A program made the translations under genes and the position numbers. This document shows, one piece after another, positions 1-55,388 of a stretch of DNA of 55,388 nucleotides (positions are counted from its first letter, which is position 1; the number at the start of each line of letters is the position of its first letter). This DNA is from Planctomycetota bacterium (GTDB lineage Bacteria > Planctomycetota > Brocadiia > Brocadiales > Scalinduaceae). The notes under the pieces are model-generated. The model had not been told where the DNA came from. It saw only the letters and a list, made by a program, of their open reading frames with translations, and did not search any database. The stretch is from NCBI GenBank assembly GCA_022570935.1, contig JACZYU010000001.1, forward strand, positions 1 through 55,388. Direction: 5' to 3'.

Positions 1-1
1 T

Positions 2-343
2 TTCAGCCGTATCAATTTTACTGCCAGTACCCAAGTAGAGTTCAATGATAATGTTTATGAAGGAGAGCTTTTAGATTTATCTTTAAGAGGAGCATTGTTA
101 AGTCTTAAAGATCAGGTTCCGTTAAAATTGAATGATCGTTGTGTAATAAAGATCAGCCTCCATTCGTCTGATATTAAGTTGGTTTTTGATTCTGAGCTTA
201 CACACATACACAAGAATAATCTGGGATTTAAATTCCTGGGTGAAGATGTAGAGACAATGACACATCTCCGAAATCTACTAAGCCTTAATGTCGGCGACTA
301 TGACAAGATCACGGATGAATTAGACTTCTTGTTGAAAGAGTAA
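2..343 (+). CDS. PilZ-domain protein (C-terminal part; gene enters from the left edge)
   Basis: The frame is open from the first bases of the window, so the true start lies upstream. The readable part has the PilZ signature D-L-S-L-R-G (about residues 25-30 of the visible part), preceded by beta-strand-like sequence. It is followed by a typical PilZ tail in which a GFKF segment ends the barrel and a short helical region follows. PilZ domains usually bind cyclic di-GMP through an RxxxR motif just before the visible part and this DxSxxG motif. The arginine motif is only partly visible, so ligand binding cannot be judged. A TTG inside the domain could be taken as a start, but that would cut the fold in half. 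Confidence 0.7.
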   Translation, partial: FSRINFTASTQVEFNDNVYEGELLDLSLRGALLSLKDQVPLKLNDRCVIKISLHSSDIKLVFDSELTHIHKNNLGFKFLGEDVETMTHLRNLLSLNVGDYDKITDELDFLLKE

Positions 344-613
344 GAAATTTCTCAACATACCTCGATCATAAATTGACCTCCAGCATTTTTCCTCTCTTTC
401 TTTAAAGTGTGTTTCTGCTTTGTCCTTGCTACTAAATGAAACTGGGAAGATAATGATTAATGCTTTGGGTAATAATTGTACAATTTAACACATAGTCATT
501 TATCTTTTTTTTACTATTCATTCAATTACATACCAGAATTATTTCTCGTATCATACCAAAATAACAGCACTTAAGTACCGTTCCCAAAAATAACTTTTAT
601 TGTAGTATGTATT
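344..613. other. Intergenic, AT-rich, nothing recognised
   Basis: No convincing reading frame, hairpin terminator or repeat is seen between the PilZ gene and the promoter-like site at 614. The sequence is AT-rich with several homopolymer runs. Confidence 0.5.
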
Positions 614-628
614 TGGCATGTGCGATGC
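614..628 (+). promoter_or_regulatory. Sigma-54-like promoter upstream of receiver gene
   Basis: TGGCAT, five bases, then ATGC gives the GG-N10-GC spacing of a -24/-12 promoter (GG at 615-616, GC at 627-628). The -24 box is one base from the TGGCAC consensus. Transcription would start near 640, just ahead of the small ORF at 673 and the receiver gene at 761. Confidence 0.5.
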
Positions 629-672
629 GACATATCATATTAATGTTGATAGCACTTGTTGGAGAATGAACT

Positions 673-795
673 ATGAAGAAACGACGAAGAGGGTTAATTG
701 ATACGTTCAAATCACTTGAATCTTGTATGGAAATTGATGAGAGTAAGGGGAATGAGAAATATGAACAAAATAAAAATAAGGGCTATAGTTCTTGA
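673..795 (+). CDS. Possible 40-residue basic leader ORF
   Basis: An ATG at 673 lies eight bases after GGAG (661-664) and opens a 40-codon frame. It starts with a lysine/arginine-rich stretch (MKKRRRGLIDTFKS) and overlaps the start of the receiver gene by 35 bases in another frame. The good ribosome site and its place just after a sigma-54-like promoter favour translation. The overlap suggests translational coupling to the receiver gene. No family is recognised, and it could be fortuitous. Confidence 0.35.
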   Translation: MKKRRRGLIDTFKSLESCMEIDESKGNEKYEQNKNKGYSS

Positions 796-1201
796 CGACG
801 ATAATATCATAAGGAATTTAATCTGCGGCATATTGAAAAATCGTGGATATGAAGTCCACGCTTCTTCTGAGCCCCTTTTCTGTTCCGTATATTTGGACAG
901 CAAATGTCCCTGTCCAGTTGAACATATTTGTACGAGTATTATTATTACTGATATTAATATGCCCAATATGACAGGGTTTGAATTCTTAGAGCACCAGAAA
1001 AGTATGGGGTGTAAAGTTCAAAACATAGCTGTGATGTCGGGGAGATGGACAAATGAAGACCTTGAACATGCTAAGCGCCTTGGCTGTCAAATGTTTAAGA
1101 AACCGTTTAAGATTGATGAAATAGAAAAGTGGTTAGACGAATGCGAAGAAAAACTAGATCATAATGGTAAACTATCAGATATGCCAGGACGTGTTAATTG
1201 A
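761..1201 (+). CDS. Single-domain response regulator (CheY-like receiver)
   Basis: The product is a stand-alone receiver domain of about 146 residues. It has the acidic pocket DDD at residues 12-14, the phospho-acceptor Asp64 in TDINMPNMTG, the switch serine in VMSG and the conserved lysine in FKKPF. There is no output domain, so it probably acts through protein contacts in a phosphorelay or on a motor or enzyme. An insertion before the phospho-acceptor strand carries four close cysteines (CPCPVEHIC and a preceding KC), which is unusual for receivers and could bind metal. The start at 761 is chosen because AAGGGG (745-750) is well spaced from it; ATG 752 is too close. No sensor kinase is adjacent. 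Confidence 0.8.
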   Translation: MNKIKIRAIVLDDDNIIRNLICGILKNRGYEVHASSEPLFCSVYLDSKCPCPVEHICTSIIITDINMPNMTGFEFLEHQKSMGCKVQNIAVMSGRWTNEDLEHAKRLGCQMFKKPFKIDEIEKWLDECEEKLDHNGKLSDMPGRVN

Positions 1202-1535
1202 TTAACGAAGAAATGGTACCCGCCAAACAAACAGGCGGGCGGCTTGGTGCTCTGGATAATAGTTTTAGACACCGATTAAGACAGATAAGCACAAGATTAT
1301 GAGGACATAAAGAACTAGTTGTATATTACAAGATTCGGGTTTTTAACTCTTTTCTATTCCTGTAATACAAATCTGCAAAGCTCAGCTTAGACAGTGAGTA
1401 TCTATTTTCCTATTTAAAGAAACATAAGTAAATATCTCACCTTCATTAAATCTCTTTAAACAGTCAGCCATCTTTTTCACTACTGCAAATTAAACTGCTT
1501 GATTTTAATAATTGATTTTATTACCTTTTGTTTAA
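1202..1535. other. Intergenic with a GC-rich palindrome
   Basis: A short palindrome with arms CCCGCC (1219-1224) and GGCGGG (1234-1239) follows the receiver gene. It belongs to the GC-rich palindrome family found repeatedly in this window. The rest is AT-rich without a recognisable feature. Confidence 0.5.
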
Positions 1536-2126
1536 ATGTATTTAAAAAACGAAAAAGAACATCATCAATGGTTCAGAAGCAAGTCATTTGTATGGTCGTT
1601 AATAGCCTGTTACGTTACGCTCATTTACTCAACGCTTTACATAATGAGGCCTATCCTGAATTTCTTGAAGATGACCTTAAAGGGCTACCTGAACCTGAGC
1701 GTTGTTGCAATGTTTCTTATAATATTGTCTCTTATCCTGGCTCATATCATTAGTAACCGTGAACGTTATGGTGTGAGCCAATATTTGTGGTTTCTATTTA
1801 TATGTTGTTTATACGGGCTGGTTATTTATATTCTTGAATTGCCAGAGGAGCAGGTTCATTTTATTGAATACGGAATCCTCAGCGCCTTAATTTATCTGGC
1901 CCTTACACATGACATAAATAATAGATCTATATATTTTTTATCCTCACTTATTGTATTTATTTTTGGGACTATTGATGAGGCAATTCAGTGGTTACTACCT
2001 AACAGGGTCTTTGATATAAGAGACCTGGTAATGAATGGAACCGCAGGTATATTGGTGCAGTTATTGATAGCGATGGTGATAAGTAAGAGGAAAAGTGTGT
2101 TGGTTGATAACATCGAAAATGCATGA
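1536..2126 (+). CDS. VanZ-like family membrane protein
   Basis: The 196-residue protein has about five hydrophobic segments. Near the C-terminus it has the typical VanZ-like block DEAIQWLLPNRVFDIRDLVMN followed by a glycine-containing last helix. Proteins of this family are small integral membrane proteins; VanZ itself gives low-level teicoplanin resistance, but the chromosomal homologues have no established role. No clear ribosome site precedes the ATG at 1536. A downstream gene of the DUF2851 family follows after about 65 bases in the same direction and may be co-transcribed. Confidence 0.75.
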   Translation: MYLKNEKEHHQWFRSKSFVWSLIACYVTLIYSTLYIMRPILNFLKMTLKGYLNLSVVAMFLIILSLILAHIISNRERYGVSQYLWFLFICCLYGLVIYILELPEEQVHFIEYGILSALIYLALTHDINNRSIYFLSSLIVFIFGTIDEAIQWLLPNRVFDIRDLVMNGTAGILVQLLIAMVISKRKSVLVDNIENA

Positions 2127-2192
2127 TATGTATACCATGTGAAATATTGCGCAGGCGCATTTAATAGTATTACAAAATCAGGGAGGATTTTG

Positions 2193-3755
2193 ATGATTGA
2201 GAATGAGGATTATTCTGATAGTTTTTGTACGCTGCATTATCGTGAGAGTGTCAGAAGATATTGTGGAGTTAAAGAAGATGGCGACCTCAGGTATAGCGCA
2301 AAAGGAAAGAAGATTAAGGAGCAGTTAGTAAAGTGTATATGGTCTGAACAGCTTTTCAAGAAGGAAAAACTGTATACTGAGGATGGATTAAGGATGGAGG
2401 TTATTTCATCCGGTGTATGGAATCTGGAAGAAGGTCCGGATTTCAAAGACGCTGAAATTCTTTTAGAAGGAAAGGGTGTTGTAAGGGGGGATGTTGAGAT
2501 ACATGTCTGTTCGGGCGATTGGATACGCCATGGGCACAGTAAACAAAAGGAGTATGAAGGTGTGTGCCTGCACGTCTTTATGTGGAATGACGGGAAGAAT
2601 AAATATGTTAAATTAAAGAACCGGTTGGTTCCGCAGTTAGAGCTTTATAATTACTTGAAATATAAATTGGACAAACTTGCCGATATGATCGATATCGAGA
2701 ACTATCCACACACCGGCAGCGCTAATGCCGGGCCTTGCCAGAAGAGACTGAGCGCAATCTCACTTGATGACAAATGGATTGGACACTTTCTTGATTATGC
2801 CGGTGATGAAAGGATATTGGTTAAGGCCGGCAGATTTGGAAAATGCCTGAATACGCAGACGTTTGAACAGGTCCTGTATGAAGCAATTATGGAGTCACTT
2901 GGTTATAAGAATAATAAAGAGCAGTTCAAACATTTGGGGACTATTGTTTCAATAAATGACATAAAAAGCTTAATACCATTGGATGTTTCCATACAGGAGA
3001 GAAGCAGGAAGATACAGGCACTATTATTTGGCATGTCAGGACTCTTGCCGAGTCAGATATCCAGATACGCAAGCGCTAAAGATAAGTATTCTCTTGAATA
3101 TATCAATGAAGTCGAACAGATATGGTCAGTAATCAAAAACGATATTAAAAGCAAACCGATGGATGGAGGGTTATGGAGTTTCAAGTATTCCAGGCCGGGA
3201 AATTATCCGACAAGGAGGATTGCTGCGATCAGCCGTCTCCTGGCAGAAAATTTTGAAACCGGGATATTCAGAGTAATATTAAAGTCTTTTGAGGAGAGAG
3301 ATAATAACAAGAGTGACATAGAAGGAATTAAGGCTATCATTAAAAATACAGAGTCTATCTTTTTAGAGCTTTATGATGAATACTGGTCCTTTTATTATAT
3401 ATTTGGAGGGAGAAGGTTGAAAATCAGGGGAAGGTTAATTGGCAAGGAACGGTCTTCCGTCATATTCATTAACATAATTATTCCGGTATTATTGGCATAC
3501 GCACGAAAAATGAATGATGTGGTATTAGAGGAAAGGTTGTTTAAGGCGTATAAGCTGCATTCAAAATTATCACCTAATAATATTACGAGGTTTATGAACT
3601 ATAGAATCCTGGGCAAAGATACACAGAAAAGAAACGTGGTGAATACGGCAAGACGCCAGCAGGGGCTTTTGCAGATATTTAAGGATTTTTGCGAAAGCGA
3701 TGATATTGCATGCAAGAGATGTGTACTTCTTCTATCAATTAATGCAATAGTGTAA
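2193..3755 (+). CDS. DUF2851 family protein
   Basis: The roughly 520-residue product matches the DUF2851 pattern. Near the N-terminus it has SGVWNLEEGPDFKDAEI, then GDVEIHV, SGDWIRHGHS and a LHVF strand. A helical region of unknown role fills the rest. The GPDFxxA / GDVEIH / HGH motifs suggest a nuclease-like or metal-binding fold, but no activity is established for the family. ATG 2193 is chosen because GGGAGG (2181-2186) lies six bases upstream; an earlier in-frame ATG at 2139 has no ribosome site. Such genes occur widely in Bacteroidetes and Planctomycetes. The gene is complete. Confidence 0.8.
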   Translation: MIENEDYSDSFCTLHYRESVRRYCGVKEDGDLRYSAKGKKIKEQLVKCIWSEQLFKKEKLYTEDGLRMEVISSGVWNLEEGPDFKDAEILLEGKGVVRGDVEIHVCSGDWIRHGHSKQKEYEGVCLHVFMWNDGKNKYVKLKNRLVPQLELYNYLKYKLDKLADMIDIENYPHTGSANAGPCQKRLSAISLDDKWIGHFLDYAGDERILVKAGRFGKCLNTQTFEQVLYEAIMESLGYKNNKEQFKHLGTIVSINDIKSLIPLDVSIQERSRKIQALLFGMSGLLPSQISRYASAKDKYSLEYINEVEQIWSVIKNDIKSKPMDGGLWSFKYSRPGNYPTRRIAAISRLLAENFETGIFRVILKSFEERDNNKSDIEGIKAIIKNTESIFLELYDEYWSFYYIFGGRRLKIRGRLIGKERSSVIFINIIIPVLLAYARKMNDVVLEERLFKAYKLHSKLSPNNITRFMNYRILGKDTQKRNVVNTARRQQGLLQIFKDFCESDDIACKRCVLLLSINAIV

Positions 3756-3795
3756 TCCCATTGCGTTCTGGCATCCGGAGAGAATGAAAAAGAAG

Positions 3796-3958
3796 GGTTA
3801 TCACGCGGAGTCGCACTTGCCTACCGGCAGGCAGGGAGATCGCCAAGATAACAAAGTCTAAAAAAGCAATTAAAGATAAAAGTTTTATAATCATTTGCGT
3901 TCTTGGCGCCTTTTACTCGTCCTCGGCGCCTTTAAGTCCGGGGAGCTTGGCGTGAGGA
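3796..3958. repeat. Composite palindromic repeat with nested modules
   Basis: Outer arms resembling TCACGCGGAGTCGC and the TTTGCGTTCTTGGCG / GGCGTGA family form a long imperfect palindrome. A related element without these insertions lies at 29183-29270. Inside the left arm sits a GC palindrome (about 3818-3836, CCTACCGGCAGGCAGG). Inside the right arm sits a copy of the CCTCGGCGC...GTCCGGGG module (3919-3944). Confidence 0.6.
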
Positions 3959-3983
3959 TTATTTAGTAGTTGGTGAAGAGAAA

Positions 3984-4643
3984 ATGAACTTAGAAAAAAT
4001 TAAGTATTTCCTGGTAGGTATTTTTGGTTCTATTATTATCAGGCTTTTGTTTAGTACAATGAGTATTAAAGAAATTCCGGATGGTTATTCACAAAACCTG
4101 GAGCGTCAGGGTAAACATGCGATATACGTGTTCTGGCATGCACATATGCTGCTTCCGGCTTACGTAGGCAGACAACGTAATGTAAAGGTTTTGATAAGCC
4201 AGCATCGTGATGGTGAATATATTTCACAGGTTGTTCAGAGGTTAGGTTATGGTGTGGCCAGGGGGTCTACAACCAGGGGAGGTGCAAAGGCGTTGCTAAG
4301 AATGATAAAGAAGATAAAAGAGGAATCGATGTCTTTGGCAATAACGCCCGATGGCCCGAAAGGCCCCAGATTTGTTGTTCAATCAGGAGCAATACTATTA
4401 GGGCAGAAGACGCAATATCCCATCATTCCGGTAATGATATATCTGGCAAAGTATTGGGAACTTCCAAGCTGGGACAGATTTTGTATACCCAAACCTTTTT
4501 CTAAAGCGAGAATTTTTTATGGAGATCCTATTATAGTACCGCCTAAACTGGAAAAGTCTGATGTGGAGGAGTACCGGGCATCATTGGAGAGGGCGCTTGT
4601 TAAACTGGGAAATGAGGCAGAATGCATGGTTGATGACATGTAA
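3984..4643 (+). CDS. DUF374 lysophospholipid acyltransferase family protein
   Basis: The 219-residue protein begins with one hydrophobic segment and continues with the DUF374 acyltransferase pattern. FWHAHML (about residues 50-56) carries the catalytic-type histidine, SQHRDGEYI is the second block, RGSTTRGG the third and ITPDGPKGPR the glycerol-phosphate/acyl-acceptor block. These enzymes resemble PlsC/LpxL acyltransferases and are thought to acylate lipid A or other lipids at the inner membrane; the exact substrate cannot be read from sequence. The gene ends at a bidirectional hairpin shared with the convergent rseP operon. Confidence 0.8.
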   Translation: MNLEKIKYFLVGIFGSIIIRLLFSTMSIKEIPDGYSQNLERQGKHAIYVFWHAHMLLPAYVGRQRNVKVLISQHRDGEYISQVVQRLGYGVARGSTTRGGAKALLRMIKKIKEESMSLAITPDGPKGPRFVVQSGAILLGQKTQYPIIPVMIYLAKYWELPSWDRFCIPKPFSKARIFYGDPIIVPPKLEKSDVEEYRASLERALVKLGNEAECMVDDM

Positions 4644-4648
4644 AATCT

Positions 4649-4685
4649 CCCTGTATTCCCCCTTTAATAAAGGGGGAATACAGGG
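4649..4685. terminator. Bidirectional hairpin between convergent genes
   Basis: A near-perfect palindrome (arms CCCTGTATTCCCCCTTT and its complement, two-base loop) lies six bases after the acyltransferase stop and twelve bases from the end of rseP. It can form the same hairpin on both strands and so could terminate both converging transcripts. No long T tract follows. Confidence 0.55.
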
Positions 4686-4697
4686 GATTAGAGTATA

Positions 4698-6509
4698 TTA
4701 TATATTAAAAAGCCGCATGATGTCATTCTTGGTAGCATAGATCATAAGGGATATTATTAATGCAAAACCGATGTAGTTCGCAATTGCCATTGTTCTCTCA
4801 CTTATGGGAGAGCCCTTGATCTTTTCAATACCAAGAAACAGAAGATGTCCACCATCCAGCACAGGGATTGGTAATATGTTTATTACTGCCAGGTTAATAC
4901 TGATGATAGCCATGAAATACATGAGTTTGCCAATCCCGGATTTGGCAGATTCATAAGAGGCTTGAGCTATAAGTACAGGGCCTCCTAAGGCCTTTGTTGA
5001 TAGTTTCTTAGAAACAAAGCCCTGTATGGTCATATAAATCCTTTTGATATTCACAATCGTTTTATGCGTACCTACAACACATGATTTGGCTAAGCCATAT
5101 TTTCGTATTATCTTTTTTTCTTTGAACTTAATTCCTATCGATCCTTGTGCATTCTTTTCATTTTTCTTGGGTATGATTGTCTTGCTGAACGTTTCATAAT
5201 TATGTATCCATGAAATCCCAAATTCTTTGCCATGGCTGGAGGTAACTAATGTTAAGAGTTGATTCCATTCTGTAACATTCTCCCCGTCTATTGATGTGAT
5301 AGTATCACCGGGTTCTATACCAATTTTCCTGGCAGGGAAACCTTCGACCGTTGAATCTACAATCAATCCGTAGTGAGGGAAGATACCTTCTGCGAATTCT
5401 TTAACTGTTTCTTCCCCGGATTTTGTGAATTTTATATATTTTGTGCCATTACCTCTTGCAACCTGTAATGTGACTATTCCATCCGGTGAATCTTTTATTG
5501 TATTAATTAATTCAGTAAAGCCATGAACGTCCTGTGAATTTACCTTAACTATCTCATCCCCTTTTTCCAGTCCGACAGAATGTGCAAGACTATCGTACTT
5601 TACACTTTCAATCTTTGTTGTAGCACATGAAAGCCCTATCATCCATCGAGTAACAACAGATGGTGTAACCTTTACATCGATTTTCCTATCATCGCGTAAT
5701 ACGGTAAGGATGAGCTCTTTGCCGGGATTTGCCAGTTCTATTTCCCTGAAATCACTTTCTGTAGCGATCGCCTTTCCATTAATCTCCAGTATTTTATCAT
5801 TAACGTGCAAGTCTGATCTTTGTGCAGGCGCATCTGAGTTCTTAATGGCAAAAATCTTGTGAATCTCCAGAGTGGTAGCCGGTGCGATTCCTATGCGTTG
5901 GATACCAACTTTAGGGTCATATCTTGGCATAACGTTTACGTCGAATGTTTCACCGTCTCTTTCGATCTCCATGTTAATGCCTTCAGGGGAACTACTAAGT
6001 GCTACGGAAATGAAGACATCTTCAAAGTCCGGATCAGAGATGTTGTCGATCTTGACAATTTTGTCACCTGGCCTTATGCCTGCTTCCCAGGCAGGACTTC
6101 CCGGCATTATGCGTCCTATTTCTGCAGTAATGAATGGGACTCCAACCCTGAAAGCAATGATAAAGGCAACGAACGCTAAGAGCGTATTACAAGCGACACC
6201 TGCTATGAGTACTGCAGCACGTTGCCATGGCTTTTTAGACATAAACTCCCACTCTTCACCCTTGTTCGATCCATCTCTTTGTTCTCCTGCGAGCTTTACG
6301 TAACCACCTAATGGGATGAGTGAAATCCTGTAATCTGTATCACCTATTTGCTTTCTGAAGATTGCAGGGCCAAATCCAAGTGAGAATGCGAGTACTCTTA
6401 CACCAATCTTCTTGGCCACTAAAAAGTGTCCAAGCTCATGAATAAAAATAAGTAACCCTATACCAATTATTACTAAAACAATATTAGATGACATTCCTAT
6501 GAAAGGCAT
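4698..6509 (-). CDS. rseP: RseP-type site-2 protease with extra PDZ domains
   Basis: The intramembrane zinc protease motif HELGH is at residues 24-28 in the first membrane helix. The second-site motif LDGGH is near residue 553 in a C-terminal helix. Site-2 proteases of this type cut membrane-bound anti-sigma factors and leftover signal peptides. At 603 residues it is much longer than E. coli RseP (about 450). The region between the catalytic helices shows four PDZ-like segments, each with a G-x-GD-K/I-I core: RPGDKIVKID, LHVNDKILEING, EKGDEIVKVNS and EPGDTITSIDG. The start at 6509 has AAGGAG eight bases upstream and overlaps the end of dxr by 13 bases, so the two are translationally coupled. 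An ispG-dxr-rseP order like this is common in bacteria. Confidence 0.9.
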   Translation of the reverse strand: MPFIGMSSNIVLVIIGIGLLIFIHELGHFLVAKKIGVRVLAFSLGFGPAIFRKQIGDTDYRISLIPLGGYVKLAGEQRDGSNKGEEWEFMSKKPWQRAAVLIAGVACNTLLAFVAFIIAFRVGVPFITAEIGRIMPGSPAWEAGIRPGDKIVKIDNISDPDFEDVFISVALSSSPEGINMEIERDGETFDVNVMPRYDPKVGIQRIGIAPATTLEIHKIFAIKNSDAPAQRSDLHVNDKILEINGKAIATESDFREIELANPGKELILTVLRDDRKIDVKVTPSVVTRWMIGLSCATTKIESVKYDSLAHSVGLEKGDEIVKVNSQDVHGFTELINTIKDSPDGIVTLQVARGNGTKYIKFTKSGEETVKEFAEGIFPHYGLIVDSTVEGFPARKIGIEPGDTITSIDGENVTEWNQLLTLVTSSHGKEFGISWIHNYETFSKTIIPKKNEKNAQGSIGIKFKEKKIIRKYGLAKSCVVGTHKTIVNIKRIYMTIQGFVSKKLSTKALGGPVLIAQASYESAKSGIGKLMYFMAIISINLAVINILPIPVLDGGHLLFLGIEKIKGSPISERTMAIANYIGFALIISLMIYATKNDIMRLFNI

Positions 6510-7645
6510 TTTTTAGTCTCCTTGCGTGCGAATTTGTCCGCATCCATGATATCCTGCAAAGTGGGGTCTTTTATAAAATTGTGCTCTTTCATAACGTGTT
6601 CCACCGTTTTTGTGATATCTGTAAATTTAATTTTTCTATTTAGAAAGGCCTGGACAGCTACTTCATTTGCTGCGTTAAGCGTAGCCCCCATGGTACCTCC
6701 TTTTTCAACTACCTCGTATCCTAATCTTAATGCCGGGAATTTGTCCATATCAGGCTTCTTAAAGTTAAGACTGCCCAGCTTTACCAGGTCAAGAGATTCA
6801 ACATTACCATTTTCTCTTTGAGGGTATGTCAGCGCAAATTGGATAGGCACCTTCATATCAGGTAATCCCATTTGAGCAATGACAGAGCCGTCACAGAACT
6901 CTACAAGCGAATGGACTATTGACTCCGGATGTATGATCACCTCGATCTGAGTTGAGTCCAGGCCAAAAAGCCATTTTGCTTCAATTACTTCAAGCGCTTT
7001 ATTCATCATTGTTGCAGAGTCTATAGTAATTTTTTCCCCCATTTTCCATGTTGGGTGATTGAGAGCTTCTTCTTTTGTTACTTCTGACAGCTTCTCTTTC
7101 GGAAGGTTATAAAACGGTCCTCCGGAGGCCGTAATTATAATCTTTTTTACCTCATCACGGTGTCCTGCTCTTAATGCCTGTAGGATTGCGCTATGTTCAC
7201 TATCGATGGGAATAATGCGTGCGCCATATTTCTTTGCCATTGAAACAATCAACCCGCCCGCCATGACTAATGCTTCCTTGTTTGCCAGGGCGAGTGTTTT
7301 TCCGCTCTTGATGACCTCCACTGCCGCAGGGAGTCCCGCTCCACCTACTATAGCCAAAATAACTATATCTACATCATCCTTTGAAACCATTTCCCTTACG
7401 CTGTCTGCACCAGTAAGGATTTGTACCGAATTCTCTGAAAGATTATTTTTAAGTGAATCAATCCATCTTTCATCCGCAAGGGAAACACTTTCAGGCTTAA
7501 ACTCATTAACTTGTTTTGCCAGAAGCTCCCATTGTGAATTTGCCGATAAAGCCGAAACTTTAAATTTATGCTGCAGGTTTCTTATAACGTCCAGAGCGCT
7601 TTTACCAATTGAACCGGTTGATCCGAGAATGACTACATTCTTCAT
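6497..7645 (-). CDS. dxr: 1-deoxy-D-xylulose 5-phosphate reductoisomerase
   Basis: This is the second enzyme of the MEP isoprenoid pathway; it converts DXP to MEP with NADPH. The N-terminus shows the nucleotide-binding GSTGSIGKSALDV. The substrate and metal site is visible as DSEHSA, TASGGPF, HPTWKMG, TIDSATMMNK and HPESIVHS. The length (382 residues) is normal. The gene is followed by an overlapping rseP and lies downstream of ispG in the same direction, so isoprenoid synthesis and membrane proteolysis form one leftward unit. Confidence 0.95.
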   Translation of the reverse strand: MKNVVILGSTGSIGKSALDVIRNLQHKFKVSALSANSQWELLAKQVNEFKPESVSLADERWIDSLKNNLSENSVQILTGADSVREMVSKDDVDIVILAIVGGAGLPAAVEVIKSGKTLALANKEALVMAGGLIVSMAKKYGARIIPIDSEHSAILQALRAGHRDEVKKIIITASGGPFYNLPKEKLSEVTKEEALNHPTWKMGEKITIDSATMMNKALEVIEAKWLFGLDSTQIEVIIHPESIVHSLVEFCDGSVIAQMGLPDMKVPIQFALTYPQRENGNVESLDLVKLGSLNFKKPDMDKFPALRLGYEVVEKGGTMGATLNAANEVAVQAFLNRKIKFTDITKTVEHVMKEHNFIKDPTLQDIMDADKFARKETKKCLS

Positions 7646-7682
7646 TTGTAATAATATAATGTTTCGAGAATTCTATACCTTA

Positions 7683-7843
7683 TTGACAAATTCCAATACA
7701 CAATCTACAAATTACAAACAAAACCCAATTACCAAAACATTAGATTTCACTTGTTCCGTTAGACAGTGAGCATATACATAGTTTAATAATTTTGGTCATT
7801 TGTATATTGTAATTTGTAATTTGTTATTTAACTGTTCAATTGT
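7683..7843. repeat. AT-rich imperfect palindrome of TTTGTAATTTG-like words
   Basis: The ispG-dxr gap contains words such as CAAATTACAAA on the left and TTTGTAATTTGTAATTTG on the right. Together they form a long, imperfect, AT-rich inverted repeat. No gene is seen. Similar constructions with other words occur at 9393-9472 and 12872-12995. Confidence 0.45.
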
Positions 7844-7857
7844 GAGCGAATTAAGTA

Positions 7858-8907
7858 CTACAACGTTTCTATCTCTTCTAACAGTGTAGAAACCATTTCA
7901 CTTTCTGGAATCTTTCTTATTTTTTCACCTTTTTTAAATAAAAAGCCTACACCTTTTCCACCGGCAATCCCTATATCGGCCTCCATCGCCTCTCCGGGGC
8001 CGTTAACAATACATCCCATAACGGCAATCTGTACAGATTTTTTTTGAGAAGGGAGCCTCTTCTTTACTTCATTAACAATATTCAGGAGATCTATTTCGCA
8101 GCGTCCGCAAGTGGGACACGAAATTATTTCAGCGTCCGTTCTCTTTGCTAGTCCAAGCGCTTCCAGAATCTTATAACCTGCCTTTATTTCCTGATGAGGA
8201 GGGCCTGTAAAAGAGACTCTCAGCGTATCTCCAATTCCTTCTGAAAGCATACCTCCAATACCGATTGAGGATTTTATTATTGCATCATCCGGCGCTCCTG
8301 CAGCCGTAATACCAATGTGCAGGGGGTAGTCACACTGTTTCGCTATAGACCTGTATGCATCCATTGTCTTCTGTACATCCGATGCCTTCAATGAGACAAC
8401 TATATCCTTAAAACCCAATGACTCGAAATGCTCACAATACCTTAATGTTGTCTTAACCATTAATTTTACAAGGTCTTCTTCATGTCCATTATTACTTCTG
8501 ATAGAACCGGAATTAACTCCTATCCGAATGGGGATACCTTTGTCCTTTGCCAGGTGTACGATCTCCTCCAGCTTATCTTTCTTTTTCATATTGCCGGGAT
8601 TGATACGGATTTTGTCTACACCTTGTTTGATGGCTTCTATGGCTAGATTATGTCCAAAATGTATGTCTGCTACCAGTGGTATGTTTATCCTCTTTTTGAT
8701 TTCACCGAGGCATTTGACTGTTTTAACATCAGGAACGGCAACCCGGATAATATTGCATTTGAGCGCTTCCAGCTCGTGAATCTGCTTTACTGTTGCCTCG
8801 ATGTCGTCTGTATGGGTATTTGTCATTGATTGAATAGAGATTGGTGCATTACCACCAACCGCTACTGAACCAACCATGACAGTTCTTGTTTTACGTCTAT
8901 TTGTCAT
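7858..8907 (-). CDS. ispG: 4-hydroxy-3-methylbut-2-enyl diphosphate synthase
   Basis: IspG (GcpE) is the penultimate iron-sulfur enzyme of the MEP pathway and makes HMBPP from MEcPP. The 349-residue sequence has the N-terminal IQSMTNTHTDD, the barrel motif ADIHFGHNLAIEA and the 4Fe-4S cysteines in CPTCGRC and MGCIVNGPGEA. This is the compact bacterial form without the large inserted domain found in plants and some bacteria. It is transcribed toward dxr with about 210 bases between them. The electron donor cannot be inferred here. Confidence 0.95.
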   Translation of the reverse strand: MTNRRKTRTVMVGSVAVGGNAPISIQSMTNTHTDDIEATVKQIHELEALKCNIIRVAVPDVKTVKCLGEIKKRINIPLVADIHFGHNLAIEAIKQGVDKIRINPGNMKKKDKLEEIVHLAKDKGIPIRIGVNSGSIRSNNGHEEDLVKLMVKTTLRYCEHFESLGFKDIVVSLKASDVQKTMDAYRSIAKQCDYPLHIGITAAGAPDDAIIKSSIGIGGMLSEGIGDTLRVSFTGPPHQEIKAGYKILEALGLAKRTDAEIISCPTCGRCEIDLLNIVNEVKKRLPSQKKSVQIAVMGCIVNGPGEAMEADIGIAGGKGVGFLFKKGEKIRKIPESEMVSTLLEEIETL

Positions 8908-9047
8908 TTAAAGGCTGTATATATTTATAAATACCGAATTTTTAACAATTTCATTCTAACAGTTTTTTATGTAAACTCAAGTTATAATATTTGCACAGCT
9001 TGGCAGAGGCGGAACCGGAAAAAGTGATAGATGCTAGACACGAATTA

Positions 9048-9245
9048 CCCACGGACAAAAAGCGCCGAGGGCAAGGAAAAGGCACGAATTGGCACGAATA
9101 GATATCTAAATAAATTCTGGCTCGTCCAAGTTGTAAAATGAAAACCTGCGGTTTTCAAACTTTCCTTATTGGTATACAGAATAGAAGGCAGGCCTCTCTT
9201 TCGAGAGGATTCCAATTCTGGAATCCTCTCGAAAGAGAGGTTGTT
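9048..9245 (-). repeat. E-type repeat element, copy B
   Basis: On the minus strand this block reads a 48-base palindrome (9193-9240, arms CCTCTCTTTCGAGAGGATTC), a spacer, then AATAAGGAAAGTTTGAAAACC, ending in a copy of the CTCGGCGCTTTTTGTCCG module at 9048-9076. A second copy lies on the plus strand at 16380-16530. The two align base for base over more than 100 bases, with one 27-base difference. The small reading frame across it is shared only because of the repeat and is not a gene. Confidence 0.75.
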
Positions 9246-9274
9246 TGGGTGAAAGTGTGAATTAAACAAAATAC

Positions 9275-9302
9275 TTGACACTTCCTTATGGCGGTTTATG
9301 AT
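9275..9302 (+). promoter_or_regulatory. Sigma-70-like promoter
   Basis: TTGACA (9275-9280) and TATGAT (9297-9302) are 16 bases apart. The first rightward gene begins 245 bases later at 9547, so the leader would be long and would include a hairpin at 9393-9472. Confidence 0.45.
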
Positions 9303-9392
9303 ATATTTTAAGCCTGAAACAGGTGAATTATATAGTAAAAACAGGAGAATATTACATTGGTAAGCGCCTAACCCGAACGAGTTGGAACAGGA

Positions 9393-9472
9393 TTTTAGAT
9401 TTACGAATTACGATTTGGGATTTGTTTTTTGGTATTTAAATCGTACTTCTAAAATCGTAAATCGTAATCTTT
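9393..9472. repeat. AT-rich imperfect palindrome
   Basis: The words AGATTTACGAATTACGATTT on the left and AAATCGTAAATCGTAATCT on the right can pair into a long hairpin upstream of the membrane ferredoxin gene. No other feature is seen in the remainder of 9303-9546. Confidence 0.5.
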
Positions 9473-9546
9473 TGCCAAAATTGGTCAAAATATTTTTATA
9501 AAGGGACTAATGGATTACGTGCTTATCATTAGAATGGAGGAATGAT

Positions 9547-10860
9547 TTGGCTTCACAGAAAGAAAATTCAATACAGAAATCTGATGCATCAAGAGTGTCT
9601 AAGAAAAAGCGTAAGTCGTCATCATGGATGACTTCACTTAGATTCAGATGGATATCACAGATTTCTTTTTTTATTTTAACAATATACGTAGGGTGGATGT
9701 TTTATCTGTTTGTGCGATATTGTGAAACCGGCGGCGCTACTGTTTATGTGCCAAGGCCGCCAGGAGTAGAGGCATTTTTGCCTATAGGCGCCTTTATGGG
9801 GCTTAAGTATTTTCTCGGTACTGGGAAGGTCGATCCTTTGCATCCGGCAGGCTTTGTTATATTTGCCTCTATATTGGTGACATCAATTCTTTTTCAAAGG
9901 GGCTTTTGCAGTTGGATATGCCCCGTTGGTACAATATCGGAATGGGCATGGAGATTTGGAGATTGGATAACATCTAAATTCAATAAAGGGGTTAAATACT
10001 GGGTAGAAGCGTTTCCGGTAAAACTTACATGTGGTCTCAGCATGATTTCTACTCCGATAGTTGCTTTGATGCTGCTTGAAATTATAGATATGGGTTCTTT
10101 TAAATTGTTATACTACAAATCTTTCTCTCTTTTTATGGTTATGATTTCAGGTATGATTATAGCTCTAATCATACCTTTTGCCCTTCCCAGGAAGATATGG
10201 CCGGCCCGTGTGGAGGATTCAATTGCCCGGGCATGGAAATATTCTCTCCTGGCTTTTTTTGCCGTTAATATCGTGATCAAGATGCCGGCTGAACAGATTG
10301 GATTGATTTTTGCCAAAGCTCCATATATGAAGGTTGCGGATGTAATGATGATGAAATTTTTCCTTAACCTTTCCATACTGGCAATAATTGTTTTGTCTGC
10401 TATGTTTGTTTTTTCCATCTTCAATAAGAATTACTGGTGTAGATATTTCTGTCCATATGGTGCCCTGGTTGGTATTTTAGGATGGGCCAGTGTGTTTAGA
10501 ATAGTTAGAAACAAGGAAACATGTATTGATTGCAGTAAATGTACCATTGTCTGTCCCGTATATATTGAAGTGGAGAAAAAGAGTATCGTGTATAGTGAAG
10601 AATGTCTGGGATGTTACGATTGTGTTGATTCGTGCCCGGTAGACGACACTCTTGATATGAAGCTTCTGGGATTTGGCAAGAAGATACATTATACTGTATA
10701 TGCAGGTTTAGTTGTGGGTTTATTCGTAGTCTTCATGAATACGGCACGAGTTACAGGATACTGGCATAATAAAGTGCCATTACAGGAATACATGGAAAGG
10801 ATTTCCGACCTGGACAATCCTAAGTATAAACATGAACAGGGAAAGTTTGAGGTTGAATAA
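9547..10860 (+). CDS. NapH/NosR-type membrane polyferredoxin
   Basis: The 437-residue protein has about five to six membrane helices. Two CxxxCP motifs typical of NapH/NosR/CcoG-like proteins are visible (FCSWICPVG near residue 120 and WCRYFCPYG near residue 300). Two ferredoxin-type clusters follow: CIDCSKCTIVCPV and CLGCYDCVDSCPV. A last helix ends the protein. Such proteins pass electrons through or across the membrane to periplasmic reductases, or assist metal-centre assembly. The partner is not encoded next to it. The start is TTG 9547, preceded by GGAGG at 9536-9540. It could also be a maturation factor of the CcoG type, but the CcoG C-terminal domain is absent. Confidence 0.75.
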   Translation: MASQKENSIQKSDASRVSKKKRKSSSWMTSLRFRWISQISFFILTIYVGWMFYLFVRYCETGGATVYVPRPPGVEAFLPIGAFMGLKYFLGTGKVDPLHPAGFVIFASILVTSILFQRGFCSWICPVGTISEWAWRFGDWITSKFNKGVKYWVEAFPVKLTCGLSMISTPIVALMLLEIIDMGSFKLLYYKSFSLFMVMISGMIIALIIPFALPRKIWPARVEDSIARAWKYSLLAFFAVNIVIKMPAEQIGLIFAKAPYMKVADVMMMKFFLNLSILAIIVLSAMFVFSIFNKNYWCRYFCPYGALVGILGWASVFRIVRNKETCIDCSKCTIVCPVYIEVEKKSIVYSEECLGCYDCVDSCPVDDTLDMKLLGFGKKIHYTVYAGLVVGLFVVFMNTARVTGYWHNKVPLQEYMERISDLDNPKYKHEQGKFEVE

Positions 10861-11293
10861 ATTAGCTCACTTCCTGTCTGCCCCTGCCTGTCGGCAGACA
10901 GGGACAGGCAGGCGGGCTAACCTCCACACACAACGTATTCAATACCAACCCGCCCGGATGAATCCGTTCGGACGGTTTTGAATGTTCATATAACCATTTT
11001 TTGCTAGTAAGCCGTGGACGTGGAAGGCTAAAGCCATTCCGCTACACCCCGCTAAGCGTGGTACAGTTGGTAATCGCAGTCCGGCCGCAGGGCACCTGAG
11101 GACGACCCTGTGGGCCAGTTCACAGATCCGACTCAGTGTCGGGATGCGCCTAGCTCGAGAAAGAGGACAATAGGTGGATTTATATCTTGTATGGTAGGAG
11201 TTGTCCAATTTTGCTACTACACAGTCTGCTTAAGAGTAGTCTCATTTTGCGAAGCAAAACTAAGAAGTTAGCGACTGAAAGGAGCTAAGTTCT
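10861..11293. repeat. Intergenic repeat cluster
   Basis: The gap holds a nested GC palindrome at about 10874-10917 (core CTGCCTGTCGGCAGACAGG), a second palindrome near 10951-10974, and a copy of the C module (about 11095-11145, CCTGAGGACGACCCTGTGGG). The segment TTAGCTCACTTCCTG before the first palindrome recurs near 12818. No gene is recognised before the DICT-like ORF. Confidence 0.55.
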
Positions 11294-11872
11294 GTGTTAA
11301 ACAAAAACAACATTTTTCATGATCTGATTTTAGAAGTGAGGGCATTAACAGAATCTCACGATCCAAGTCTACTTTTTGAGGATCTCCATACAGATTCGCT
11401 TGATGGTGAATATCATTTTACGACATCAAAGAAAACATTGTTTATGATGAGCAGGGTTATCGAAGATTCGTTGAGGATACATAAAAAACGGTGTACATTA
11501 TATTCCGGATTTCAGGAATTAAGCAGATTCAAGGAACACAGTGAAAGATATGCAAAATTAGCGAGCTATGCTGATCAAATATTCATTATAGGCATTGCAG
11601 ACGCACCTATTGAAAAGATAGCGGACAACGTTCATATTATGACAAAGAATGCGGACATAATTCGCGAAAATTGGATATCGATAATTAAAAATCATAATAT
11701 CCATATTACGCTGATAGCACAGGAAGTACCTTCTCAGGAGCATCACGAAAGATATGTTGGTTTTTACACAAACAGTAAGTCTCTTACCGAAAAAGCCGTA
11801 AACGTTTTAAATGAAAAAAATATACTGAGTGATGCCACAATCTCAGGTAAGCAAACCTATTTTAATATTTAG
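11294..11872 (+). CDS. DICT-like sensory domain protein
   Basis: The 192-residue soluble protein resembles the DICT domain found in diguanylate cyclases and two-component proteins. It has an SRVIED helix, the block TLYSGFQELSRFKEHSERY, and later IRENW and YVGFYTNS blocks. No output domain is attached, so a stand-alone sensor or regulatory partner is most likely. The start is GTG 11294 with GAAAGGAG (11277-11284) nine bases upstream. The stop codon uses the first two bases of a T-type inverted-repeat element, so the element forms the 3' end of the message and may protect or terminate it. Confidence 0.55.
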   Translation: MLNKNNIFHDLILEVRALTESHDPSLLFEDLHTDSLDGEYHFTTSKKTLFMMSRVIEDSLRIHKKRCTLYSGFQELSRFKEHSERYAKLASYADQIFIIGIADAPIEKIADNVHIMTKNADIIRENWISIIKNHNIHITLIAQEVPSQEHHERYVGFYTNSKSLTEKAVNVLNEKNILSDATISGKQTYFNI

Positions 11873-11927
11873 TCTATAAGTCGACAATTCCTTGTTTTTT
11901 TGCTTGAAAATTGTCACCTTATAGACT
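11871..11927. repeat. T-type small inverted-repeat element, copy 1
   Basis: A 57-base element is bounded by inverted termini AGTCTATAAGTCGACAATT and AATTGTCACCTTATAGACT. The termini match outside and differ at two or three inner positions. Related copies are at 29400-29477 and 44915-44966. It resembles a very short MITE or mobile hairpin. Confidence 0.7.
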
Positions 11928-11968
11928 TGCCACACCGTTTGGTGTGTTAATGAAAAACGTTTAATATA

Positions 11969-12667
11969 ATGCAGGATAAGAAAATAAAAGTTCTCGCTAT
12001 AGGCACACATCCTGATGACGTTGAAGGGGGGATGGGGGGCAGTATAATAAAATTTCTGAAACTTGGCCATGAAGTTCATATTTTAGACCTTACAAACGGA
12101 GAACCCACACCTCATGGTACTCCGGAAATAAGGAGTGAAGAATGCAAAGAGGCAACGGCTTTACTTGGCGTAACAGACAGAACGGCTCTGGGTCTGCCAA
12201 ACCGTTATCTTTTTGACAATACAGAATCGAGAAATACGGTAGCCGAGGTTATTCGCAGGGTGAGGCCGGACATCATGTTTCTGCCTTATTGGGAGGATGC
12301 CCACCCTGATCATATACAGGCAACACAGATTTGTGAGGCTGCAAGATTTTATGCAAAGCTGACAAAAACCGATTTAGCAGGCGAACCGTGGTATCCCGGG
12401 CGTATTCTTTATTATCTGTGGTCTCACCAGAGGGTGCATCTGGAGCCGGCCTTTATTATTGATATTAGTGATGAGTTTGAAAGCAAGGTTGAAGTAGTAA
12501 AATCATATAAGTCTCAATTTGCATTTAATGAAGAGAGATGGAAAGACGTGAATGGGAAATTGCATTCATACGGCCAGTATTACGGGTCATTGATTGGAAC
12601 GCAATACGGGGAGCCATTTGCGAGCCGTGAAAAATTGGGGTTGAGAGACATAAGGGACTTGGTATGA
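11969..12667 (+). CDS. PIG-L/BshB1-like deacetylase
   Basis: The 232-residue protein has the zinc motif GTHPDDVEGGMGG near the N-terminus, DLTNGEPTPHGTPEIRSEE in the second block and the metal/catalytic AHPDH near residue 112. This pattern is that of the BshB1/MshB branch of LmbE deacetylases, which remove acetyl from N-acetylglucosamine conjugates such as the bacillithiol precursor. No bshA or bshC is nearby, so the substrate is uncertain. The ribosome site is weak. The gene follows the DICT-like gene and the T element after about 40 bases. Confidence 0.7.
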   Translation: MQDKKIKVLAIGTHPDDVEGGMGGSIIKFLKLGHEVHILDLTNGEPTPHGTPEIRSEECKEATALLGVTDRTALGLPNRYLFDNTESRNTVAEVIRRVRPDIMFLPYWEDAHPDHIQATQICEAARFYAKLTKTDLAGEPWYPGRILYYLWSHQRVHLEPAFIIDISDEFESKVEVVKSYKSQFAFNEERWKDVNGKLHSYGQYYGSLIGTQYGEPFASREKLGLRDIRDLV

Positions 12668-13006
12668 AGAAATTGAGGAATTGGCGAATTCAGGGATTTG
12701 GGAATTGAGGAATTGAGGAATTGAAGGAGTGAGGAAGCTTAAGACTTAACAAAGTGCCTAAAGTTAAATAAATTGTTTACCACGCTTAACGTGGTTTCCG
12801 CAACTTTAGCTCACTTCCTGCCCGAACTGCTTGGCAGGCGGGTAGGCACTTTAAACTTCAAACTTATTATAAGGGATTGAAGAATTTAGGGATTGTGGGA
12901 TTTAAGAATTAAAGTATTTGAGAAATCACAAAAAGGATTGAGGGTTTAAATAGAATCTTCTGAATCCCTCAATCCTTAAATCCCTTAATTCCACAATTGA
13001 ATACAA
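12668..13006. repeat. Intergenic with word repeats and palindrome
   Basis: Directly after the deacetylase stop there is a run of degenerate GAATTGAGG words (12671-12730). A GC palindrome follows near 12828-12848 with the same left flank (TTAGCTCACTTCCTG) as at 10862. Then comes an AT-rich imperfect palindrome (12872-12995, GGATTGAGGG and CCCTCAATCC arms). No gene is seen. Confidence 0.5.
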
Positions 13007-14014
13007 ATGAATACATTTCAAGTTGGCAAGTTAAATACAAATCTCCTTGGTGAATTATTGAGTGCTGTAAAAAATAAAGATCCAAGAGTTATTGTAGGCC
13101 CGAAAGTTGGTGAAGATGCTGCGGTAATAGATTTTGGAGATAAGTATCTTATTGCAACAACCGACCCCATTACATTTACTTCTTATAAGATAGGATGGTA
13201 TATGGTTAATGTAAATGCAAACGATATTGCAACTATGGGGGGGACGCCAAAGTGGCTTCTTGCATCAATCTTCCTGCCGGAAAACAAAACTGATAGCAAA
13301 TTAGTTAAAGAGATATTCCACGATATTGAAAAGGCTGCTGAAGAATTAGGGATAGTTCTTTGTGGCGGACATACAGAAATTACTCAAGGGTTGGATAGAC
13401 CTATAGTATCAGGGCATATGCTTGGCGAGGTGGATAAAAGAAAGTTAGTGGAGAATTCAAATGCGAAGGTGGGAGATGATATTATATTGACCAAGGGTAT
13501 TGCAATCGAGGGGATGGCGCTTCTTGCGAGAGAAAAAGAAAAGGAGCTATCTGGAAAATATGGCAATTTGTTTGTCAAAAAAGTCCAGAACTTCTTGCAC
13601 GATCCAGGGATCAGCGTTGTAAAGGAGGCTCTTCTAGCAAATCAAGCGGCTGATATTCATGCGATGCATGACCCTACCGAGGGAGGATTGGCTGCCGGGT
13701 TATTCGAACTTGCAAGGGTATCTAACACAGGTGTTATAATTTATGAAGAGAAGATCAAGTGCCTGGAGGAAACAAGGATCTTGTGCTCTGAGTATGGACT
13801 GGACCCAATGGGCGTTATAGCTTCAGGCGCATTGTTAATAGTAATATGTCCTGATGACAGAGAGGCAGTGATAAGTAAACTCGTGCAAAATGGTATCGAG
13901 TGTTCGGTGATTGGTAAAATAACTGATAAAGAGGATGGCCTGAAAATAATTAGAAACAGAGAGGCGAGAGATTTACCCTTTTTTGAAGTAGACGAAATTA
14001 CCAGGATCATATAA
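13007..14014 (+). CDS. AIR synthase-related / HypE-like protein
   Basis: The 335-residue product has the ATP-binding layout of the PurM/HypE superfamily: GEDAAVIDFGDKYLIATTDPI, NVNANDIATMGGTPKWLLASI and LCGGHTEI. The C-terminal half has HDPTEGGLAAGLFELA. HypE makes the cyanide ligand of NiFe hydrogenases with a C-terminal cysteine, but here the protein ends in ..EITRII without that cysteine, and no other hyp gene is adjacent. It therefore is probably a HypE paralogue of the AIR-synthase-related type, with an unknown substrate. A small acid or thiamine-monophosphate-type kinase or dehydratase role is equally possible. Confidence 0.75.
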   Translation: MNTFQVGKLNTNLLGELLSAVKNKDPRVIVGPKVGEDAAVIDFGDKYLIATTDPITFTSYKIGWYMVNVNANDIATMGGTPKWLLASIFLPENKTDSKLVKEIFHDIEKAAEELGIVLCGGHTEITQGLDRPIVSGHMLGEVDKRKLVENSNAKVGDDIILTKGIAIEGMALLAREKEKELSGKYGNLFVKKVQNFLHDPGISVVKEALLANQAADIHAMHDPTEGGLAAGLFELARVSNTGVIIYEEKIKCLEETRILCSEYGLDPMGVIASGALLIVICPDDREAVISKLVQNGIECSVIGKITDKEDGLKIIRNREARDLPFFEVDEITRII

Positions 14015-14060
14015 ATCAAAGGGCAGATATGTATAACCTGCTCTGATTATTATAATTAGC

Positions 14061-14089
14061 TTGACACTTATTGATATTACTTGTAGAAT
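14061..14089 (+). promoter_or_regulatory. Sigma-70 promoter of hflK-hflC
   Basis: TTGACA (14061-14066) and TAGAAT (14084-14089) are separated by exactly 17 bases. The site lies about 95 bases before hflK. This is the best sigma-70-type match seen in the window. Confidence 0.65.
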
Positions 14090-14183
14090 TCTTACTTAAA
14101 TGCAATTCCAGAAACACCTTTTAAGTGTATTATATTAAGCGCTTAGAGGAATAATACTTGAACAATTATGTGAGAGGTAATTT

Positions 14184-15179
14184 ATGAATGGTTATGGAGA
14201 CAACCCGGAATTCAAATTTGATAAAATACAATTTGAACCATTTAAGAAGTATGTAATACCCGTAGCAATTGTTATAGGTATTATCATACTTGGATATTCT
14301 ACAGTTTTTACTGTAAAGGCCAATCAGAGAGCTGTCATACTAAGGTTTGGTGAGTATATGGAGACTGTTGAGCCGGGATTACATTTTAAGTTACCATTTG
14401 GTATTGACAAGGTATATGCTGGAGAGGTTAAGCGTATATACAATGAGGAATTCGGTTATAGAACACTTCGATCCGGCAGAGAGAGTATGATTGACTATAA
14501 TTTTAGAGGCGCACAGGAAGTTTCTCTAATGCTGACCGGGGACAGGAATTGTGCCGAAGTGCATTGGGTAGTAAGATATAAAATTAAAAATCTGAAAGAG
14601 TATCTTTTTAATGTGAGGAATGTGAAAAGTACCATAAGGGATGTTTCTGAAGCTGTGATGAGACGGCTTATAGGTGACAGGTCTATTGATGAGGTACTGA
14701 CTATAGGAAGAAGGGATATAGAGGATATTGCAGAGGGAGAAATAGAAACGCTACTTGATATGTATGGTTGTGGAATTGATGTACAGGCGGTAAACCTGAA
14801 AGGCGTTAATCCTCCTTCGCAGGTTAAGGATGCCTTTGATGCTGTTAACAAGGCGGTACAGATGAGGGACCAGATTACAAATGAAGCTGAGGGAAAGAGG
14901 AACAAGGTTATACCGGCTGCAATGGGAAAAAAGGAACAGGCAATTAGTGAGGCGGAAGGGTATAAGATCAGGAGGATAAATGAGGCAACTGGAGATACAA
15001 AGGCGTTCATTGCCGTTTGGAAAGAGTATGAGAAGGCAAAAGACGTAACCAGGAGAAGACTTTATCTCGAAACTATGGCAAAGGTGATACCAAAATGTGG
15101 AGAGGTATATATAATAGACGAAGATCAGAAAGGGATTTTGCCAATACTCAATCTGGGAGAAAGTAAGGTGGTGAAATGA
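14184..15179 (+). CDS. hflK: HflK, SPFH-domain modulator of FtsH
   Basis: The 331-residue protein has a short soluble N-terminus, one membrane helix (about residues 27-48) and an SPFH/band-7 domain beginning at TVKANQRAVILRFGEY. The long charged C-terminal helix (KVIPAAMGKKEQAISEAEGY) is typical of HflK. With HflC it forms a periplasm-facing cage around the FtsH membrane protease and tunes protein quality control. The proline/glycine-rich N-terminus of E. coli HflK is shortened here. The start ATG 14184 follows GAGAGG. It overlaps hflC by four bases, so the pair is coupled. Confidence 0.88.
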   Translation: MNGYGDNPEFKFDKIQFEPFKKYVIPVAIVIGIIILGYSTVFTVKANQRAVILRFGEYMETVEPGLHFKLPFGIDKVYAGEVKRIYNEEFGYRTLRSGRESMIDYNFRGAQEVSLMLTGDRNCAEVHWVVRYKIKNLKEYLFNVRNVKSTIRDVSEAVMRRLIGDRSIDEVLTIGRRDIEDIAEGEIETLLDMYGCGIDVQAVNLKGVNPPSQVKDAFDAVNKAVQMRDQITNEAEGKRNKVIPAAMGKKEQAISEAEGYKIRRINEATGDTKAFIAVWKEYEKAKDVTRRRLYLETMAKVIPKCGEVYIIDEDQKGILPILNLGESKVVK

Positions 15180-16159
15180 AGCAAACAGCACAAATATACA
15201 TTATAATAGCAGTAATCGCAGTAGTGGGATTAATTATCGTAGTCAGTAACACTTTTTATGTGGTTGACATCAAATCACAATGTGTGATTACTCAATTTGG
15301 CAGGCCGGTAAAGGTTGTAATAACACCGGGGTTAAATATGAAAACACCTTTTATTCAAAAAGTAAGATACTTCGAAAAGAGAATCTTTGAATGGGACGGT
15401 GAGCCAAGTGATATCTTAACAAGAGATAAAGAAAACATTGGTATCAATACATGGGCTCGTTGGAAAATAGTTGACCCTCTAAGATTTTATACCTCATTAG
15501 GAACTGAAGACAGAGGGCAGGGTGTGTTGGATGAGGTTATTGAATCTGCAGTAAAAAACATAGTAAGTTCATATCCCTTAAATGAGGTTCTCAGGAATTC
15601 TAATCGGAAGCTTGTATATACAACAGTAGAGTTGGAAAAGGCGGAAATGGACAAGAAGGTGAAAATTGTTCATGGCAGGGCAAGCCTGGTTAAAGAAATA
15701 AATGAAATGGCAAATGAAGATTTAAGCGAGAGATATGGTATGGAACTGGTTGATGTCAGGATAAAGCACATTAATTATGTACCGGCGGTTATACCTAAAA
15801 TATTTGACAGGATGCGCTCAGAAAGGATCAGGATTGCAAGTAAATACGAATCTGAGGGTAGGAGGGAAGAGGCACAAATATTGGGGGTTATGAAAAAGGA
15901 GCTGGAGAAGATAGAATCCGAAGGCTATAAGATAGCAACTGAGACCAGAGGTGAAGCAGATGCTGAAGCCATCAGAATATATGCGGATGCGTATGGGAAA
16001 GCTCCTGAATTCTATTCTTTTACAAAGACCCTTGAAACATATGAAAAGACATTTAACGAAAACACTCATTTGTATTTGAGCACTGATGGTGGTTACTATC
16101 AGTATTTAAAGGGTTATGCTGAAAGAGAGGAACCTCCTGATATTTTATCCGGTCAGTAA
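15176..16159 (+). CDS. hflC: HflC, SPFH-domain modulator of FtsH
   Basis: The 327-residue partner of HflK has an N-terminal anchor (about residues 6-25), then YVVDIKSQCVITQFGRPV of the SPFH fold. The typical HflC segment follows, in which the protein passes from VELVDVRIKHINYV to a long charged helix (RMRSERIRIASKYESEGRRE). The terminal region FYSFTKTLETYEKTF is standard for HflC. The start overlaps the hflK stop (ATGA), which shows tight co-translation. Confidence 0.9.
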   Translation: MKQTAQIYIIIAVIAVVGLIIVVSNTFYVVDIKSQCVITQFGRPVKVVITPGLNMKTPFIQKVRYFEKRIFEWDGEPSDILTRDKENIGINTWARWKIVDPLRFYTSLGTEDRGQGVLDEVIESAVKNIVSSYPLNEVLRNSNRKLVYTTVELEKAEMDKKVKIVHGRASLVKEINEMANEDLSERYGMELVDVRIKHINYVPAVIPKIFDRMRSERIRIASKYESEGRREEAQILGVMKKELEKIESEGYKIATETRGEADAEAIRIYADAYGKAPEFYSFTKTLETYEKTFNENTHLYLSTDGGYYQYLKGYAEREEPPDILSGQ

Positions 16160-16379
16160 GTGAAGGATCAGGTGTTGATCAATTAGTAAAAATTCTACGA
16201 AGTTAAAGAGTGAGTTGAAAAAGGTGTTATATTTTTTAAAACTGGCCGTATAACAGGCCTGGTTACATCTCACACATACCCCTTAAAGAAAAATGCTTAA
16301 TGCTTGTCCTCGTGCAAATGGGGAACAAATCCAACAACTTTTATAAGTTAGCTATCATTTGCTACTTAAACATGACCAG
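16160..16379. other. Intergenic, AT-rich, before the E element
   Basis: No gene, terminator with T tract or promoter of good quality is seen between hflC and the E-type repeat at 16380. Confidence 0.4.
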
Positions 16380-16530
16380 CCTCTTTTTCGAGAGGATTCC
16401 AGAATTGGAATCCTCTCGAAAGAGAGGTCTGCGTTCTAATCTATGTACTAATAAGGGAAAGTCCTCGGCGCTTTTTGTCCGGGGAAAGTTTGAAAACCGT
16501 AGGTTTTCATTTTACAACCTGGCTGAACCT
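16380..16530 (+). repeat. E-type repeat element, copy A, with inserted F module
   Basis: This is the plus-strand copy of the element at 9048-9245. It has the 48-base palindrome (16380-16427), the spacer with AATAAGGGAAA and the GTTTGAAAACCGTAGGTT segment. Relative to copy B it carries 27 extra bases (16461-16487) that are the F module, flanked by GGAAA on both sides. The related reading frame is a repeat artefact. The stretch from 16531 to 16702 holds no gene. Confidence 0.75.
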
Positions 16531-16702
16531 GAACATACGTGGGATAAGCTCTGCTTTGCTTAAGATATCCATCCCTTTTTTGGTTCTGGCTTGGCCAGGT
16601 TGTGTTGTGTTGATAAACTGCTATTTTAAATATATCAAATCGCTGATTTTATTACAGCCCTCATTAGTATGAACGTAAACAGTCTTCCTTTGATTAAGAT
16701 TT

Positions 16703-18112
16703 ATGCATTCAAAACCTCACTTTGTTTATGAAAATAAAACGGTTTTTATTTATTTTCTAACGATATCCGGCATAATACACCTCATCTTTGTCTTTTCCTC
16801 TTCCAGTTTAAGCCATCTCCTGAAACCTTCGCTTAACTTCAGTTATAATGCTTCGAATAAGAGGAGCTATGTAATCGAGATAGATCTTGTACCCGAAAAT
16901 GAAAAAGAAGAAAGCATTCAAAACGAAGAAGAGTCAAAGGAAGAGGTAGAAGCGGATAAAGAAGATTCCCCGGAAGAGAAGAGACAACTTTTTGTAGACA
17001 CACCTGATAATGCTGTAGACGAGGAAACTCAAGCGGATACTAATAAAATAGGAGAAAAAGGGTCTATCGCAAGAGACATGTATACAGGGGAAGATAATGT
17101 AAATGATAAACCCAGATTAGAGAGTGATGCTGATTTTCGCGGAGAGGTTCCTGAAGAACTTGCCTCCACTGCATTTCAAGAATCAGGTTTTCCCATAGAT
17201 GCCAGTTATGGTGAATCCTCCGAAGTTGTGTCGGAGGAGATAACCCAACCTGTAGTTGAGGAGGAAACAGTCGATAGCTTGCCTGAAGTGCCTGAGGTGA
17301 GCGATGGTGCAGAGTCGCCTGTTGACGGTGAAATTGAAACTTCTCGTACCGACCAGGTGGTCTTGATAGATGATGAGACCCGGAATGAGCCTGTCGATAA
17401 AGATGTCCAGGCAGAGGATGTTGAAGCTATGGGTTCTCAAACCCTGAACAGTCCTGATAACGGACAGTTGGAGGATATTGATAAAATAGACCCTGCAACA
17501 CTGGAGTCAGACGTAGTTATCACTGAGACAGAGCCATTGGAGAATATGGAAGCTGAAACTGCTGTTGCGGAAGAAGAAACAGATAATATAACCGAGCCTG
17601 TCGAGGAATATACAAAAACAGCTTCAATTCCCAAGGCCATGATGAAAGAAATAATCGAAGGTAGCAAGGAGAGTATTGCAAGCAAAGTTCAAAACAATAT
17701 TACAACTTCTGTGCCCCGGACAAACAATATACCTGCCGGAGATGATGCTCCTTTCTTTGAAGATGATATATCAAATTCAGCAATTACCGGTGCAGAATCT
17801 TTTAATATAAAAAAACATGAATACGCTACTTATTACAAACATATAAAGGATAAAATAAGGTTATACTGGTTGTTGCAATACGGTACAGATGCCTCTATAA
17901 ACCAGGTAACCGATGATTTTAAACCTGTAATTGTGACATTTAAGGCACTTCCTTCTGGTAAAATAGGCGATGTAAAAATTTTAGATTCAGCAGGAAATGA
18001 ACTTTTAGCGTCTAAAGTACAAGCATCAATTCAAAATACTATATTAGATAAATTTCCGGAATATATTGATGAAAAGTATATAAGTGTTAAATTTAGTTAC
18101 TATTTCTTTTAA
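16703..18112 (+). CDS. TonB/TolA-like energy transducer
   Basis: The 469-residue protein has an N-terminal membrane anchor (about residues 13-33), a very long acidic, glutamate/aspartate-rich linker (about 50-360) and a C-terminal TonB/TolA-like domain. In that domain, YATYYKHIKDKIRLYWLLQY is followed by a beta-hairpin with VIVTFKALPSGKIGDVKI. It probably spans the periplasm and delivers proton-motive energy from the ExbB-ExbD motor to an outer-membrane partner. The linker is acidic rather than Pro/Lys-rich as in E. coli TonB. exbB and exbD follow directly. TolA would be the alternative name; the gene order motor-after-transducer does not decide. Confidence 0.7.
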   Translation: MHSKPHFVYENKTVFIYFLTISGIIHLIFVFSSSSLSHLLKPSLNFSYNASNKRSYVIEIDLVPENEKEESIQNEEESKEEVEADKEDSPEEKRQLFVDTPDNAVDEETQADTNKIGEKGSIARDMYTGEDNVNDKPRLESDADFRGEVPEELASTAFQESGFPIDASYGESSEVVSEEITQPVVEEETVDSLPEVPEVSDGAESPVDGEIETSRTDQVVLIDDETRNEPVDKDVQAEDVEAMGSQTLNSPDNGQLEDIDKIDPATLESDVVITETEPLENMEAETAVAEEETDNITEPVEEYTKTASIPKAMMKEIIEGSKESIASKVQNNITTSVPRTNNIPAGDDAPFFEDDISNSAITGAESFNIKKHEYATYYKHIKDKIRLYWLLQYGTDASINQVTDDFKPVIVTFKALPSGKIGDVKILDSAGNELLASKVQASIQNTILDKFPEYIDEKYISVKFSYYFF

Positions 18113-18127
18113 GTTGGAGGCAATGTA

Positions 18128-18763
18128 TTGGAATGGTTAATGGGCGGAGGCCCTATAATGATACCTTTGTTTATTTGTTCTATCCTGGCGCTCGCTGTTA
18201 TCCTGGAGCGTGCTATAAGCCTCAGGAGGAGCAGAGTTATAAAGCCGGAACTAATCTACATAATTAATGTGATTAAGGGTCCAAAGGATATCCAGACAGT
18301 AATTAACAGATGCGATATTATAAAAGGGCCATTTTCAAATATAATCAAGCGCACAATCTCCAATACCCATTTGTCAAGAGAGGAAAAGGTGCTGGATATT
18401 CAGGTGGCAGGAAGGCAGGAGGCCAGAAACCTGGAGAGAATGTTAATAGTGTTGGAGGTTATTACGGCAATTACTCCTCTCCTTGGATTACTGGGAACGG
18501 TACTTGGTATGAGCCAGGTCTTTGATGTGATAGCAGAGGTCGGATTGGGACAGACAAAAGCTTTTTCCGGTGGAATAGCACAAGCCCTCAGGACTACCAT
18601 AATTGGACTGGGGGTGGCAATACCATCTTTAATAGCGTACACTAGTTTTGACAGGAAAGTTGATAACCTGGTACTGGAGATGGAGAAATACTCAATGTCA
18701 CTCTTGAACAGGATCTATTCTACAAGGGAAGCTGGGAATAACATGAGTCCCGAGAAGGAATAA
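18128..18763 (+). CDS. exbB: ExbB/TolQ proton channel
   Basis: The 211-residue protein has three membrane helices and the MotA/TolQ/ExbB core: IPLFICSILALAVILERA first, then ITAITPLLGLLGTVLGMSQ and GGIAQALRTTIIGLGVAIPS. It forms the stator pentamer with ExbD and uses the proton gradient to power the adjacent TonB/TolA-like protein. The start is TTG 18128, seven bases after GGAGG (18116-18120). The gene lies 15 bases after the transducer gene. Confidence 0.88.
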   Translation: MEWLMGGGPIMIPLFICSILALAVILERAISLRRSRVIKPELIYIINVIKGPKDIQTVINRCDIIKGPFSNIIKRTISNTHLSREEKVLDIQVAGRQEARNLERMLIVLEVITAITPLLGLLGTVLGMSQVFDVIAEVGLGQTKAFSGGIAQALRTTIIGLGVAIPSLIAYTSFDRKVDNLVLEMEKYSMSLLNRIYSTREAGNNMSPEKE

Positions 18764-18765
18764 CT

Positions 18766-19179
18766 ATGCAATTTCGTGCAAAACGAAATATAAAACCGTT
18801 AATAAATATTGCTTCTTTAGTGGATGTACTTTTTTTGCTTTTAATATTCTTTATGGTTACCTCTGCATTTGTAGAACAACCGAATATTAAATTGGAATTA
18901 CCTTCCACCAGGCATTCCGAAATAAGTAAGATAGAGAATATGGTATTAACCATAGCTCGAGATGGGGCATTATTTTTACAAGACAGGCCGGTTGAAAAAA
19001 AAAACCTCGAAAAAGAACTCAGAAGAATAATTTTAGACACTGGCGATGAGGTGCTGGTGTTGAAGGCTGATAGATTCGTGCCTTACGGTGTAGTGATTGA
19101 TATTATGGATACAGTTAAATGGGCAGGTTTTAAAAGGATAATTGCCCCGACAATAATGGAAGAAGAATCGGGGAAATAG
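18766..19179 (+). CDS. exbD: ExbD/TolR biopolymer transport protein
   Basis: The 137-residue protein has the ExbD arrangement. A short cytoplasmic N-terminus leads to a single helix (INIASLVDVLFLLLIFFMVT) with the proton-carrying aspartate in LVDVLF. A periplasmic domain with TIARDGALFLQDRPV and a VVIDIMDTVKWAG helix follows. It is two bases downstream of exbB and completes the motor. The IS110-family element begins about 75 bases after its stop and may have separated it from former downstream genes. Confidence 0.88.
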   Translation: MQFRAKRNIKPLINIASLVDVLFLLLIFFMVTSAFVEQPNIKLELPSTRHSEISKIENMVLTIARDGALFLQDRPVEKKNLEKELRRIILDTGDEVLVLKADRFVPYGVVIDIMDTVKWAGFKRIIAPTIMEEESGK

Positions 19180-19325
19180 TAACAAAAAATGTAATAGTTC
19201 ACCGCAAAGCTTGCTATATTGCAGAAAGTAAATAGTTCTTATAATAAATAGGCTATACTCTTTCTTTTGATTTTAAGTAATCGAGCAATTTGGTTTAACT
19301 TAAAACTTAAGAAAGGAGCATAGCC

Positions 19326-20585
19326 ATGAGAGATATTGAAACAAAAAAAGTTAGGGCAATCAATAAGGAAACACTTATTGTAACCGTAGACATTAGCAAA
19401 GTAACGAATTTTGGGTATTGTCGATGCCCAAATGGAAAAGATGTTAAGCCCTTCAGTTTTATGAACAATGCCCTGGGATTCAATGCTTTTTGGGATATAA
19501 TTATGAAGACAAAAAAAACTCATGACCTCAAAGATGTTGTATTTGGTTTTGAACCTACAGGGCCTTACGGAGAACCGCTTACTCATTTTATGAAAAAGAA
19601 GAAGGCAAAGCTTGTCCAGATAAATCCTATGCATACCAAGAGAGTTAAGGAGCTTGAAGGTAATTCTCCAAACAAGACAGACCAGAAAGATCCCAAGGTT
19701 ATAGCCGACATCATAGAACTTGGCCATGCACTGACGGTAGTTCTGCCGGAAGGTAGTGCCGCAGAACTCAGAAAGCTTACGCATGCCAGGGAGAGGGCAA
19801 TGCAGAGACGAACAGCAATTTTTAATCAACTCCAGGATTTGGTCTATGTTATATTTCCAGAGTTTTCTCAAGTATTTAAGGACGTTAAGACCAAGAGTGC
19901 AAGATTTATTCTGGAGAGCTGTCCAACACCTGAGGATATTGTAAAATACAAGCTTAAAAACCTGACTACAACCCTTAGAAAAGTAAGCCGTGGTAAACTT
20001 GGAGAAGAACGAGCCAGAGAGCTTTATGCGGCGGCAAAGACGTCTGTAGGCACAAGAGAAGGTCGTCAAAGCGTACTGTTTGAGGTCAAAGAGATATTGT
20101 CTATAATTGAAACTACTGAACATTTTGTTGCAGAGATTGAGAAAGAGATGAGTCGTCATCTTGAAAAGATACCTTACAGTAGATTTATGCTCACAATAAA
20201 GGGCGTCGGAGACATAACAGCAGCCGGGCTTATAGGCGAGGTTGGTGATTTCAGGGAGTACAACACTATTTCCGAAATGTTGAAGTTCTCTGGTCTGGAT
20301 CTTTTTGAGATTAGTTCCGGAAGGCACAAGGGGCAACGACGTATTTCCAAAAGAGGCAGATCGCTTATGAGAAAGCTTCTGTTTTTTGCGGCTATCAACA
20401 CTGTTCGTAAGGGAGGGGTAATGCATGAATACTATCAGGGTTGTCTTACGAGAGGGATGTTGAAGATGAAAGCCTTGATAGCCGTATCTAGAAAACTTCT
20501 CGGAGTTATATTTGCACTTGTACGTGATCATAGTGAATATATAGAAGATTATGCTGAAAAACATGAGCTTAAAAAAGCTGCTTAA
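19326..20585 (+). CDS. IS110-family transposase (DEDD recombinase)
   Basis: The 419-residue protein has the N-terminal RuvC-like domain with the acidic residues in VTVDISK, FGFEPTGPYG and TDQKDPKVIADI. A coiled middle region and the C-terminal transposase_20 domain follow (IKGVGDITAAGLIGEVGDF, then the segment with KGQRRISKRGRSLMRKLLF). The RISKRG region lies in the catalytic-serine part of this family. The gene is intact, with the ribosome site GAAAGGAG just before the ATG, so the element may still be active. IS110 enzymes are guided by an element-encoded bridge RNA that pairs with donor and target DNA. Confidence 0.92.
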   Translation: MRDIETKKVRAINKETLIVTVDISKVTNFGYCRCPNGKDVKPFSFMNNALGFNAFWDIIMKTKKTHDLKDVVFGFEPTGPYGEPLTHFMKKKKAKLVQINPMHTKRVKELEGNSPNKTDQKDPKVIADIIELGHALTVVLPEGSAAELRKLTHARERAMQRRTAIFNQLQDLVYVIFPEFSQVFKDVKTKSARFILESCPTPEDIVKYKLKNLTTTLRKVSRGKLGEERARELYAAAKTSVGTREGRQSVLFEVKEILSIIETTEHFVAEIEKEMSRHLEKIPYSRFMLTIKGVGDITAAGLIGEVGDFREYNTISEMLKFSGLDLFEISSGRHKGQRRISKRGRSLMRKLLFFAAINTVRKGGVMHEYYQGCLTRGMLKMKALIAVSRKLLGVIFALVRDHSEYIEDYAEKHELKKAA

Positions 20586-20599
20586 ATTGAAATATTAAC

Positions 20600-20785
20600 A
20601 TTAGTGTGTAAGCGGGAATGATTATCATTTGCGCCATTAAGGCGACTTAGTCGACCTTCACGCGAAGTATAAATAACTTTCCGGCTTACACCTTAGCTCC
20701 AATAAAGCAAGGTCAGGGCTCTTTAGAGACCCTCTAATTACCAGAGTTGGGCAAGGTGTCACACTTAAGATAGTACAAAAACAAA
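20600..20785 (+). ncRNA. Candidate bridge RNA of the IS110-family element
   Basis: The region after the transposase contains several small stems in series. CGCC/GGCG has a five-base loop near 20631-20643; GGG-CTCT/AGAG-CCC is near 20716-20732; CTCT/AGAG with an AATTACC loop is near 20733-20747. Together with the element's layout this resembles the multi-loop guide RNA of IS110 elements. Guide loops matching the flanking target were not established by eye. The call rests on position and local structure only. Confidence 0.35.
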
Positions 20786-20799
20786 TTTGAAGTAGTATA

Positions 20800-21101
20800 G
20801 GAAAATCGTCGATTATTGCTAACTCCTGTCGGGCTACGCCCTCCTTCCGTTAGCAACAATCCTCAAACAATAACAGACTAAAATATGTTATAAAAACACT
20901 TGACTAGAATAAACCAGGCGCAAAGCTCGCAAAGGAAAACTTCCTGCGGGTTCAATTTTGCAAATTGAACCTGATAGTTTTAATCGCAAAACGGTTTGTA
21001 TGATTTTAAAATATTTAGGTTCAGGTTTCAAACCTGAACCCGCAATGTAGTGAATATCATTGGAGTTTAATTACAACTAATAAGGGAAAGGAGTATGTGA
21101 T
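20800..21101. other. Intergenic after the IS element
   Basis: The stretch contains an inverted repeat GCTAAC...GTTAGC (about 20818-20855) with a GGGCTACGCCC core. Further on are copies of the words GGTTC and GAACC, forming a weak palindrome near 20948-21045. No gene is seen. Confidence 0.4.
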
Positions 21102-21893
21102 TTGTTGAGTAGTAACTTTAAGGATCTAATTGGGATAATGGAAAAGCTCAGGAGTGATGAAGGATGTCCCTGGGACAAAGAGCAGACGCACGAGTCGCTG
21201 AAATCCTGTTTGATTGAGGAGGTTTATGAGATAGTTGATGCAGTAGACTCAAGAGATCCGGAGCAGTTAAAAGAAGAACTTGCAGATCTGTTCTTTCTGA
21301 TAATATTTTATTGTAAAGTAGCCGATGACAGTAAAAACTTTGATATTAATAATGTCCTGGAAGTTTGTTTAGATAAAATGACGAGAAGGCATCCTCATGT
21401 TTTTGGTGATAAAACGGTTGATGATGCAAGCGAAGCCTTGACCCAATGGAACGAAATAAAGAAACAGGAAGCAGATGCAAAGCAAGGCGGCAAAACTATT
21501 AAGAATAAATCAATCGTGGATAATATTCCAAAGCATTTGCCGGCGCTACAAAAGGCACAAAAGATTCAAAAGAAAGTTGCACGAGTAGGCTTTGATTGGG
21601 AAGTAATTGAGGATGTTATAGCAAAGGTTCATGAAGAGTTAGAGGAGGTCAAGGATGCAATCAACAATAATGAAAGAGAGCAGATAGCTGAAGAGATTGG
21701 TGATTTACTGTTTGCGACGGTGAACCTTTCGAGATTTCTTAAACTGGATTCGGAAGATTTATTACGGAAAAGCATATCCAAATTTATAGGTAGGTTTAAG
21801 AAGGTAGAGATGCAAATTGCTGATGCAGGGAAAAAAATAGAAGAATGTTCTTTAAAAGAATTAGATGATATCTGGAATAAAATAAAAATTTAG
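21102..21893 (+). CDS. mazG: MazG nucleoside triphosphate pyrophosphohydrolase
   Basis: The 263-residue protein has the duplicated MazG fold. The N-terminal repeat starts with LRSDEGCPWDKEQTHESLK and its metal-binding EEVYEIVDAV helix; LKEELADLFFLIIFY follows. The C-terminal repeat has EELEEVKDAI and EEIGDLLFATVNLSRF. The enzyme hydrolyses (d)NTPs to monophosphates and can clean damaged nucleotides or lower ppGpp levels. The length is normal. The start is TTG 21102, about eight bases after GGGAAAGGAG; the equally good TTG at 21105 cannot be excluded. Confidence 0.92.
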   Translation: MLSSNFKDLIGIMEKLRSDEGCPWDKEQTHESLKSCLIEEVYEIVDAVDSRDPEQLKEELADLFFLIIFYCKVADDSKNFDINNVLEVCLDKMTRRHPHVFGDKTVDDASEALTQWNEIKKQEADAKQGGKTIKNKSIVDNIPKHLPALQKAQKIQKKVARVGFDWEVIEDVIAKVHEELEEVKDAINNNEREQIAEEIGDLLFATVNLSRFLKLDSEDLLRKSISKFIGRFKKVEMQIADAGKKIEECSLKELDDIWNKIKI

Positions 21894-22257
21894 TTGTCAA
21901 TCACGGCGTGTGTAGCTATTTCATTGAAAAGGTAAAATGCCCTTGTTCATATTATCTGCATAATTTTGTTGACTTTCTGGGGGATACTGCAATATAATTC
22001 GCATCAAACAGGGGGGGGAGGTATTTGTTGTTCTGGCTGCGATCTGGATTGGCTAAAACTCTACGCAATTACCATATTCTTGATTTAATATGGTAAGCCT
22101 TGGTTGTGTAGTTCTTTAGGTGAGATTCTTTTTTTGTGCATGGCAGATATACGCCAGAATCTTCAAGGGTTCAAAATAATAGTATAATTCTTAAATATGT
22201 AGTAAGTAGTTCTATCCATGAGTGTTACAGATGTCTCCTTTTGTTGTTTTTGCGTTT
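21894..22257. other. Intergenic before the amt promoter
   Basis: A run of eight to nine G residues (about 22010-22020) and a short inverted repeat around TACCATATTC / AATATGGTA (22070-22093) are visible. No gene is convincing; the small frame at 22136-22393 covers the promoter and has no family resemblance. Confidence 0.4.
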
Positions 22258-22272
22258 TGGTATATCCGTTGC
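22258..22272 (+). promoter_or_regulatory. Sigma-54-like promoter of the first amt gene
   Basis: TTGGTATATCCGTTGCTA has GG at 22259-22260 and GC at 22271-22272 with ten bases between, and a full TTGC -12 box. The start would be near 22284, giving a leader of about 310 bases. It closely resembles the site at 24912. Confidence 0.6.
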
Positions 22273-22596
22273 TAAGTATGTCTTAATTGATTTTGTTTTT
22301 TGTGCGTTAATATTTATATATATTTATAATAAGGTTGTTATAAACTTTATCTTATCGTACGTTTGCAAATGGATATGCAAATTCCTAATATAACTATCCG
22401 CAAGAAATATTCCTTCCATAAATTATTGTCTTTAGCATCTATATCTATCCCGGTGGGAAACGTCTATTTTTCTTTTATTGATATAATCGAAAGATGATTT
22501 AGTATTATGCAAAGCAATTTAATCAGTCTGTATGTTTTAGCTTAGTTTACTTTATTTCTAACAATAAGGAACAAGAAACAGAAAGGAGGGAAGTAC

Positions 22597-23985
22597 ATGC
22601 ATTTTAAACCAAAAAATGTAATGTGGCTTCTGTTGGTTACAGTAGCTGCTGTTTTTCTATGCTTTGGTATGTCAGAGGCAGCAGATCCCACAGGTGACAA
22701 GACTTTTGCGTTGGACATCAGGGGTATTAGCATGTCCAATAACTTTACGTGGATTCTTGTATGTGGTTTTGTGATATGGTTCATGCAGGTAGGTTTTGCA
22801 CTGTTAGGTGGTTTATTACCAGCCAAGAATATGCTCAGCTACATGACTCACTGCTTTATAGCCACAACACTCGGAGTTATTATATACTGGTTTGTTGGCT
22901 TTGGAGTGATGTTTGGTGGATTTGAATTCCTGGGGCAGCATATAGGAAAAGGGAATTCTTTCATGGGTTTGAGTGGTTTTATGCTTCTGGGTGAGGCGTA
23001 CGACGTTAGGACAATATTATTGTTTGTATTTATGGCATGTGTAGCAACATTTGTAGGTAGTATAATTGCCGGTGCGATTGCGGAGAGGATGAAGCTTTGT
23101 TCCTATATACTTATGTTTTTCTTCGTATACATCTTTATTTATCCTGTATATGGACATTGGGTATGGGGAGAAGGATGGCTGTGGAACCTGCCATATGGTG
23201 CTGGAATGAGAGACTTTGCAGGATCAGGAGTGGTTCATGCAATTGGCGGAACTGTTGGTTTTGTTGGTGCATGGTTTCTGGGGCCAAGAGCCGGCAAGTA
23301 TAATGAGGATGGTTCATCTAATACCATTCCTGGTCATAATGTAGGGTATATGATTATAGGTACAATAATCCTTGCATTCGGTTGGTTGTTTTATGATGCC
23401 GGAAGTACATTGGCCGCAGGCGACTTGAGAATGTCTGTAATAGCTGCGAATACAGCACTTGCCGGATCAATTGGAGCTGTTACGGTACTTTTTCTTACTT
23501 ACTTGTTATCGGGCCATACAGATATTGGTGAAGCCTGTAATGGTGCTCTGGCCGGGTTTGTTGCGATTTCAGCGCCATGTGCATATGTCGCACCCTGGGC
23601 GGCAGTTCTAATAGGATTACTGGGTGCCGTATTATATCTGATTTCTGCCTGGATTATCGGAAACAAATTTAAAATTGACGATCCACTTGGTGCATGTTCA
23701 GTTCATGGTGCCAATGGATTCTGGGGGTTGATTGCCCTGGGTATCTTTGCTGATGGTTCGTATGGCGGAGTTTACGGTGTGATAACCGGGCATTACGGAC
23801 AGTTAGCTTCACAGATTATTGGAGCCGTAGTTGCATTTGTATGGGCTGGTGGACTAGCCTTTGTACTGTTCAAACTGATCGGTGGCAAAAATAGCCATTC
23901 AAAGATGAGGGTGTCTGAAGATGCTGAGAAAGAGGGGCTTGACGTACACATTCATGGTACTGCATGTTACCCTGAACAATCATAA
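22597..23985 (+). CDS. amt: Ammonium transporter Amt-A
   Basis: The 462-residue protein begins with a signal peptide (hydrophobic stretch about 8-25, then SEAAD) and has eleven membrane helices of the Amt/MEP/Rh fold. The pore histidines are in SGVVHAIGG and SVHGANG, and the helix-5 signature DFAGSG is intact. The N-terminal helix reads WFMQVGFALLGG, a pattern shared with three other Amt genes here. The tail ends GLDVHIHGTACYP instead of the GLDLTQHGE.AY of Amt-B, which may alter its contact with PII. The sigma-54-like promoter at 22258 and a terminator at 24087 make it a single-gene unit. The ribosome site is GAAAGGAGG. Confidence 0.93.
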   Translation: MHFKPKNVMWLLLVTVAAVFLCFGMSEAADPTGDKTFALDIRGISMSNNFTWILVCGFVIWFMQVGFALLGGLLPAKNMLSYMTHCFIATTLGVIIYWFVGFGVMFGGFEFLGQHIGKGNSFMGLSGFMLLGEAYDVRTILLFVFMACVATFVGSIIAGAIAERMKLCSYILMFFFVYIFIYPVYGHWVWGEGWLWNLPYGAGMRDFAGSGVVHAIGGTVGFVGAWFLGPRAGKYNEDGSSNTIPGHNVGYMIIGTIILAFGWLFYDAGSTLAAGDLRMSVIAANTALAGSIGAVTVLFLTYLLSGHTDIGEACNGALAGFVAISAPCAYVAPWAAVLIGLLGAVLYLISAWIIGNKFKIDDPLGACSVHGANGFWGLIALGIFADGSYGGVYGVITGHYGQLASQIIGAVVAFVWAGGLAFVLFKLIGGKNSHSKMRVSEDAEKEGLDVHIHGTACYPEQS

Positions 23986-24086
23986 GATGTAGACGCTTGC
24001 TACGTAGCATCAGCAGAAAACGTAGCAAAGTAATCTCTTATAAGTATTAAACTATCTGTGCCCAACAGAACAGTGGGGTAGGGCAG

Positions 24087-24130
24087 GTAGTCGCCCGTCA
24101 GTTGTGGCGGGCGACTACAACAGATTTTTT
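24087..24130 (+). terminator. Rho-independent terminator after Amt-A
   Basis: A perfect 11-base stem (GTAGTCGCCCG / CGGGCGACTAC) with a ten-base loop is followed after a few bases by six T residues (24125-24130). It lies about 100 bases after the amt stop. Confidence 0.75.
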
Positions 24131-24911
24131 GTGATTAAACAGAGTCGGTCCAAATCCTGATAGTTGTTTGACACTTGAGTGTCAGAGCTTTGAATATTGC
24201 GAGTTTTTTTTAGTTTGTTTTCGGTATTTCTCTCAAGTCAGGTTTTATACTGATATTTTGAAGAATACTGCGTTCCTGCCTTTTAAAGAAGCTTAAAAAA
24301 CAAAAATAGCGGTATAATTTATTATATTATATTTTTGAGATTTAAGATACACACACATACTTACCTGAAGAATTATTACATTTATATTGAGATGCGTTGC
24401 CAGTCCTGATAGAGGTAACTAAACAGACAAAGTAAATGTCATGTCAAGCCTGTCGCCTGAGGACGACCCTGTGGGCCAGCTTCAAGATCCGCCCCTGGCG
24501 GGAGGACGACCCTTGTGAAGCAGTCCCAGATCTGACTCGGCCGGGAGAGGTCGTGCCCGAGGCAGATTCGCATTTTGTGAAGAATACTTGTTTTGAATAG
24601 AATAACATTAGGGTGACTCTGCCTCTATTCCCAACATTTTACTTTTCAAGAAATGAAGATTCTGAATGTATACACACAATAATTTTGTGAGAAATAGGTT
24701 TAAATTAGCTAAAATTTCAATCTTTTATCAAATATCTGCCTGCCAGTTATAAGTGTTGTTGTAGTAAGGATATAGAAGTGGCGGATTTTCGAGTGGCTAA
24801 TATGCACCATAAAATCAATCATTTCGAGTTGCGGCGTATATCATGCAATATTGTCGTAAGTGGTGGTTGCGACAGTATATATAGCTATATTTATTCTTAA
24901 GATATATGTTT
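24131..24911. repeat. Intergenic with a tandem C-module block
   Basis: At 24454-24550 two degenerate C modules stand in tandem (the first with CCTGAGGACGACCCTGTGGG, the second with GGAGGACGACCCTTGTG), ending in ACTCGGCCGGGA. Relatives are at 11095 and, inverted, at 29299-29350. The rest of the stretch is AT-rich with no recognisable gene. Confidence 0.55.
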
Positions 24912-24926
24912 TGGTATATGTATTGC
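24912..24926 (+). promoter_or_regulatory. Sigma-54-like promoter of the orphan unit
   Basis: TTGGTATATGTATTGCTT has GG at 24913-24914 and GC at 24925-24926. It shares eleven consecutive bases' pattern with the Amt-A promoter (TTGGTATAT...TTGCT). Transcription would start near 24938. Confidence 0.55.
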
Positions 24927-25019
24927 TTTAAACAACGCATTATAAGAGATACATTTAGTTTTAGAACGAAATTTGATTGATATTTTTATACTGAATAGAC
25001 CTTTAAACCGAGTATTTTA

Positions 25020-25445
25020 ATGCAGCTTAATAAAGTAGACTTGATGTCGCTTAATAACTTGGACTTGCAAACTAATACATTTTCGTATGTTAAACCTTCG
25101 CCAATATTATCTGCTTTAGAAGGTAATAACGGGCTGTTCTTTACGGGGTATAACGGTATACTTACAAACAACAGTAACAGGGGTGCAAGGAACTTTTGTT
25201 TACTTCTGATGGTCTATATACATTGCTTTTGTTTACCAATATTTTCTTTTGTTACAAATGTTTTCAGTGGATATGGAGAAAGTATTAGAAATGAACATAG
25301 TGAAAGGGCATATTTTGGGAATATAGAAAATGTTTCTTTTAAGAAGGATAAAGACTTTCTTTTTAAACTGTTTTTTTCATTTAGAGAGCAAGTAGAATAT
25401 ACTATCTTAACAAGAAATTTATATCATAAGGCCGTGAATCAATAG
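25020..25445 (+). CDS. Orphan small membrane protein ORF (141 codons)
   Basis: This frame lies between a sigma-54-like promoter and a perfect terminator, and its stop codon sits inside the terminator stem. It has a polar N-terminus, one strongly hydrophobic segment (about residues 57-83, LLLMVYIHCFCLPIFSFV) and a charged C-terminus. No family is recognised. No clear ribosome site precedes ATG 25020, so the transcript may instead be a regulatory RNA of about 530 bases whose open frame is accidental. Its place between Amt-A and the PII-Amt operon suggests a role in nitrogen control. Confidence 0.4.
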   Translation: MQLNKVDLMSLNNLDLQTNTFSYVKPSPILSALEGNNGLFFTGYNGILTNNSNRGARNFCLLLMVYIHCFCLPIFSFVTNVFSGYGESIRNEHSERAYFGNIENVSFKKDKDFLFKLFFSFREQVEYTILTRNLYHKAVNQ

Positions 25446-25471
25446 CGAAACTATTGATTCACGGTTTTTTT
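25432..25471 (+). terminator. Strong rho-independent terminator
   Basis: A perfect 14-base stem (CCGTGAATCAATAG and its complement) closes on a five-base CGAAA loop and is followed by seven T residues. It ends the orphan transcript. Confidence 0.9.
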
Positions 25472-25579
25472 GTTGCTGATTTTTAAAGCTGTTAGGTGGT
25501 GAGGAATTTAGACAAAGTATAATAGTCATAATTCTATGTGCCCAACTGCGTCTTCAGCCTCTGGACGAGCCGTTCGGGC

Positions 25580-25594
25580 AGGTTTTCAGTATGC
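25580..25594 (+). promoter_or_regulatory. Weak sigma-54-like site before PII-Amt-B
   Basis: AGGTTTTCAGTATGCAG has GG at 25581-25582 and GC at 25593-25594, but the -24 box is poor. It is the only candidate found between the terminator and the PII gene at 25708. Confidence 0.3.
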
Positions 25595-25695
25595 AGAGAA
25601 GAGGTAAGAGTTATTAACTGGAAGAAGGGGGGTGTTATATATCGATTGTTCTGCAGGAAACTTATATTGTTCTTTTATTATTTTATGGTTTATAG

Positions 25696-26046
<351 letters not shown>

Positions 26047-26146
26047 ATATTTTTCATTTCATATGGATCATATGATAATGGAAATTAACTTTTTACCTAT
26101 TTGCATAAATTATGTAAATGTTTATCAGCAAAAGGAGGTTACGCGA

Positions 26147-27478
26147 ATGAGAAAATTTAGTTATATTTTCATCTTGATGTTTGTTCTGATGATAGTTTCA
26201 TCCCAAATGGCATGGGCAGAAGACGTTGTTGATACGGGTGACAATGCCTGGATACTCACATCTTCAGCCCTGGTACTCCTCATGACACCCGGCCTGGCAT
26301 TCTTTTATGGCGGGATGTCTTCCGTTAAAAACATAAATAATATGATTTTTATGGTATTTATGTGTATTGCCATAGTCAGTGTTCAGTGGGTATTCTGGGG
26401 ATATACCATTTCTTTTGGTCCTGATATTGGAGGTTTTTTTGGCGGTCTTAGTGAGGCAGGTTTGCATGGTATAACACCTGATTCAGTCTCGGGTACTATA
26501 TCTACATACACTTTTGTAGCGTTCCAGGCAACTTTTGCCATTATTACGGTAGGTCTTATATTAGGTTCCGTTGAGGGACGTATGAAGTTTGGTTCATGTT
26601 TAGTGTTTATTGTACTTTGGGCAACTTTCGTATATGATCCTGTATGCCATTGGGTATGGGGCGGTGGATGGGCCGGTAACATGGGAATACTCGACTTTGC
26701 CGGTGGAACGGTTGTCCACATAAACTCAGGAGCTGCTGCACTTGCCCTTGTCTTAATGCTTGGGAGGCGTAAGAGTGCAAACATAAGGCCTCCTGCTAAC
26801 GTTCCAATGGTAGCCCTTGGCGCCAGCTTGTTGTGGTTTGGTTGGTTCGGGTTTAATGCCGGCAGTGAGTTGGCTGCTGATGGCAGGGCGGCATTTGCTT
26901 GGGTTATTACGAATACTGCGGCTGCGACTGCTTGTTTCACATGGGTAATGTGCGAATGGATTCATCGTGGAAAACCGACATTACTTGGCGCTGCTTCCGG
27001 AGCAGTTGCCGGTCTTGTTGCCGTAACACCGGCATCCGGTTTTATTGGACCCCTTGGTTCTGTACAGTTAGGAATTATGGCCGGGGTAGGCTGCTACTTT
27101 GCTTGTGTTAAGCTGAAAGCTGCTCTTGGTTATGATGATGCACTGGACGTTGTAGGTGTACACGGAATCGGTGGAACGATAGGCGCATTAGCCACTGGAC
27201 TTTATTGTACCAAGATGGTAATGGGGCCTGATGGTGTTGATGGCTTATTCATTGGATGGGGTGCTGAAGGTTTTAGGCAAATGGGTTTACAGATTATAGG
27301 TATCTCGGCTACATGGGGTTATGCGTTTGCTATGACTATAATTATTGCTTTGATTCTTAAATACACTATGGGATTAAGGACCACAGAAGAACAAGAGAAT
27401 ACAGGACTGGATCTCACACAACACGGAGAAGCAGCTTACCACTTAGAATTAGAAGCCGTAAGTACACTGAAGGAATAA
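26147..27478 (+). CDS. amtB: Ammonium transporter Amt-B (canonical AmtB type)
   Basis: The 443-residue protein has a signal peptide (cut near MAWAEDV) and the classical AmtB signatures. These are TPGLAFFYGGM in helix 1, CHWVWGGGW and DFAGGTVVH with the first pore histidine, GFNAGSELAADG, and GVHGIGGTIGAL with the second. The tail GLDLTQHGEAAYHLE matches the PII-binding C-terminus of AmtB. It is the only one of six Amt proteins here with this full canonical form. ATG 26147 is preceded by AAAGGAGG; an in-frame ATG at 26063 would add a non-signal extension. It forms a unit with the upstream PII and ends at a strong terminator. Confidence 0.95.
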   Translation: MRKFSYIFILMFVLMIVSSQMAWAEDVVDTGDNAWILTSSALVLLMTPGLAFFYGGMSSVKNINNMIFMVFMCIAIVSVQWVFWGYTISFGPDIGGFFGGLSEAGLHGITPDSVSGTISTYTFVAFQATFAIITVGLILGSVEGRMKFGSCLVFIVLWATFVYDPVCHWVWGGGWAGNMGILDFAGGTVVHINSGAAALALVLMLGRRKSANIRPPANVPMVALGASLLWFGWFGFNAGSELAADGRAAFAWVITNTAAATACFTWVMCEWIHRGKPTLLGAASGAVAGLVAVTPASGFIGPLGSVQLGIMAGVGCYFACVKLKAALGYDDALDVVGVHGIGGTIGALATGLYCTKMVMGPDGVDGLFIGWGAEGFRQMGLQIIGISATWGYAFAMTIIIALILKYTMGLRTTEEQENTGLDLTQHGEAAYHLELEAVSTLKE

Positions 27479-27564
27479 GTGTGTTCTTGGTTAAGGTGTT
27501 AATGTAAAAGTGTCCTGATTCTTGCTTGAGTTGTTAGTGAAAGCGAGATGTAGTGTGAAGTTAA

Positions 27565-27610
27565 GGGGCGTTGACTATTCTTTTATGATAGTCAATGCCC
27601 CTGTTTTTTT
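27565..27610 (+). terminator. Rho-independent terminator after Amt-B
   Basis: A 14-pair stem (GGGGCGTTGACTAT with ATAGTCAATGCCCC, one G-T pair) is followed by a T tract at 27603-27610. It lies about 90 bases past the amtB stop. Confidence 0.85.
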
Positions 27611-27769
27611 AGTAGAACGGGCTTCCAGCCTGTTTTTAATAGGGCAACACACTCGAATGAATTACATTGTTGGTCAGGTCAGTCTGTCAGTTACAGGTAA
27701 GATGCCTGTGCTACTATTTTGGTATAAAATGGAGGTCTGAAATACCATGCAATTTTTGTCTGTTGCCTT

Positions 27770-28207
27770 TTACTTTTCAGAAAGAGGTTTAAACCCTCTC
27801 AGGTTATAATTGCAGACAGGGCATCTTCTTATGAAGAGATACATGACCAGAAGAAAGATTACCCATAACCCTGCGGTGAGTAGTAAAAGTACTATATCTC
27901 CAGGATCTAATTTATGAAGCCTCTTTGGAATGACAAGTTTTTCACAATATGGGCAAAAAGTTTTTTTTGGATGTTTTGCAAACGAGAATTTTCCATTCTC
28001 AATCCGAATATCTGTTGTTTTGAGATGTGCAAGTTTAAACTGTTTAAGTTTGTCACAAATAAGATTGTACTTTCTTGCAGTGAGGAGTTCTATACGAAAA
28101 CCCATTGGAGGTTTTAAATTGTAATATTTATCTGTGAGAAATTGCTCCGGATCTTTGAATATCCCCCTGGCGACGATTAGCCTTTTTCCAATGTTGTCTA
28201 CAAACAT
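27770..28207 (-). CDS. Zinc-ribbon single-pass membrane protein, unknown
   Basis: The 145-residue protein has a soluble N-terminal part (about 1-80), a cysteine pair CPYCEK, a hydrophobic segment (about 103-127) and a second pair CPVCNYNL near the end. The two CxxC pairs on either side of the helix could form a zinc ribbon only if the helix is not fully inserted, so the topology is uncertain. The family is not recognised. It is encoded downstream of the kinase-like gene in the same direction with a gap of 86 bases, so it may be part of that signalling unit. Confidence 0.6.
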   Translation of the reverse strand: MFVDNIGKRLIVARGIFKDPEQFLTDKYYNLKPPMGFRIELLTARKYNLICDKLKQFKLAHLKTTDIRIENGKFSFAKHPKKTFCPYCEKLVIPKRLHKLDPGDIVLLLLTAGLWVIFLLVMYLFIRRCPVCNYNLRGFKPLSEK

Positions 28208-28293
28208 GAGTGTTTATTTGAGAGTGGAGTAATTTGTCATATGGGTAAGATTTGCCTGGATGGGTTAGTAAAATTACATTGTACTAAGCCAGT

Positions 28294-29106
28294 TCACACA
28301 ACACTTGCCAGTTCGTCCTTTAATTTCTCTGCTGATGGTATCCTGTTTGATGGATCCTCCTCAAGGAGTCCTAAAATTATTTCGTTCAATTTTTGTGGGA
28401 TTGCATTGTTAATCTCGATTGGTTGCTGGGCTGTTTCTGCCCGTACTTTACCTGTTAATACTTCGTACAATATCAATCCAATTGTATATAAATCAGTTCT
28501 GCCATCAATCTTCACCTGTTTCAGGACTGCCTTCTCACCTCTTGCATCTGTAACATTTTTCAATAAGTTATTCATCTGCTTTTGTTCAGGCGATGCATAT
28601 TCTATGGTTACACCTTTTATTAGTTCTCCTGTTTTTATGGTTAGTTCTAAATCAATTAACCCTATTATTCCTGTACTGGGATTAAGAATAAGATGGCCCG
28701 GCTTAACGTCTGCATGGACATATCCTTTTTTGTGTAAATATTGCAAGGGTTCGACGACACTTAAAATGTATTTGATTACATTTTTCATTTCGTGTGAATC
28801 TGGCACTCCCTTCTGCTTGTAATACTCTACTAAATCCTCACCTTCAAAATTCTGTAAGACAATGAAGTGTTCATTCAATACTAATTTGTTATTTTCAAAT
28901 AATTCAGTCCATCCAAAATCATATCTTTTTGGAATCTGTGGATGAGAGAATTTCTTGAGTACAGTATACTCACTTTCATAACTGTAAGTAGGCGAATACT
29001 TCATTCCCCATTCACTATCTCCTAGTTCAGCTAAAACAGCATAATTTGCCCTGTGGCCTGGTCTGTATTTAAAGCTTTCAAATTGATATTTTCCTAATTT
29101 ATACAT
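28294..29106 (-). CDS. Protein kinase-like protein (atypical N-lobe), first copy
   Basis: The 270-residue protein is a Ser/Thr-kinase fold. YVHADVKPGHLIL carries the catalytic Asp, LIDLELTI replaces the DFG motif (Asp kept, Gly changed to Glu), and YASPEQ stands for APE. The C-lobe motifs DGRTDLYTIGLILYEVLTG and LLEEDPSNRIPSAEKL are clear. The N-lobe is short, lacks a glycine-rich loop, and has only a possible lysine in GMKY and a glutamate in YESEY. It may phosphorylate a protein, a small molecule or be a pseudokinase. ATG 29106 follows GAAGGGA by six bases. A paralogue at 47465 lies on the other side of the ammonium island with phosphoesterases. Confidence 0.75.
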   Translation of the reverse strand: MYKLGKYQFESFKYRPGHRANYAVLAELGDSEWGMKYSPTYSYESEYTVLKKFSHPQIPKRYDFGWTELFENNKLVLNEHFIVLQNFEGEDLVEYYKQKGVPDSHEMKNVIKYILSVVEPLQYLHKKGYVHADVKPGHLILNPSTGIIGLIDLELTIKTGELIKGVTIEYASPEQKQMNNLLKNVTDARGEKAVLKQVKIDGRTDLYTIGLILYEVLTGKVRAETAQQPIEINNAIPQKLNEIILGLLEEDPSNRIPSAEKLKDELASVV

Positions 29107-29182
29107 ACTGTTTCCCTTCAAAGTTCAACTTGGTCGAGCCAGAAGCAAAAAGGGGAGTAGACACGAATTACACGAATATATA

Positions 29183-29350
29183 TCTTTTTTACTCACGCAA
29201 AGCCGCTAAGATCGCAAAGAAAACGAAATATATTAGTTTTTATCCTTTGCGTTCTCCGCGGCTCTGCGTGATTATTTCTTTTCTCCCTTCCTGCAATTCC
29301 CGACAGAGTCGTATCTGTGAGCTGCCCACAGGGTCGTCCTCAGGCGACCT
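29183..29350. repeat. Palindromic repeat and inverted C module
   Basis: At 29183-29270 a long palindrome has arms CACGCAAAGCCGCTAAG and the GCGGCTCTGCGTGA type. At 29299-29350, on the minus strand, there is a C module. The first element is the uninterrupted relative of the composite at 3796-3958. Confidence 0.6.
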
Positions 29351-29399
29351 GCCTTCCTAAGCGGCCTTGCTTTCAAAAGTATTTAATCTTCGTTAAAAC

Positions 29400-29477
29400 A
29401 GTCTATAAGGTGACAATCTTCAGTCAAAAAAAGCCTGTCTGCCGACAGGCAGGCAAGAAATTGTCGACTTATAGACT
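29400..29477. repeat. T-type element, copy 2, with inserted P palindrome
   Basis: Termini AGTCTATAAGGTGACAAT and ATTGTCGACTTATAGACT enclose a loop that carries a 20-base GC-rich palindrome, CTGTCTGCCGACAGGCAGGC, absent at the equivalent site in copy 3. Otherwise copies 2 and 3 agree across CAGTCAAAAAAAGC and AAGAAATTGTCGACTTA. Confidence 0.75.
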
Positions 29478-29487
29478 AAGTAATTCG

Positions 29488-29955
29488 CTACTCTTTCTTT
29501 TTATATTTTTCATGGCAATCGTCACATGTTTGTTGTAATTTTTCGTATTCGATGTTCAAACTGACCATCTCTCTTGATTCAGCTGCCTCTACCACTGCAA
29601 GCGATTGGAAATGAAAAAAGGTATCAAACATGATAAAATCCTTTGGTAATTCTACTTTTCTTTTACCTGTAAAGAGTAATGGGGAAGTACTTTTCAGCAA
29701 CATGGCATATTTGCATATATCACCCCAATTTTGACATTCAATTGACTCTGCCAATGCATCGTCATATTCATCAAGAGATTTCATATGCATCCTGAATTTA
29801 GACACACCTTCATAAATAGTATTGTCTACTATATCCGGAACTGTCTCTCTCACTTCTTCCTCTCTCTTTTCAATCTTTTTGTCCTTGTCTATAGAAAACA
29901 TAAAAAGCGGCACAAGTACCATTATCAAGACTACGATGACCCAAAACCCTTTCAT
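29488..29955 (-). CDS. Class II cytochrome c-like protein, membrane-anchored
   Basis: The 155-residue protein has an N-terminal signal/anchor (about residues 4-21) and a helical body. A single haem-binding motif CDDCH (CxxCH) lies close to the C-terminus, the position typical of cytochrome c-prime/c556 four-helix bundles. The function in the periplasm is unknown; such proteins bind NO or carry electrons. It is downstream of the Cache/CheD-like and PII genes in the same direction, with about 125 bases between, so a weak operon link is possible. Confidence 0.65.
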   Translation of the reverse strand: MKGFWVIVVLIMVLVPLFMFSIDKDKKIEKREEEVRETVPDIVDNTIYEGVSKFRMHMKSLDEYDDALAESIECQNWGDICKYAMLLKSTSPLLFTGKRKVELPKDFIMFDTFFHFQSLAVVEAAESREMVSLNIEYEKLQQTCDDCHEKYKKKE

Positions 29956-30080
29956 GTTTTTACTTAATCCTTATTATTAAAATAGACAATTTAGTTTGTT
30001 ATGAATAAATTACGGTTAGACTATGTTAGAGAAACAGAAAGAATGTATACAGATTGTTTCATGAAATATTTATTAAGCGT

Positions 30081-30455
30081 CTAAATCTCATCGAAGAAAC
30101 CTTCCTCAGTTGAGTCTCCTAAATGCCTTTTACCTGAATGAATATGGATTGCATTATCTAAGGGAAATATGTATATCCGCCCATCAGCTCCAATGCCAGT
30201 TTTAGTAACATTTCTGATAGTTTCTATGACACTATCGACCCTGTAATCTGCTACAACAAATTCTAATTCTACTCTTTTAACAGCATCTATCCTTTGCTGA
30301 TAGATTTTTCCTCGATAGACTTGCTTAACGGTTTTTTTTTGTTCTCCATATCCAGCGGCTTGTTTGGTCGAAATCCCATGATACCCTTTACGTGTTAATA
30401 CGTCCTTCAGGTCTAAAACCCTTTCAGGTCTTAAAATTACCTTGATAAGTTTCAT
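30081..30455 (-). CDS. Divergent PII-family protein
   Basis: The 124-residue protein keeps the PII fold start KVILRPERV, Gln39 (GYGEQKK), a T-loop with YRGKIYQ where the tyrosine is shifted to position 52, and a B-loop TGIGADGRIY. The T-loop after the tyrosine reads QRIDAVKRV, unlike the VDLLPKIK of the canonical copies, and the C-terminus has HSGKRHLGDS plus an acidic tail. It probably binds nucleotides but contacts a different partner. It is 44 bases downstream of the Cache/CheD-like gene and surely co-transcribed with it, with GAAGGGGGGG as ribosome site. Confidence 0.8.
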   Translation of the reverse strand: MKLIKVILRPERVLDLKDVLTRKGYHGISTKQAAGYGEQKKTVKQVYRGKIYQQRIDAVKRVELEFVVADYRVDSVIETIRNVTKTGIGADGRIYIFPLDNAIHIHSGKRHLGDSTEEGFFDEI

Positions 30456-30499
30456 GATTTATCCCCCCCCTTCATTATTTTAAGCTTTTTATGAAAATG

Positions 30500-32065
30500 T
30501 TATATGTTGTTATAGTTACTTAGCCTTTTTACAATTTCTCCAAAATCTGGAACGTGCTTATACTCATCGGTAAAATTCATGCTATAGCTTTTTCCCTTCC
30601 ATCGGCTCCAAACTTGGTCATCCCTGTAATCAGAAATAATATCCACTATATTAAATTTATCTTTGAAAAGCACCTTGATTTGAGACAATTCAACTTCATC
30701 ATCAATAAGTTTACGAATTATGTTTTTGAAGCTGGAATTATGCGTGGCAAACACTCCAAACCGTAAAAACGATTTTTCATATTGAATAATGTCATATCTA
30801 TTTATACTGTTCATGACAGTGTTCACAAAATCAGTATATCTTTCTTTCAAAAATATCTTCGTGAAAAAACCTATGTTCTTGTAGGCCTCATCGGTTGGAG
30901 TGATGTGAATTAAATAGCCAAATTTGCCCGGATAACTGATTGTCAAGGCTGTGCAGGTAGCAACTCCTTCAGTATAGAGTAGTTCGCCGTTTTTGGTTTT
31001 TTGAATCTCTTTAAAATCAACCTTAACAAAATTATTATTTTGCTTCCAACTGGGTAGAAATATTTTCTGCTTATCATTTGGATAATGGTAATTTGCCAGA
31101 TATTCACAGACTTTGTCAAAAAGCTCCTTTTCTCTACTACGATATATTTCAGTAATAATTTCATCTTCATCGATTTCAGCTATAATAATCCATATTGACC
31201 CCTCGTAATCAAACTGCTCGTATGAACTAAAAACTCTCTTGTTGCGATAATCTTTGATAATTTTATTTCCTTTTTTCTCCTTTATAGCATTTCTAACAGC
31301 CTTTGTGTCGATTCGCTTGGTTAATATAGTGTTGTCATCAATAAATCTGGATTGAGTAAGCATCAATTCTTTATAATTAACTAAATAAACTTCACCTGTT
31401 CTCCCCAGATTTTTTCTGTCTGTCAAAATGTCGTTGATATCGTTAATAGGTAATTGTAAAACAATATAACCCAGTAATTGGTTGTTTTTAAAGACTGGAG
31501 TAATGAAAAAAGAAGCCGGTTCATCAGAAACTGAATAATACTCGAAATCAACAAACTCTATCTCTTTGCCTTTTATGTTTCTTATCTTCTCATATAGCGC
31601 TACATCATTAAACCGAGCTTCATGTATATTACCTAAAAAATCATCCTCTTTTTTAATAGTAAAAAAAATATCTCCATCAATATCTATAAACAAAAGGTCA
31701 TAAAATTTATCCAACTCAAGAACAAAGAACTTTTCCAGCGAAGCTTCCATAGTCATGTATTCAATACTGTTATAGGCATTATTTCTGTACAAGTAATAAA
31801 GTCTTTTAAAGGTGTTGAGAATGTCATTATTTTGAGAAATCTCCTCGCCCAATGTTTTTTGGTGGTCTAAATAACGTGTTACTTTGCCTTTTTTTTCTAT
31901 TCTAATTTTCTCTAATTTGGCAAAGGTCGCCTTCTTTGGATTGTATTTAAAATAAATATCATCAAAACAAAAGAAGAACCCTAAGGCAATTGTGAGTAGT
32001 GCTAACGGTACACCAATAAGAAATGTTTTTTTAGAAAAATATTTACGCTTCATCTTAGAACTCAT
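30500..32065 (-). CDS. Cache-domain sensor fused to a CheD-like domain
   Basis: The 521-residue protein has one N-terminal membrane helix (about residues 14-34) and a double-Cache-like sensor (about 50-300, with LGRTGEVYLVN and SYEQFDYEGSIWIIIAEI). Its C-terminal domain (about 355-480) resembles the glutamine deamidase CheD. In that domain Thr365, Cys371 and His387 (TEGVATC and YLIHITP) match the catalytic Thr-Cys-His of CheD by spacing (6 and 16; 6 and 17 in the Thermotoga enzyme). No second membrane helix or kinase domain is visible, so both domains would lie on one side of the membrane. It is divergent from the Amt/sensor-kinase operon and in an operon with a PII gene, which suggests a role in ammonium signalling. 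The CheD assignment is by eye. Confidence 0.55.
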   Translation of the reverse strand: MSSKMKRKYFSKKTFLIGVPLALLTIALGFFFCFDDIYFKYNPKKATFAKLEKIRIEKKGKVTRYLDHQKTLGEEISQNNDILNTFKRLYYLYRNNAYNSIEYMTMEASLEKFFVLELDKFYDLLFIDIDGDIFFTIKKEDDFLGNIHEARFNDVALYEKIRNIKGKEIEFVDFEYYSVSDEPASFFITPVFKNNQLLGYIVLQLPINDINDILTDRKNLGRTGEVYLVNYKELMLTQSRFIDDNTILTKRIDTKAVRNAIKEKKGNKIIKDYRNKRVFSSYEQFDYEGSIWIIIAEIDEDEIITEIYRSREKELFDKVCEYLANYHYPNDKQKIFLPSWKQNNNFVKVDFKEIQKTKNGELLYTEGVATCTALTISYPGKFGYLIHITPTDEAYKNIGFFTKIFLKERYTDFVNTVMNSINRYDIIQYEKSFLRFGVFATHNSSFKNIIRKLIDDEVELSQIKVLFKDKFNIVDIISDYRDDQVWSRWKGKSYSMNFTDEYKHVPDFGEIVKRLSNYNNI

Positions 32066-32417
32066 AAATACTCCTTTAGTTTTTTTAAAGAATATTGTGA
32101 ATAATATAAAGGTCTTGTATGTATTAACAAGCTTTTCGTATTATGAAATATTATAAGTTAACCGTTTGGAAATTTCAAAGTTTATTGTTAAAACATTCAT
32201 TTATGATTTGTTATGTTAAGTAATGCTTCTGTTTTCTTCTTGATTTTAATATTTAGCCTCCCTATTATACTAACAAGAGTTTCTACGATCTACTAAATTG
32301 CCACGTCATACAGACATATACTCCATCAAATGATGGATATACTTTCATAAATTTAGAAGTACTATATCAATCAATTTGTAAAAGGTGAAGCCTTTACTTC
32401 ACACCGTTCCATTGCTC
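32066..32417. other. Divergent intergenic region
   Basis: This stretch separates the leftward Cache/CheD-like operon from the rightward Amt/sensor operon. It is AT-rich, with no clear gene; a promoter for the leftward genes was not recognised. Confidence 0.4.
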
Positions 32418-32432
32418 TGGTATTTTAAATGC
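32418..32432 (+). promoter_or_regulatory. Sigma-54-like promoter of the Amt/sensor operon
   Basis: CTGGTATTTTAAATGCACG has GG at 32419-32420 and GC at 32431-32432, with TGGTAT and ATGC boxes. The start would be near 32444, about 77 bases before the gene. Confidence 0.45.
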
Positions 32433-32520
32433 ACGTTTTTAAAAAATACATTGTCAAGATGATAGATTTGATAATACGAGAGATGAATCCTCGCAAATAT
32501 TATAAATAAAGGGACTAAAA

Positions 32521-34137
32521 ATGAGCAACATAAAGAGCTGCAACAAGTATAAGAGGCAAATTTCAATTATCTTTATCAGTATGAGTGTGCTTACATTGAT
32601 TCTTTACCCGTATTATAATGTATATGCAGAAGCATCTCTACAATTGATCCAGAAAAAACTTGATTTTATCTGGATTATTGTTGCTGCCAGTATGGTCTTT
32701 TTCATGCAGGTGGGGTTTACGGCATTTGAAGCCGGTGCAGTACAGGCAAAGAATGCTATAAGCGTTTCCATAAAAAATATATTGAATTTCTTAGTAAGTT
32801 CCATCGCATACTTTATCGTAGGTTTTGGGATCATGTTCGGCTTGAGCTATGAGGGTTATGTGGGTATAAGTAATTTTCTGTTATATGGTATTGATACCCA
32901 TGTGACTTCTTTAGGGTATGCCTTTGTGTTCTTCCAACTTGTATTTGCAGGCACTGCAGCCACTATTACATCTGGCGCCTTCGCTGAAAGGGCAAAACTT
33001 TTAATGCACATCTGTACTACCATTTTTGTGGTCTGTCTGATTTATCCCGTCTTTGGTCATTGGGCATGGGGACATTTATTTCATCCCAATCAATATGGTT
33101 GGCTTGGAAGAATGGGTTTTATAGATTTTGCGGGTTCTACGGTAGTTCATTCTATAAGTGGCTGGGTTGCTTTGTCAGGCGCCATTGTGCTTGGCCCAAG
33201 AATGGGTAAGTTTAATCCTGATGGTACCGTGAACAGGATGTATGGACACAATCTTCCCCTGGCTACAATAGGCACATTCTTCCTGTGGTTTGGCTGGTTT
33301 GGCTTTAATGGAGGTTCTCTTTTGCGTGCTGATACAAGTATCGGGTTGGTGATTATCAATACAACCCTTTCGGGAGCAGTAGCGGGAATTGCTGCAGCGG
33401 TTTTTGGAAAAGTGAAAAACAAGAGATTGGATGCGGCAGAGATACTTTTAGGAATTATGGGAGGATTAGTTGCTATTGGCGCAGGTTGCAGTAGGGTAAG
33501 TTCCGTATATGCATGCATTGTTGGATTATGCGCAGGTATTATTGTAATATTGGCTAAGGATTTTATCGAAAAGGTATTAAAAGTGGATGACCCTGTAGGT
33601 GCAGTTCCCGTCCACGGTTTTTGTGGTGCCTGGGGTACCTTAGCCGTTAGCCTGTTTACTCCTGCATCTGCATTTTCAATGACAAATTTCAATCGGCTTT
33701 TACAAGTTGGCGTGCAATGTCTTGGAATTATTGTGGCATTCGCCTGGGCTTTTTCGTTGGGTCTTTTGTTTTTCTGGTGCCTGAAGAAACTGGTAGGTAT
33801 CAGGGTCAGTGCGGAAGAAGAGGTAAAGGGATTAAATCTCAGTGAATATGAAGATGTTACATCCTGGCTTGATTTTGTTAAGATCTCAAAAGTTCAAGAT
33901 ATGAATACGGCATTACAGGGTAAAATAAAAGAAAGAACAAGAGAGCTGGAGCACATAAAGGAAAATCTCGAAGAAGATGTGAAGAAACGTACTTCAGAAT
34001 TAAAGGAGTCACGAGATGAGTTGGAGAAAAAAGTTGGTCAATTAGAGAACTTTGCAAAAGTTGCTGTCGGAAGAGAATTAAAGATGAAGAAAATGGAAGA
34101 AGAACTTAAATCTTCAAAAAATAAAAATCATAAATAA
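32521..34137 (+). CDS. amt: Amt-C, ammonium transporter with coiled-coil tail (sensor partner)
   Basis: The 538-residue protein has a signal peptide (to about residue 37) and a full Amt domain. WIIVAASMVFFMQVGFTAFE is its first helix, DFAGSTVVHSISGW holds the first pore His and VPVHGFCGAWGTL the second. From about residue 450 it continues as a highly charged coiled coil (KERTRELEHIKENLEEDVKKR...) ending with NFAKVAVGRELKMKKMEEEL, the linker sequence commonly found before PAS or histidine-kinase domains. Amt-kinase fusions are known as ammonium sensors in anammox bacteria. Here the gene stops (TAA 34135-34137) and the sensor kinase starts three bases later in the same frame. It probably senses ammonium rather than only transporting it. 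Confidence 0.9.
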   Translation: MSNIKSCNKYKRQISIIFISMSVLTLILYPYYNVYAEASLQLIQKKLDFIWIIVAASMVFFMQVGFTAFEAGAVQAKNAISVSIKNILNFLVSSIAYFIVGFGIMFGLSYEGYVGISNFLLYGIDTHVTSLGYAFVFFQLVFAGTAATITSGAFAERAKLLMHICTTIFVVCLIYPVFGHWAWGHLFHPNQYGWLGRMGFIDFAGSTVVHSISGWVALSGAIVLGPRMGKFNPDGTVNRMYGHNLPLATIGTFFLWFGWFGFNGGSLLRADTSIGLVIINTTLSGAVAGIAAAVFGKVKNKRLDAAEILLGIMGGLVAIGAGCSRVSSVYACIVGLCAGIIVILAKDFIEKVLKVDDPVGAVPVHGFCGAWGTLAVSLFTPASAFSMTNFNRLLQVGVQCLGIIVAFAWAFSLGLLFFWCLKKLVGIRVSAEEEVKGLNLSEYEDVTSWLDFVKISKVQDMNTALQGKIKERTRELEHIKENLEEDVKKRTSELKESRDELEKKVGQLENFAKVAVGRELKMKKMEEELKSSKNKNHK

Positions 34138-34140
34138 TAC

Positions 34141-37100
34141 ATGAAACTAGGAACCAAATGTATCTTATCAATCAGCCTTATTGTAACATTGGTACTGGGA
34201 ATTAGCTTTACTTGGATCATTAAAAGGCAGGACTATTTGTTAAAAGAAGAAATAAAGAAACAGGCAAAACTTCTTGTTGAGCAAATAGAAATTGCCCACA
34301 GCTATTTAGCAGAGACTCAGGATGCTGTTAATACTGATGGTATGAGCAGCAAGACGGATTTTAGAGATTTGCATCCTTCAAAAATTGGTATGGAATTTTT
34401 CGGCCGTATGAGAGAAAACGAGTTATACACTGTTCGGCTGATAACCCTGAAAGACAGAGACAAAAATATTACACCGGACGCTCTTGAAGCAGCAGTCCTG
34501 AAAAACATGGAAGGGCAAAAATCAAAAGACGCATTTTATGGTGAGTCGTCATATGTAAGAGATGAGAAAGTATTTCGTTATATTGCTCCCCTCTATATCG
34601 AGGAAACCTGTCTCAAGTGCCACGGAGAACCATCAGGAATGGCAATCATTCCTGAATACAAGACAGAGGTATATAAGGCAGGTGATTTATGGGGAGTCGT
34701 AAGTGTTGTTGCTCCTTTAAAGCTCATTCACGCAAGTTTGAAGGCAGACGCAATAATACTTATCTGTATTGCATCGGCTTCCATTGGTGTTATTATTTTT
34801 ATTACATACATATTGATTAGACGGTTGATCACAAAGCCTATCTCAAAGATATCAAATGTGATGAATGCCATTGCCAGTGGTGATCTCGACAAGAGGATAA
34901 ATATTTTTTCAAGGGACGAAATTGGAATGTTGGCTATCTCTATTAATAAGATGACAGAAGACCTGCAGAAGACTACAGTGTCCAAGGCTTATGTAGATAA
35001 CATAATTGAAAGTATGATCGATACGTTAGTTGTGGTAGATCAAAATGGCAAGATAAAGACCGTAAATAAATCAACTCTGGATGTGTTAGGTTATGAAAAA
35101 AAGGACTTAATCGGTAATGATATAAATATGATCATGGATGACAAAGTTAACCCCATCACGAACCGGGGCTGGAGTGATATCTGGAAGGACGATGTGTTAA
35201 AGGATTACGATATCATATATCGTACTCATAAAAGAGAAGATATACCTATGAATTTCAGTGGACGTATAATGCGAGATAGCGATGGGAATGTGGTGGATAT
35301 CGTTGGTGTCGCCAGGGATATGAGGCAGACAAAAAAGCACATTAGAGAATTGTCCGACTTTAGAGAAGCAACTTTGTATATGCTGGATGACCTTGAGAAA
35401 ACGCGTACAGAATTAGAAAGAGAACAGAAGAAACTCGAGGTGATAGTAACTGGAATCGGTGCTTACTTGTGTCTCATAGATAAAGATATGAAGATTACGT
35501 GGGGTAACAAACCCTTCGAGAAACAGTTTGGGAGGGTAAATGGTTTTAAAGAGAATGCTTGTAATAAAATTTTTGGTTGCGGTAATGTACCCCCAGAGGA
35601 CTGTACTACAAAACGTGTGTTTAAGAGCGGTAAAATAGAAGAAACAAAAAGGTTGGTGATTGGTAAAGATAATGAAAAGAAATATTATCATTTTATTGGT
35701 TCACCGATAAAGGACGATAAAGGAAAGATTACCCATGTGCTTGAGTTGGTTCAAGATATTACCAAAATGTGGCAGATGGAACACCAGAAAGAAATTATTT
35801 ACAATATCAATAAAATCATTACGTCGGGTCTTATGTCAGACATGTTTAAGTCAATAAGTAACGAGCTTAAACGTATTATTGAATTTGATAGGATTAGTAT
35901 TGCCCTGATTGATGAAAAAACACAAAAATTTGAGGTCGTGGCAATAGATAAAGCGTATGACAACTCGACAATCAATGAGGGCGATTGGTTTCCAAAAGAA
36001 GGGAGCCTATTAGAGAAGATAACCTTTACCGGGAGTCCGTTTATTGTGAGAGATACTTCAAAAAGTACCTTCTGGTCAGATCGTATGTTGCTCAAAGAAG
36101 GTGTAAAGTCTCGACTCGGTTTCCCTCTTGAATATAAGGGCAGTATTATCGGAACGATTAACTTTGGAAGTATGAAAGAGAATAACTTTTCAAAAAAACA
36201 TTTTACAATACTGGAACAGATTGCAATGCAACTGGCTATTGCCATAGAAAATACCAGATTATTTGCAAAAACGAAGGCGTCAGAGAAAGGATATAAGGAC
36301 CTTTATGACAATGCTCCAGATATTTATATAACAAACGACGAAAATGGGATTATAATCAATTGCAACCAAACTGGAGCAGAGATTTTAGGATACAAAAAAG
36401 AAGAACTTGTAGGGAAACATATTTTTGATTTTCAAACAGAGAAAAACAGGGATGTGATGAAGAAATTACTACCTAAACGTCTAAGTGGGCAGCTTGTAAA
36501 AGGATTAGAATTGCAGCTGGTAAAAAAAGATGGGAGTGTTATAGATGTTAGCTTAAACGATAGTCATATTTGTGATGATAGTGGCAGAATTATCGCTACC
36601 AGATCAGTTTATAGGGATATAACTGCAAAGAAAAGTCTGGAATCACAACTTTTAGAGGCGGAAAAGTTGGCCACGACAGGAAGAGTTGTTGCAAGTGTTG
36701 CTCATGAGATTAATAACCCACTGGAAGGTATCATCAATTACCTCCAACTACTACTAGAAAGGATAGATGATTATGAGAGGAAGAAATATGTGGAACTTGT
36801 TATGGAAGGTATTTACAGGATTGCAGGAATTGTAAGGAGTCTGTTAGAGGCTAATCAGAATGTTACGGAAGAAGAAGGCGATCACAGTATTAATTATCAC
36901 ATACAAAGCGTTGTAGATTTATTTCAAAAAGAATTATCTCAAGCAAAAGTAACAGTAAAACAAATATTTGACAAAAAAATTCCCAAGGTGAGATGCCAGC
37001 CAAACCAATTAGAACAGGTATTTACAAATCTTATACTTAATTCTATTGATTCAATGCCACATGGCGGGATTATCAAAATAACTACGCAGGTTAAAGATGA

Positions 37101-37335
37101 TAAGTTGCTGATTGAGTTTGCCGATAATGGTTGTGGAATACCAGAAAAAGATTTAACTAATATCTTCGAACCTTTTTTTAGTACAAAAAAAGGAACTGGC
37201 ACAGGACTGGGTTTGTGGATATGTTATAATATCATTATTGGACATGCTGGAAAGATTAACGTTAAAAGCAACCTTGATGTAGGAACAACTTTCCAGGTTA
37301 TACTGCCTCTTAAAAAAAGACTAATTATTAATTGA
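34141..37335 (+). CDS. NtrB-type sensor histidine kinase with haem-like, PAS and GAF domains
   Basis: The 1064-residue kinase has, in order: a membrane helix (about 7-27); a Tll0287-like (DUF3365) extracytoplasmic domain with CLKCH at 157-161, a possible c-type haem site; a second helix (about 202-224); HAMP; two PAS domains (about 280-400 and 430-550); a GAF domain (about 560-715); a third PAS (about 720-835). HisKA follows with His855 in VASVAHEINNP, then a HATPase domain (NLILNSIDSM, DNGCGI, GTGLGLWI). No ribosome site precedes ATG 34141; it starts one codon after the Amt-C stop in the same frame, so it depends on coupled re-initiation or read-through. Its partner is very likely the NtrC-type regulator at 38048. 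Confidence 0.92.
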   Translation: MKLGTKCILSISLIVTLVLGISFTWIIKRQDYLLKEEIKKQAKLLVEQIEIAHSYLAETQDAVNTDGMSSKTDFRDLHPSKIGMEFFGRMRENELYTVRLITLKDRDKNITPDALEAAVLKNMEGQKSKDAFYGESSYVRDEKVFRYIAPLYIEETCLKCHGEPSGMAIIPEYKTEVYKAGDLWGVVSVVAPLKLIHASLKADAIILICIASASIGVIIFITYILIRRLITKPISKISNVMNAIASGDLDKRINIFSRDEIGMLAISINKMTEDLQKTTVSKAYVDNIIESMIDTLVVVDQNGKIKTVNKSTLDVLGYEKKDLIGNDINMIMDDKVNPITNRGWSDIWKDDVLKDYDIIYRTHKREDIPMNFSGRIMRDSDGNVVDIVGVARDMRQTKKHIRELSDFREATLYMLDDLEKTRTELEREQKKLEVIVTGIGAYLCLIDKDMKITWGNKPFEKQFGRVNGFKENACNKIFGCGNVPPEDCTTKRVFKSGKIEETKRLVIGKDNEKKYYHFIGSPIKDDKGKITHVLELVQDITKMWQMEHQKEIIYNINKIITSGLMSDMFKSISNELKRIIEFDRISIALIDEKTQKFEVVAIDKAYDNSTINEGDWFPKEGSLLEKITFTGSPFIVRDTSKSTFWSDRMLLKEGVKSRLGFPLEYKGSIIGTINFGSMKENNFSKKHFTILEQIAMQLAIAIENTRLFAKTKASEKGYKDLYDNAPDIYITNDENGIIINCNQTGAEILGYKKEELVGKHIFDFQTEKNRDVMKKLLPKRLSGQLVKGLELQLVKKDGSVIDVSLNDSHICDDSGRIIATRSVYRDITAKKSLESQLLEAEKLATTGRVVASVAHEINNPLEGIINYLQLLLERIDDYERKKYVELVMEGIYRIAGIVRSLLEANQNVTEEEGDHSINYHIQSVVDLFQKELSQAKVTVKQIFDKKIPKVRCQPNQLEQVFTNLILNSIDSMPHGGIIKITTQVKDDKLLIEFADNGCGIPEKDLTNIFEPFFSTKKGTGTGLGLWICYNIIIGHAGKINVKSNLDVGTTFQVILPLKKRLIIN

Positions 37336-37358
37336 TGTTACAACCAGATATTCAGGCT

Positions 37359-37751
37359 TTATTTGTATTGGATATTATATGACCTATCATTACCATGTTG
37401 TAAAAATGCAATTGCCTTTACTCCCTTATATTCATCATCATCGGCAATATATTCAAGGTGTTTAGTCTCTTTAGCCAGGTCAACAATAGTGTCAAAAAGC
37501 CATTTTTCGTATGGAAGTGATGCAAGCGCTAATAGTTCAGAGGCAATTGCTTGTGATATCTCACCGTCTCTCCAACGCCTGGCAATGCTGCTTATTTCCT
37601 TATAGAGATTATCTTGAGAAGAAAATCTGCAATATTGGTATCTCTTATTATCGACAATTTTGTCTATTGCTACATCTGGTTCGGAATAAATGGATGGTTC
37701 AAAATCTACAATTTTTATATTTTCCACGATAGTCTCCTTTTGGATATTCAA
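37359..37751 (-). CDS. Hypothetical protein between the sensor kinase and NtrC genes
   Basis: The 130-residue soluble protein is of mixed charge, with SIARRWRDGEISQAIASELLALASLP in the middle, a helix-rich part, and a C-terminal DDDEYKGVKAIAFLQ. No family is recognised. It is transcribed against its neighbours, with AAAGGAGAC just before the start, so it is expressed by its own leftward promoter. The inverted position inside a sensor/regulator pair makes a modulating role conceivable, but nothing in the sequence proves it. Confidence 0.6.
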   Translation of the reverse strand: MNIQKETIVENIKIVDFEPSIYSEPDVAIDKIVDNKRYQYCRFSSQDNLYKEISSIARRWRDGEISQAIASELLALASLPYEKWLFDTIVDLAKETKHLEYIADDDEYKGVKAIAFLQHGNDRSYNIQYK

Positions 37752-37873
37752 GACGAATTCTAAAAAAACTCTTTAGCTATAGTGCAATAGAGCAATAAAC
37801 ATGCCAATTATCTGTTATACTGATATAACATATTGAATTATAGGAAGATACTACTTTTGATGCGTTAATTTTA

Positions 37874-38014
37874 GTTTCTAGATAGTGGCTGAAACTAGCC
37901 TTTTTATCATTATATTTAAAAAAAATGGCAAGAATCAGCCTCCGATATGGTTTCTGAATAGTGGCTGAGATTTACCTTTATATAATTATATTTGCAAAAT
38001 GGCAGAAATCAAAC
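37874..38014 (+). repeat. Imperfect tandem repeat upstream of the NtrC-type gene
   Basis: Two units of about 65 bases (37874-37940 and 37950-38014), 76 bases apart, share GTTTCT, ATAGTGGCTGA, a TTATATTT segment and AATGGCA plus GAAATCA-like ends. They lie directly before ATG 38048 and are likely binding sites for a regulator. The stretch 37752-37873 holds no other feature. Confidence 0.65.
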
Positions 38015-38047
38015 TTTTTATTAATTTAAAGCGAGGGTTATTAATTA

Positions 38048-39445
38048 ATGATTAGAAATAAAAAGAAGATATTGGTGGTAGAAGATGATGAATATGTCCT
38101 CGGTAGTATTAAAAGTGTTTTGGAAGATGACGGATACAAGGTCAGTACGGCATCGAATGGTTTGGAGGCCCTGAGTTTTTATAGAAAAGTGCAGTATGAT
38201 TTAGTTATTTCTGATCTTAAAATGCCGCAAATGGATGGATTTGAATTATTAAAGCAGTTAAAGCTTGAATATCCAGAAGTATTTTTGATTATGATGACAG
38301 CATATGGCAGTGTCAGAACTGCCGTTGAAGCGATGAAGATAGGCGCCTATGACTATCTTACCAAGCCCGTTTCCGCGGAGGAGATGAGGTTAGTGGTTCA
38401 GCGTGTTTTTGAAAAACAAAACCTGATAATAGAAAACAGGGCATTACGAAAGGAACTCGAAGAAAGATTTAGTTTTCACAATATAATAGGAAAATCACAC
38501 AAGATGCAGCAAGTTTACGATTTAATCATGCAGGTGGCAGACACTGATGCTACAGTCTTAATAACAGGTGAAACAGGTACTGGGAAAGAACTTGTAGCGC
38601 ACGCCATTCATCACAATAGTAACAGGAAAGACTCTCCTTTTGTCGTCATGAATTGTGGTGCCTTGCCAGAAACTCTACTGGAAACTGAACTTTTTGGACA
38701 TGAAGAAGGGGCCTTTACTGGTGCGACAAAGCAAAGGACTGGTAAATTTGAATATGCGGATAAAGGAACGGTTTTTTTCGATGAGATGGGTAACTTGCCT
38801 CTTTCTATGCAAACAAAACTTTTACGATTATTACAGGAGAAATCTTTCGAAAGGATTGGTGGTAATCAGACTATAAAGGTTGATGTAAGGGTTATTGCAG
38901 CCACAAATAGAGATCTCAATAAATTATCAGATGAAGGGGGCTTTAGAGAAGATTTATATTACCGCTTAAATGTTATCCCAATACAATTGCCGCCATTACG
39001 AGAGATGCGAGAGGATATCCCTTTGCTTGTAACTCACTTTATCGAAAAATATAATAAAGCTTTTAAAAAGGATATTAAATCAATTTCTCAGAATGCTCTT
39101 AATACAATGATGTCATACCACTGGCCTGGTAATGTCAGGGAACTTGAGAACCTGGTGGAGCGAGCAGTGATTATGGTAAAAGGGCACATAATCAATGATG
39201 CAGATATAGTAATTCCCAACCAAAAACAACGGATGGAAGGATTAGAAGAAATGCTTGAAGGTAGAATCACGGATAATAGTTTAGAAATATTCTTAGCACA
39301 TTGTGAAAAAACATATATAACTAAACTATTAAAACAATATAAAGGGAAAATTTACTCCTCTGCTAAAATTTCAGGGGTTGACACAAAAACTCTTTACCGA
39401 AAAATGAAGAAATATAATATAAATAAGAATATTTTTAAGGACTAA
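38048..39445 (+). CDS. NtrC-family sigma-54-dependent response regulator
   Basis: The 465-residue protein has a receiver domain (Asp56 in VISDLKMPQMDG), an AAA+ sigma-54 interaction domain (Walker A GETGTGKE near 170, GAFTGA at 221-226, Walker B-like TVFFDEMG) and a Fis-type HTH (SAKISGVDTKTLYRKMKKY). Its neighbour upstream is the NtrB-type kinase. The GAFTGA loop is intact, so it can activate sigma-54 promoters such as those at 22258, 24912, 32418 and 39747. The gene ends before a strong terminator. Direct repeats upstream may allow autoregulation. Confidence 0.95.
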   Translation: MIRNKKKILVVEDDEYVLGSIKSVLEDDGYKVSTASNGLEALSFYRKVQYDLVISDLKMPQMDGFELLKQLKLEYPEVFLIMMTAYGSVRTAVEAMKIGAYDYLTKPVSAEEMRLVVQRVFEKQNLIIENRALRKELEERFSFHNIIGKSHKMQQVYDLIMQVADTDATVLITGETGTGKELVAHAIHHNSNRKDSPFVVMNCGALPETLLETELFGHEEGAFTGATKQRTGKFEYADKGTVFFDEMGNLPLSMQTKLLRLLQEKSFERIGGNQTIKVDVRVIAATNRDLNKLSDEGGFREDLYYRLNVIPIQLPPLREMREDIPLLVTHFIEKYNKAFKKDIKSISQNALNTMMSYHWPGNVRELENLVERAVIMVKGHIINDADIVIPNQKQRMEGLEEMLEGRITDNSLEIFLAHCEKTYITKLLKQYKGKIYSSAKISGVDTKTLYRKMKKYNINKNIFKD

Positions 39446-39700
39446 TTAATATTCTTGTCAGTAATACTGCATACCACTAGAACATCCCCTTAATCAAGCC
39501 TTCAAAAATACAGAACGGTATGGTGCATAAATGCCTGAAATCACCATTCATGCCCGATTCTTTATAAGACGTTTAGTTTTATGATCTTAGATTTCATCTA
39601 CCTTAAATAGTTTCCTTTTTAAGGTGTTGATGTCCGAAATATAAATTTTGATGTTTGTTGTAAAAGCATAATCTTTAAGCAAATAAGTCTAATATTTAAA

Positions 39701-39731
39701 GCTACTTAAGAATTTCTTAAGTGGCTTTTTT
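39701..39731 (+). terminator. Rho-independent terminator after the NtrC-type gene
   Basis: An 11-pair stem (GCTACTTAAGA with TCTTAAGTGGC, one T-G pair, ATT loop) is followed by T6. The preceding 39446-39700 holds no gene. It insulates the downstream sigma-54 unit. Confidence 0.85.
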
Positions 39732-39746
39732 CATTTGATAAACCAG

Positions 39747-39761
39747 TGGTACTTTACTTGC
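39747..39761 (+). promoter_or_regulatory. Sigma-54-like promoter of the PII-PII-Amt operon
   Basis: AGTGGTACTTTACTTGCTA has GG at 39748-39749 and GC at 39760-39761, with TGGTAC and TTGCT boxes, one base from the consensus in the -24 box. The start would be near 39773, 56 bases before the first gene, just after the NtrC-type gene's terminator. Confidence 0.7.
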
Positions 39762-39828
39762 TAACTACACATCATAGAAAAACCACGGAAATCTTAATCC
39801 ATTAAATTTTTTTAGAAGGGAGTGAAAG

Positions 39829-40263
39829 ATGAAAAGGGTAACGGCATTTATAAAGCCAATGGCAGTGGATATATTAGGAGATTATTTTGATAGGATAGGA
39901 TATCCAGTATTAAAGATGTGTATAAAGGATCACAGCCAGGTTGCAACCAGATCTATTTTCTGGCGTGATGATGAGTATATCGTAGATTTAATAAAGAATG
40001 TCAGGATAGAAGTTGTTTTAGAAGAAAACGTCGTAGATGAAGCAGTGCAGTACATAAGTAAGTTTTTATATGAAAAAGATGGTAATAATGAGTATGAATT
40101 TGCGTTACGGCTAAAGTCAAGCATGGTTAAAAAGAATATTATGACAGAAGATGGTAGATGGACATCATTGGCGTCAAGGCAAGAGCAGGTTATTACAGAA
40201 GAAGAACCTGTAGCGAAACAACTAGAAGTTTTAGAAATTGTAGATGCTGGACCTGGATATTAA
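39829..40263 (+). CDS. Degenerate PII-family protein
   Basis: The 144-residue protein keeps the PII N-terminus (MKRVTAFIKPMAV), the tail of the T-loop (WRDDEYIVDL with Tyr50) and the following strand NVRIEVVLEE. It lacks the GHGxQ turn and the B-loop TGxIGDGKIF; the B-loop region reads KDGNNEYEFALRLKSS. Nucleotide and 2-oxoglutarate binding are therefore probably lost, while the trimer fold and Amt contact may remain. It has a distinct C-terminal tail rich in Glu. It is the first gene of a sigma-54-like unit with a normal PII and an Amt, with a good ribosome site (AGAAGGGAG). Confidence 0.75.
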   Translation: MKRVTAFIKPMAVDILGDYFDRIGYPVLKMCIKDHSQVATRSIFWRDDEYIVDLIKNVRIEVVLEENVVDEAVQYISKFLYEKDGNNEYEFALRLKSSMVKKNIMTEDGRWTSLASRQEQVITEEEPVAKQLEVLEIVDAGPGY

Positions 40264-40303
40264 TCCATAGATTTAATAGAAATATTATTTGGGGGGAAAT
40301 AAA

Positions 40304-40732
40304 ATGAAGAAAATAGAAGCGATTATTCGCCCGGAACGTTTAATGGCTGTTAGTACCATGTTACAGGAAATGGGGATGATGGGGATGAATGTCAGTGAAA
40401 TCTTAGGGCATGGAAGTGAAATTGGTGAGGTACAGGTATGGCGTGGAAGAGAATATAAGGTAGATTTGCATAAAAAGATAAAACTTGAGATTGTAGTCTC
40501 AGATACAGAAGTAGAGCGAGCTGTTGGCATTATTATTAGTGAGGCACAAACCGGGGCAATTGGAGACGGAAGGGTATTTGTTACAAATGTAGAGGCAGCT
40601 TACCGCATACGAACAGGCGAGACGGGGCATAACGCCATTACTTCTAATGGAAGGATTGTCAGTATGTCTCCAAAAGAACCAACAGAAAACCTGGAAACTA
40701 TTAAGAATGTTGAGAAAGAAGCTATTTCCTGA
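40304..40732 (+). CDS. glnK: PII protein with Gln39 replaced by Glu
   Basis: The 142-residue PII has Tyr51 in WRGREYKVDL, the B-loop TGAIGDGRVF and the C-loop [12 protein letters not shown]. Position 39, Gln in nearly all PII proteins and a contact for Mg-ATP and 2-oxoglutarate, is Glu here (GHGSEIGEV), so ligand response may be altered. A 30-residue C-terminal extension (SNGRIVSMSPKEPTENL...) is unusual. ATG 40304 follows GGGGGG by a few bases. The gene lies 40 bases after the degenerate PII and 75 bases before Amt-D, so the three are one operon. Confidence 0.88.
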   Translation: MKKIEAIIRPERLMAVSTMLQEMGMMGMNVSEILGHGSEIGEVQVWRGREYKVDLHKKIKLEIVVSDTEVERAVGIIISEAQTGAIGDGRVFVTNVEAAYRIRTGETGHNAITSNGRIVSMSPKEPTENLETIKNVEKEAIS

Positions 40733-40807
40733 AGCGTTGTTTCTACAGAATACCGTAAAAAATAGTAAAGTATTAAACAACATGCGAAATTATAAAAGGA
40801 GATTTCT

Positions 40808-42259
40808 ATGTGGAATATGTGCGGAATTAAAATAAGAACCCTCGGTTTGTTCATATTTTGTAGCGTGACAATGTTCTTCCTGTGGACAAGTTGCGCACAG
40901 GCAGGTGATCCTAGTGGTGCATTTACATTCACTGAAAGCCTTGAAGGATTGAGTACTTCAGGAAATTTTGTCTGGATATTGATGGCGACTTTTCTCATTC
41001 TATTTATGCAGGCAGGGTTTATGTTGCTAGGTGGTCTTGTCCGCTCTAAAAATATGCTCAGCTACATGACCCATTGCTTTATGGCTACAACGGGAGGTGC
41101 TTTTGTCTTCTGGCTCTTTGGTTTTGCGCTTATGTTTGGTGGTTCGGATCTGGCGTCAGGTCTTGATAAAGGTAATTCCTTTATTGGTTACGGCGGCTTT
41201 ATGCTTATAGGTGAAGCGTACGATGTGAAAACCATTCTACTCTTTCTGTTCATGGCTGTTATCGCTACTTTTATTGGCAGCATTATAGCCGGTTCTGTAG
41301 CAGAAAGGATTAAATTTTCTGCCTTCTTGATTTCATGCTTTTTGGTATATACATTTGTTTATTCATTTTATGGTCATTGGATATGGGGTGAAGGTTGGCT
41401 GGCGAAGTTAGAATTGGGAGCCGGAGTTAAGGACTTTGCAGGGTCGGGAGTGGTTCATGCAATTGGTGGTATCTGTGCCTTTATGGGTGCGTGGGCTTTA
41501 GGTCCAAGAATCGGAAAATTTAATTCGGATGGTTCTTCCAACCATATACCGGGGCATAATATTGCCTATGTGCTTATTGGCACCATTATTTTAGCCTTTG
41601 GATGGCTTGCTTATGATGCAGGCAGCACCCTTGCTATATCAGAGTTAAGGTCTTCCATCATTGCAGCCAATACCTTTCTCGCCGGTATTTCAGGCGCCGT
41701 TGTTGTTATGTTATATACACATATAAAAGCGAAAAAAATCGATATAGCAGAGGCCTGTAATGGTGCATTAGGAGGTTTTGTGGCTATTTCAGCGCCATGC
41801 GCATACGTTGCACCATGGGCATCCGTCATAATAGGATTAATTGGTGGTTTATTGATGTGTGGAACAGTTTGGTTTGTTGAACAGAAATTAAAGGTAGATG
41901 ACCCACTTGGGGCAGTATCTGTACATGGTGCTAATGGATTATGGGGGCTTCTTGCGGTAGGAGTTTTTGCCGACGGTTCTTATGGGGGAGTAAGCGGGTT
42001 GATCACGGGTTCCGGTCAGCAATTTCTTGCACAGCTTATTGCCTTTGGTACTGCCATAGTATGGGCAGGCGGACTTGGTTTTGCCATATTCTTCGGGTTG
42101 AAACATACCATTGGCATCAGGGTGACTGAAACAGAAGAACTTGATGGACTGGACATTGTTATCCATGGTACTCAGTGTTATCCTCCTGATGGGAAATACA
42201 TTGAGGATATCGACAGTGTGATGCGTAAACACATTAAATTGGGCGAGCTTGTTCAGTAA
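40808..42259 (+). CDS. amt: Ammonium transporter Amt-D
   Basis: The 483-residue protein has a signal peptide (ending near CAQAGD), eleven helices and pore histidines in SGVVHAIGG and SVHGANGLWG. The helix-1 pattern LFMQAGFMLLGG and the ends FADGSYGGV and GLDIVIHGTQCYPPDG are those of the Amt-A type. The C-terminus extends by about 25 residues (YIEDIDSVMRKHIKLG). The ribosome site is AAAAGGAG. It is the third gene of the sigma-54-like unit, and its partner PII is the immediately preceding variant. Confidence 0.93.
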   Translation: MWNMCGIKIRTLGLFIFCSVTMFFLWTSCAQAGDPSGAFTFTESLEGLSTSGNFVWILMATFLILFMQAGFMLLGGLVRSKNMLSYMTHCFMATTGGAFVFWLFGFALMFGGSDLASGLDKGNSFIGYGGFMLIGEAYDVKTILLFLFMAVIATFIGSIIAGSVAERIKFSAFLISCFLVYTFVYSFYGHWIWGEGWLAKLELGAGVKDFAGSGVVHAIGGICAFMGAWALGPRIGKFNSDGSSNHIPGHNIAYVLIGTIILAFGWLAYDAGSTLAISELRSSIIAANTFLAGISGAVVVMLYTHIKAKKIDIAEACNGALGGFVAISAPCAYVAPWASVIIGLIGGLLMCGTVWFVEQKLKVDDPLGAVSVHGANGLWGLLAVGVFADGSYGGVSGLITGSGQQFLAQLIAFGTAIVWAGGLGFAIFFGLKHTIGIRVTETEELDGLDIVIHGTQCYPPDGKYIEDIDSVMRKHIKLGELVQ

Positions 42260-42620
42260 AGTTGATAATTATTTTGAAATTGGCGTTGGGGTTGATAAGG
42301 GAATAAAAGACCTTTAATACCCCCCTCCTGTCCCCCCCCTTTTTTCCCTGGGGGGGGATTACTTTTAGATTTATAGCTTTGGAGCTATAAATATTTCTTT
42401 TTATACATACTACATTCGTGTACTGAAGGTATGTCCATAGATACAACAGGGAACTTGGATTAGTGCAGTGTTTTTAGAGATGTTATGTGTAAAGAAGAGA
42501 TTATGCTTTTGTCTCAGTTTAAAACAAAAATAATAGGCAGAAGAGGTACGGGAGAAACTTTCGTCAGAGCAATGATGATACTATCAATAATCAAATTGGT
42601 AGCGATGATAGTTATCCTAA
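42260..42620. terminator. Hairpins after Amt-D
   Basis: At 42332-42357, eight C residues and eight G residues form a strong GC hairpin with a ten-base loop. At 42370-42391, TTTATAGCT and AGCTATAAA form a nine-base stem (loop TTGG) followed by T-rich sequence. The second resembles a terminator. The rest of the stretch shows no gene. Confidence 0.5.
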
Positions 42621-42803
42621 AAGGAGCATTTGTATGCGAGTATACCTGAATACGCGGGTATCCCTGTTATTGTGGTTAGTAACTTTACCGCGAGTGCCTT
42701 TCAAAACTTAAAGGAATTGGATCCGGGTCTTGTGTTTCTTGAGAAATCATATTTAACAAAAAAAAGATTACTTGAAGAGGTGGATTATAAATTGATTGAG
42801 TAA
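42621..42803 (+). pseudogene. C-terminal fragment of a receiver domain
   Basis: An open frame after a TAA reads IPVIVVSNF..., then FLEKSYLTKKRLLEEV, ending with TAA at 42801. This is the last strand and helix of a CheY-like receiver, with the switch S/T and the conserved lysine in FLEKSY. No N-terminal half is found upstream, so it is a remnant. A TTG at 42630 after AAGGAG could still start translation. Confidence 0.45.
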
Positions 42804-42872
42804 GTCAACACCAAGGTCAATGAATAGGGTCAAAAAAAACTATTTTCCCTTAGGAGTTAGAGGCCGCATACA

Positions 42873-43076
42873 TTATTTTCTTGATAAATCTTCTTCTTCA
42901 TCCAGATGTTTTTTGGCAGTGAAGATTTCTTCGCCCTTTACAATATACGCCTGATTGTTTTTGAATTTCTTGTTAAAAAAACTTTTACGACTGTTTATGT
43001 GTTCTTCTAATGAAGGTTTGTCATCAAACGTTTCGTAGAACAGACTCTTTTTTTCACACACTATTAAGAAATACAT
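42873..43076 (-). CDS. Small hypothetical protein, 67 residues
   Basis: The short protein MYFLIVCEKKSLFYETF... has a hydrophobic start and a charged, lysine- and glutamate-rich body (SFFNKKFKNNQAYIVKGEEI). It has no recognised family. Its ribosome site AAAGGGA is rather far (about 15 bases). It is leftward, between a receiver fragment and Amt-E. Composition looks protein-like. Confidence 0.45.
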   Translation of the reverse strand: MYFLIVCEKKSLFYETFDDKPSLEEHINSRKSFFNKKFKNNQAYIVKGEEIFTAKKHLDEEEDLSRK

Positions 43077-43170
43077 TTTTATTATTTAAGTCCCTTTCTT
43101 CTAAGTCATAGTAAGTGTAAATACTCTTGTGGCTTAGTGGCGCAAATTCAAATCTTCAAGTTCTGGTAGA

Positions 43171-44676
43171 TCAATTAAAACCCGGGTAACATGTAATTCC
43201 GTGTTCGTAAATATCAATACCTGTGTTTTCTTCACTGACCGGCACTCTCAGACCAACGGTCTTTTTTAATATATAGAATAATAAATAACCAAGACCAAGA
43301 GTCCAGATTATTAGTACAATACATCCGATGAATTGAGATAGCAATTGCCACCCTGATCCTGTTATCAATCCCTTAACACCAAGATAAGAACCATCGGCAA
43401 ATATACCCACGGAGAGTAATCCCCACAGGCCGTTTGCCCCGTGGACAGAGATTGCACCTACTGGGTCATCGATTCTCAGCTTATTCTCTATAAGGTATAG
43501 GCTTGCCTTTAATATGATGATGGCAATAAAGCCAATAGCAACTGCTGCCCAGTGCGATACGTAGGCACCGGAAGCCGTAATCGCCACACAGCCGGCCAGT
43601 GCCCCATTACATGTCATAACGATATCATATTTTCTCGTGCTATAATATGTGATGTACATAATTGCTATTGCCCCGGTACATGCGGCAAGAAAAGTGTTTG
43701 TTGCAATTATTGAAATCCTGAGATCTGTTGCACCCAATGTGCTTCCGGCATTGAAGCCAAACCATCCAAACAACAAAAACAGAGTTCCCAACACGACAAA
43801 AGAGAGGTTGTGGCCATGTATTATATTAGGTGTACCATTAGGATTGTACTTGCCAAACCTTGGACCTATCATCCATGCCCCGACCAGGGCAATTAATCCG
43901 CCTATACCATGAACCACTCCCGACCCGGCAAAATCCTTCATCCCTGAACCGAAGGGCAGGTTTGCAAGAAAGCCACCACCCCATACCCAATGGCCGTAAA
44001 CAGGATATATAATTCCGCAAAGAGCAATACTGCATAAAATATGAGTATTGAACTTGATTCGCTCGGCAACTGAACCTGCAATGATTGTGCAGGCAGCGGC
44101 GGCAAACATCATTTGAAACAGCCACAATTTTGAAGTAGAAAAATCAGAAGAACCGAATGAAAGGAAGAATCCACTGTAGCCAACGAGTAAGTTTCCCGAA
44201 TCCAACCCAAAGGCGAGGTAAGATCCTCCAAACATTAATGCAAAACCGAATGCCCAGAATACAATGGCACCAATACAGAAATCCATAAAACTCATTGCAA
44301 GGTAGTTTAAGGTATTCTTCTTTTGAATGAAACCGGCACCTAGAAACGCGAACCCTGCCTGCATATTAAATACAAGAAATCCGCATAACAATGTCCATGC
44401 AAGGTCTATGGATATCTTTACTCCACGAATATCGCTGATTTCTGAAGAGTAAATTGAGTAGCTGCTGGACATGTCAGAGGCTTCGGATGCATAAAAGGCG
44501 GTAAACAATAAACAGGCAGCAATAATGGGAGCCTTCCACGGACAAAAAACGCCCCTGCCCGTCCGGCAGGCGGGGAGGACTTTCCCCGGACAAAGAACGC
44601 CGAGGACTTTAATCCACCAGCGTCTTTCCTGTCTTATGTAGCCTTGCACTTTTGCGATAATACTGTATATTTGCAT
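43171..44676 (-). CDS. amt: Ammonium transporter Amt-E with a repeat-derived N-terminal insert
   Basis: The 501-residue protein is an Amt-A-type transporter. It has pore histidines in SGVVHGIGG and SVHGANGLWG, FADGSYLGV and the tail GIDIYEHGITCYPG. Before the signal-like hydrophobic stretch (APIIAACLLFTAFYASEA) stands a segment of about 27 residues (KVLGVLCPGKVLPACRTGRG...) encoded entirely by the repeat block at 44534-44608. Helix-1 begins around residue 88. The true start is uncertain: ATG 44676 is used, but an internal start after the insert cannot be excluded. There is no PII directly upstream; the PII at 45081-45419 follows the Amt-F gene instead. Confidence 0.85.
   Translation of the reverse strand: MQIYSIIAKVQGYIRQERRWWIKVLGVLCPGKVLPACRTGRGVFCPWKAPIIAACLLFTAFYASEASDMSSSYSIYSSEISDIRGVKISIDLAWTLLCGFLVFNMQAGFAFLGAGFIQKKNTLNYLAMSFMDFCIGAIVFWAFGFALMFGGSYLAFGLDSGNLLVGYSGFFLSFGSSDFSTSKLWLFQMMFAAAACTIIAGSVAERIKFNTHILCSIALCGIIYPVYGHWVWGGGFLANLPFGSGMKDFAGSGVVHGIGGLIALVGAWMIGPRFGKYNPNGTPNIIHGHNLSFVVLGTLFLLFGWFGFNAGSTLGATDLRISIIATNTFLAACTGAIAIMYITYYSTRKYDIVMTCNGALAGCVAITASGAYVSHWAAVAIGFIAIIILKASLYLIENKLRIDDPVGAISVHGANGLWGLLSVGIFADGSYLGVKGLITGSGWQLLSQFIGCIVLIIWTLGLGYLLFYILKKTVGLRVPVSEENTGIDIYEHGITCYPGFN
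44534..44608. repeat. Two F modules in tandem with a P palindrome inside the second
   Basis: On the minus strand two F modules (AAAGTCCTCGGCG...TTTGTCCGGGG) stand head to tail. The second is interrupted between GTCCTC and GGCG by a GC palindrome (44553-44574, core CTGCCCGTCCGGCAGG). The block lies inside the amt-E reading frame and keeps it open. Confidence 0.75.
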
Positions 44677-45080
44677 TGTAATTAATAAAACAGGCTCAAC
44701 CTTTCCGTGGACAGTCCGGGCGTTGCAGTACAGGTGAGGAGAAGTTAATCCGGTTGATGATATATTAACGAAAGGCTTTAGTCACTAATATGGTAACATT
44801 TTCCTGCATAAGAGTAAATGTGAAATTGCTGTCATACTTATGACCCAACCTGGCCGAGCCAGCCGCTAAAGACACCCCTGTAAGCAACTCAAGGTCCGCT
44901 CCAGGCGGGACCAAAAAGGTGATAATTTCCAGTCAAAAAAAGCAAGAAATTGTCGACTTAGAGACTAAATGAAAGGAGATCAGCGGTCTCTAATCAACGT
45001 AATACGTGATTCGAGACTCCACTGATCTCCCTTTCTCGATCTGATTAAACTCAAATATTCATTTCCAGAACCTGGTTGTC
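44677..45080. repeat. Intergenic with T element copy 3 and a hairpin
   Basis: A T-type element with a degenerate left end lies at 44915-44966; it lacks the P insert of copy 2. At 44976-45032 a hairpin with arms GGAGATCAG / CTGATCTCC and inner GTCTC/GAGAC pairs could end the leftward PII transcript. A degenerate C module may lie near 44872-44910. No gene is seen. Confidence 0.55.
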
Positions 45081-45437
<357 letters not shown>

Positions 45438-45492
45438 TCAAAACATTATCTTGAAAAATATTTTAAAAAAAGTAAAGTCATAAGTTTTACTT

Positions 45493-47046
45493 CTACTCTT
45501 TTGGTTTTGCATATATCCATCTACCAAGCTTATCGGAGTAAATTTTCTCCCTTCTTGAGTCCCTTGCTAAAGACTCTTCCAGTATGGCCATTTGTGTCGC
45601 TTCTTCTTCAACCTCAGGTACTAATTGAGCCGTAAGCTCAGCTTGAGCAGGATAACATGGAGAGCCGTGTAAATGTACGTCAACTCCTTCATATTCAACC
45701 AATTCAGAGACACGCAGACCCATGGTTGCTTTGAGTACGTAGAACAGGATTGCTCCCATTCCTAGCGCCCATGCCATAGCTGCAATCACACCAATAAACT
45801 GTGCCAGAAGCTGTCCACCTGAACCAGTAATCAGGCCACTTACACCACCATAAGTTCCATCTGCAAAAATTCCAAGAGCAAGCATCCCCCATATACCGTT
45901 AGCACCGTGAACGGCGACAGCACCAAGGGGGTCGTCAATCTTCAGTTTCGTTTCAACGAAGATTACTGTACCCCACATTACCGCTCCGGCTATAACTCCA
46001 ATTACTATGGCAGCCCATGGTGCTACATATGCACAAGGGCCCGTTATGGCGACCAGCCCGCCGAGTGCACCGTTACAAGCAAGGCCTATATCTGTGAATC
46101 CGAATATAATGTACGACATTAAAATTACGGCGGTTGCGCCAGCGGAGGCTGCCAGGATCGTATTAGCGGCTACGACAGAAATCCTGAGGTCTGTAGCGCC
46201 GAGTGTGCTTCCCGCATTGAAACCGAACCAACCAAACGCCAGTATCAAGGTGCCGACAACTACCAATGTGAGGTTGTGACCTGGAATAGCATTAGACGTA
46301 CCATCCGGGTTGTATTTGTTCTTTCTTGGTCCTAGTACAAAAGCTCCCACCAGGGCAAGCATCCCGCCGATGGTATGAACAACTGCAGATCCAGCAAAAT
46401 CTACACAACCTGCACCAAAAGGTAAATTGCTTAACCAACCGCCACCCCACATCCAGTGTCCGTATATTGGGTAGATTATACCACATACAAAAAAGCTGTA
46501 AATCAAATAAGGAGCAAACTTCATACGTTCAGCTACAGCTCCTGCAATAATAGTGACTGCCTTGGTACAAAATACCATCTGGAAGAGCCAGAGCATGATT
46601 GTTTGTACATCATAACTGCCACCGGCAAGGAAAAACCCACTGTATCCGATAAATAAATTACCGGATTCCAGGCCGGGTGCAGCTCCAGAACCTCCAAACA
46701 TAAGGGCAAAACCAAATATCCAAAACACAACTGCACCAATGGTGCCATCTGCGAAAACGTGCGCCATATAACCAAGCATATTTTTGGCTTGTAGGAATCC
46801 GCCGAGCATTGCAAAACCTGCCTGCATTGAAAACACCAGGAATGCAGCAACAAGAGTCCATGTAAAATTAATGGCATATCCTAAGCGCTCAAGGCTGCCA
46901 TCAGAGCCATAATCTACTGTACCACTTGGGTCACCGGCAAACACAATCTTAGAGCCAAAATAGATCAAACACGATACGCATACAATAAAATATGCAACGT
47001 TCAACCATTTTAACTTACTACCATATTTATTAAACAGCAATCCCAT
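45493..47046 (-). CDS. amt: Ammonium transporter Amt-F
   Basis: The 517-residue protein has a signal peptide (ending near VFAGDP), eleven helices and pore histidines in SAVVHTIGG and AVHGANGIWG. It has FADGTYGGV and the GVDVHLHGSPCYP tail. The C-terminal extension (about 45 residues, QLVPEVEEEATQMAILEESL...) is the longest of the Amt-A type and could form a regulatory helix. The start codon and ribosome site have been duplicated just upstream (see 47044-47095). PII follows downstream. No sigma-54 site was found on this strand before the gene. Confidence 0.93.
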   Translation of the reverse strand: MGLLFNKYGSKLKWLNVAYFIVCVSCLIYFGSKIVFAGDPSGTVDYGSDGSLERLGYAINFTWTLVAAFLVFSMQAGFAMLGGFLQAKNMLGYMAHVFADGTIGAVVFWIFGFALMFGGSGAAPGLESGNLFIGYSGFFLAGGSYDVQTIMLWLFQMVFCTKAVTIIAGAVAERMKFAPYLIYSFFVCGIIYPIYGHWMWGGGWLSNLPFGAGCVDFAGSAVVHTIGGMLALVGAFVLGPRKNKYNPDGTSNAIPGHNLTLVVVGTLILAFGWFGFNAGSTLGATDLRISVVAANTILAASAGATAVILMSYIIFGFTDIGLACNGALGGLVAITGPCAYVAPWAAIVIGVIAGAVMWGTVIFVETKLKIDDPLGAVAVHGANGIWGMLALGIFADGTYGGVSGLITGSGGQLLAQFIGVIAAMAWALGMGAILFYVLKATMGLRVSELVEYEGVDVHLHGSPCYPAQAELTAQLVPEVEEEATQMAILEESLARDSRREKIYSDKLGRWIYAKPKE

Positions 47047-47095
47047 ATTTCCCCCTCCTTTTTAAAAAAGAAACCATATTTCCCCCCTCCTTTTA
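47044..47095 (-). promoter_or_regulatory. Duplicated ribosome site and start codon of Amt-F
   Basis: The segment AAAAGGAGGGGG-AAATATGG occurs twice, 31 bases apart. The upstream copy starts a 15-codon frame (ATG at 47075-47077) in another frame that stops (TAA) just inside the amt coding region, so it overlaps the real start. This looks like a tandem duplication that created an upstream leader ORF. Confidence 0.6.
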
Positions 47096-47464
47096 TATTT
47101 AAACCAGAACACAACTTTTACTGAACTGATTTTATATATGGATAGGTGCTTATGTTAATTAAGAAATATACTATGTTACGAAAATCTACTTTATCGACTA
47201 CACTTTGAACACCTCTCTACACTCGTCAAAATCTATTTTACATTAAATTAACTTTTTGATAAGATACATATCAATACTCAAACAGACTAAACGTGAACCA
47301 TCAACATCACCTCCTTTCCAGAAACAGCACCACTATTAATTACAAATATATTTGTTTGTCTATCTCATTCCATTGACGGAAATTCAGCGCTTATATTTTT
47401 TAATGCTTGCAACATATTAAGCGATATTGTATTTACAGAAACAGGAAAAACCGGAATCAACATT
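47096..47464. other. Divergent intergenic region between Amt-F and the second kinase gene
   Basis: On the minus strand there is a near-perfect ribosome site GGAAAGGAGGTGATG (near 47310-47325), but only a very short frame follows. No sigma-54 or strong sigma-70 site was recognised for either direction. Confidence 0.4.
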
Positions 47465-48292
47465 ATGTACAATATAAAGAACTATACATTTGGTTCCTTC
47501 AAATCAGTCGCTGATATGCATAAGTCAAATTATGCAATCCTGGAAAACGAAGATTCATTAGGCGTAGAATCTTTAGGTATAAAATACTGTCCACACATAA
47601 GCTTTGAAGATGAATTTTCCATTTTGCAACAATTAGACCATAAGCAGATTCCCAAGGCTTATGATTATGGCTATGAGACTATGTTTAAGGATAATAAGGT
47701 CGTACTTAAACAACACTTTATTGTCCTAGACCATATGAGCAGTACAGATCTAGTCGGTTACTTCAAAGAAAAAACAGCTCAGGATTTCCAAGGCCAGATA
47801 GAAAATATTATTAAATGCTTTATAAGCGCTTGTGATCCTCTGGATTATTTACATTCAAAAGGTTTCATTCACTGTGATCTGAAACCCGGCCATCTGATGA
47901 TGGATCCGGATACAAGCACAGTTTATTTAATCGATTATGAGCTTGCGATAAAAAAATCAGATGTTTTAAAAGGTATTAGTATGGATTATGCTTCTCCTGA
48001 ACAACTTTCATTGCTGGTACAGCTGAGAGATACACCTGAAAATGTCCCTCTGGAAGCAATGGCATTCTTCTTGTCCATTGATGGTAAGGCAGATATATAT
48101 TCATTAGGCGCTATACTCTATGAAATCCTAACCAGCAAAAAATGGAGCGAAACAAAACTTCCGCCAATAAATCTTAATAAATCGGTTCCTCAAAAACTGG
48201 AAGATATCGTAATGTCAACATTGGAGGAAGATCCTGCTGACAGGGTTTCCACGGCAAAACAACTAAAACAATTATTAGAAAATCTAATATGA
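47465..48292 (+). CDS. Protein kinase-like protein (atypical N-lobe), second copy
   Basis: The 275-residue paralogue of the gene at 28294 has FIHCDLKPGHLMM (catalytic Asp), LIDYELAI in place of DFG, YASPEQ, DGKADIYSLGAILYEILTS and LEEDPADRVSTAKQL. Between YASPEQ and DGKAD both copies have an unusual insertion (here LSLLVQLRDTPENVPLEAMA). A possible lysine lies in GIKYC. It begins an apparent operon with two metallophosphoesterases, starting 8 bases before the first, so a kinase and phosphatases are made together. There is no obvious ribosome site. Confidence 0.78.
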   Translation: MYNIKNYTFGSFKSVADMHKSNYAILENEDSLGVESLGIKYCPHISFEDEFSILQQLDHKQIPKAYDYGYETMFKDNKVVLKQHFIVLDHMSSTDLVGYFKEKTAQDFQGQIENIIKCFISACDPLDYLHSKGFIHCDLKPGHLMMDPDTSTVYLIDYELAIKKSDVLKGISMDYASPEQLSLLVQLRDTPENVPLEAMAFFLSIDGKADIYSLGAILYEILTSKKWSETKLPPINLNKSVPQKLEDIVMSTLEEDPADRVSTAKQLKQLLENLI

Positions 48293-48300
48293 GGTAAAGA

Positions 48301-49221
48301 ATGAAATTCTTAATTATAGCAGATATTCACAGCAACCTTGAGGCACTTGCCTCTGTCTTTTCTGACCTTCATGAAAATAATGAAAAGATAGATAGAATAT
48401 TAATACCTGGCGACATTGTAGGATACGGTGCAAACCCCAATGAATGCTGTGCTATCGTTAGATTTTTAAAGAGCGGTAAATCATTCTTGAAAAATGAAAT
48501 CCAGACTATAATTCAAGAAATAGATATTAACGATTCTGACAAGAAAAACATCTTAGATTATATCTTTTCAATGAGCAAAACTGCTATTGTAATAGCAGGC
48601 AATCACGATAGAGAGGTAATCGGCCAACCTTCGCTATGCAGTATTATGACTGCTTCTGCAGGTAACGTTGCAAGGTGGACAACTAAAGTTCTTCATAAGA
48701 CTAACTTCCGCTTTCTTGAATCACTGTGGTTTAGAAAAAAGCTAAGGGGTTTTGGCATTGAATTAGTTCACAGTACACCCAATTACCCCCAGGGTTATTT
48801 ATATATAAAGAACGCGTCAACTCTAAAATATGAATTACTATATTCAAGCATAACCTTTTCCGGTCACACACACAAACCGGCGGCATATTTATATACAAAA
48901 GAAAAAAGAAACGTTTCTGCATCCGTCTTTATCCCGGCGGACCAATTCGATAACAGGCTTATGCTGGTTGAAAGAGAATCAATGGAGAGGTTGGAAGTAT
49001 TTGACGTCTCATTGAAGCCGGGCCAGCGCTACTATATAAATCCCGGTTCGGTAGGCCAGCCACGAGACGGCACTCCCAAAGCCTCTTACATGATTTATGA
49101 TACTCACGCAAAACAAGCCTCCTTAAAGAAAGCAGCGTATAACACAGAGATAGTAAAGGCAAAAATCCTTAAAGCCGGGCTCCCATTTGATCTTGCCGAC
49201 CGCATAGTAAAAGGAAATTAA
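48301..49221 (+). CDS. Calcineurin-like metallophosphoesterase, copy 1
   Basis: The 306-residue protein carries the metallophosphatase motifs ADIHSNLEAL (metal Asp and His), GDIVGYGANPNEC, AGNHDREV, LVHSTP and FSGHTHKPA. It is of the YfcE/Metallophos_2 type. The substrate may be a phosphoprotein, given the kinase gene just upstream, or a nucleotide; the sequence does not decide. A helical part between the second and third motifs (about 55-95) is longer than in small YfcE proteins. The ribosome site is GAGGTAAAG. Confidence 0.88.
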   Translation: MKFLIIADIHSNLEALASVFSDLHENNEKIDRILIPGDIVGYGANPNECCAIVRFLKSGKSFLKNEIQTIIQEIDINDSDKKNILDYIFSMSKTAIVIAGNHDREVIGQPSLCSIMTASAGNVARWTTKVLHKTNFRFLESLWFRKKLRGFGIELVHSTPNYPQGYLYIKNASTLKYELLYSSITFSGHTHKPAAYLYTKEKRNVSASVFIPADQFDNRLMLVERESMERLEVFDVSLKPGQRYYINPGSVGQPRDGTPKASYMIYDTHAKQASLKKAAYNTEIVKAKILKAGLPFDLADRIVKGN

Positions 49222-49235
49222 TAATAAGTTATAAA

Positions 49236-50150
49236 ATGCGATTCTTAATTATTTCAGATATTCACAGCAATCTTGAAGCTCTGGCGTCTGTTTTTCTAGA
49301 TCTTCATAATAACAGTGAAGAAATAGACAGAGTTTTGATCATTGGCGACATTGTCGGCTACGGAGTAAACCCCAATGAATGTTGCGCTATAGTTAGATTT
49401 TTAAAGAACGGTGAATCTTTGTTGAAAAAAGAAATACAAACGGATATTCAGAAAACCGACTTAGATAATACTGATAAAAAAAACATAATAGACTATATTC
49501 ATTCTATTGGCAAAAAGGCCGATGTAATAGCAGGCAACCATGATCAACGTGTCATTGGCCAGCTGAATACGGTAATGGCTGCTTCAGCAGGTATCTCTAT
49601 AAACTGGACAAAGAAAGTTATCCATGAGGATAATATTCGTTTTCTTAATTCTCTACGGCTTAAAAAAAAGCTATGGAGATACGGTATCGAGTTGGTTCAC
49701 AGTACTCCTGTTTGCCCTCAAGATTATGTATATGTAATGAATTCGGCATCTTTAAATTACGGTTTACTGCATTCAAAGATAACTTTTGCCGGTCACACGC
49801 ACAAACCGGCAGCATATTTATATACAAAGCAAGAAAGAGACGTTTCTGCTTCTATTTTTATTCCAAAAGACCAACTTGATAAAAGACTCATGTTAGCTGA
49901 AAGAGAGTCAGCGGAGAGACTGGAAGCATTCGATGTTTCCTTGAATCCCGGCCAACGTTATTACATAAATCCAGGTTCAGTTGGTCAGCCACGAGACGGT
50001 ATCCCAAGGGCCTCTTACATGATTTACGATACTTTAACAAAAAAGGTCTTTCTGGAAAAAGCAGAGTATAACACAGCGGCAGTAAAGACAAAAGTCCTTG
50101 AAGCCGCTCTCCCATTTGATCTTGCTAATCGCATAGTAAGTGGGATTTAA
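49236..50150 (+). CDS. Calcineurin-like metallophosphoesterase, copy 2
   Basis: This 304-residue protein is a tandem duplicate of the preceding one. It shares all metal motifs (SDIHSNLEAL, GDIVGYGVNPNEC, AGNHDQRV, LVHSTP, FAGHTHKPA) and long identical stretches near the C-terminus (GQRYYINPGSVGQPRDG). Start codons are 15 bases after the previous stop. Divergence is concentrated in the middle helical part, so the two copies may differ in partner. Confidence 0.88.
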   Translation: MRFLIISDIHSNLEALASVFLDLHNNSEEIDRVLIIGDIVGYGVNPNECCAIVRFLKNGESLLKKEIQTDIQKTDLDNTDKKNIIDYIHSIGKKADVIAGNHDQRVIGQLNTVMAASAGISINWTKKVIHEDNIRFLNSLRLKKKLWRYGIELVHSTPVCPQDYVYVMNSASLNYGLLHSKITFAGHTHKPAAYLYTKQERDVSASIFIPKDQLDKRLMLAERESAERLEAFDVSLNPGQRYYINPGSVGQPRDGIPRASYMIYDTLTKKVFLEKAEYNTAAVKTKVLEAALPFDLANRIVSGI

Positions 50151-50500
50151 TTTTAAATCTTGTAAGAGCAAAATCAGTGCCAAAGGCTAAAGTCGCATAG
50201 CGTGTTAATATTCAGAAAACATTGTGTTATTAGGTGTAGTTCACTTGCCGGATCTGCAGTAATTCGATTATATATATTTAAGGTCATATACTTGAATGGC
50301 TTGTGCTGATAGTCTGGAAGTTTGTAAAGCAATTATATTATGTAAAATTTGTTTGCTACAATTTATAATTTGTTTATTATTAAATAAATTGTTAATATAG
50401 ATCTGAAATAACTGTCAGATATCAGCCAGAGAATTTTATTAGTTGGTTCTATAATGTTGGTCTATAGACCGTGTATATGGTAATTTTCACATAATAAACT
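50151..50500. other. Intergenic, nothing recognised
   Basis: AT-rich sequence lies between the phosphoesterase and the PLD-like gene. A short palindrome with TATAGACC near 50460-50470 (GGTCTATAGACC) is present. No gene or strong promoter was recognised. Confidence 0.4.
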
Positions 50501-51643
50501 ATGCAGAGATATGGATTTATAAAAAAAGTTGATTTGAGTACCATTCTGTTGACATTGAGCTTCAGTATCCTTGCCTCGTTTTTTGCTTCAAATACCATGT
50601 ACGCGAAGACTGAGGTCCTTTTCTCACCACGGGGATCAATTAAAGAAACCATAATAAAAACAATTAGTTCTTCAGAAGAGACAATTGATGTTACCGCTTT
50701 TACCTTTACGTCAGGTGATATAGCAGAGGCGTTGTATAATGCTAAGGAGCGTGGAGTTATGATAAGGCTTGTAATCGACCAGAGGCAGGATAAAAGACAT
50801 TACCCGGTATTGGAATTTCTAAAAGAGGAAGGATTTGATCTACAGTTTCTTAAAGGAAATATTGGGGGATCCATGAACAATACCTTTGCGATATTTGATG
50901 GTAAGCTCCTTGTGACAGGATCATACAATTGGACAGAGTACTCTGAGAAATTTAATTATGAAAATGCTATTTTTATTGACGATTCAGAGGTTATAGGAAA
51001 GTACCAGAAAGCGTTTGATTCGTTGTATAATAAGGGTGTCGTACAGGGAGCAAGGAGGGAGGAGGGGCAGGAGCCCCATGTCGATGCGCCTGGTGCAGCG
51101 GAAACGGTATCAGCAGTAAGTGGTGAAGGAACTCTGTCTGTTCCGGGTAACGTACATAAAACAAAATATAAAGTAGATAAAGGTGCAATCACCAATGATA
51201 AGGTTTCAGCGCCTGTAGCAGTAACAGGTAGCAGACACATCAAAAAATCTGAACAAATGCAAAATGTCAAGTCTGTCGTCAAACCACAAAAGCAGTTTTC
51301 AAATATCACCTTTGATGAATTTGATAAAATATTTGGTAATGAAAGTAAATTTACAAAATTAGAGAAAAAGCGCTTGTGGGAGAAGGAATACAAAGGTAAA
51401 TACGTGAGCTGGACAGGGAAAATCGGTTTTAAAGGAGGCGCAATCTATGACTGGAATAAGGTTGGTATAATACATAAAGGTAGCAAAATAGACGTTAATA
51501 TAAGATTTGACTATTCAAAAAAGAATAAGGTATTGAATTTGAAAGTTGAGGATGTGGTAACTTATACTGGAAGATTAATTTCTCTAAGAGGTCTATTGAC
51601 ACCATATAGACTTGATGATGTTGATTTTTTTCAAGTAAGATGA
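50501..51643 (+). CDS. Exported PLD-like protein with a degenerate HKD site
   Basis: The 380-residue protein has an N-terminal signal/anchor (about 14-35) and a single PLD-type domain (about 45-185) of the Nuc/PLD6 form. The catalytic HxKx4D motif reads N126-x-T128-x4-D133, so both the histidine and the lysine are replaced while the following GSYNWT block is intact. A Pro/Ser-like linker follows, and the C-terminal domain (about 260-380, KGKYVSWTGKIGFKGG...) looks like an OB-fold. The phosphodiesterase is probably inactive, so the protein may bind nucleic acid or lipid. No operon partner is seen. Confidence 0.7.
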   Translation: MQRYGFIKKVDLSTILLTLSFSILASFFASNTMYAKTEVLFSPRGSIKETIIKTISSSEETIDVTAFTFTSGDIAEALYNAKERGVMIRLVIDQRQDKRHYPVLEFLKEEGFDLQFLKGNIGGSMNNTFAIFDGKLLVTGSYNWTEYSEKFNYENAIFIDDSEVIGKYQKAFDSLYNKGVVQGARREEGQEPHVDAPGAAETVSAVSGEGTLSVPGNVHKTKYKVDKGAITNDKVSAPVAVTGSRHIKKSEQMQNVKSVVKPQKQFSNITFDEFDKIFGNESKFTKLEKKRLWEKEYKGKYVSWTGKIGFKGGAIYDWNKVGIIHKGSKIDVNIRFDYSKKNKVLNLKVEDVVTYTGRLISLRGLLTPYRLDDVDFFQVR

Positions 51644-51734
51644 TTATTCAACTGAACTATTTATGTCTGTTTGCCCAGCGATCTTTATGGCGAGTCAAAC
51701 AAATTGTCGTGGAAGCTCGTCCGAATGACGATAA

Positions 51735-51805
51735 CAGGGAAACCCGCCCGACGGCTACCTGACAAATGTCTTTCGGTCAGGTACCATCCGAACGGGCGGG
51801 TAGCT
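51735..51805. repeat. Nested GC-rich palindrome
   Basis: The outer arms ACCCGCCCG and CGGGCGGGT enclose a second palindrome with CTACCTGAC / GTCAGGTAC-like arms. It is another member of the GC palindrome family. The remaining gap from 51644 to 51923 has no gene. Confidence 0.55.
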
Positions 51806-51923
51806 AGTATCTTTAGTCTATGTTATTTCAAAGAAATTTTAATTAGCTCGTCTGTTGTTAATAAACGCAGGCTAAAGCCCCTCCTTGCGGCTACGGCAAA
51901 TTCCCAGACAAATCTCACAAACA

Positions 51924-52163
51924 TTATGATATAGCGATAAATATTATAAAGGCTGTCATTACTGACGCCCCTCCTGCTGCAAATAAAAGTAGTGACCAGG
52001 TGAGATAGGTTTTCAAGGCTCCTAATACACCCGTAATCTGTGCTGTTGTGAGTTCATCACCTTCCTTCAGTTTGAGTCCAATGAAAGGTTTAGCCCCTAC
52101 AATACCTGCTATGAGTACTAATAAACCACCTAATGCGCCGAGTACTTGTAATGTTAATAACAT
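51924..52163 (-). CDS. Small two-helix membrane protein, unknown
   Basis: The 79-residue protein has two hydrophobic segments (about 5-25 and 50-78) joined by a short charged loop with KEGDELTTAQ. The start at 52163 is chosen; an earlier in-frame ATG at 52205 would add a basic, non-helical extension. Ribosome-like sequence GGAGGGGAAAAAAGGAG lies directly before it. No family is recognised. Confidence 0.55.
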   Translation of the reverse strand: MLLTLQVLGALGGLLVLIAGIVGAKPFIGLKLKEGDELTTAQITGVLGALKTYLTWSLLLFAAGGASVMTAFIIFIAIS

Positions 52164-52205
52164 CTCCTTTTTTCCCCTCCATGAAAAAGGTAAAGACTTA
52201 CACAA

Positions 52206-52524
52206 AGTGCATAAGTCAAAACTAAATTAAGATCTGAATCATAATAACCGTCATGATGTGTATTAACGTTTATGAAATATGTCCCTCCCCCTTTCTTTAA
52301 ACAAAACCCAAATGAGTGATTATTAAAAAACTTTCATCTTACATTGTGGTATCACGAAGCATGAATATGTGAGTTATTTTATACTGGATTCCCTGCGAAA
52401 GCAGGATATTTTATTCTCGCACACCCCTAAGGTCCAGTTTAGTGGGAAATTATGAAACAAAATGAATGTAAAAGCAAGTATAAAATTGACAGGATATGAT
52501 TGTTTGATGTGTAGTATTGTCTAG
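52206..52524. other. Intergenic, nothing recognised
   Basis: AT-rich sequence without a convincing gene, promoter or terminator. Confidence 0.35.
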
Positions 52525-52683
52525 TTTGTCAATAGATTAGGTTTGACCCTAATTCTTCCTTGCGGCAGAAACGGACTATTCAGGTACATCTTTATGGACA
52601 GAGCGATGGAGTTGGGCTTTGAAGCGGCAATGATTGTAGATGGTAAAAGAGACAAAGTGGCATGTGTTAACGCGGCTAACTAA
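52525..52683 (+). pseudogene. Gene remnant (53 codons)
   Basis: A frame starting right after a TAG reads FVNRLGLTLILPCGRNG, then FMDRAMELGFEAAMIVDG, ending with TAA at 52681. Its composition looks like a protein C-terminus, but no start codon or family is recognised. The first 20 bases (CAATAGATTAGGTTTGACCC, 52530-52549) recur, slightly altered, at 52810-52829. The 52684-52877 gap holds nothing else. Confidence 0.3.
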
Positions 52684-52877
52684 TCAATATTTTGCGTTAG
52701 CCTCTTGGTACAAATTTGAGACTTTAGATCGTTGAATTGCGATTTGCATTTGCAGGCACTGCCTACTAAAAAACAATATAGTGCTTTGTTTTTATGTATC
52801 CGTAATTATCAATAGATTGGGTTTGATCCCAAGACCTCCTTTCGACTGTCAACTGAAGGTGATTGTTAGATGTAATT

Positions 52878-53615
52878 TTATGACCCTATGGGTTTGCTTG
52901 GGCAATAAAACTCCATCAGACTTTCAATTCTTTTTACTATTTCAGTGTCTGAAGAAACAACAGCTTGCCACTTTTCAACGGCGCTGCATATCTCTGCACA
53001 GAATACATCAATTTGCATCTGGAGAACGAAATTGCCGTCGTCATCTTCTACGAAATTTGTATGGGCAGTTAGCCCGGGTGCAGGAGTCGTAAAGTGAATT
53101 CGTTTATTTTGTGCCTTTGGGTGCTCTGCCATTCCTTGGTGAAGTGCTGAGCATCTAAGGTAGTAACAATCTTCGTCAGAAAATAACTCTGGCACGTATT
53201 TATCACCAAGATACTGTCGGAACCATTTTTTGTATCGCTCGCCAACTCCTTTATTCGGGTCCTCAATTGCTCCGCATATATCAGGCATTGCTAGGGCCAA
53301 AAAAAGCGCTCCAAACCAATTTCGCTCTTTTAAGGAGTTTTGAATAGATTCTACATGCCTTTGTATTCCGCGAGTTTCCGTTGTGAAAAGAGTTTTTGAT
53401 TTCCTCAGTTCATCAATCGCCCAATCAATTACAAGTAATGGCAGGTCACTCTTATTTGGAGTATTCTCAGTTGAAAAGTCTTTTATCAGAACGTCGTCTT
53501 TGGCTATCGTTACTGTTCCGTGTTTAGTAATCTGTGGTATATCTTTGTGATCAGAATCTAACGGGCTGCCAAACTCCTTAGAGTGCTTCTGTACAGTGTC
53601 TAGCAACTTGCTCAT
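52878..53615 (-). CDS. Hypothetical protein with a HEPN-like RxxxxH motif
   Basis: The 245-residue protein is mostly helical in its C-terminal half. The segment CYYLRCSALHQG has Arg154 and His159 (R-x4-H), the spacing of the HEPN nuclease motif. It is preceded by helices with ALFLALAMPDICGAIEDP and GERYKKWFRQYLGDKY. HEPN domains occur in toxins and defence systems. The N-terminal 80 residues (with KHGTVTIAKDDVLIKDFS) form a separate part of unknown role. The adjacent genes are debris and do not show a clear antitoxin. Confidence 0.5.
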   Translation of the reverse strand: MSKLLDTVQKHSKEFGSPLDSDHKDIPQITKHGTVTIAKDDVLIKDFSTENTPNKSDLPLLVIDWAIDELRKSKTLFTTETRGIQRHVESIQNSLKERNWFGALFLALAMPDICGAIEDPNKGVGERYKKWFRQYLGDKYVPELFSDEDCYYLRCSALHQGMAEHPKAQNKRIHFTTPAPGLTAHTNFVEDDDGNFVLQMQIDVFCAEICSAVEKWQAVVSSDTEIVKRIESLMEFYCPSKPIGS

Positions 53616-53883
53616 GTTGAATCCTTTGAAATATTCATTACATCTAACTATTAATATACGATATTATTTTTATGTTTGACTTATTGGAATACATCTTAGT
53701 TTAGTAAAAAATATAAATCAATAGAAAATTGGCGTAATTAACTATTTAATAATGGTATCTGAGATAAATATTAGTACTTTGATATTTATTTATGTATGCC
53801 TATTTGACTTGATGATTGTCTTAAGTTTAGTATAATTTTTTGACTAAATAAACTTAAATATGGCTTGGGTTGAGTTCTGAAAA

Positions 53884-54087
53884 ATGTTAAACAAAAACAA
53901 TAAATTAATGAATTCACGGAGTAATACATTAATAGTATTGGCGGCTCTTGTAGTTATATGTATGGTCAGCCGATTGCTGTTTATGGGAAAATATCTTGAA
54001 GGGTGGGATAGTGTTGATTTTGCCCTTGGACTTCATGATTATAATATAGCGTATTATCAGCCTCATTTCCCGGGATATCCTGTTTAA
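53884..54087 (+). pseudogene. Truncated membrane glycosyltransferase-like gene (5' part)
   Basis: The frame begins MLNKNNKLMNSRSNTL with a hydrophobic helix (about 15-35), then LEGWDSVDFALGLHDYNIAYYQPHFPGYPV and stops. This is the start of a multi-membrane glycosyltransferase or mannosyltransferase-like protein (the D-S-x-x-F-A-L and HFPGYP pattern), normally several hundred residues long. Directly at the stop the DNA continues as another gene's C-terminus, so a deletion or recombination removed the rest. Confidence 0.5.
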
Positions 54088-54532
54088 GACGGAGGATGGG
54101 GTCACCAAAAGTTTGACCTTGCCTCCTCTGAGAGAACGAAAGGAAGACATTCCTTTACTTGTAGAACACTTTTTGCAGACACACAAAATTAATTTGGTGG
54201 AAAAGAAGGTTTGTTCAGGTGCACTGGAGCGCATGATGAAATATAATTGGCCTGGTAATATCCGCGAACTTGAGAATTTGATAGAAAACTTGATGATTAT
54301 TGTAGATGATGAAAAGATAGGTGTATGCAATTTGCCTGAAGAAGTCAGAGGATATACAGGTACGATTGGTTATGCTCCTGGTGCTGATGCTTCTCTGTCC
54401 GATCTTGAAAAACCACACATAATAATTACACTTTCAAAGATGAATGGTTATAAGACACGTGTTGCTGAGACTCTTGGCATATCTGTAAAGACACTATATA
54501 ACAAACTAAAATCTTACAACATTCCTTATTGA
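54074..54532 (+). pseudogene. C-terminal fragment of an NtrC-family activator
   Basis: The open frame contains LTLPPLRERKEDIPLLVEHF (end of the AAA+ domain), YNWPGNIRELENLIENL, and a Fis-type HTH (ETLGISVKTLYNKLKSYNI). The receiver, Walker A and GAFTGA parts are missing. The fragment is fused to the truncated membrane gene. A short in-frame TTG start at 54113 could express a DNA-binding fragment, but nothing supports this. Confidence 0.7.
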
Positions 54533-54538
54533 TTCCAA

Positions 54539-54784
54539 ATGTCAGATTATTTTATTTGTCCAAATTGTGGAGCGGAGGTACCGGTAAAGTCATTGTCATG
54601 TCCTGAATGTGGTTCAGATGAAAAAACCGGCTGGTCTGAGGATACGATGTATGATGACCTTGACCTCCCTGCATTTGAAGAGACAAGGAAAAATTCTTCA
54701 AAATCTCTGCTTCAAAATAAATTCCTTTTGTATGTCGTGGCAATCATGACTATTCTGGCCTTTATATGGATGTTTGTAATGTAG
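54539..54784 (+). CDS. Zinc-ribbon protein with C-terminal membrane anchor
   Basis: The 81-residue protein has CPNCG and CPECG pairs (residues 7-11 and 21-25) forming a zinc ribbon, an acidic middle (YDDLDLPAFEETRKN) and a C-terminal helix (about 62-80). Its function is unknown; such tail-anchored zinc ribbons are frequent next to NtrC-type genes in Planctomycetes. It starts six bases after the NtrC fragment's stop. Confidence 0.7.
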   Translation: MSDYFICPNCGAEVPVKSLSCPECGSDEKTGWSEDTMYDDLDLPAFEETRKNSSKSLLQNKFLLYVVAIMTILAFIWMFVM

Positions 54785-54844
54785 GCAATACCCTGTCATT
54801 CCAAGCCAATCAATGTCATTCCCAGCTATTTAAGTAAAAACAAG

Positions 54845-55388
54845 TTGAAGAATTCTAAAATCTATCATGCCGACTATAGTATAGGATATTTTATTTCACC
54901 CCATGGGTTTGGTCATGCCGCACGGGCATCTGCGGTTATGGCGGCCATTCATGACATAAATCCCTCAATAAGATTTGAAATATTCACAACAATTCCTGAG
55001 TGGTTCTTTTTGCAATCACTTTCAGGGCCATTTACATATCACAGCTTATTGACAGATATTGGCTTGGTTCAGGAGACGCCTCTGCGTGAAGACCTGGCGG
55101 AGACTCTTCGAGAATTAAATGATTTTCTGCCTTATGATGGATTTAAGATTGAGGGTCCATCAAGAGAAGTAAGCAGAACAAAATGTCGATTAATTATCTG
55201 TGATATATCACCGATGGGGATTGCCGTAGCACAGATGTCCCAGATCCCTTCTGTATTAATTGAAAATTTTACATGGGACTGGGTATACGAAAATTATGTG
55301 AGTGTTGATTTTCCAGTAAATCAACATGTTGAGTACTTGAGGAAGATATTTAATTCTGTAAATTATCACATTCAGGCGGAACCGGTTT
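54845..55388 (+). CDS. GT-B-like glycosyltransferase (partial, runs off the right edge)
   Basis: The frame is open to the last base. It starts after TAG 54781-54783, and no good start codon is seen; TTG 54845 is a tentative choice. The N-terminal ISPHGFGHAARASAVMAAI has the GxGHxxR pattern of MurG- and L-arabinokinase-like glycosyltransferase N-domains. CRLIICDISPMGIAVA and IPSVLIENFTWDWVYENY follow. The donor and acceptor cannot be inferred. Confidence 0.6.
   Translation, partial: MKNSKIYHADYSIGYFISPHGFGHAARASAVMAAIHDINPSIRFEIFTTIPEWFFLQSLSGPFTYHSLLTDIGLVQETPLREDLAETLRELNDFLPYDGFKIEGPSREVSRTKCRLIICDISPMGIAVAQMSQIPSVLIENFTWDWVYENYVSVDFPVNQHVEYLRKIFNSVNYHIQAEPV

Follow-up and report, generated by a model that had tools for sequence, protein, structure and literature searches.

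A 27-bp hairpin repeat with exact filled and empty sites, probably a non-autonomous REP-like mobile element of Candidatus Scalindua and its family

The window, by which we mean the whole stretch of DNA that was analysed (55,388 nucleotides), carries two copies of a composite repeat, termed E, together with several occurrences of a much shorter hairpin repeat, termed F, the coordinates of which are collected in Table 1. E combines several hairpin modules in a mosaic, is present in about 20 copies in this genome (on G000:C171, C142, C38, C127 and others) and, to judge from the orthologous sites of the congeners, is itself a lineage-specific insertion. One of its arms, CTCTCGAAAGAG, corresponds to the empty form of a site that is F-filled at G000:C150:8166 and C183:7099. 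Other palindromic cassettes occupy the hairpin loops of E at G000:C48:12108, C97:617, C183:12093, C83:14137 and in C142 and C171, as exemplified by the conversion of GAAAACC-GTA-GGTTTTC to GAAAACCGCCTGTCTGC..., so that nesting is a general feature and is not specific to F. The loop of the terminal hairpin is inverted in one E copy (C77:20502). A left-type hairpin module (AGTCTATAAG...CTTATAGACT) is found three times in the window (11866-11965, 29400-29482 and 44916-44970), in one case directly upstream of the ORF at 11969. At gathering scores, no Rfam match was obtained for the window.

Table 1. Positions of E, F and related features in the window, and the compared host sites and protein genes.
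Feature	Position	Strand	Remarks
F core with CTCGT foot	3921-3943	+	within 217-bp repeat tract 3755-3971; tract absent in G008
E copy B, empty at F site	8993-9235	-	junction at about 9163/9164; congeners have 22-126 bp of other sequence instead
F core	9049-9070	-	inside another repeat module, within terminal hairpin of E copy B
E copy A, composite insertion	16288-16603	+	missing from five congeners, which have 4-10 bp at the orthologous site
Near-perfect palindrome module of E, 48 nt	16380-16427	+	arm CTCTCGAAAGAG
Direct repeat GGGAAAGT, left copy	16455-16462	+	GGG of the host followed by the foot of the unit; AAGGGAAAGTTTG in empty E copies
F unit, 27 bp	16458-16484	+	foot AAAGT 16458-16462 and 22-bp hairpin core 16463-16484; from filled versus empty E copies and 89 genome copies
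Direct repeat GGGAAAGT, right copy	16482-16489	+	core end plus native host AAAGT
Hairpin module GAAAACC-GTA-GGTTTTC	16492-16508	+	loop occupied by a different palindrome in C48 and C97
Terminal hairpin of E, ACAACCTGGC ... GCCAGGTTGT	16514-16603	+	from sequence; compared with other E copies
Two-unit F array	44536-44610	-	unit 44584-44605 and a unit with nested CCTGCC...GGCAGG palindrome; GGTGGATT host repeat
CTGCGAAAGCAG	52393-52404	+	empty site of host hairpin; F-filled in Scalindua OFTM1 (L171)
Empty host sites			GGCGT^ATAATTATACGCC (GGCGT^ATAATT), GGTGGATT^AAGCG, CTCTCGA^AAGAGAGG, CTGCGA^AAGCAG, CCCGAGG^ATAACTGC
ATP-dependent DNA ligase gene	C247:902-1852	-	Pfam; one F unit in frame, 9 residues
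Hemerythrin gene	C56:21437-21892		Pfam; two F units in frame, 54 bp = 18 residues

Copy A of E reads AATAAGGG-AAAGTCCTCGGCGCTTTTTGTCCGGGG-AAAGTTTGAAAACC, with AAAGTCCTCGGCGCTTTTTGTCCGGGG representing the F unit, and copy B (minus strand) reads AATAAGG-AAAGTTTGAAAACC without the unit, being one G shorter than the usual empty E allele. The initial annotation had described 27 bases present in copy A and missing from copy B, with GGAAA occurring twice in the former and once in the latter, and both descriptions agree with a direct reading of the two copies. The further F modules that it had listed are likewise real and lie at 3921, 9049 and 44584, the stretch 44534-44608 corresponding to a two-unit array. 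Genome-wide, the AAAGTTTGAAAACC junction was found in 20 E copies, and alignment of the filled (9/20) with the empty ones (11/20) revealed no intermediates. Seven of the nine filled copies harbor a single unit as an exact 27-bp insert, identical except for one base in C97, the remaining two containing either two units or a single unit that holds a nested palindrome. The earlier proposal that this small piece behaves as a unit is upheld, since it is either cleanly present or cleanly missing, both at E and at unrelated sites, polarised gains in genes included.

In E copy A, the unit consists of AAAGT followed by CCTCGGCGCTTTTTGTCCGGGG, exactly 27 bp, and the mobile length of 22 bases given previously has to be revised accordingly, as the foot travels with the core. 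A pattern search of the whole genome (2.52 Mb, a fragmented draft estimated to be 82% complete) returned 89 strict F copies, divided 45 to 44 between the two strands; the reversed control pattern gave no match in the genome, and the number of chance matches expected in the window was 0.00 (100 shuffles). The hairpin stem comprises 7 bp (TCCTCGG / CCGGGGA) including a fixed T•G wobble and, among 88 cores, is very uniform, with the wobble conserved and few decayed copies. The feet of these cores are AAAGT (58) or CTTGT (19), the rest being minor variants. Since the conserved T•G wobble turns into A•C on the complement, the strand as written folds better, both as RNA (z of -2.97 versus -1.25) and as DNA (-4.3 versus -2.1 kcal/mol), the DNA hairpin being weak (z of -1.40).

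Most F loci (61/72) contain a single unit, and the remaining ones are direct arrays, none of them an inverted doublet, giving array sizes of 1, 2, 3 and 5 units. The linker AAAGT is present at all 16 tandem F-F junctions, and tandem units are spaced by 27 bp (n = 11), 28 bp (n = 4) or 26 bp (n = 1). Because the foot is identical to this linker, the cut points of F are uncertain by about one base in either direction. F is nested inside F at C95:4877 and C113:4840. In addition, around twelve loci have a 21-bp palindrome, CCCGCCTGCCGGACGGGCAGG, placed cleanly between the CCTC and the GGCG of F (G000:C5, C14, C32, C75, C187, C198 and C247, and 44536-44581 of the window). F is mainly extragenic, with 63 of the 88 cores located outside any ORF of at least 100 aa; the other 25 overlap such an ORF, several of these ORFs being short and possibly spurious.

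Filled and empty sites differing by a 27-bp step (28 bp where the loop is one base longer) were found in at least five further host repeats, the stretches used for this comparison being enriched for F loci. Depending on the copy, the CCCGAGG^ATAACTGC host contains 0, 1, 2, 3 or 5 units. At the GGCGT^ATAATT, GGTGGATT^AAGCG and CCCGAGG^ATAACTGC sites, as well as at the ligase site described below, the foot (AAAGT/CTTGT) arrives with the unit. As these empty hosts lack the foot, the flanking repeat observed in E is the unit's foot lying beside a native AAAG.

F is also encountered within protein-coding genes, the Pfam domains of F-bearing ORFs being ligase, hemerythrin, phosphofructokinase and GemA. 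In the ligase gene, exactly 27 bp are absent from all eight congeners with an aligned orthologue (G001-G007 and G012), and the empty site, GTTCGCCGG^AAGGGC, has been filled without target duplication. The 18-residue F stretch of hemerythrin is missing in 19 homologues. The C-terminal tail of phosphofructokinase (C140) contains three F units in the genome analysed here, one in G011 and none in G001, and in G009 one unit is interrupted by a second F, resulting in an early stop. Since the congeners are empty at these gene sites, gain is favoured over loss there. At the orthologous site of C140:3128, the relatives diverge right at the repeat tract and provide no clean comparison, and for the F sites of C78 usable orthologues were not found. 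In all four protein genes examined (G000:C140, C56, C247 and C113), F is antisense to the ORF, and the peptides thereby encoded are polar (e.g. SPDKKRRGQ, DFPRTKGAE).

Taken together, and as judged from the alignment of filled with empty sites, these results show that F has entered diverse sites as an exact unit, in some cases in frame within genes, with a target duplication limited to 0-1 base, and that after insertion its copy number changes in tandem and further palindromes, F included, enter. A very small non-coding unit thus seems to be spreading, either by itself or with assistance.

The strict F pattern was found in 15 of 59 relatives, all belonging to one family (f1), with copy numbers ranging from 0 in G002, 1 in G004 and 3 in G010 through 57 in G003 and 91 in G015 up to 113 in G009. 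In a search of 392 genomes of the phylum, one genome outside the family contained a single match, with an unrelated loop, which is probably due to chance. Among the matches listed for named genomes, those in which F occupies the same repeat contexts belong to Candidatus Scalindua assemblies, which suggests that the window derives from an anammox planctomycete of this group; as the listed matches include many chance hits in high-GC genomes, the distribution is based chiefly on the searches of the family and of the phylum. The open-licence literature that was searched yielded no account of such repeats in anammox bacteria. A viral origin of F was rejected; 69 viral contigs match the loose pattern, most of them without being demonstrated to carry genuine F units. 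A 56-kb contig assigned to viruses (IMGVR_UViG_3300037587_000914; L247, L280) contains three F-like units and may be host DNA or derive from a virus of a related bacterium.

Overall, these results are best accommodated by a model in which Candidatus Scalindua and its family harbor F as a REP-like, non-autonomous mobile repeat that moves by an HUH-type single-strand mechanism, a reading to which we assign a probability of about 0.62. The guide-like foot, the strand-asymmetric hairpin and the duplication-free insertion resemble the substrates of HUH enzymes (IS200/IS605, TnpA_REP; PMC8266576), and it is from these features that we infer the mechanism. F would move as a single-stranded hairpin, a trans-acting HUH enzyme (Y1/TnpA_REP-like) would act on one of its strands, and the tandem arrays with a 27-28 bp spacing would arise by slippage or recombination between units.

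With respect to the enzyme, the genome encodes 12 Y1_Tnp genes, none of which is flanked by F in the 82% complete assembly, from which a linked gene could be missing. Several of these genes possess their own inverted repeats, unrelated to F. Positions 11020-11070 of the window (TGGAAGGCTAAAGCCATTCCGCTAC) match the flank of one Y1_Tnp gene (G000:C80; L038), with which this sequence likely forms a RAYT-REP pair unrelated to F. Neither a GTAG nor a CGTC tag was found at the feet of the 88 cores, no fixed target motif was seen at F sites, and no cognate enzyme was found among the 12 Y1_Tnp genes. F was not located at the centre of complementary flanks in excess of permuted flanks (3.58 versus 3.67), and insertion into hairpin loops therefore holds for several host repeats and is not a demonstrated rule. 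A farther-reaching proposal, which we put forward tentatively and consider rather doubtful, is that a single 27-bp hairpin with its 5-nt foot may alone be a complete substrate for bacterial copy-and-insert, able to enter both its own copies and, in frame, core genes without target duplication, the enzyme in question being one that does not belong to the known RAYT-REP pairs.

The main rival to the HUH-type mechanism that we favour is microhomology-mediated template switching in replication, whereby short hairpin stretches would be copied between sites at 1-9 shared bases without a dedicated enzyme. Because several targets share foot bases (GGGAAAGT in E, and GAAAG in the CTCTCGAAAGAG and CTGCGAAAGCAG hairpins), this explanation retains a real, if minor, chance of being correct. 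The hemerythrin junction, moreover, reads GAGGACTTT, and many different palindromes are nested mutually, as general copying would give. However, template switching predicts variable ends, whereas the observed ends are constant to within one base across unrelated hosts, and no more than one base is shared at the ligase and GGCGT^ATAATT sites.

A less probable alternative applies to the E site, where the unit might be ancestral and repeatedly lost by deletion between the GGGAAAGT repeats, or gene-converted among E copies, in which case E would be uninformative on insertion. The unit is indeed bordered on both sides by 8-bp direct repeats, and the weakly resolved E tree does not separate filled from empty copies, requiring at least seven changes (7 inferred, unclustered; 344 of 500 label shuffles are as low), so that repeated gain, loss or conversion is needed at E. 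This scenario nevertheless leaves unexplained the ligase, hemerythrin and phosphofructokinase sites, at which the congeners are empty, as well as the hosts that lack AAAG when empty; furthermore, congeners contain at most one strict E match each, and the single copies in G002, G004 and G009 are all empty.

It is more improbable still that F is a functional RNA or DNA site (an mRNA processing or stability hairpin, or a protein binding site) kept by selection, its dispersal reflecting function over mobility. The uniform stem, the conserved wobble, the scarcity of decayed copies and the stability of one strand as RNA would be in line with such a role, but the in-frame ligase and hemerythrin copies, the nesting of F in F and the near absence of F from G002, G004 and G010 fit a selfish repeat better.

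Hardly any weight can be given to transposition with a staggered-cut duplication of a 5-bp target (GGAAA), as advanced in the initial annotation. Copies A and B give this picture when compared alone, but in all other hosts compared the repeat belongs to the unit as its foot, the foot enters empty hosts without GGAAA, no duplication exists at the ligase insertion, which already refutes this model unless the ligase locus is exceptional, and the GGAAA pair of copy A is accounted for by the foot plus the native AAAG. The direct repeat at E, previously reported as five bases, is also longer, namely GGGAAAGT, with 8 bases shared in most empty E copies.

Among known systems, F differs from MITEs and other DDE-type elements by the lack of target duplication at the ligase site and the host repeats. 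It resembles IS200/IS605-type elements in its hairpin, foot and absence of duplication, but neither a target motif nor a cognate enzyme was found. Rickettsia palindromic elements, of about 150 bp (PMC10969869), are likewise palindromes located in frame in ordinary protein genes that they leave unbroken, F being much shorter with 27 bp, or 9 codons, per unit; F also shows one way in which ordinary enzymes gain residues in steps of nine. Similar to E and F, the pneumococcal BOX element (boxA-boxB-boxC) is a larger composite with 0-n copies of a small internal module, and BOX repeats are inserted into one another (PMC3049150); boxB, however, belongs to BOX, whereas F also occurs alone and in many unrelated hosts. 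Small mobile merging hairpins are further known as the GC clusters of yeast mitochondria (GC42, GC18) and the hairpin repeats of sponge mitochondria, where sister strains likewise differ in having a site filled or empty (PMC4478555, PMC2800124), although GC clusters are organellar, unrelated in sequence and flanked by AG or ACT direct repeats.

The closest kind to F is that of the REPs. Like F, REP, BIME and REPIN sequences measure 20-40 bp, form a single imperfect hairpin, reach high copy numbers and are mostly intergenic, and REPs share with F a strand-asymmetric mismatch, an unpaired motif 5' of the hairpin and tandem clusters; REPs nested in palindromes and within genes are also on record (PMC3733652). 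Unlike REP/RAYT systems, F carries no GTAG/CGTC tag and no flanking RAYT gene, and its arrays are direct, head-to-tail and spaced by 27-28 bp, whereas REP dimers are seldom head-to-tail (PMC3733652). For REPINs, mobility is attributed to the inverted doublet, and singlets are regarded as remnants (PMC3116915), whereas in F it is the single hairpin that inserts. Small palindromes of the REP type are usually studied as old, fixed sequences, with single REPs called defunct remnants; here, a single 27-bp hairpin presents many filled and empty pairs, several of them polarised by sister species and some within genes, so that the minimum size of a mobile DNA unit, and what moves such a unit, can now be tested.

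What the first reader, a model, noticed from the sequence alone, without database searches (positions are those of the whole stretch)
30500..32065. Cache sensor fused to a CheD-like glutamine deamidase, in operon with a PII gene
The C-terminal domain has Thr365, Cys371 and His387 at CheD-like spacing behind a Cache sensor, with no kinase or methyl-accepting domain. CheD normally deamidates chemoreceptor glutamines. A sensor-linked form co-encoded with a divergent PII, beside Amt genes, could modify PII or Amt proteins. With only one membrane helix, the CheD-like domain would be extracytoplasmic, which is odd. This may be a new signalling architecture.
Basis: inference. Interest (0 to 1): 0.8.

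Follow-up and report, generated by a model that had tools for sequence, protein, structure and literature searches.

The report
Exported sensor with CheD-like enzyme domain
This gene makes a protein that sits outside the cell membrane and joins a small-molecule sensor to a domain shaped like CheD, the enzyme that tunes chemotaxis receptors from inside the cell; in several unrelated bacteria the same protein is encoded beside a chemotaxis receptor, which suggests receptors may also be chemically adjusted from the outside.

Summary
The 521-aa product of 30500-32065(-) is an N-terminal membrane helix, a dCache_1 sensor and a C-terminal domain whose AlphaFold model (pLDDT 89) has T. maritima CheD (2F9Z) as its best PDB match (Foldseek E 2e-7), followed by NTAN1, CNF-type and YfiH cysteine hydrolases. 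Thr365, Cys371 and His387 are invariant in 31 of 31 homologues; Cys371 is the only invariant Cys. Homologues carry a membrane anchor, signal peptide or lipobox-like Cys and no second membrane helix, so the CheD-like domain is extracytoplasmic. Pfam has no model that matches it.

The proposed PII/Amt role is not supported: no other homologue has a PII or Amt gene nearby. In Scalindua the recurring neighbour is a cytochrome c'-like protein. Outside anammox bacteria, 9 of 16 loci, in four lineages, lie within two genes of a methyl-accepting chemoreceptor, mostly with a very long extracytoplasmic helical region, six also beside cheW (expected by chance 0.2 of 16).

Best reading: a new extracytoplasmic branch of the CheD/CNF1/YfiH cysteine-hydrolase superfamily under Cache control, probably deamidating or binding extracytoplasmic receptor helices. 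Enzymatic activity, and any substrate in Scalindua, are unproven.

The parts
30500..32065 (-). Whole gene: exported dCache sensor fused to a CheD-like cysteine-hydrolase domain, 521 aa
31946..32032 (-). N-terminal membrane anchor (helix about residues 12-40), positively charged N-terminus, taken as N-in/C-out
   Evidence: hydropathy 2.44 at residue 16, no other TM-strength segment; helix 12-41 in the model
31178..31882 (-). dCache_1 ligand-sensing domain (residues 62-296)
   Evidence: Pfam PF02743 E=1.4e-16; Foldseek best matches are dCache receptor domains
30503..31048 (-). CheD-like domain (residues 340-521)
   Evidence: AF2 pLDDT 89.3, pTM 0.86; Foldseek 2f9z_C E=2.2e-7; profile top PDB hit 2f9z_C
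30953..30955 (-). Cys371 codon, predicted nucleophile (matches CheD Cys27)
   Evidence: invariant 31/31 and the only invariant Cys; HMM alignment to 2F9Z
30971..30973 (-). Thr365 codon (matches CheD Thr21)
   Evidence: invariant 31/31; alignment to 2F9Z
30905..30907 (-). His387 codon (matches CheD His44)
   Evidence: invariant 31/31; alignment to 2F9Z
29488..29955 (-). Cytochrome c'-like protein with N-terminal TM segment and CxxCH (CDDCH), two genes downstream; directly downstream in four other Scalindua genomes
30081..30455 (-). PII-family gene 44 bp downstream; local to this genome, not a conserved partner
   Evidence: Pfam P-II E=1.3e-17; absent near all other homologues

Best explanation
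The protein is an exported, membrane-anchored sensor enzyme. A dCache domain binds an unknown small molecule outside the cytoplasmic membrane and controls an attached CheD-like cysteine hydrolase (Thr/Cys/His). Shown by computation: exported architecture, CheD fold, invariant triad positions, purifying selection, and genomic linkage of relatives to chemoreceptors. Inferred: the domain hydrolyses side-chain amides (Gln to Glu) in, or binds to, helical extracytoplasmic regions of membrane receptors. In Desulfobacterota, Pirellulales and Nitrospinota the likely partner is the chemoreceptor encoded next door, so receptor output would be adjusted from outside by a second sensor. In Scalindua the partner is not encoded next door: it could be one of the genome's own chemoreceptors or an exported protein such as the cytochrome c'-like neighbour, but not the cytoplasmic PII.
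For: Fold: AF2 pLDDT 89, pTM 0.86, best PDB match CheD 2F9Z E=2.2e-7, TM 0.58/0.67, then NTAN1, CNF catalytic domains and YfiH. Sequence: profile top PDB hit is CheD with the triad in register (E=0.1; 0.32); hhalign to 53 CheDs 26.6 against a shuffled maximum of 19.7 in 150; the profile recovers a genuine CheD in a CheA-CheC-CheD operon at E=2.7e-4. Triad 31/31 invariant. Exported: one N-terminal hydrophobic segment only; cleavable-type signals in several, lipobox-like Cys in Brocadia/Kuenenia and Magnetococcales members. Chemoreceptor within two genes in 9 of 16 non-anammox loci, expected 0.2; lineage-collapsed P about 3e-5. All 28 carrier genomes encode MCPs. Seven linked MCPs compared have 420-560-residue, largely helical extracytoplasmic regions.
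Against: No activity is shown. The sequence similarity to CheD is below significance when the whole PDB is searched and covers only the active-site half. The other CheD hallmarks (GGA strand, TGG) are absent. No anammox locus, including the window's, has an adjacent MCP. In B. subtilis, CheD binding matters more than its deamidase activity (PMC3513319), so binding without catalysis is possible.
Confidence: 0.5

Rival explanations
1. The CheD-like domain is a non-catalytic or only secondarily catalytic binding module: the protein is a ligand-binding co-receptor that docks on an MCP or other receptor and changes its state by binding, as CheD does to B. subtilis receptors.
For: CheD's main role in B. 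subtilis is binding, not deamidation. Anchored Cache proteins without output domain are common in the same genomes.
Against: The whole triad is invariant in 31 of 31 proteins over very long distances, which is more than binding alone would demand.
Confidence: 0.25
2. It is an extracytoplasmic amidohydrolase on a non-receptor substrate, for instance peptidoglycan amides (YfiH/PgeF is in the same superfamily) or another exported protein, switched by the Cache domain.
For: Foldseek also matches YfiH and peptidoglycan editing factor. Anammox and some other members are not linked to MCPs.
Against: CheD is a much closer structural match than YfiH (E 2e-7 against 6e-3). MCP and CheW linkage in four lineages would be unexplained.
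Confidence: 0.2
3. One reading: it modifies the PII protein or Amt transporter encoded next door, linking Cache sensing to nitrogen control.
For: PII is 44 bp downstream on the same strand, and six Amt and four PII genes lie in the window.
Against: PII is cytoplasmic and the domain is not. No other homologue, including the 72% identical one (whose contig ends just upstream of the gene), has PII or Amt nearby.
Confidence: 0.04

Closest known systems
CheD chemoreceptor glutamine deamidase (Pfam PF03975; T. maritima 2F9Z)
   Same: Fold, order of secondary-structure elements, Thr-6-Cys-16/17-His placement, and (in non-anammox members) genetic linkage to MCP and CheW genes
   Different: Exported and fused behind a dCache sensor; no Pfam CheD match; lacks CheD's GGA strand and TGG motifs. 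The same genome has a separate canonical CheD in a che cluster (G000:C29)
CNF1/YfiH-like cysteine hydrolases (NTAN1, YfiH/PgeF, CNF catalytic domain)
   Same: Superfamily fold and Cys-His active site (PMC7022378)
   Different: Substrates, domain context and location differ; much weaker structural match than CheD
dCache_1 sensor proteins (histidine kinases, MCPs)
   Same: The sensor domain itself
   Different: Usual output domains are cytoplasmic, after a second TM; here the output domain stays outside

Membership tests
CheD (PF03975) | CheD fold | tested here: met
   AF2 model pLDDT 89; Foldseek best hit 2f9z_C E=2.2e-7, prob 1.00
CheD (PF03975) | Thr/Cys/His active-site residues in order and spacing | tested here: met
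   Invariant 31/31; aligned to Thr21/Cys27/His44 by profile
CheD (PF03975) | Triad clustered in space | tested here: inconclusive
   No coordinates available; strand register (Cys before strand 33-39, His in strand 43-49 of the hairpin) places them as in CheD
CheD (PF03975) | Pfam CheD model match over cut-off | tested here: not met
   No match at E<=1 for the window protein, nor among the 25 families shown for 22 members
CheD (PF03975) | Other conserved CheD motifs (GG before the second helix, TGG, LGSC, GG-H) | tested here: not met
   CheD columns G88/G89/G125/G126 at 90-100% have no counterpart in the family alignment
CheD (PF03975) | Cytoplasmic, acting on cytoplasmic MCP helices | tested here: not met
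   Location by sequence only: single N-terminal TM, signal peptide or lipobox-like Cys, no second TM
CheD (PF03975) | Glutamine deamidase activity | not testable with these tools
   Needs biochemistry
CNF1/YfiH-like cysteine hydrolase superfamily | Superfamily fold with Cys and His on neighbouring strands | tested here: met
   The top 20 Foldseek hits are all CheD, NTAN1, CNF catalytic domains or YfiH
dCache_1 sensor domain (PF02743) | Pfam match over cut-off and dCache fold | tested here: met
   61.2 bits against cut-off 45; Foldseek top hits dCache

The most novel reading that the evidence does not exclude
An extracytoplasmic covalent-adaptation system: an exported Cache-controlled CheD homologue deamidates glutamines in the long extracytoplasmic helical region of a partner chemoreceptor, so that one sensor rewrites the sensitivity of another from outside the cell. 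To my knowledge, covalent adaptation in described chemotaxis systems is cytoplasmic.
Probability: 0.3. Interest if true: 0.85.

Novelty: new variant of a known kind. Interest (0 to 1): 0.62.

Why it matters
CheD-type receptor modification is, to my knowledge, known only in the cytoplasm. A widespread, if rare, exported form under Cache control and linked to chemoreceptors would be a new place and a new input for receptor adaptation, and it gives a directly testable enzyme-substrate pair in Desulfobacterota. It also points to a domain that Pfam and NCBIfam models do not recognise.

Tried and rejected
Single-sequence searches of the PDB and of genome contigs found nothing; a profile was needed. 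NCBIfam gave nothing. No relative was found on plasmids. PII and Amt as conserved partners: rejected by tblastn of all fetched loci. A conserved operon partner in anammox: only the cytochrome c'-like gene in Scalindua, and upstream genes shared by three Brocadia/Kuenenia-type loci. Weak whole-genome hits L141 and L142 (E about 4e-4) were single fragments and were not followed. My first neighbour list missed a downstream MCP-like gene in L063, because that ORF runs off the locus; found on re-check. It is left out of the chance calculation because the signalling domain lies beyond the stored DNA. A literature search for Cache plus CheD fusions or extracytoplasmic CheD found no description in the open-access library; papers outside that library were not searched.

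Full report
What is there. The window lies in a Candidatus Scalindua-type anammox genome: its nearest relatives are Ca. Scalindua MAGs. The ORF at 30500-32065(-) encodes 521 aa: a charged N-terminus and one hydrophobic helix (about 12-40), a dCache_1 domain (62-296, E=1.4e-16) and a C-terminal domain with no Pfam or NCBIfam match.

The C-terminal domain. Thirteen full-length homologues were found in anammox genomes. A profile of their C-terminal domains then reached 21 loci in GTDB genomes from Planctomycetota, Desulfobacterota, Spirochaetota, Nitrospinota, Magnetococcales and a Thiomargarita MAG, and further searches added Desulfobacterota members. All full-length members share the same dCache plus C-terminal architecture. 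The family is rare and patchy: 8 of 392 Planctomycetota, 5 of 395 genomes of the L071 phylum with strong hits, 2 of 345 of the Spirochaetia phylum. Thr365, Gly367, Cys371, Thr372, Pro379, Phe382, Tyr384, His387, Asp392 and Tyr395 are invariant in 31 sequences, and Cys371 is the only invariant Cys. dN/dS against two Scalindua orthologues is about 0.1 in both domains.

Is it CheD-like? By sequence, the profile's top PDB hit is T. maritima CheD with Thr21/Cys27/His44 in register, but at E=0.1-0.3, not significant alone. A profile-profile comparison scores 26.6 against at most 19.7 in 150 column-shuffled controls, over the active-site half only. The profile also recovers a genuine CheD inside a CheA-CheC-CheD operon at E=2.7e-4 (that E-value is for one genome of 395 searched). 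By structure the answer is clear: AF2 pLDDT 89.3, pTM 0.86, best PDB match 2f9z_C at E=2.2e-7 with TM 0.58/0.67, then NTAN1, CNF catalytic domains and YfiH. These are the CNF1/YfiH-like cysteine hydrolases, in which Cys, His and a Ser/Thr form the active site (PMC7022378). The predicted order of strands and helices matches CheD (my reading). CheD's GGA and TGG motifs are missing. It is therefore a relative of CheD, not a member of Pfam CheD; the same genome has a separate canonical CheD in a che cluster.

Where is it? No segment after residue 100 reaches TM strength in the window protein, and several homologues have what read as cleavable signal peptides (L067, L070, L147) or a lipobox-like Cys (Brocadia/Kuenenia members, L069). 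This rests on sequence, not on an experiment.

Neighbours. In the window a PII gene follows by 44 bp, within an island of six Amt and four PII genes. Neither PII nor Amt is found by tblastn near any other homologue, while the cytochrome c'-like gene (29488-29955) is directly downstream in four other Scalindua genomes. The PII adjacency is therefore local. Outside anammox the gene lies within two genes of an MCP in nine of sixteen loci (L067, L068, L071, L144-L148, L153), and CheW is adjacent or next in six. From MCP counts 0.2 of 16 would be expected; collapsing by lineage leaves 4 of 11, P about 3e-5. The label needs at least four changes on the tree. A tenth locus, L063, has a similar receptor-like gene downstream that is cut by the end of the stored DNA. 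The linked MCPs compared (L067, L144-L148, L153) have extracytoplasmic regions of roughly 420-560 residues, largely helical with HBM/4HB-type matches in most; the Nitrospinia one (L068) instead has two dCache stretches. All 28 carrier genomes encode MCPs, a weak test because MCPs are common.

Mechanism. CheD deamidates glutamines in receptor helices (PMC7022378), and its binding to receptors can matter more than its catalysis (PMC3513319). The simplest extension is that the exported CheD-like domain modifies or binds extracytoplasmic helices of a receptor, under control of its own Cache domain. Shown: fold, invariant residues, topology by sequence, linkage. Inferred: catalysis, substrate, Cache control. 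For Scalindua itself the substrate is open.

Noticed in passing
window 22597-47046: Ammonium island: six Amt genes (22597, 26063, 32521, 40808, 43174, 45496) and four PII-family genes (25699, 30081, 39829 weak, 40289), with a sensor kinase and an NtrC-type regulator between them.
   Followed up: partly
window 32521-34137: Amt with an extra C-terminal coiled-coil-like tail, followed 3 bp later by a histidine kinase (34141-37335) with a Tll0287-like domain containing a CxxCH motif.
   Followed up: no
window 39829-40263: Very divergent PII-like protein (Pfam E=1.7e-4, below cut-off) beside a normal PII at 40289.
   Followed up: no
window 28294-29121 and 47465-48292: Two small Ser/Thr-kinase-like proteins (275 aa each) in and beside the Amt island.
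   Followed up: no
L002 and places: Anammox genomes carry many stand-alone membrane-anchored dCache proteins of about 340-350 aa with no output domain.
   Followed up: no
L058 1811-2038: 75-aa ORF downstream of the closest homologue resembles a dCache end plus TM segment, perhaps a receptor remnant.
   Followed up: partly
L144-L148, L153, L063, L067: Linked chemoreceptors have unusually long, internally repetitive helical extracytoplasmic regions.
   Followed up: partly
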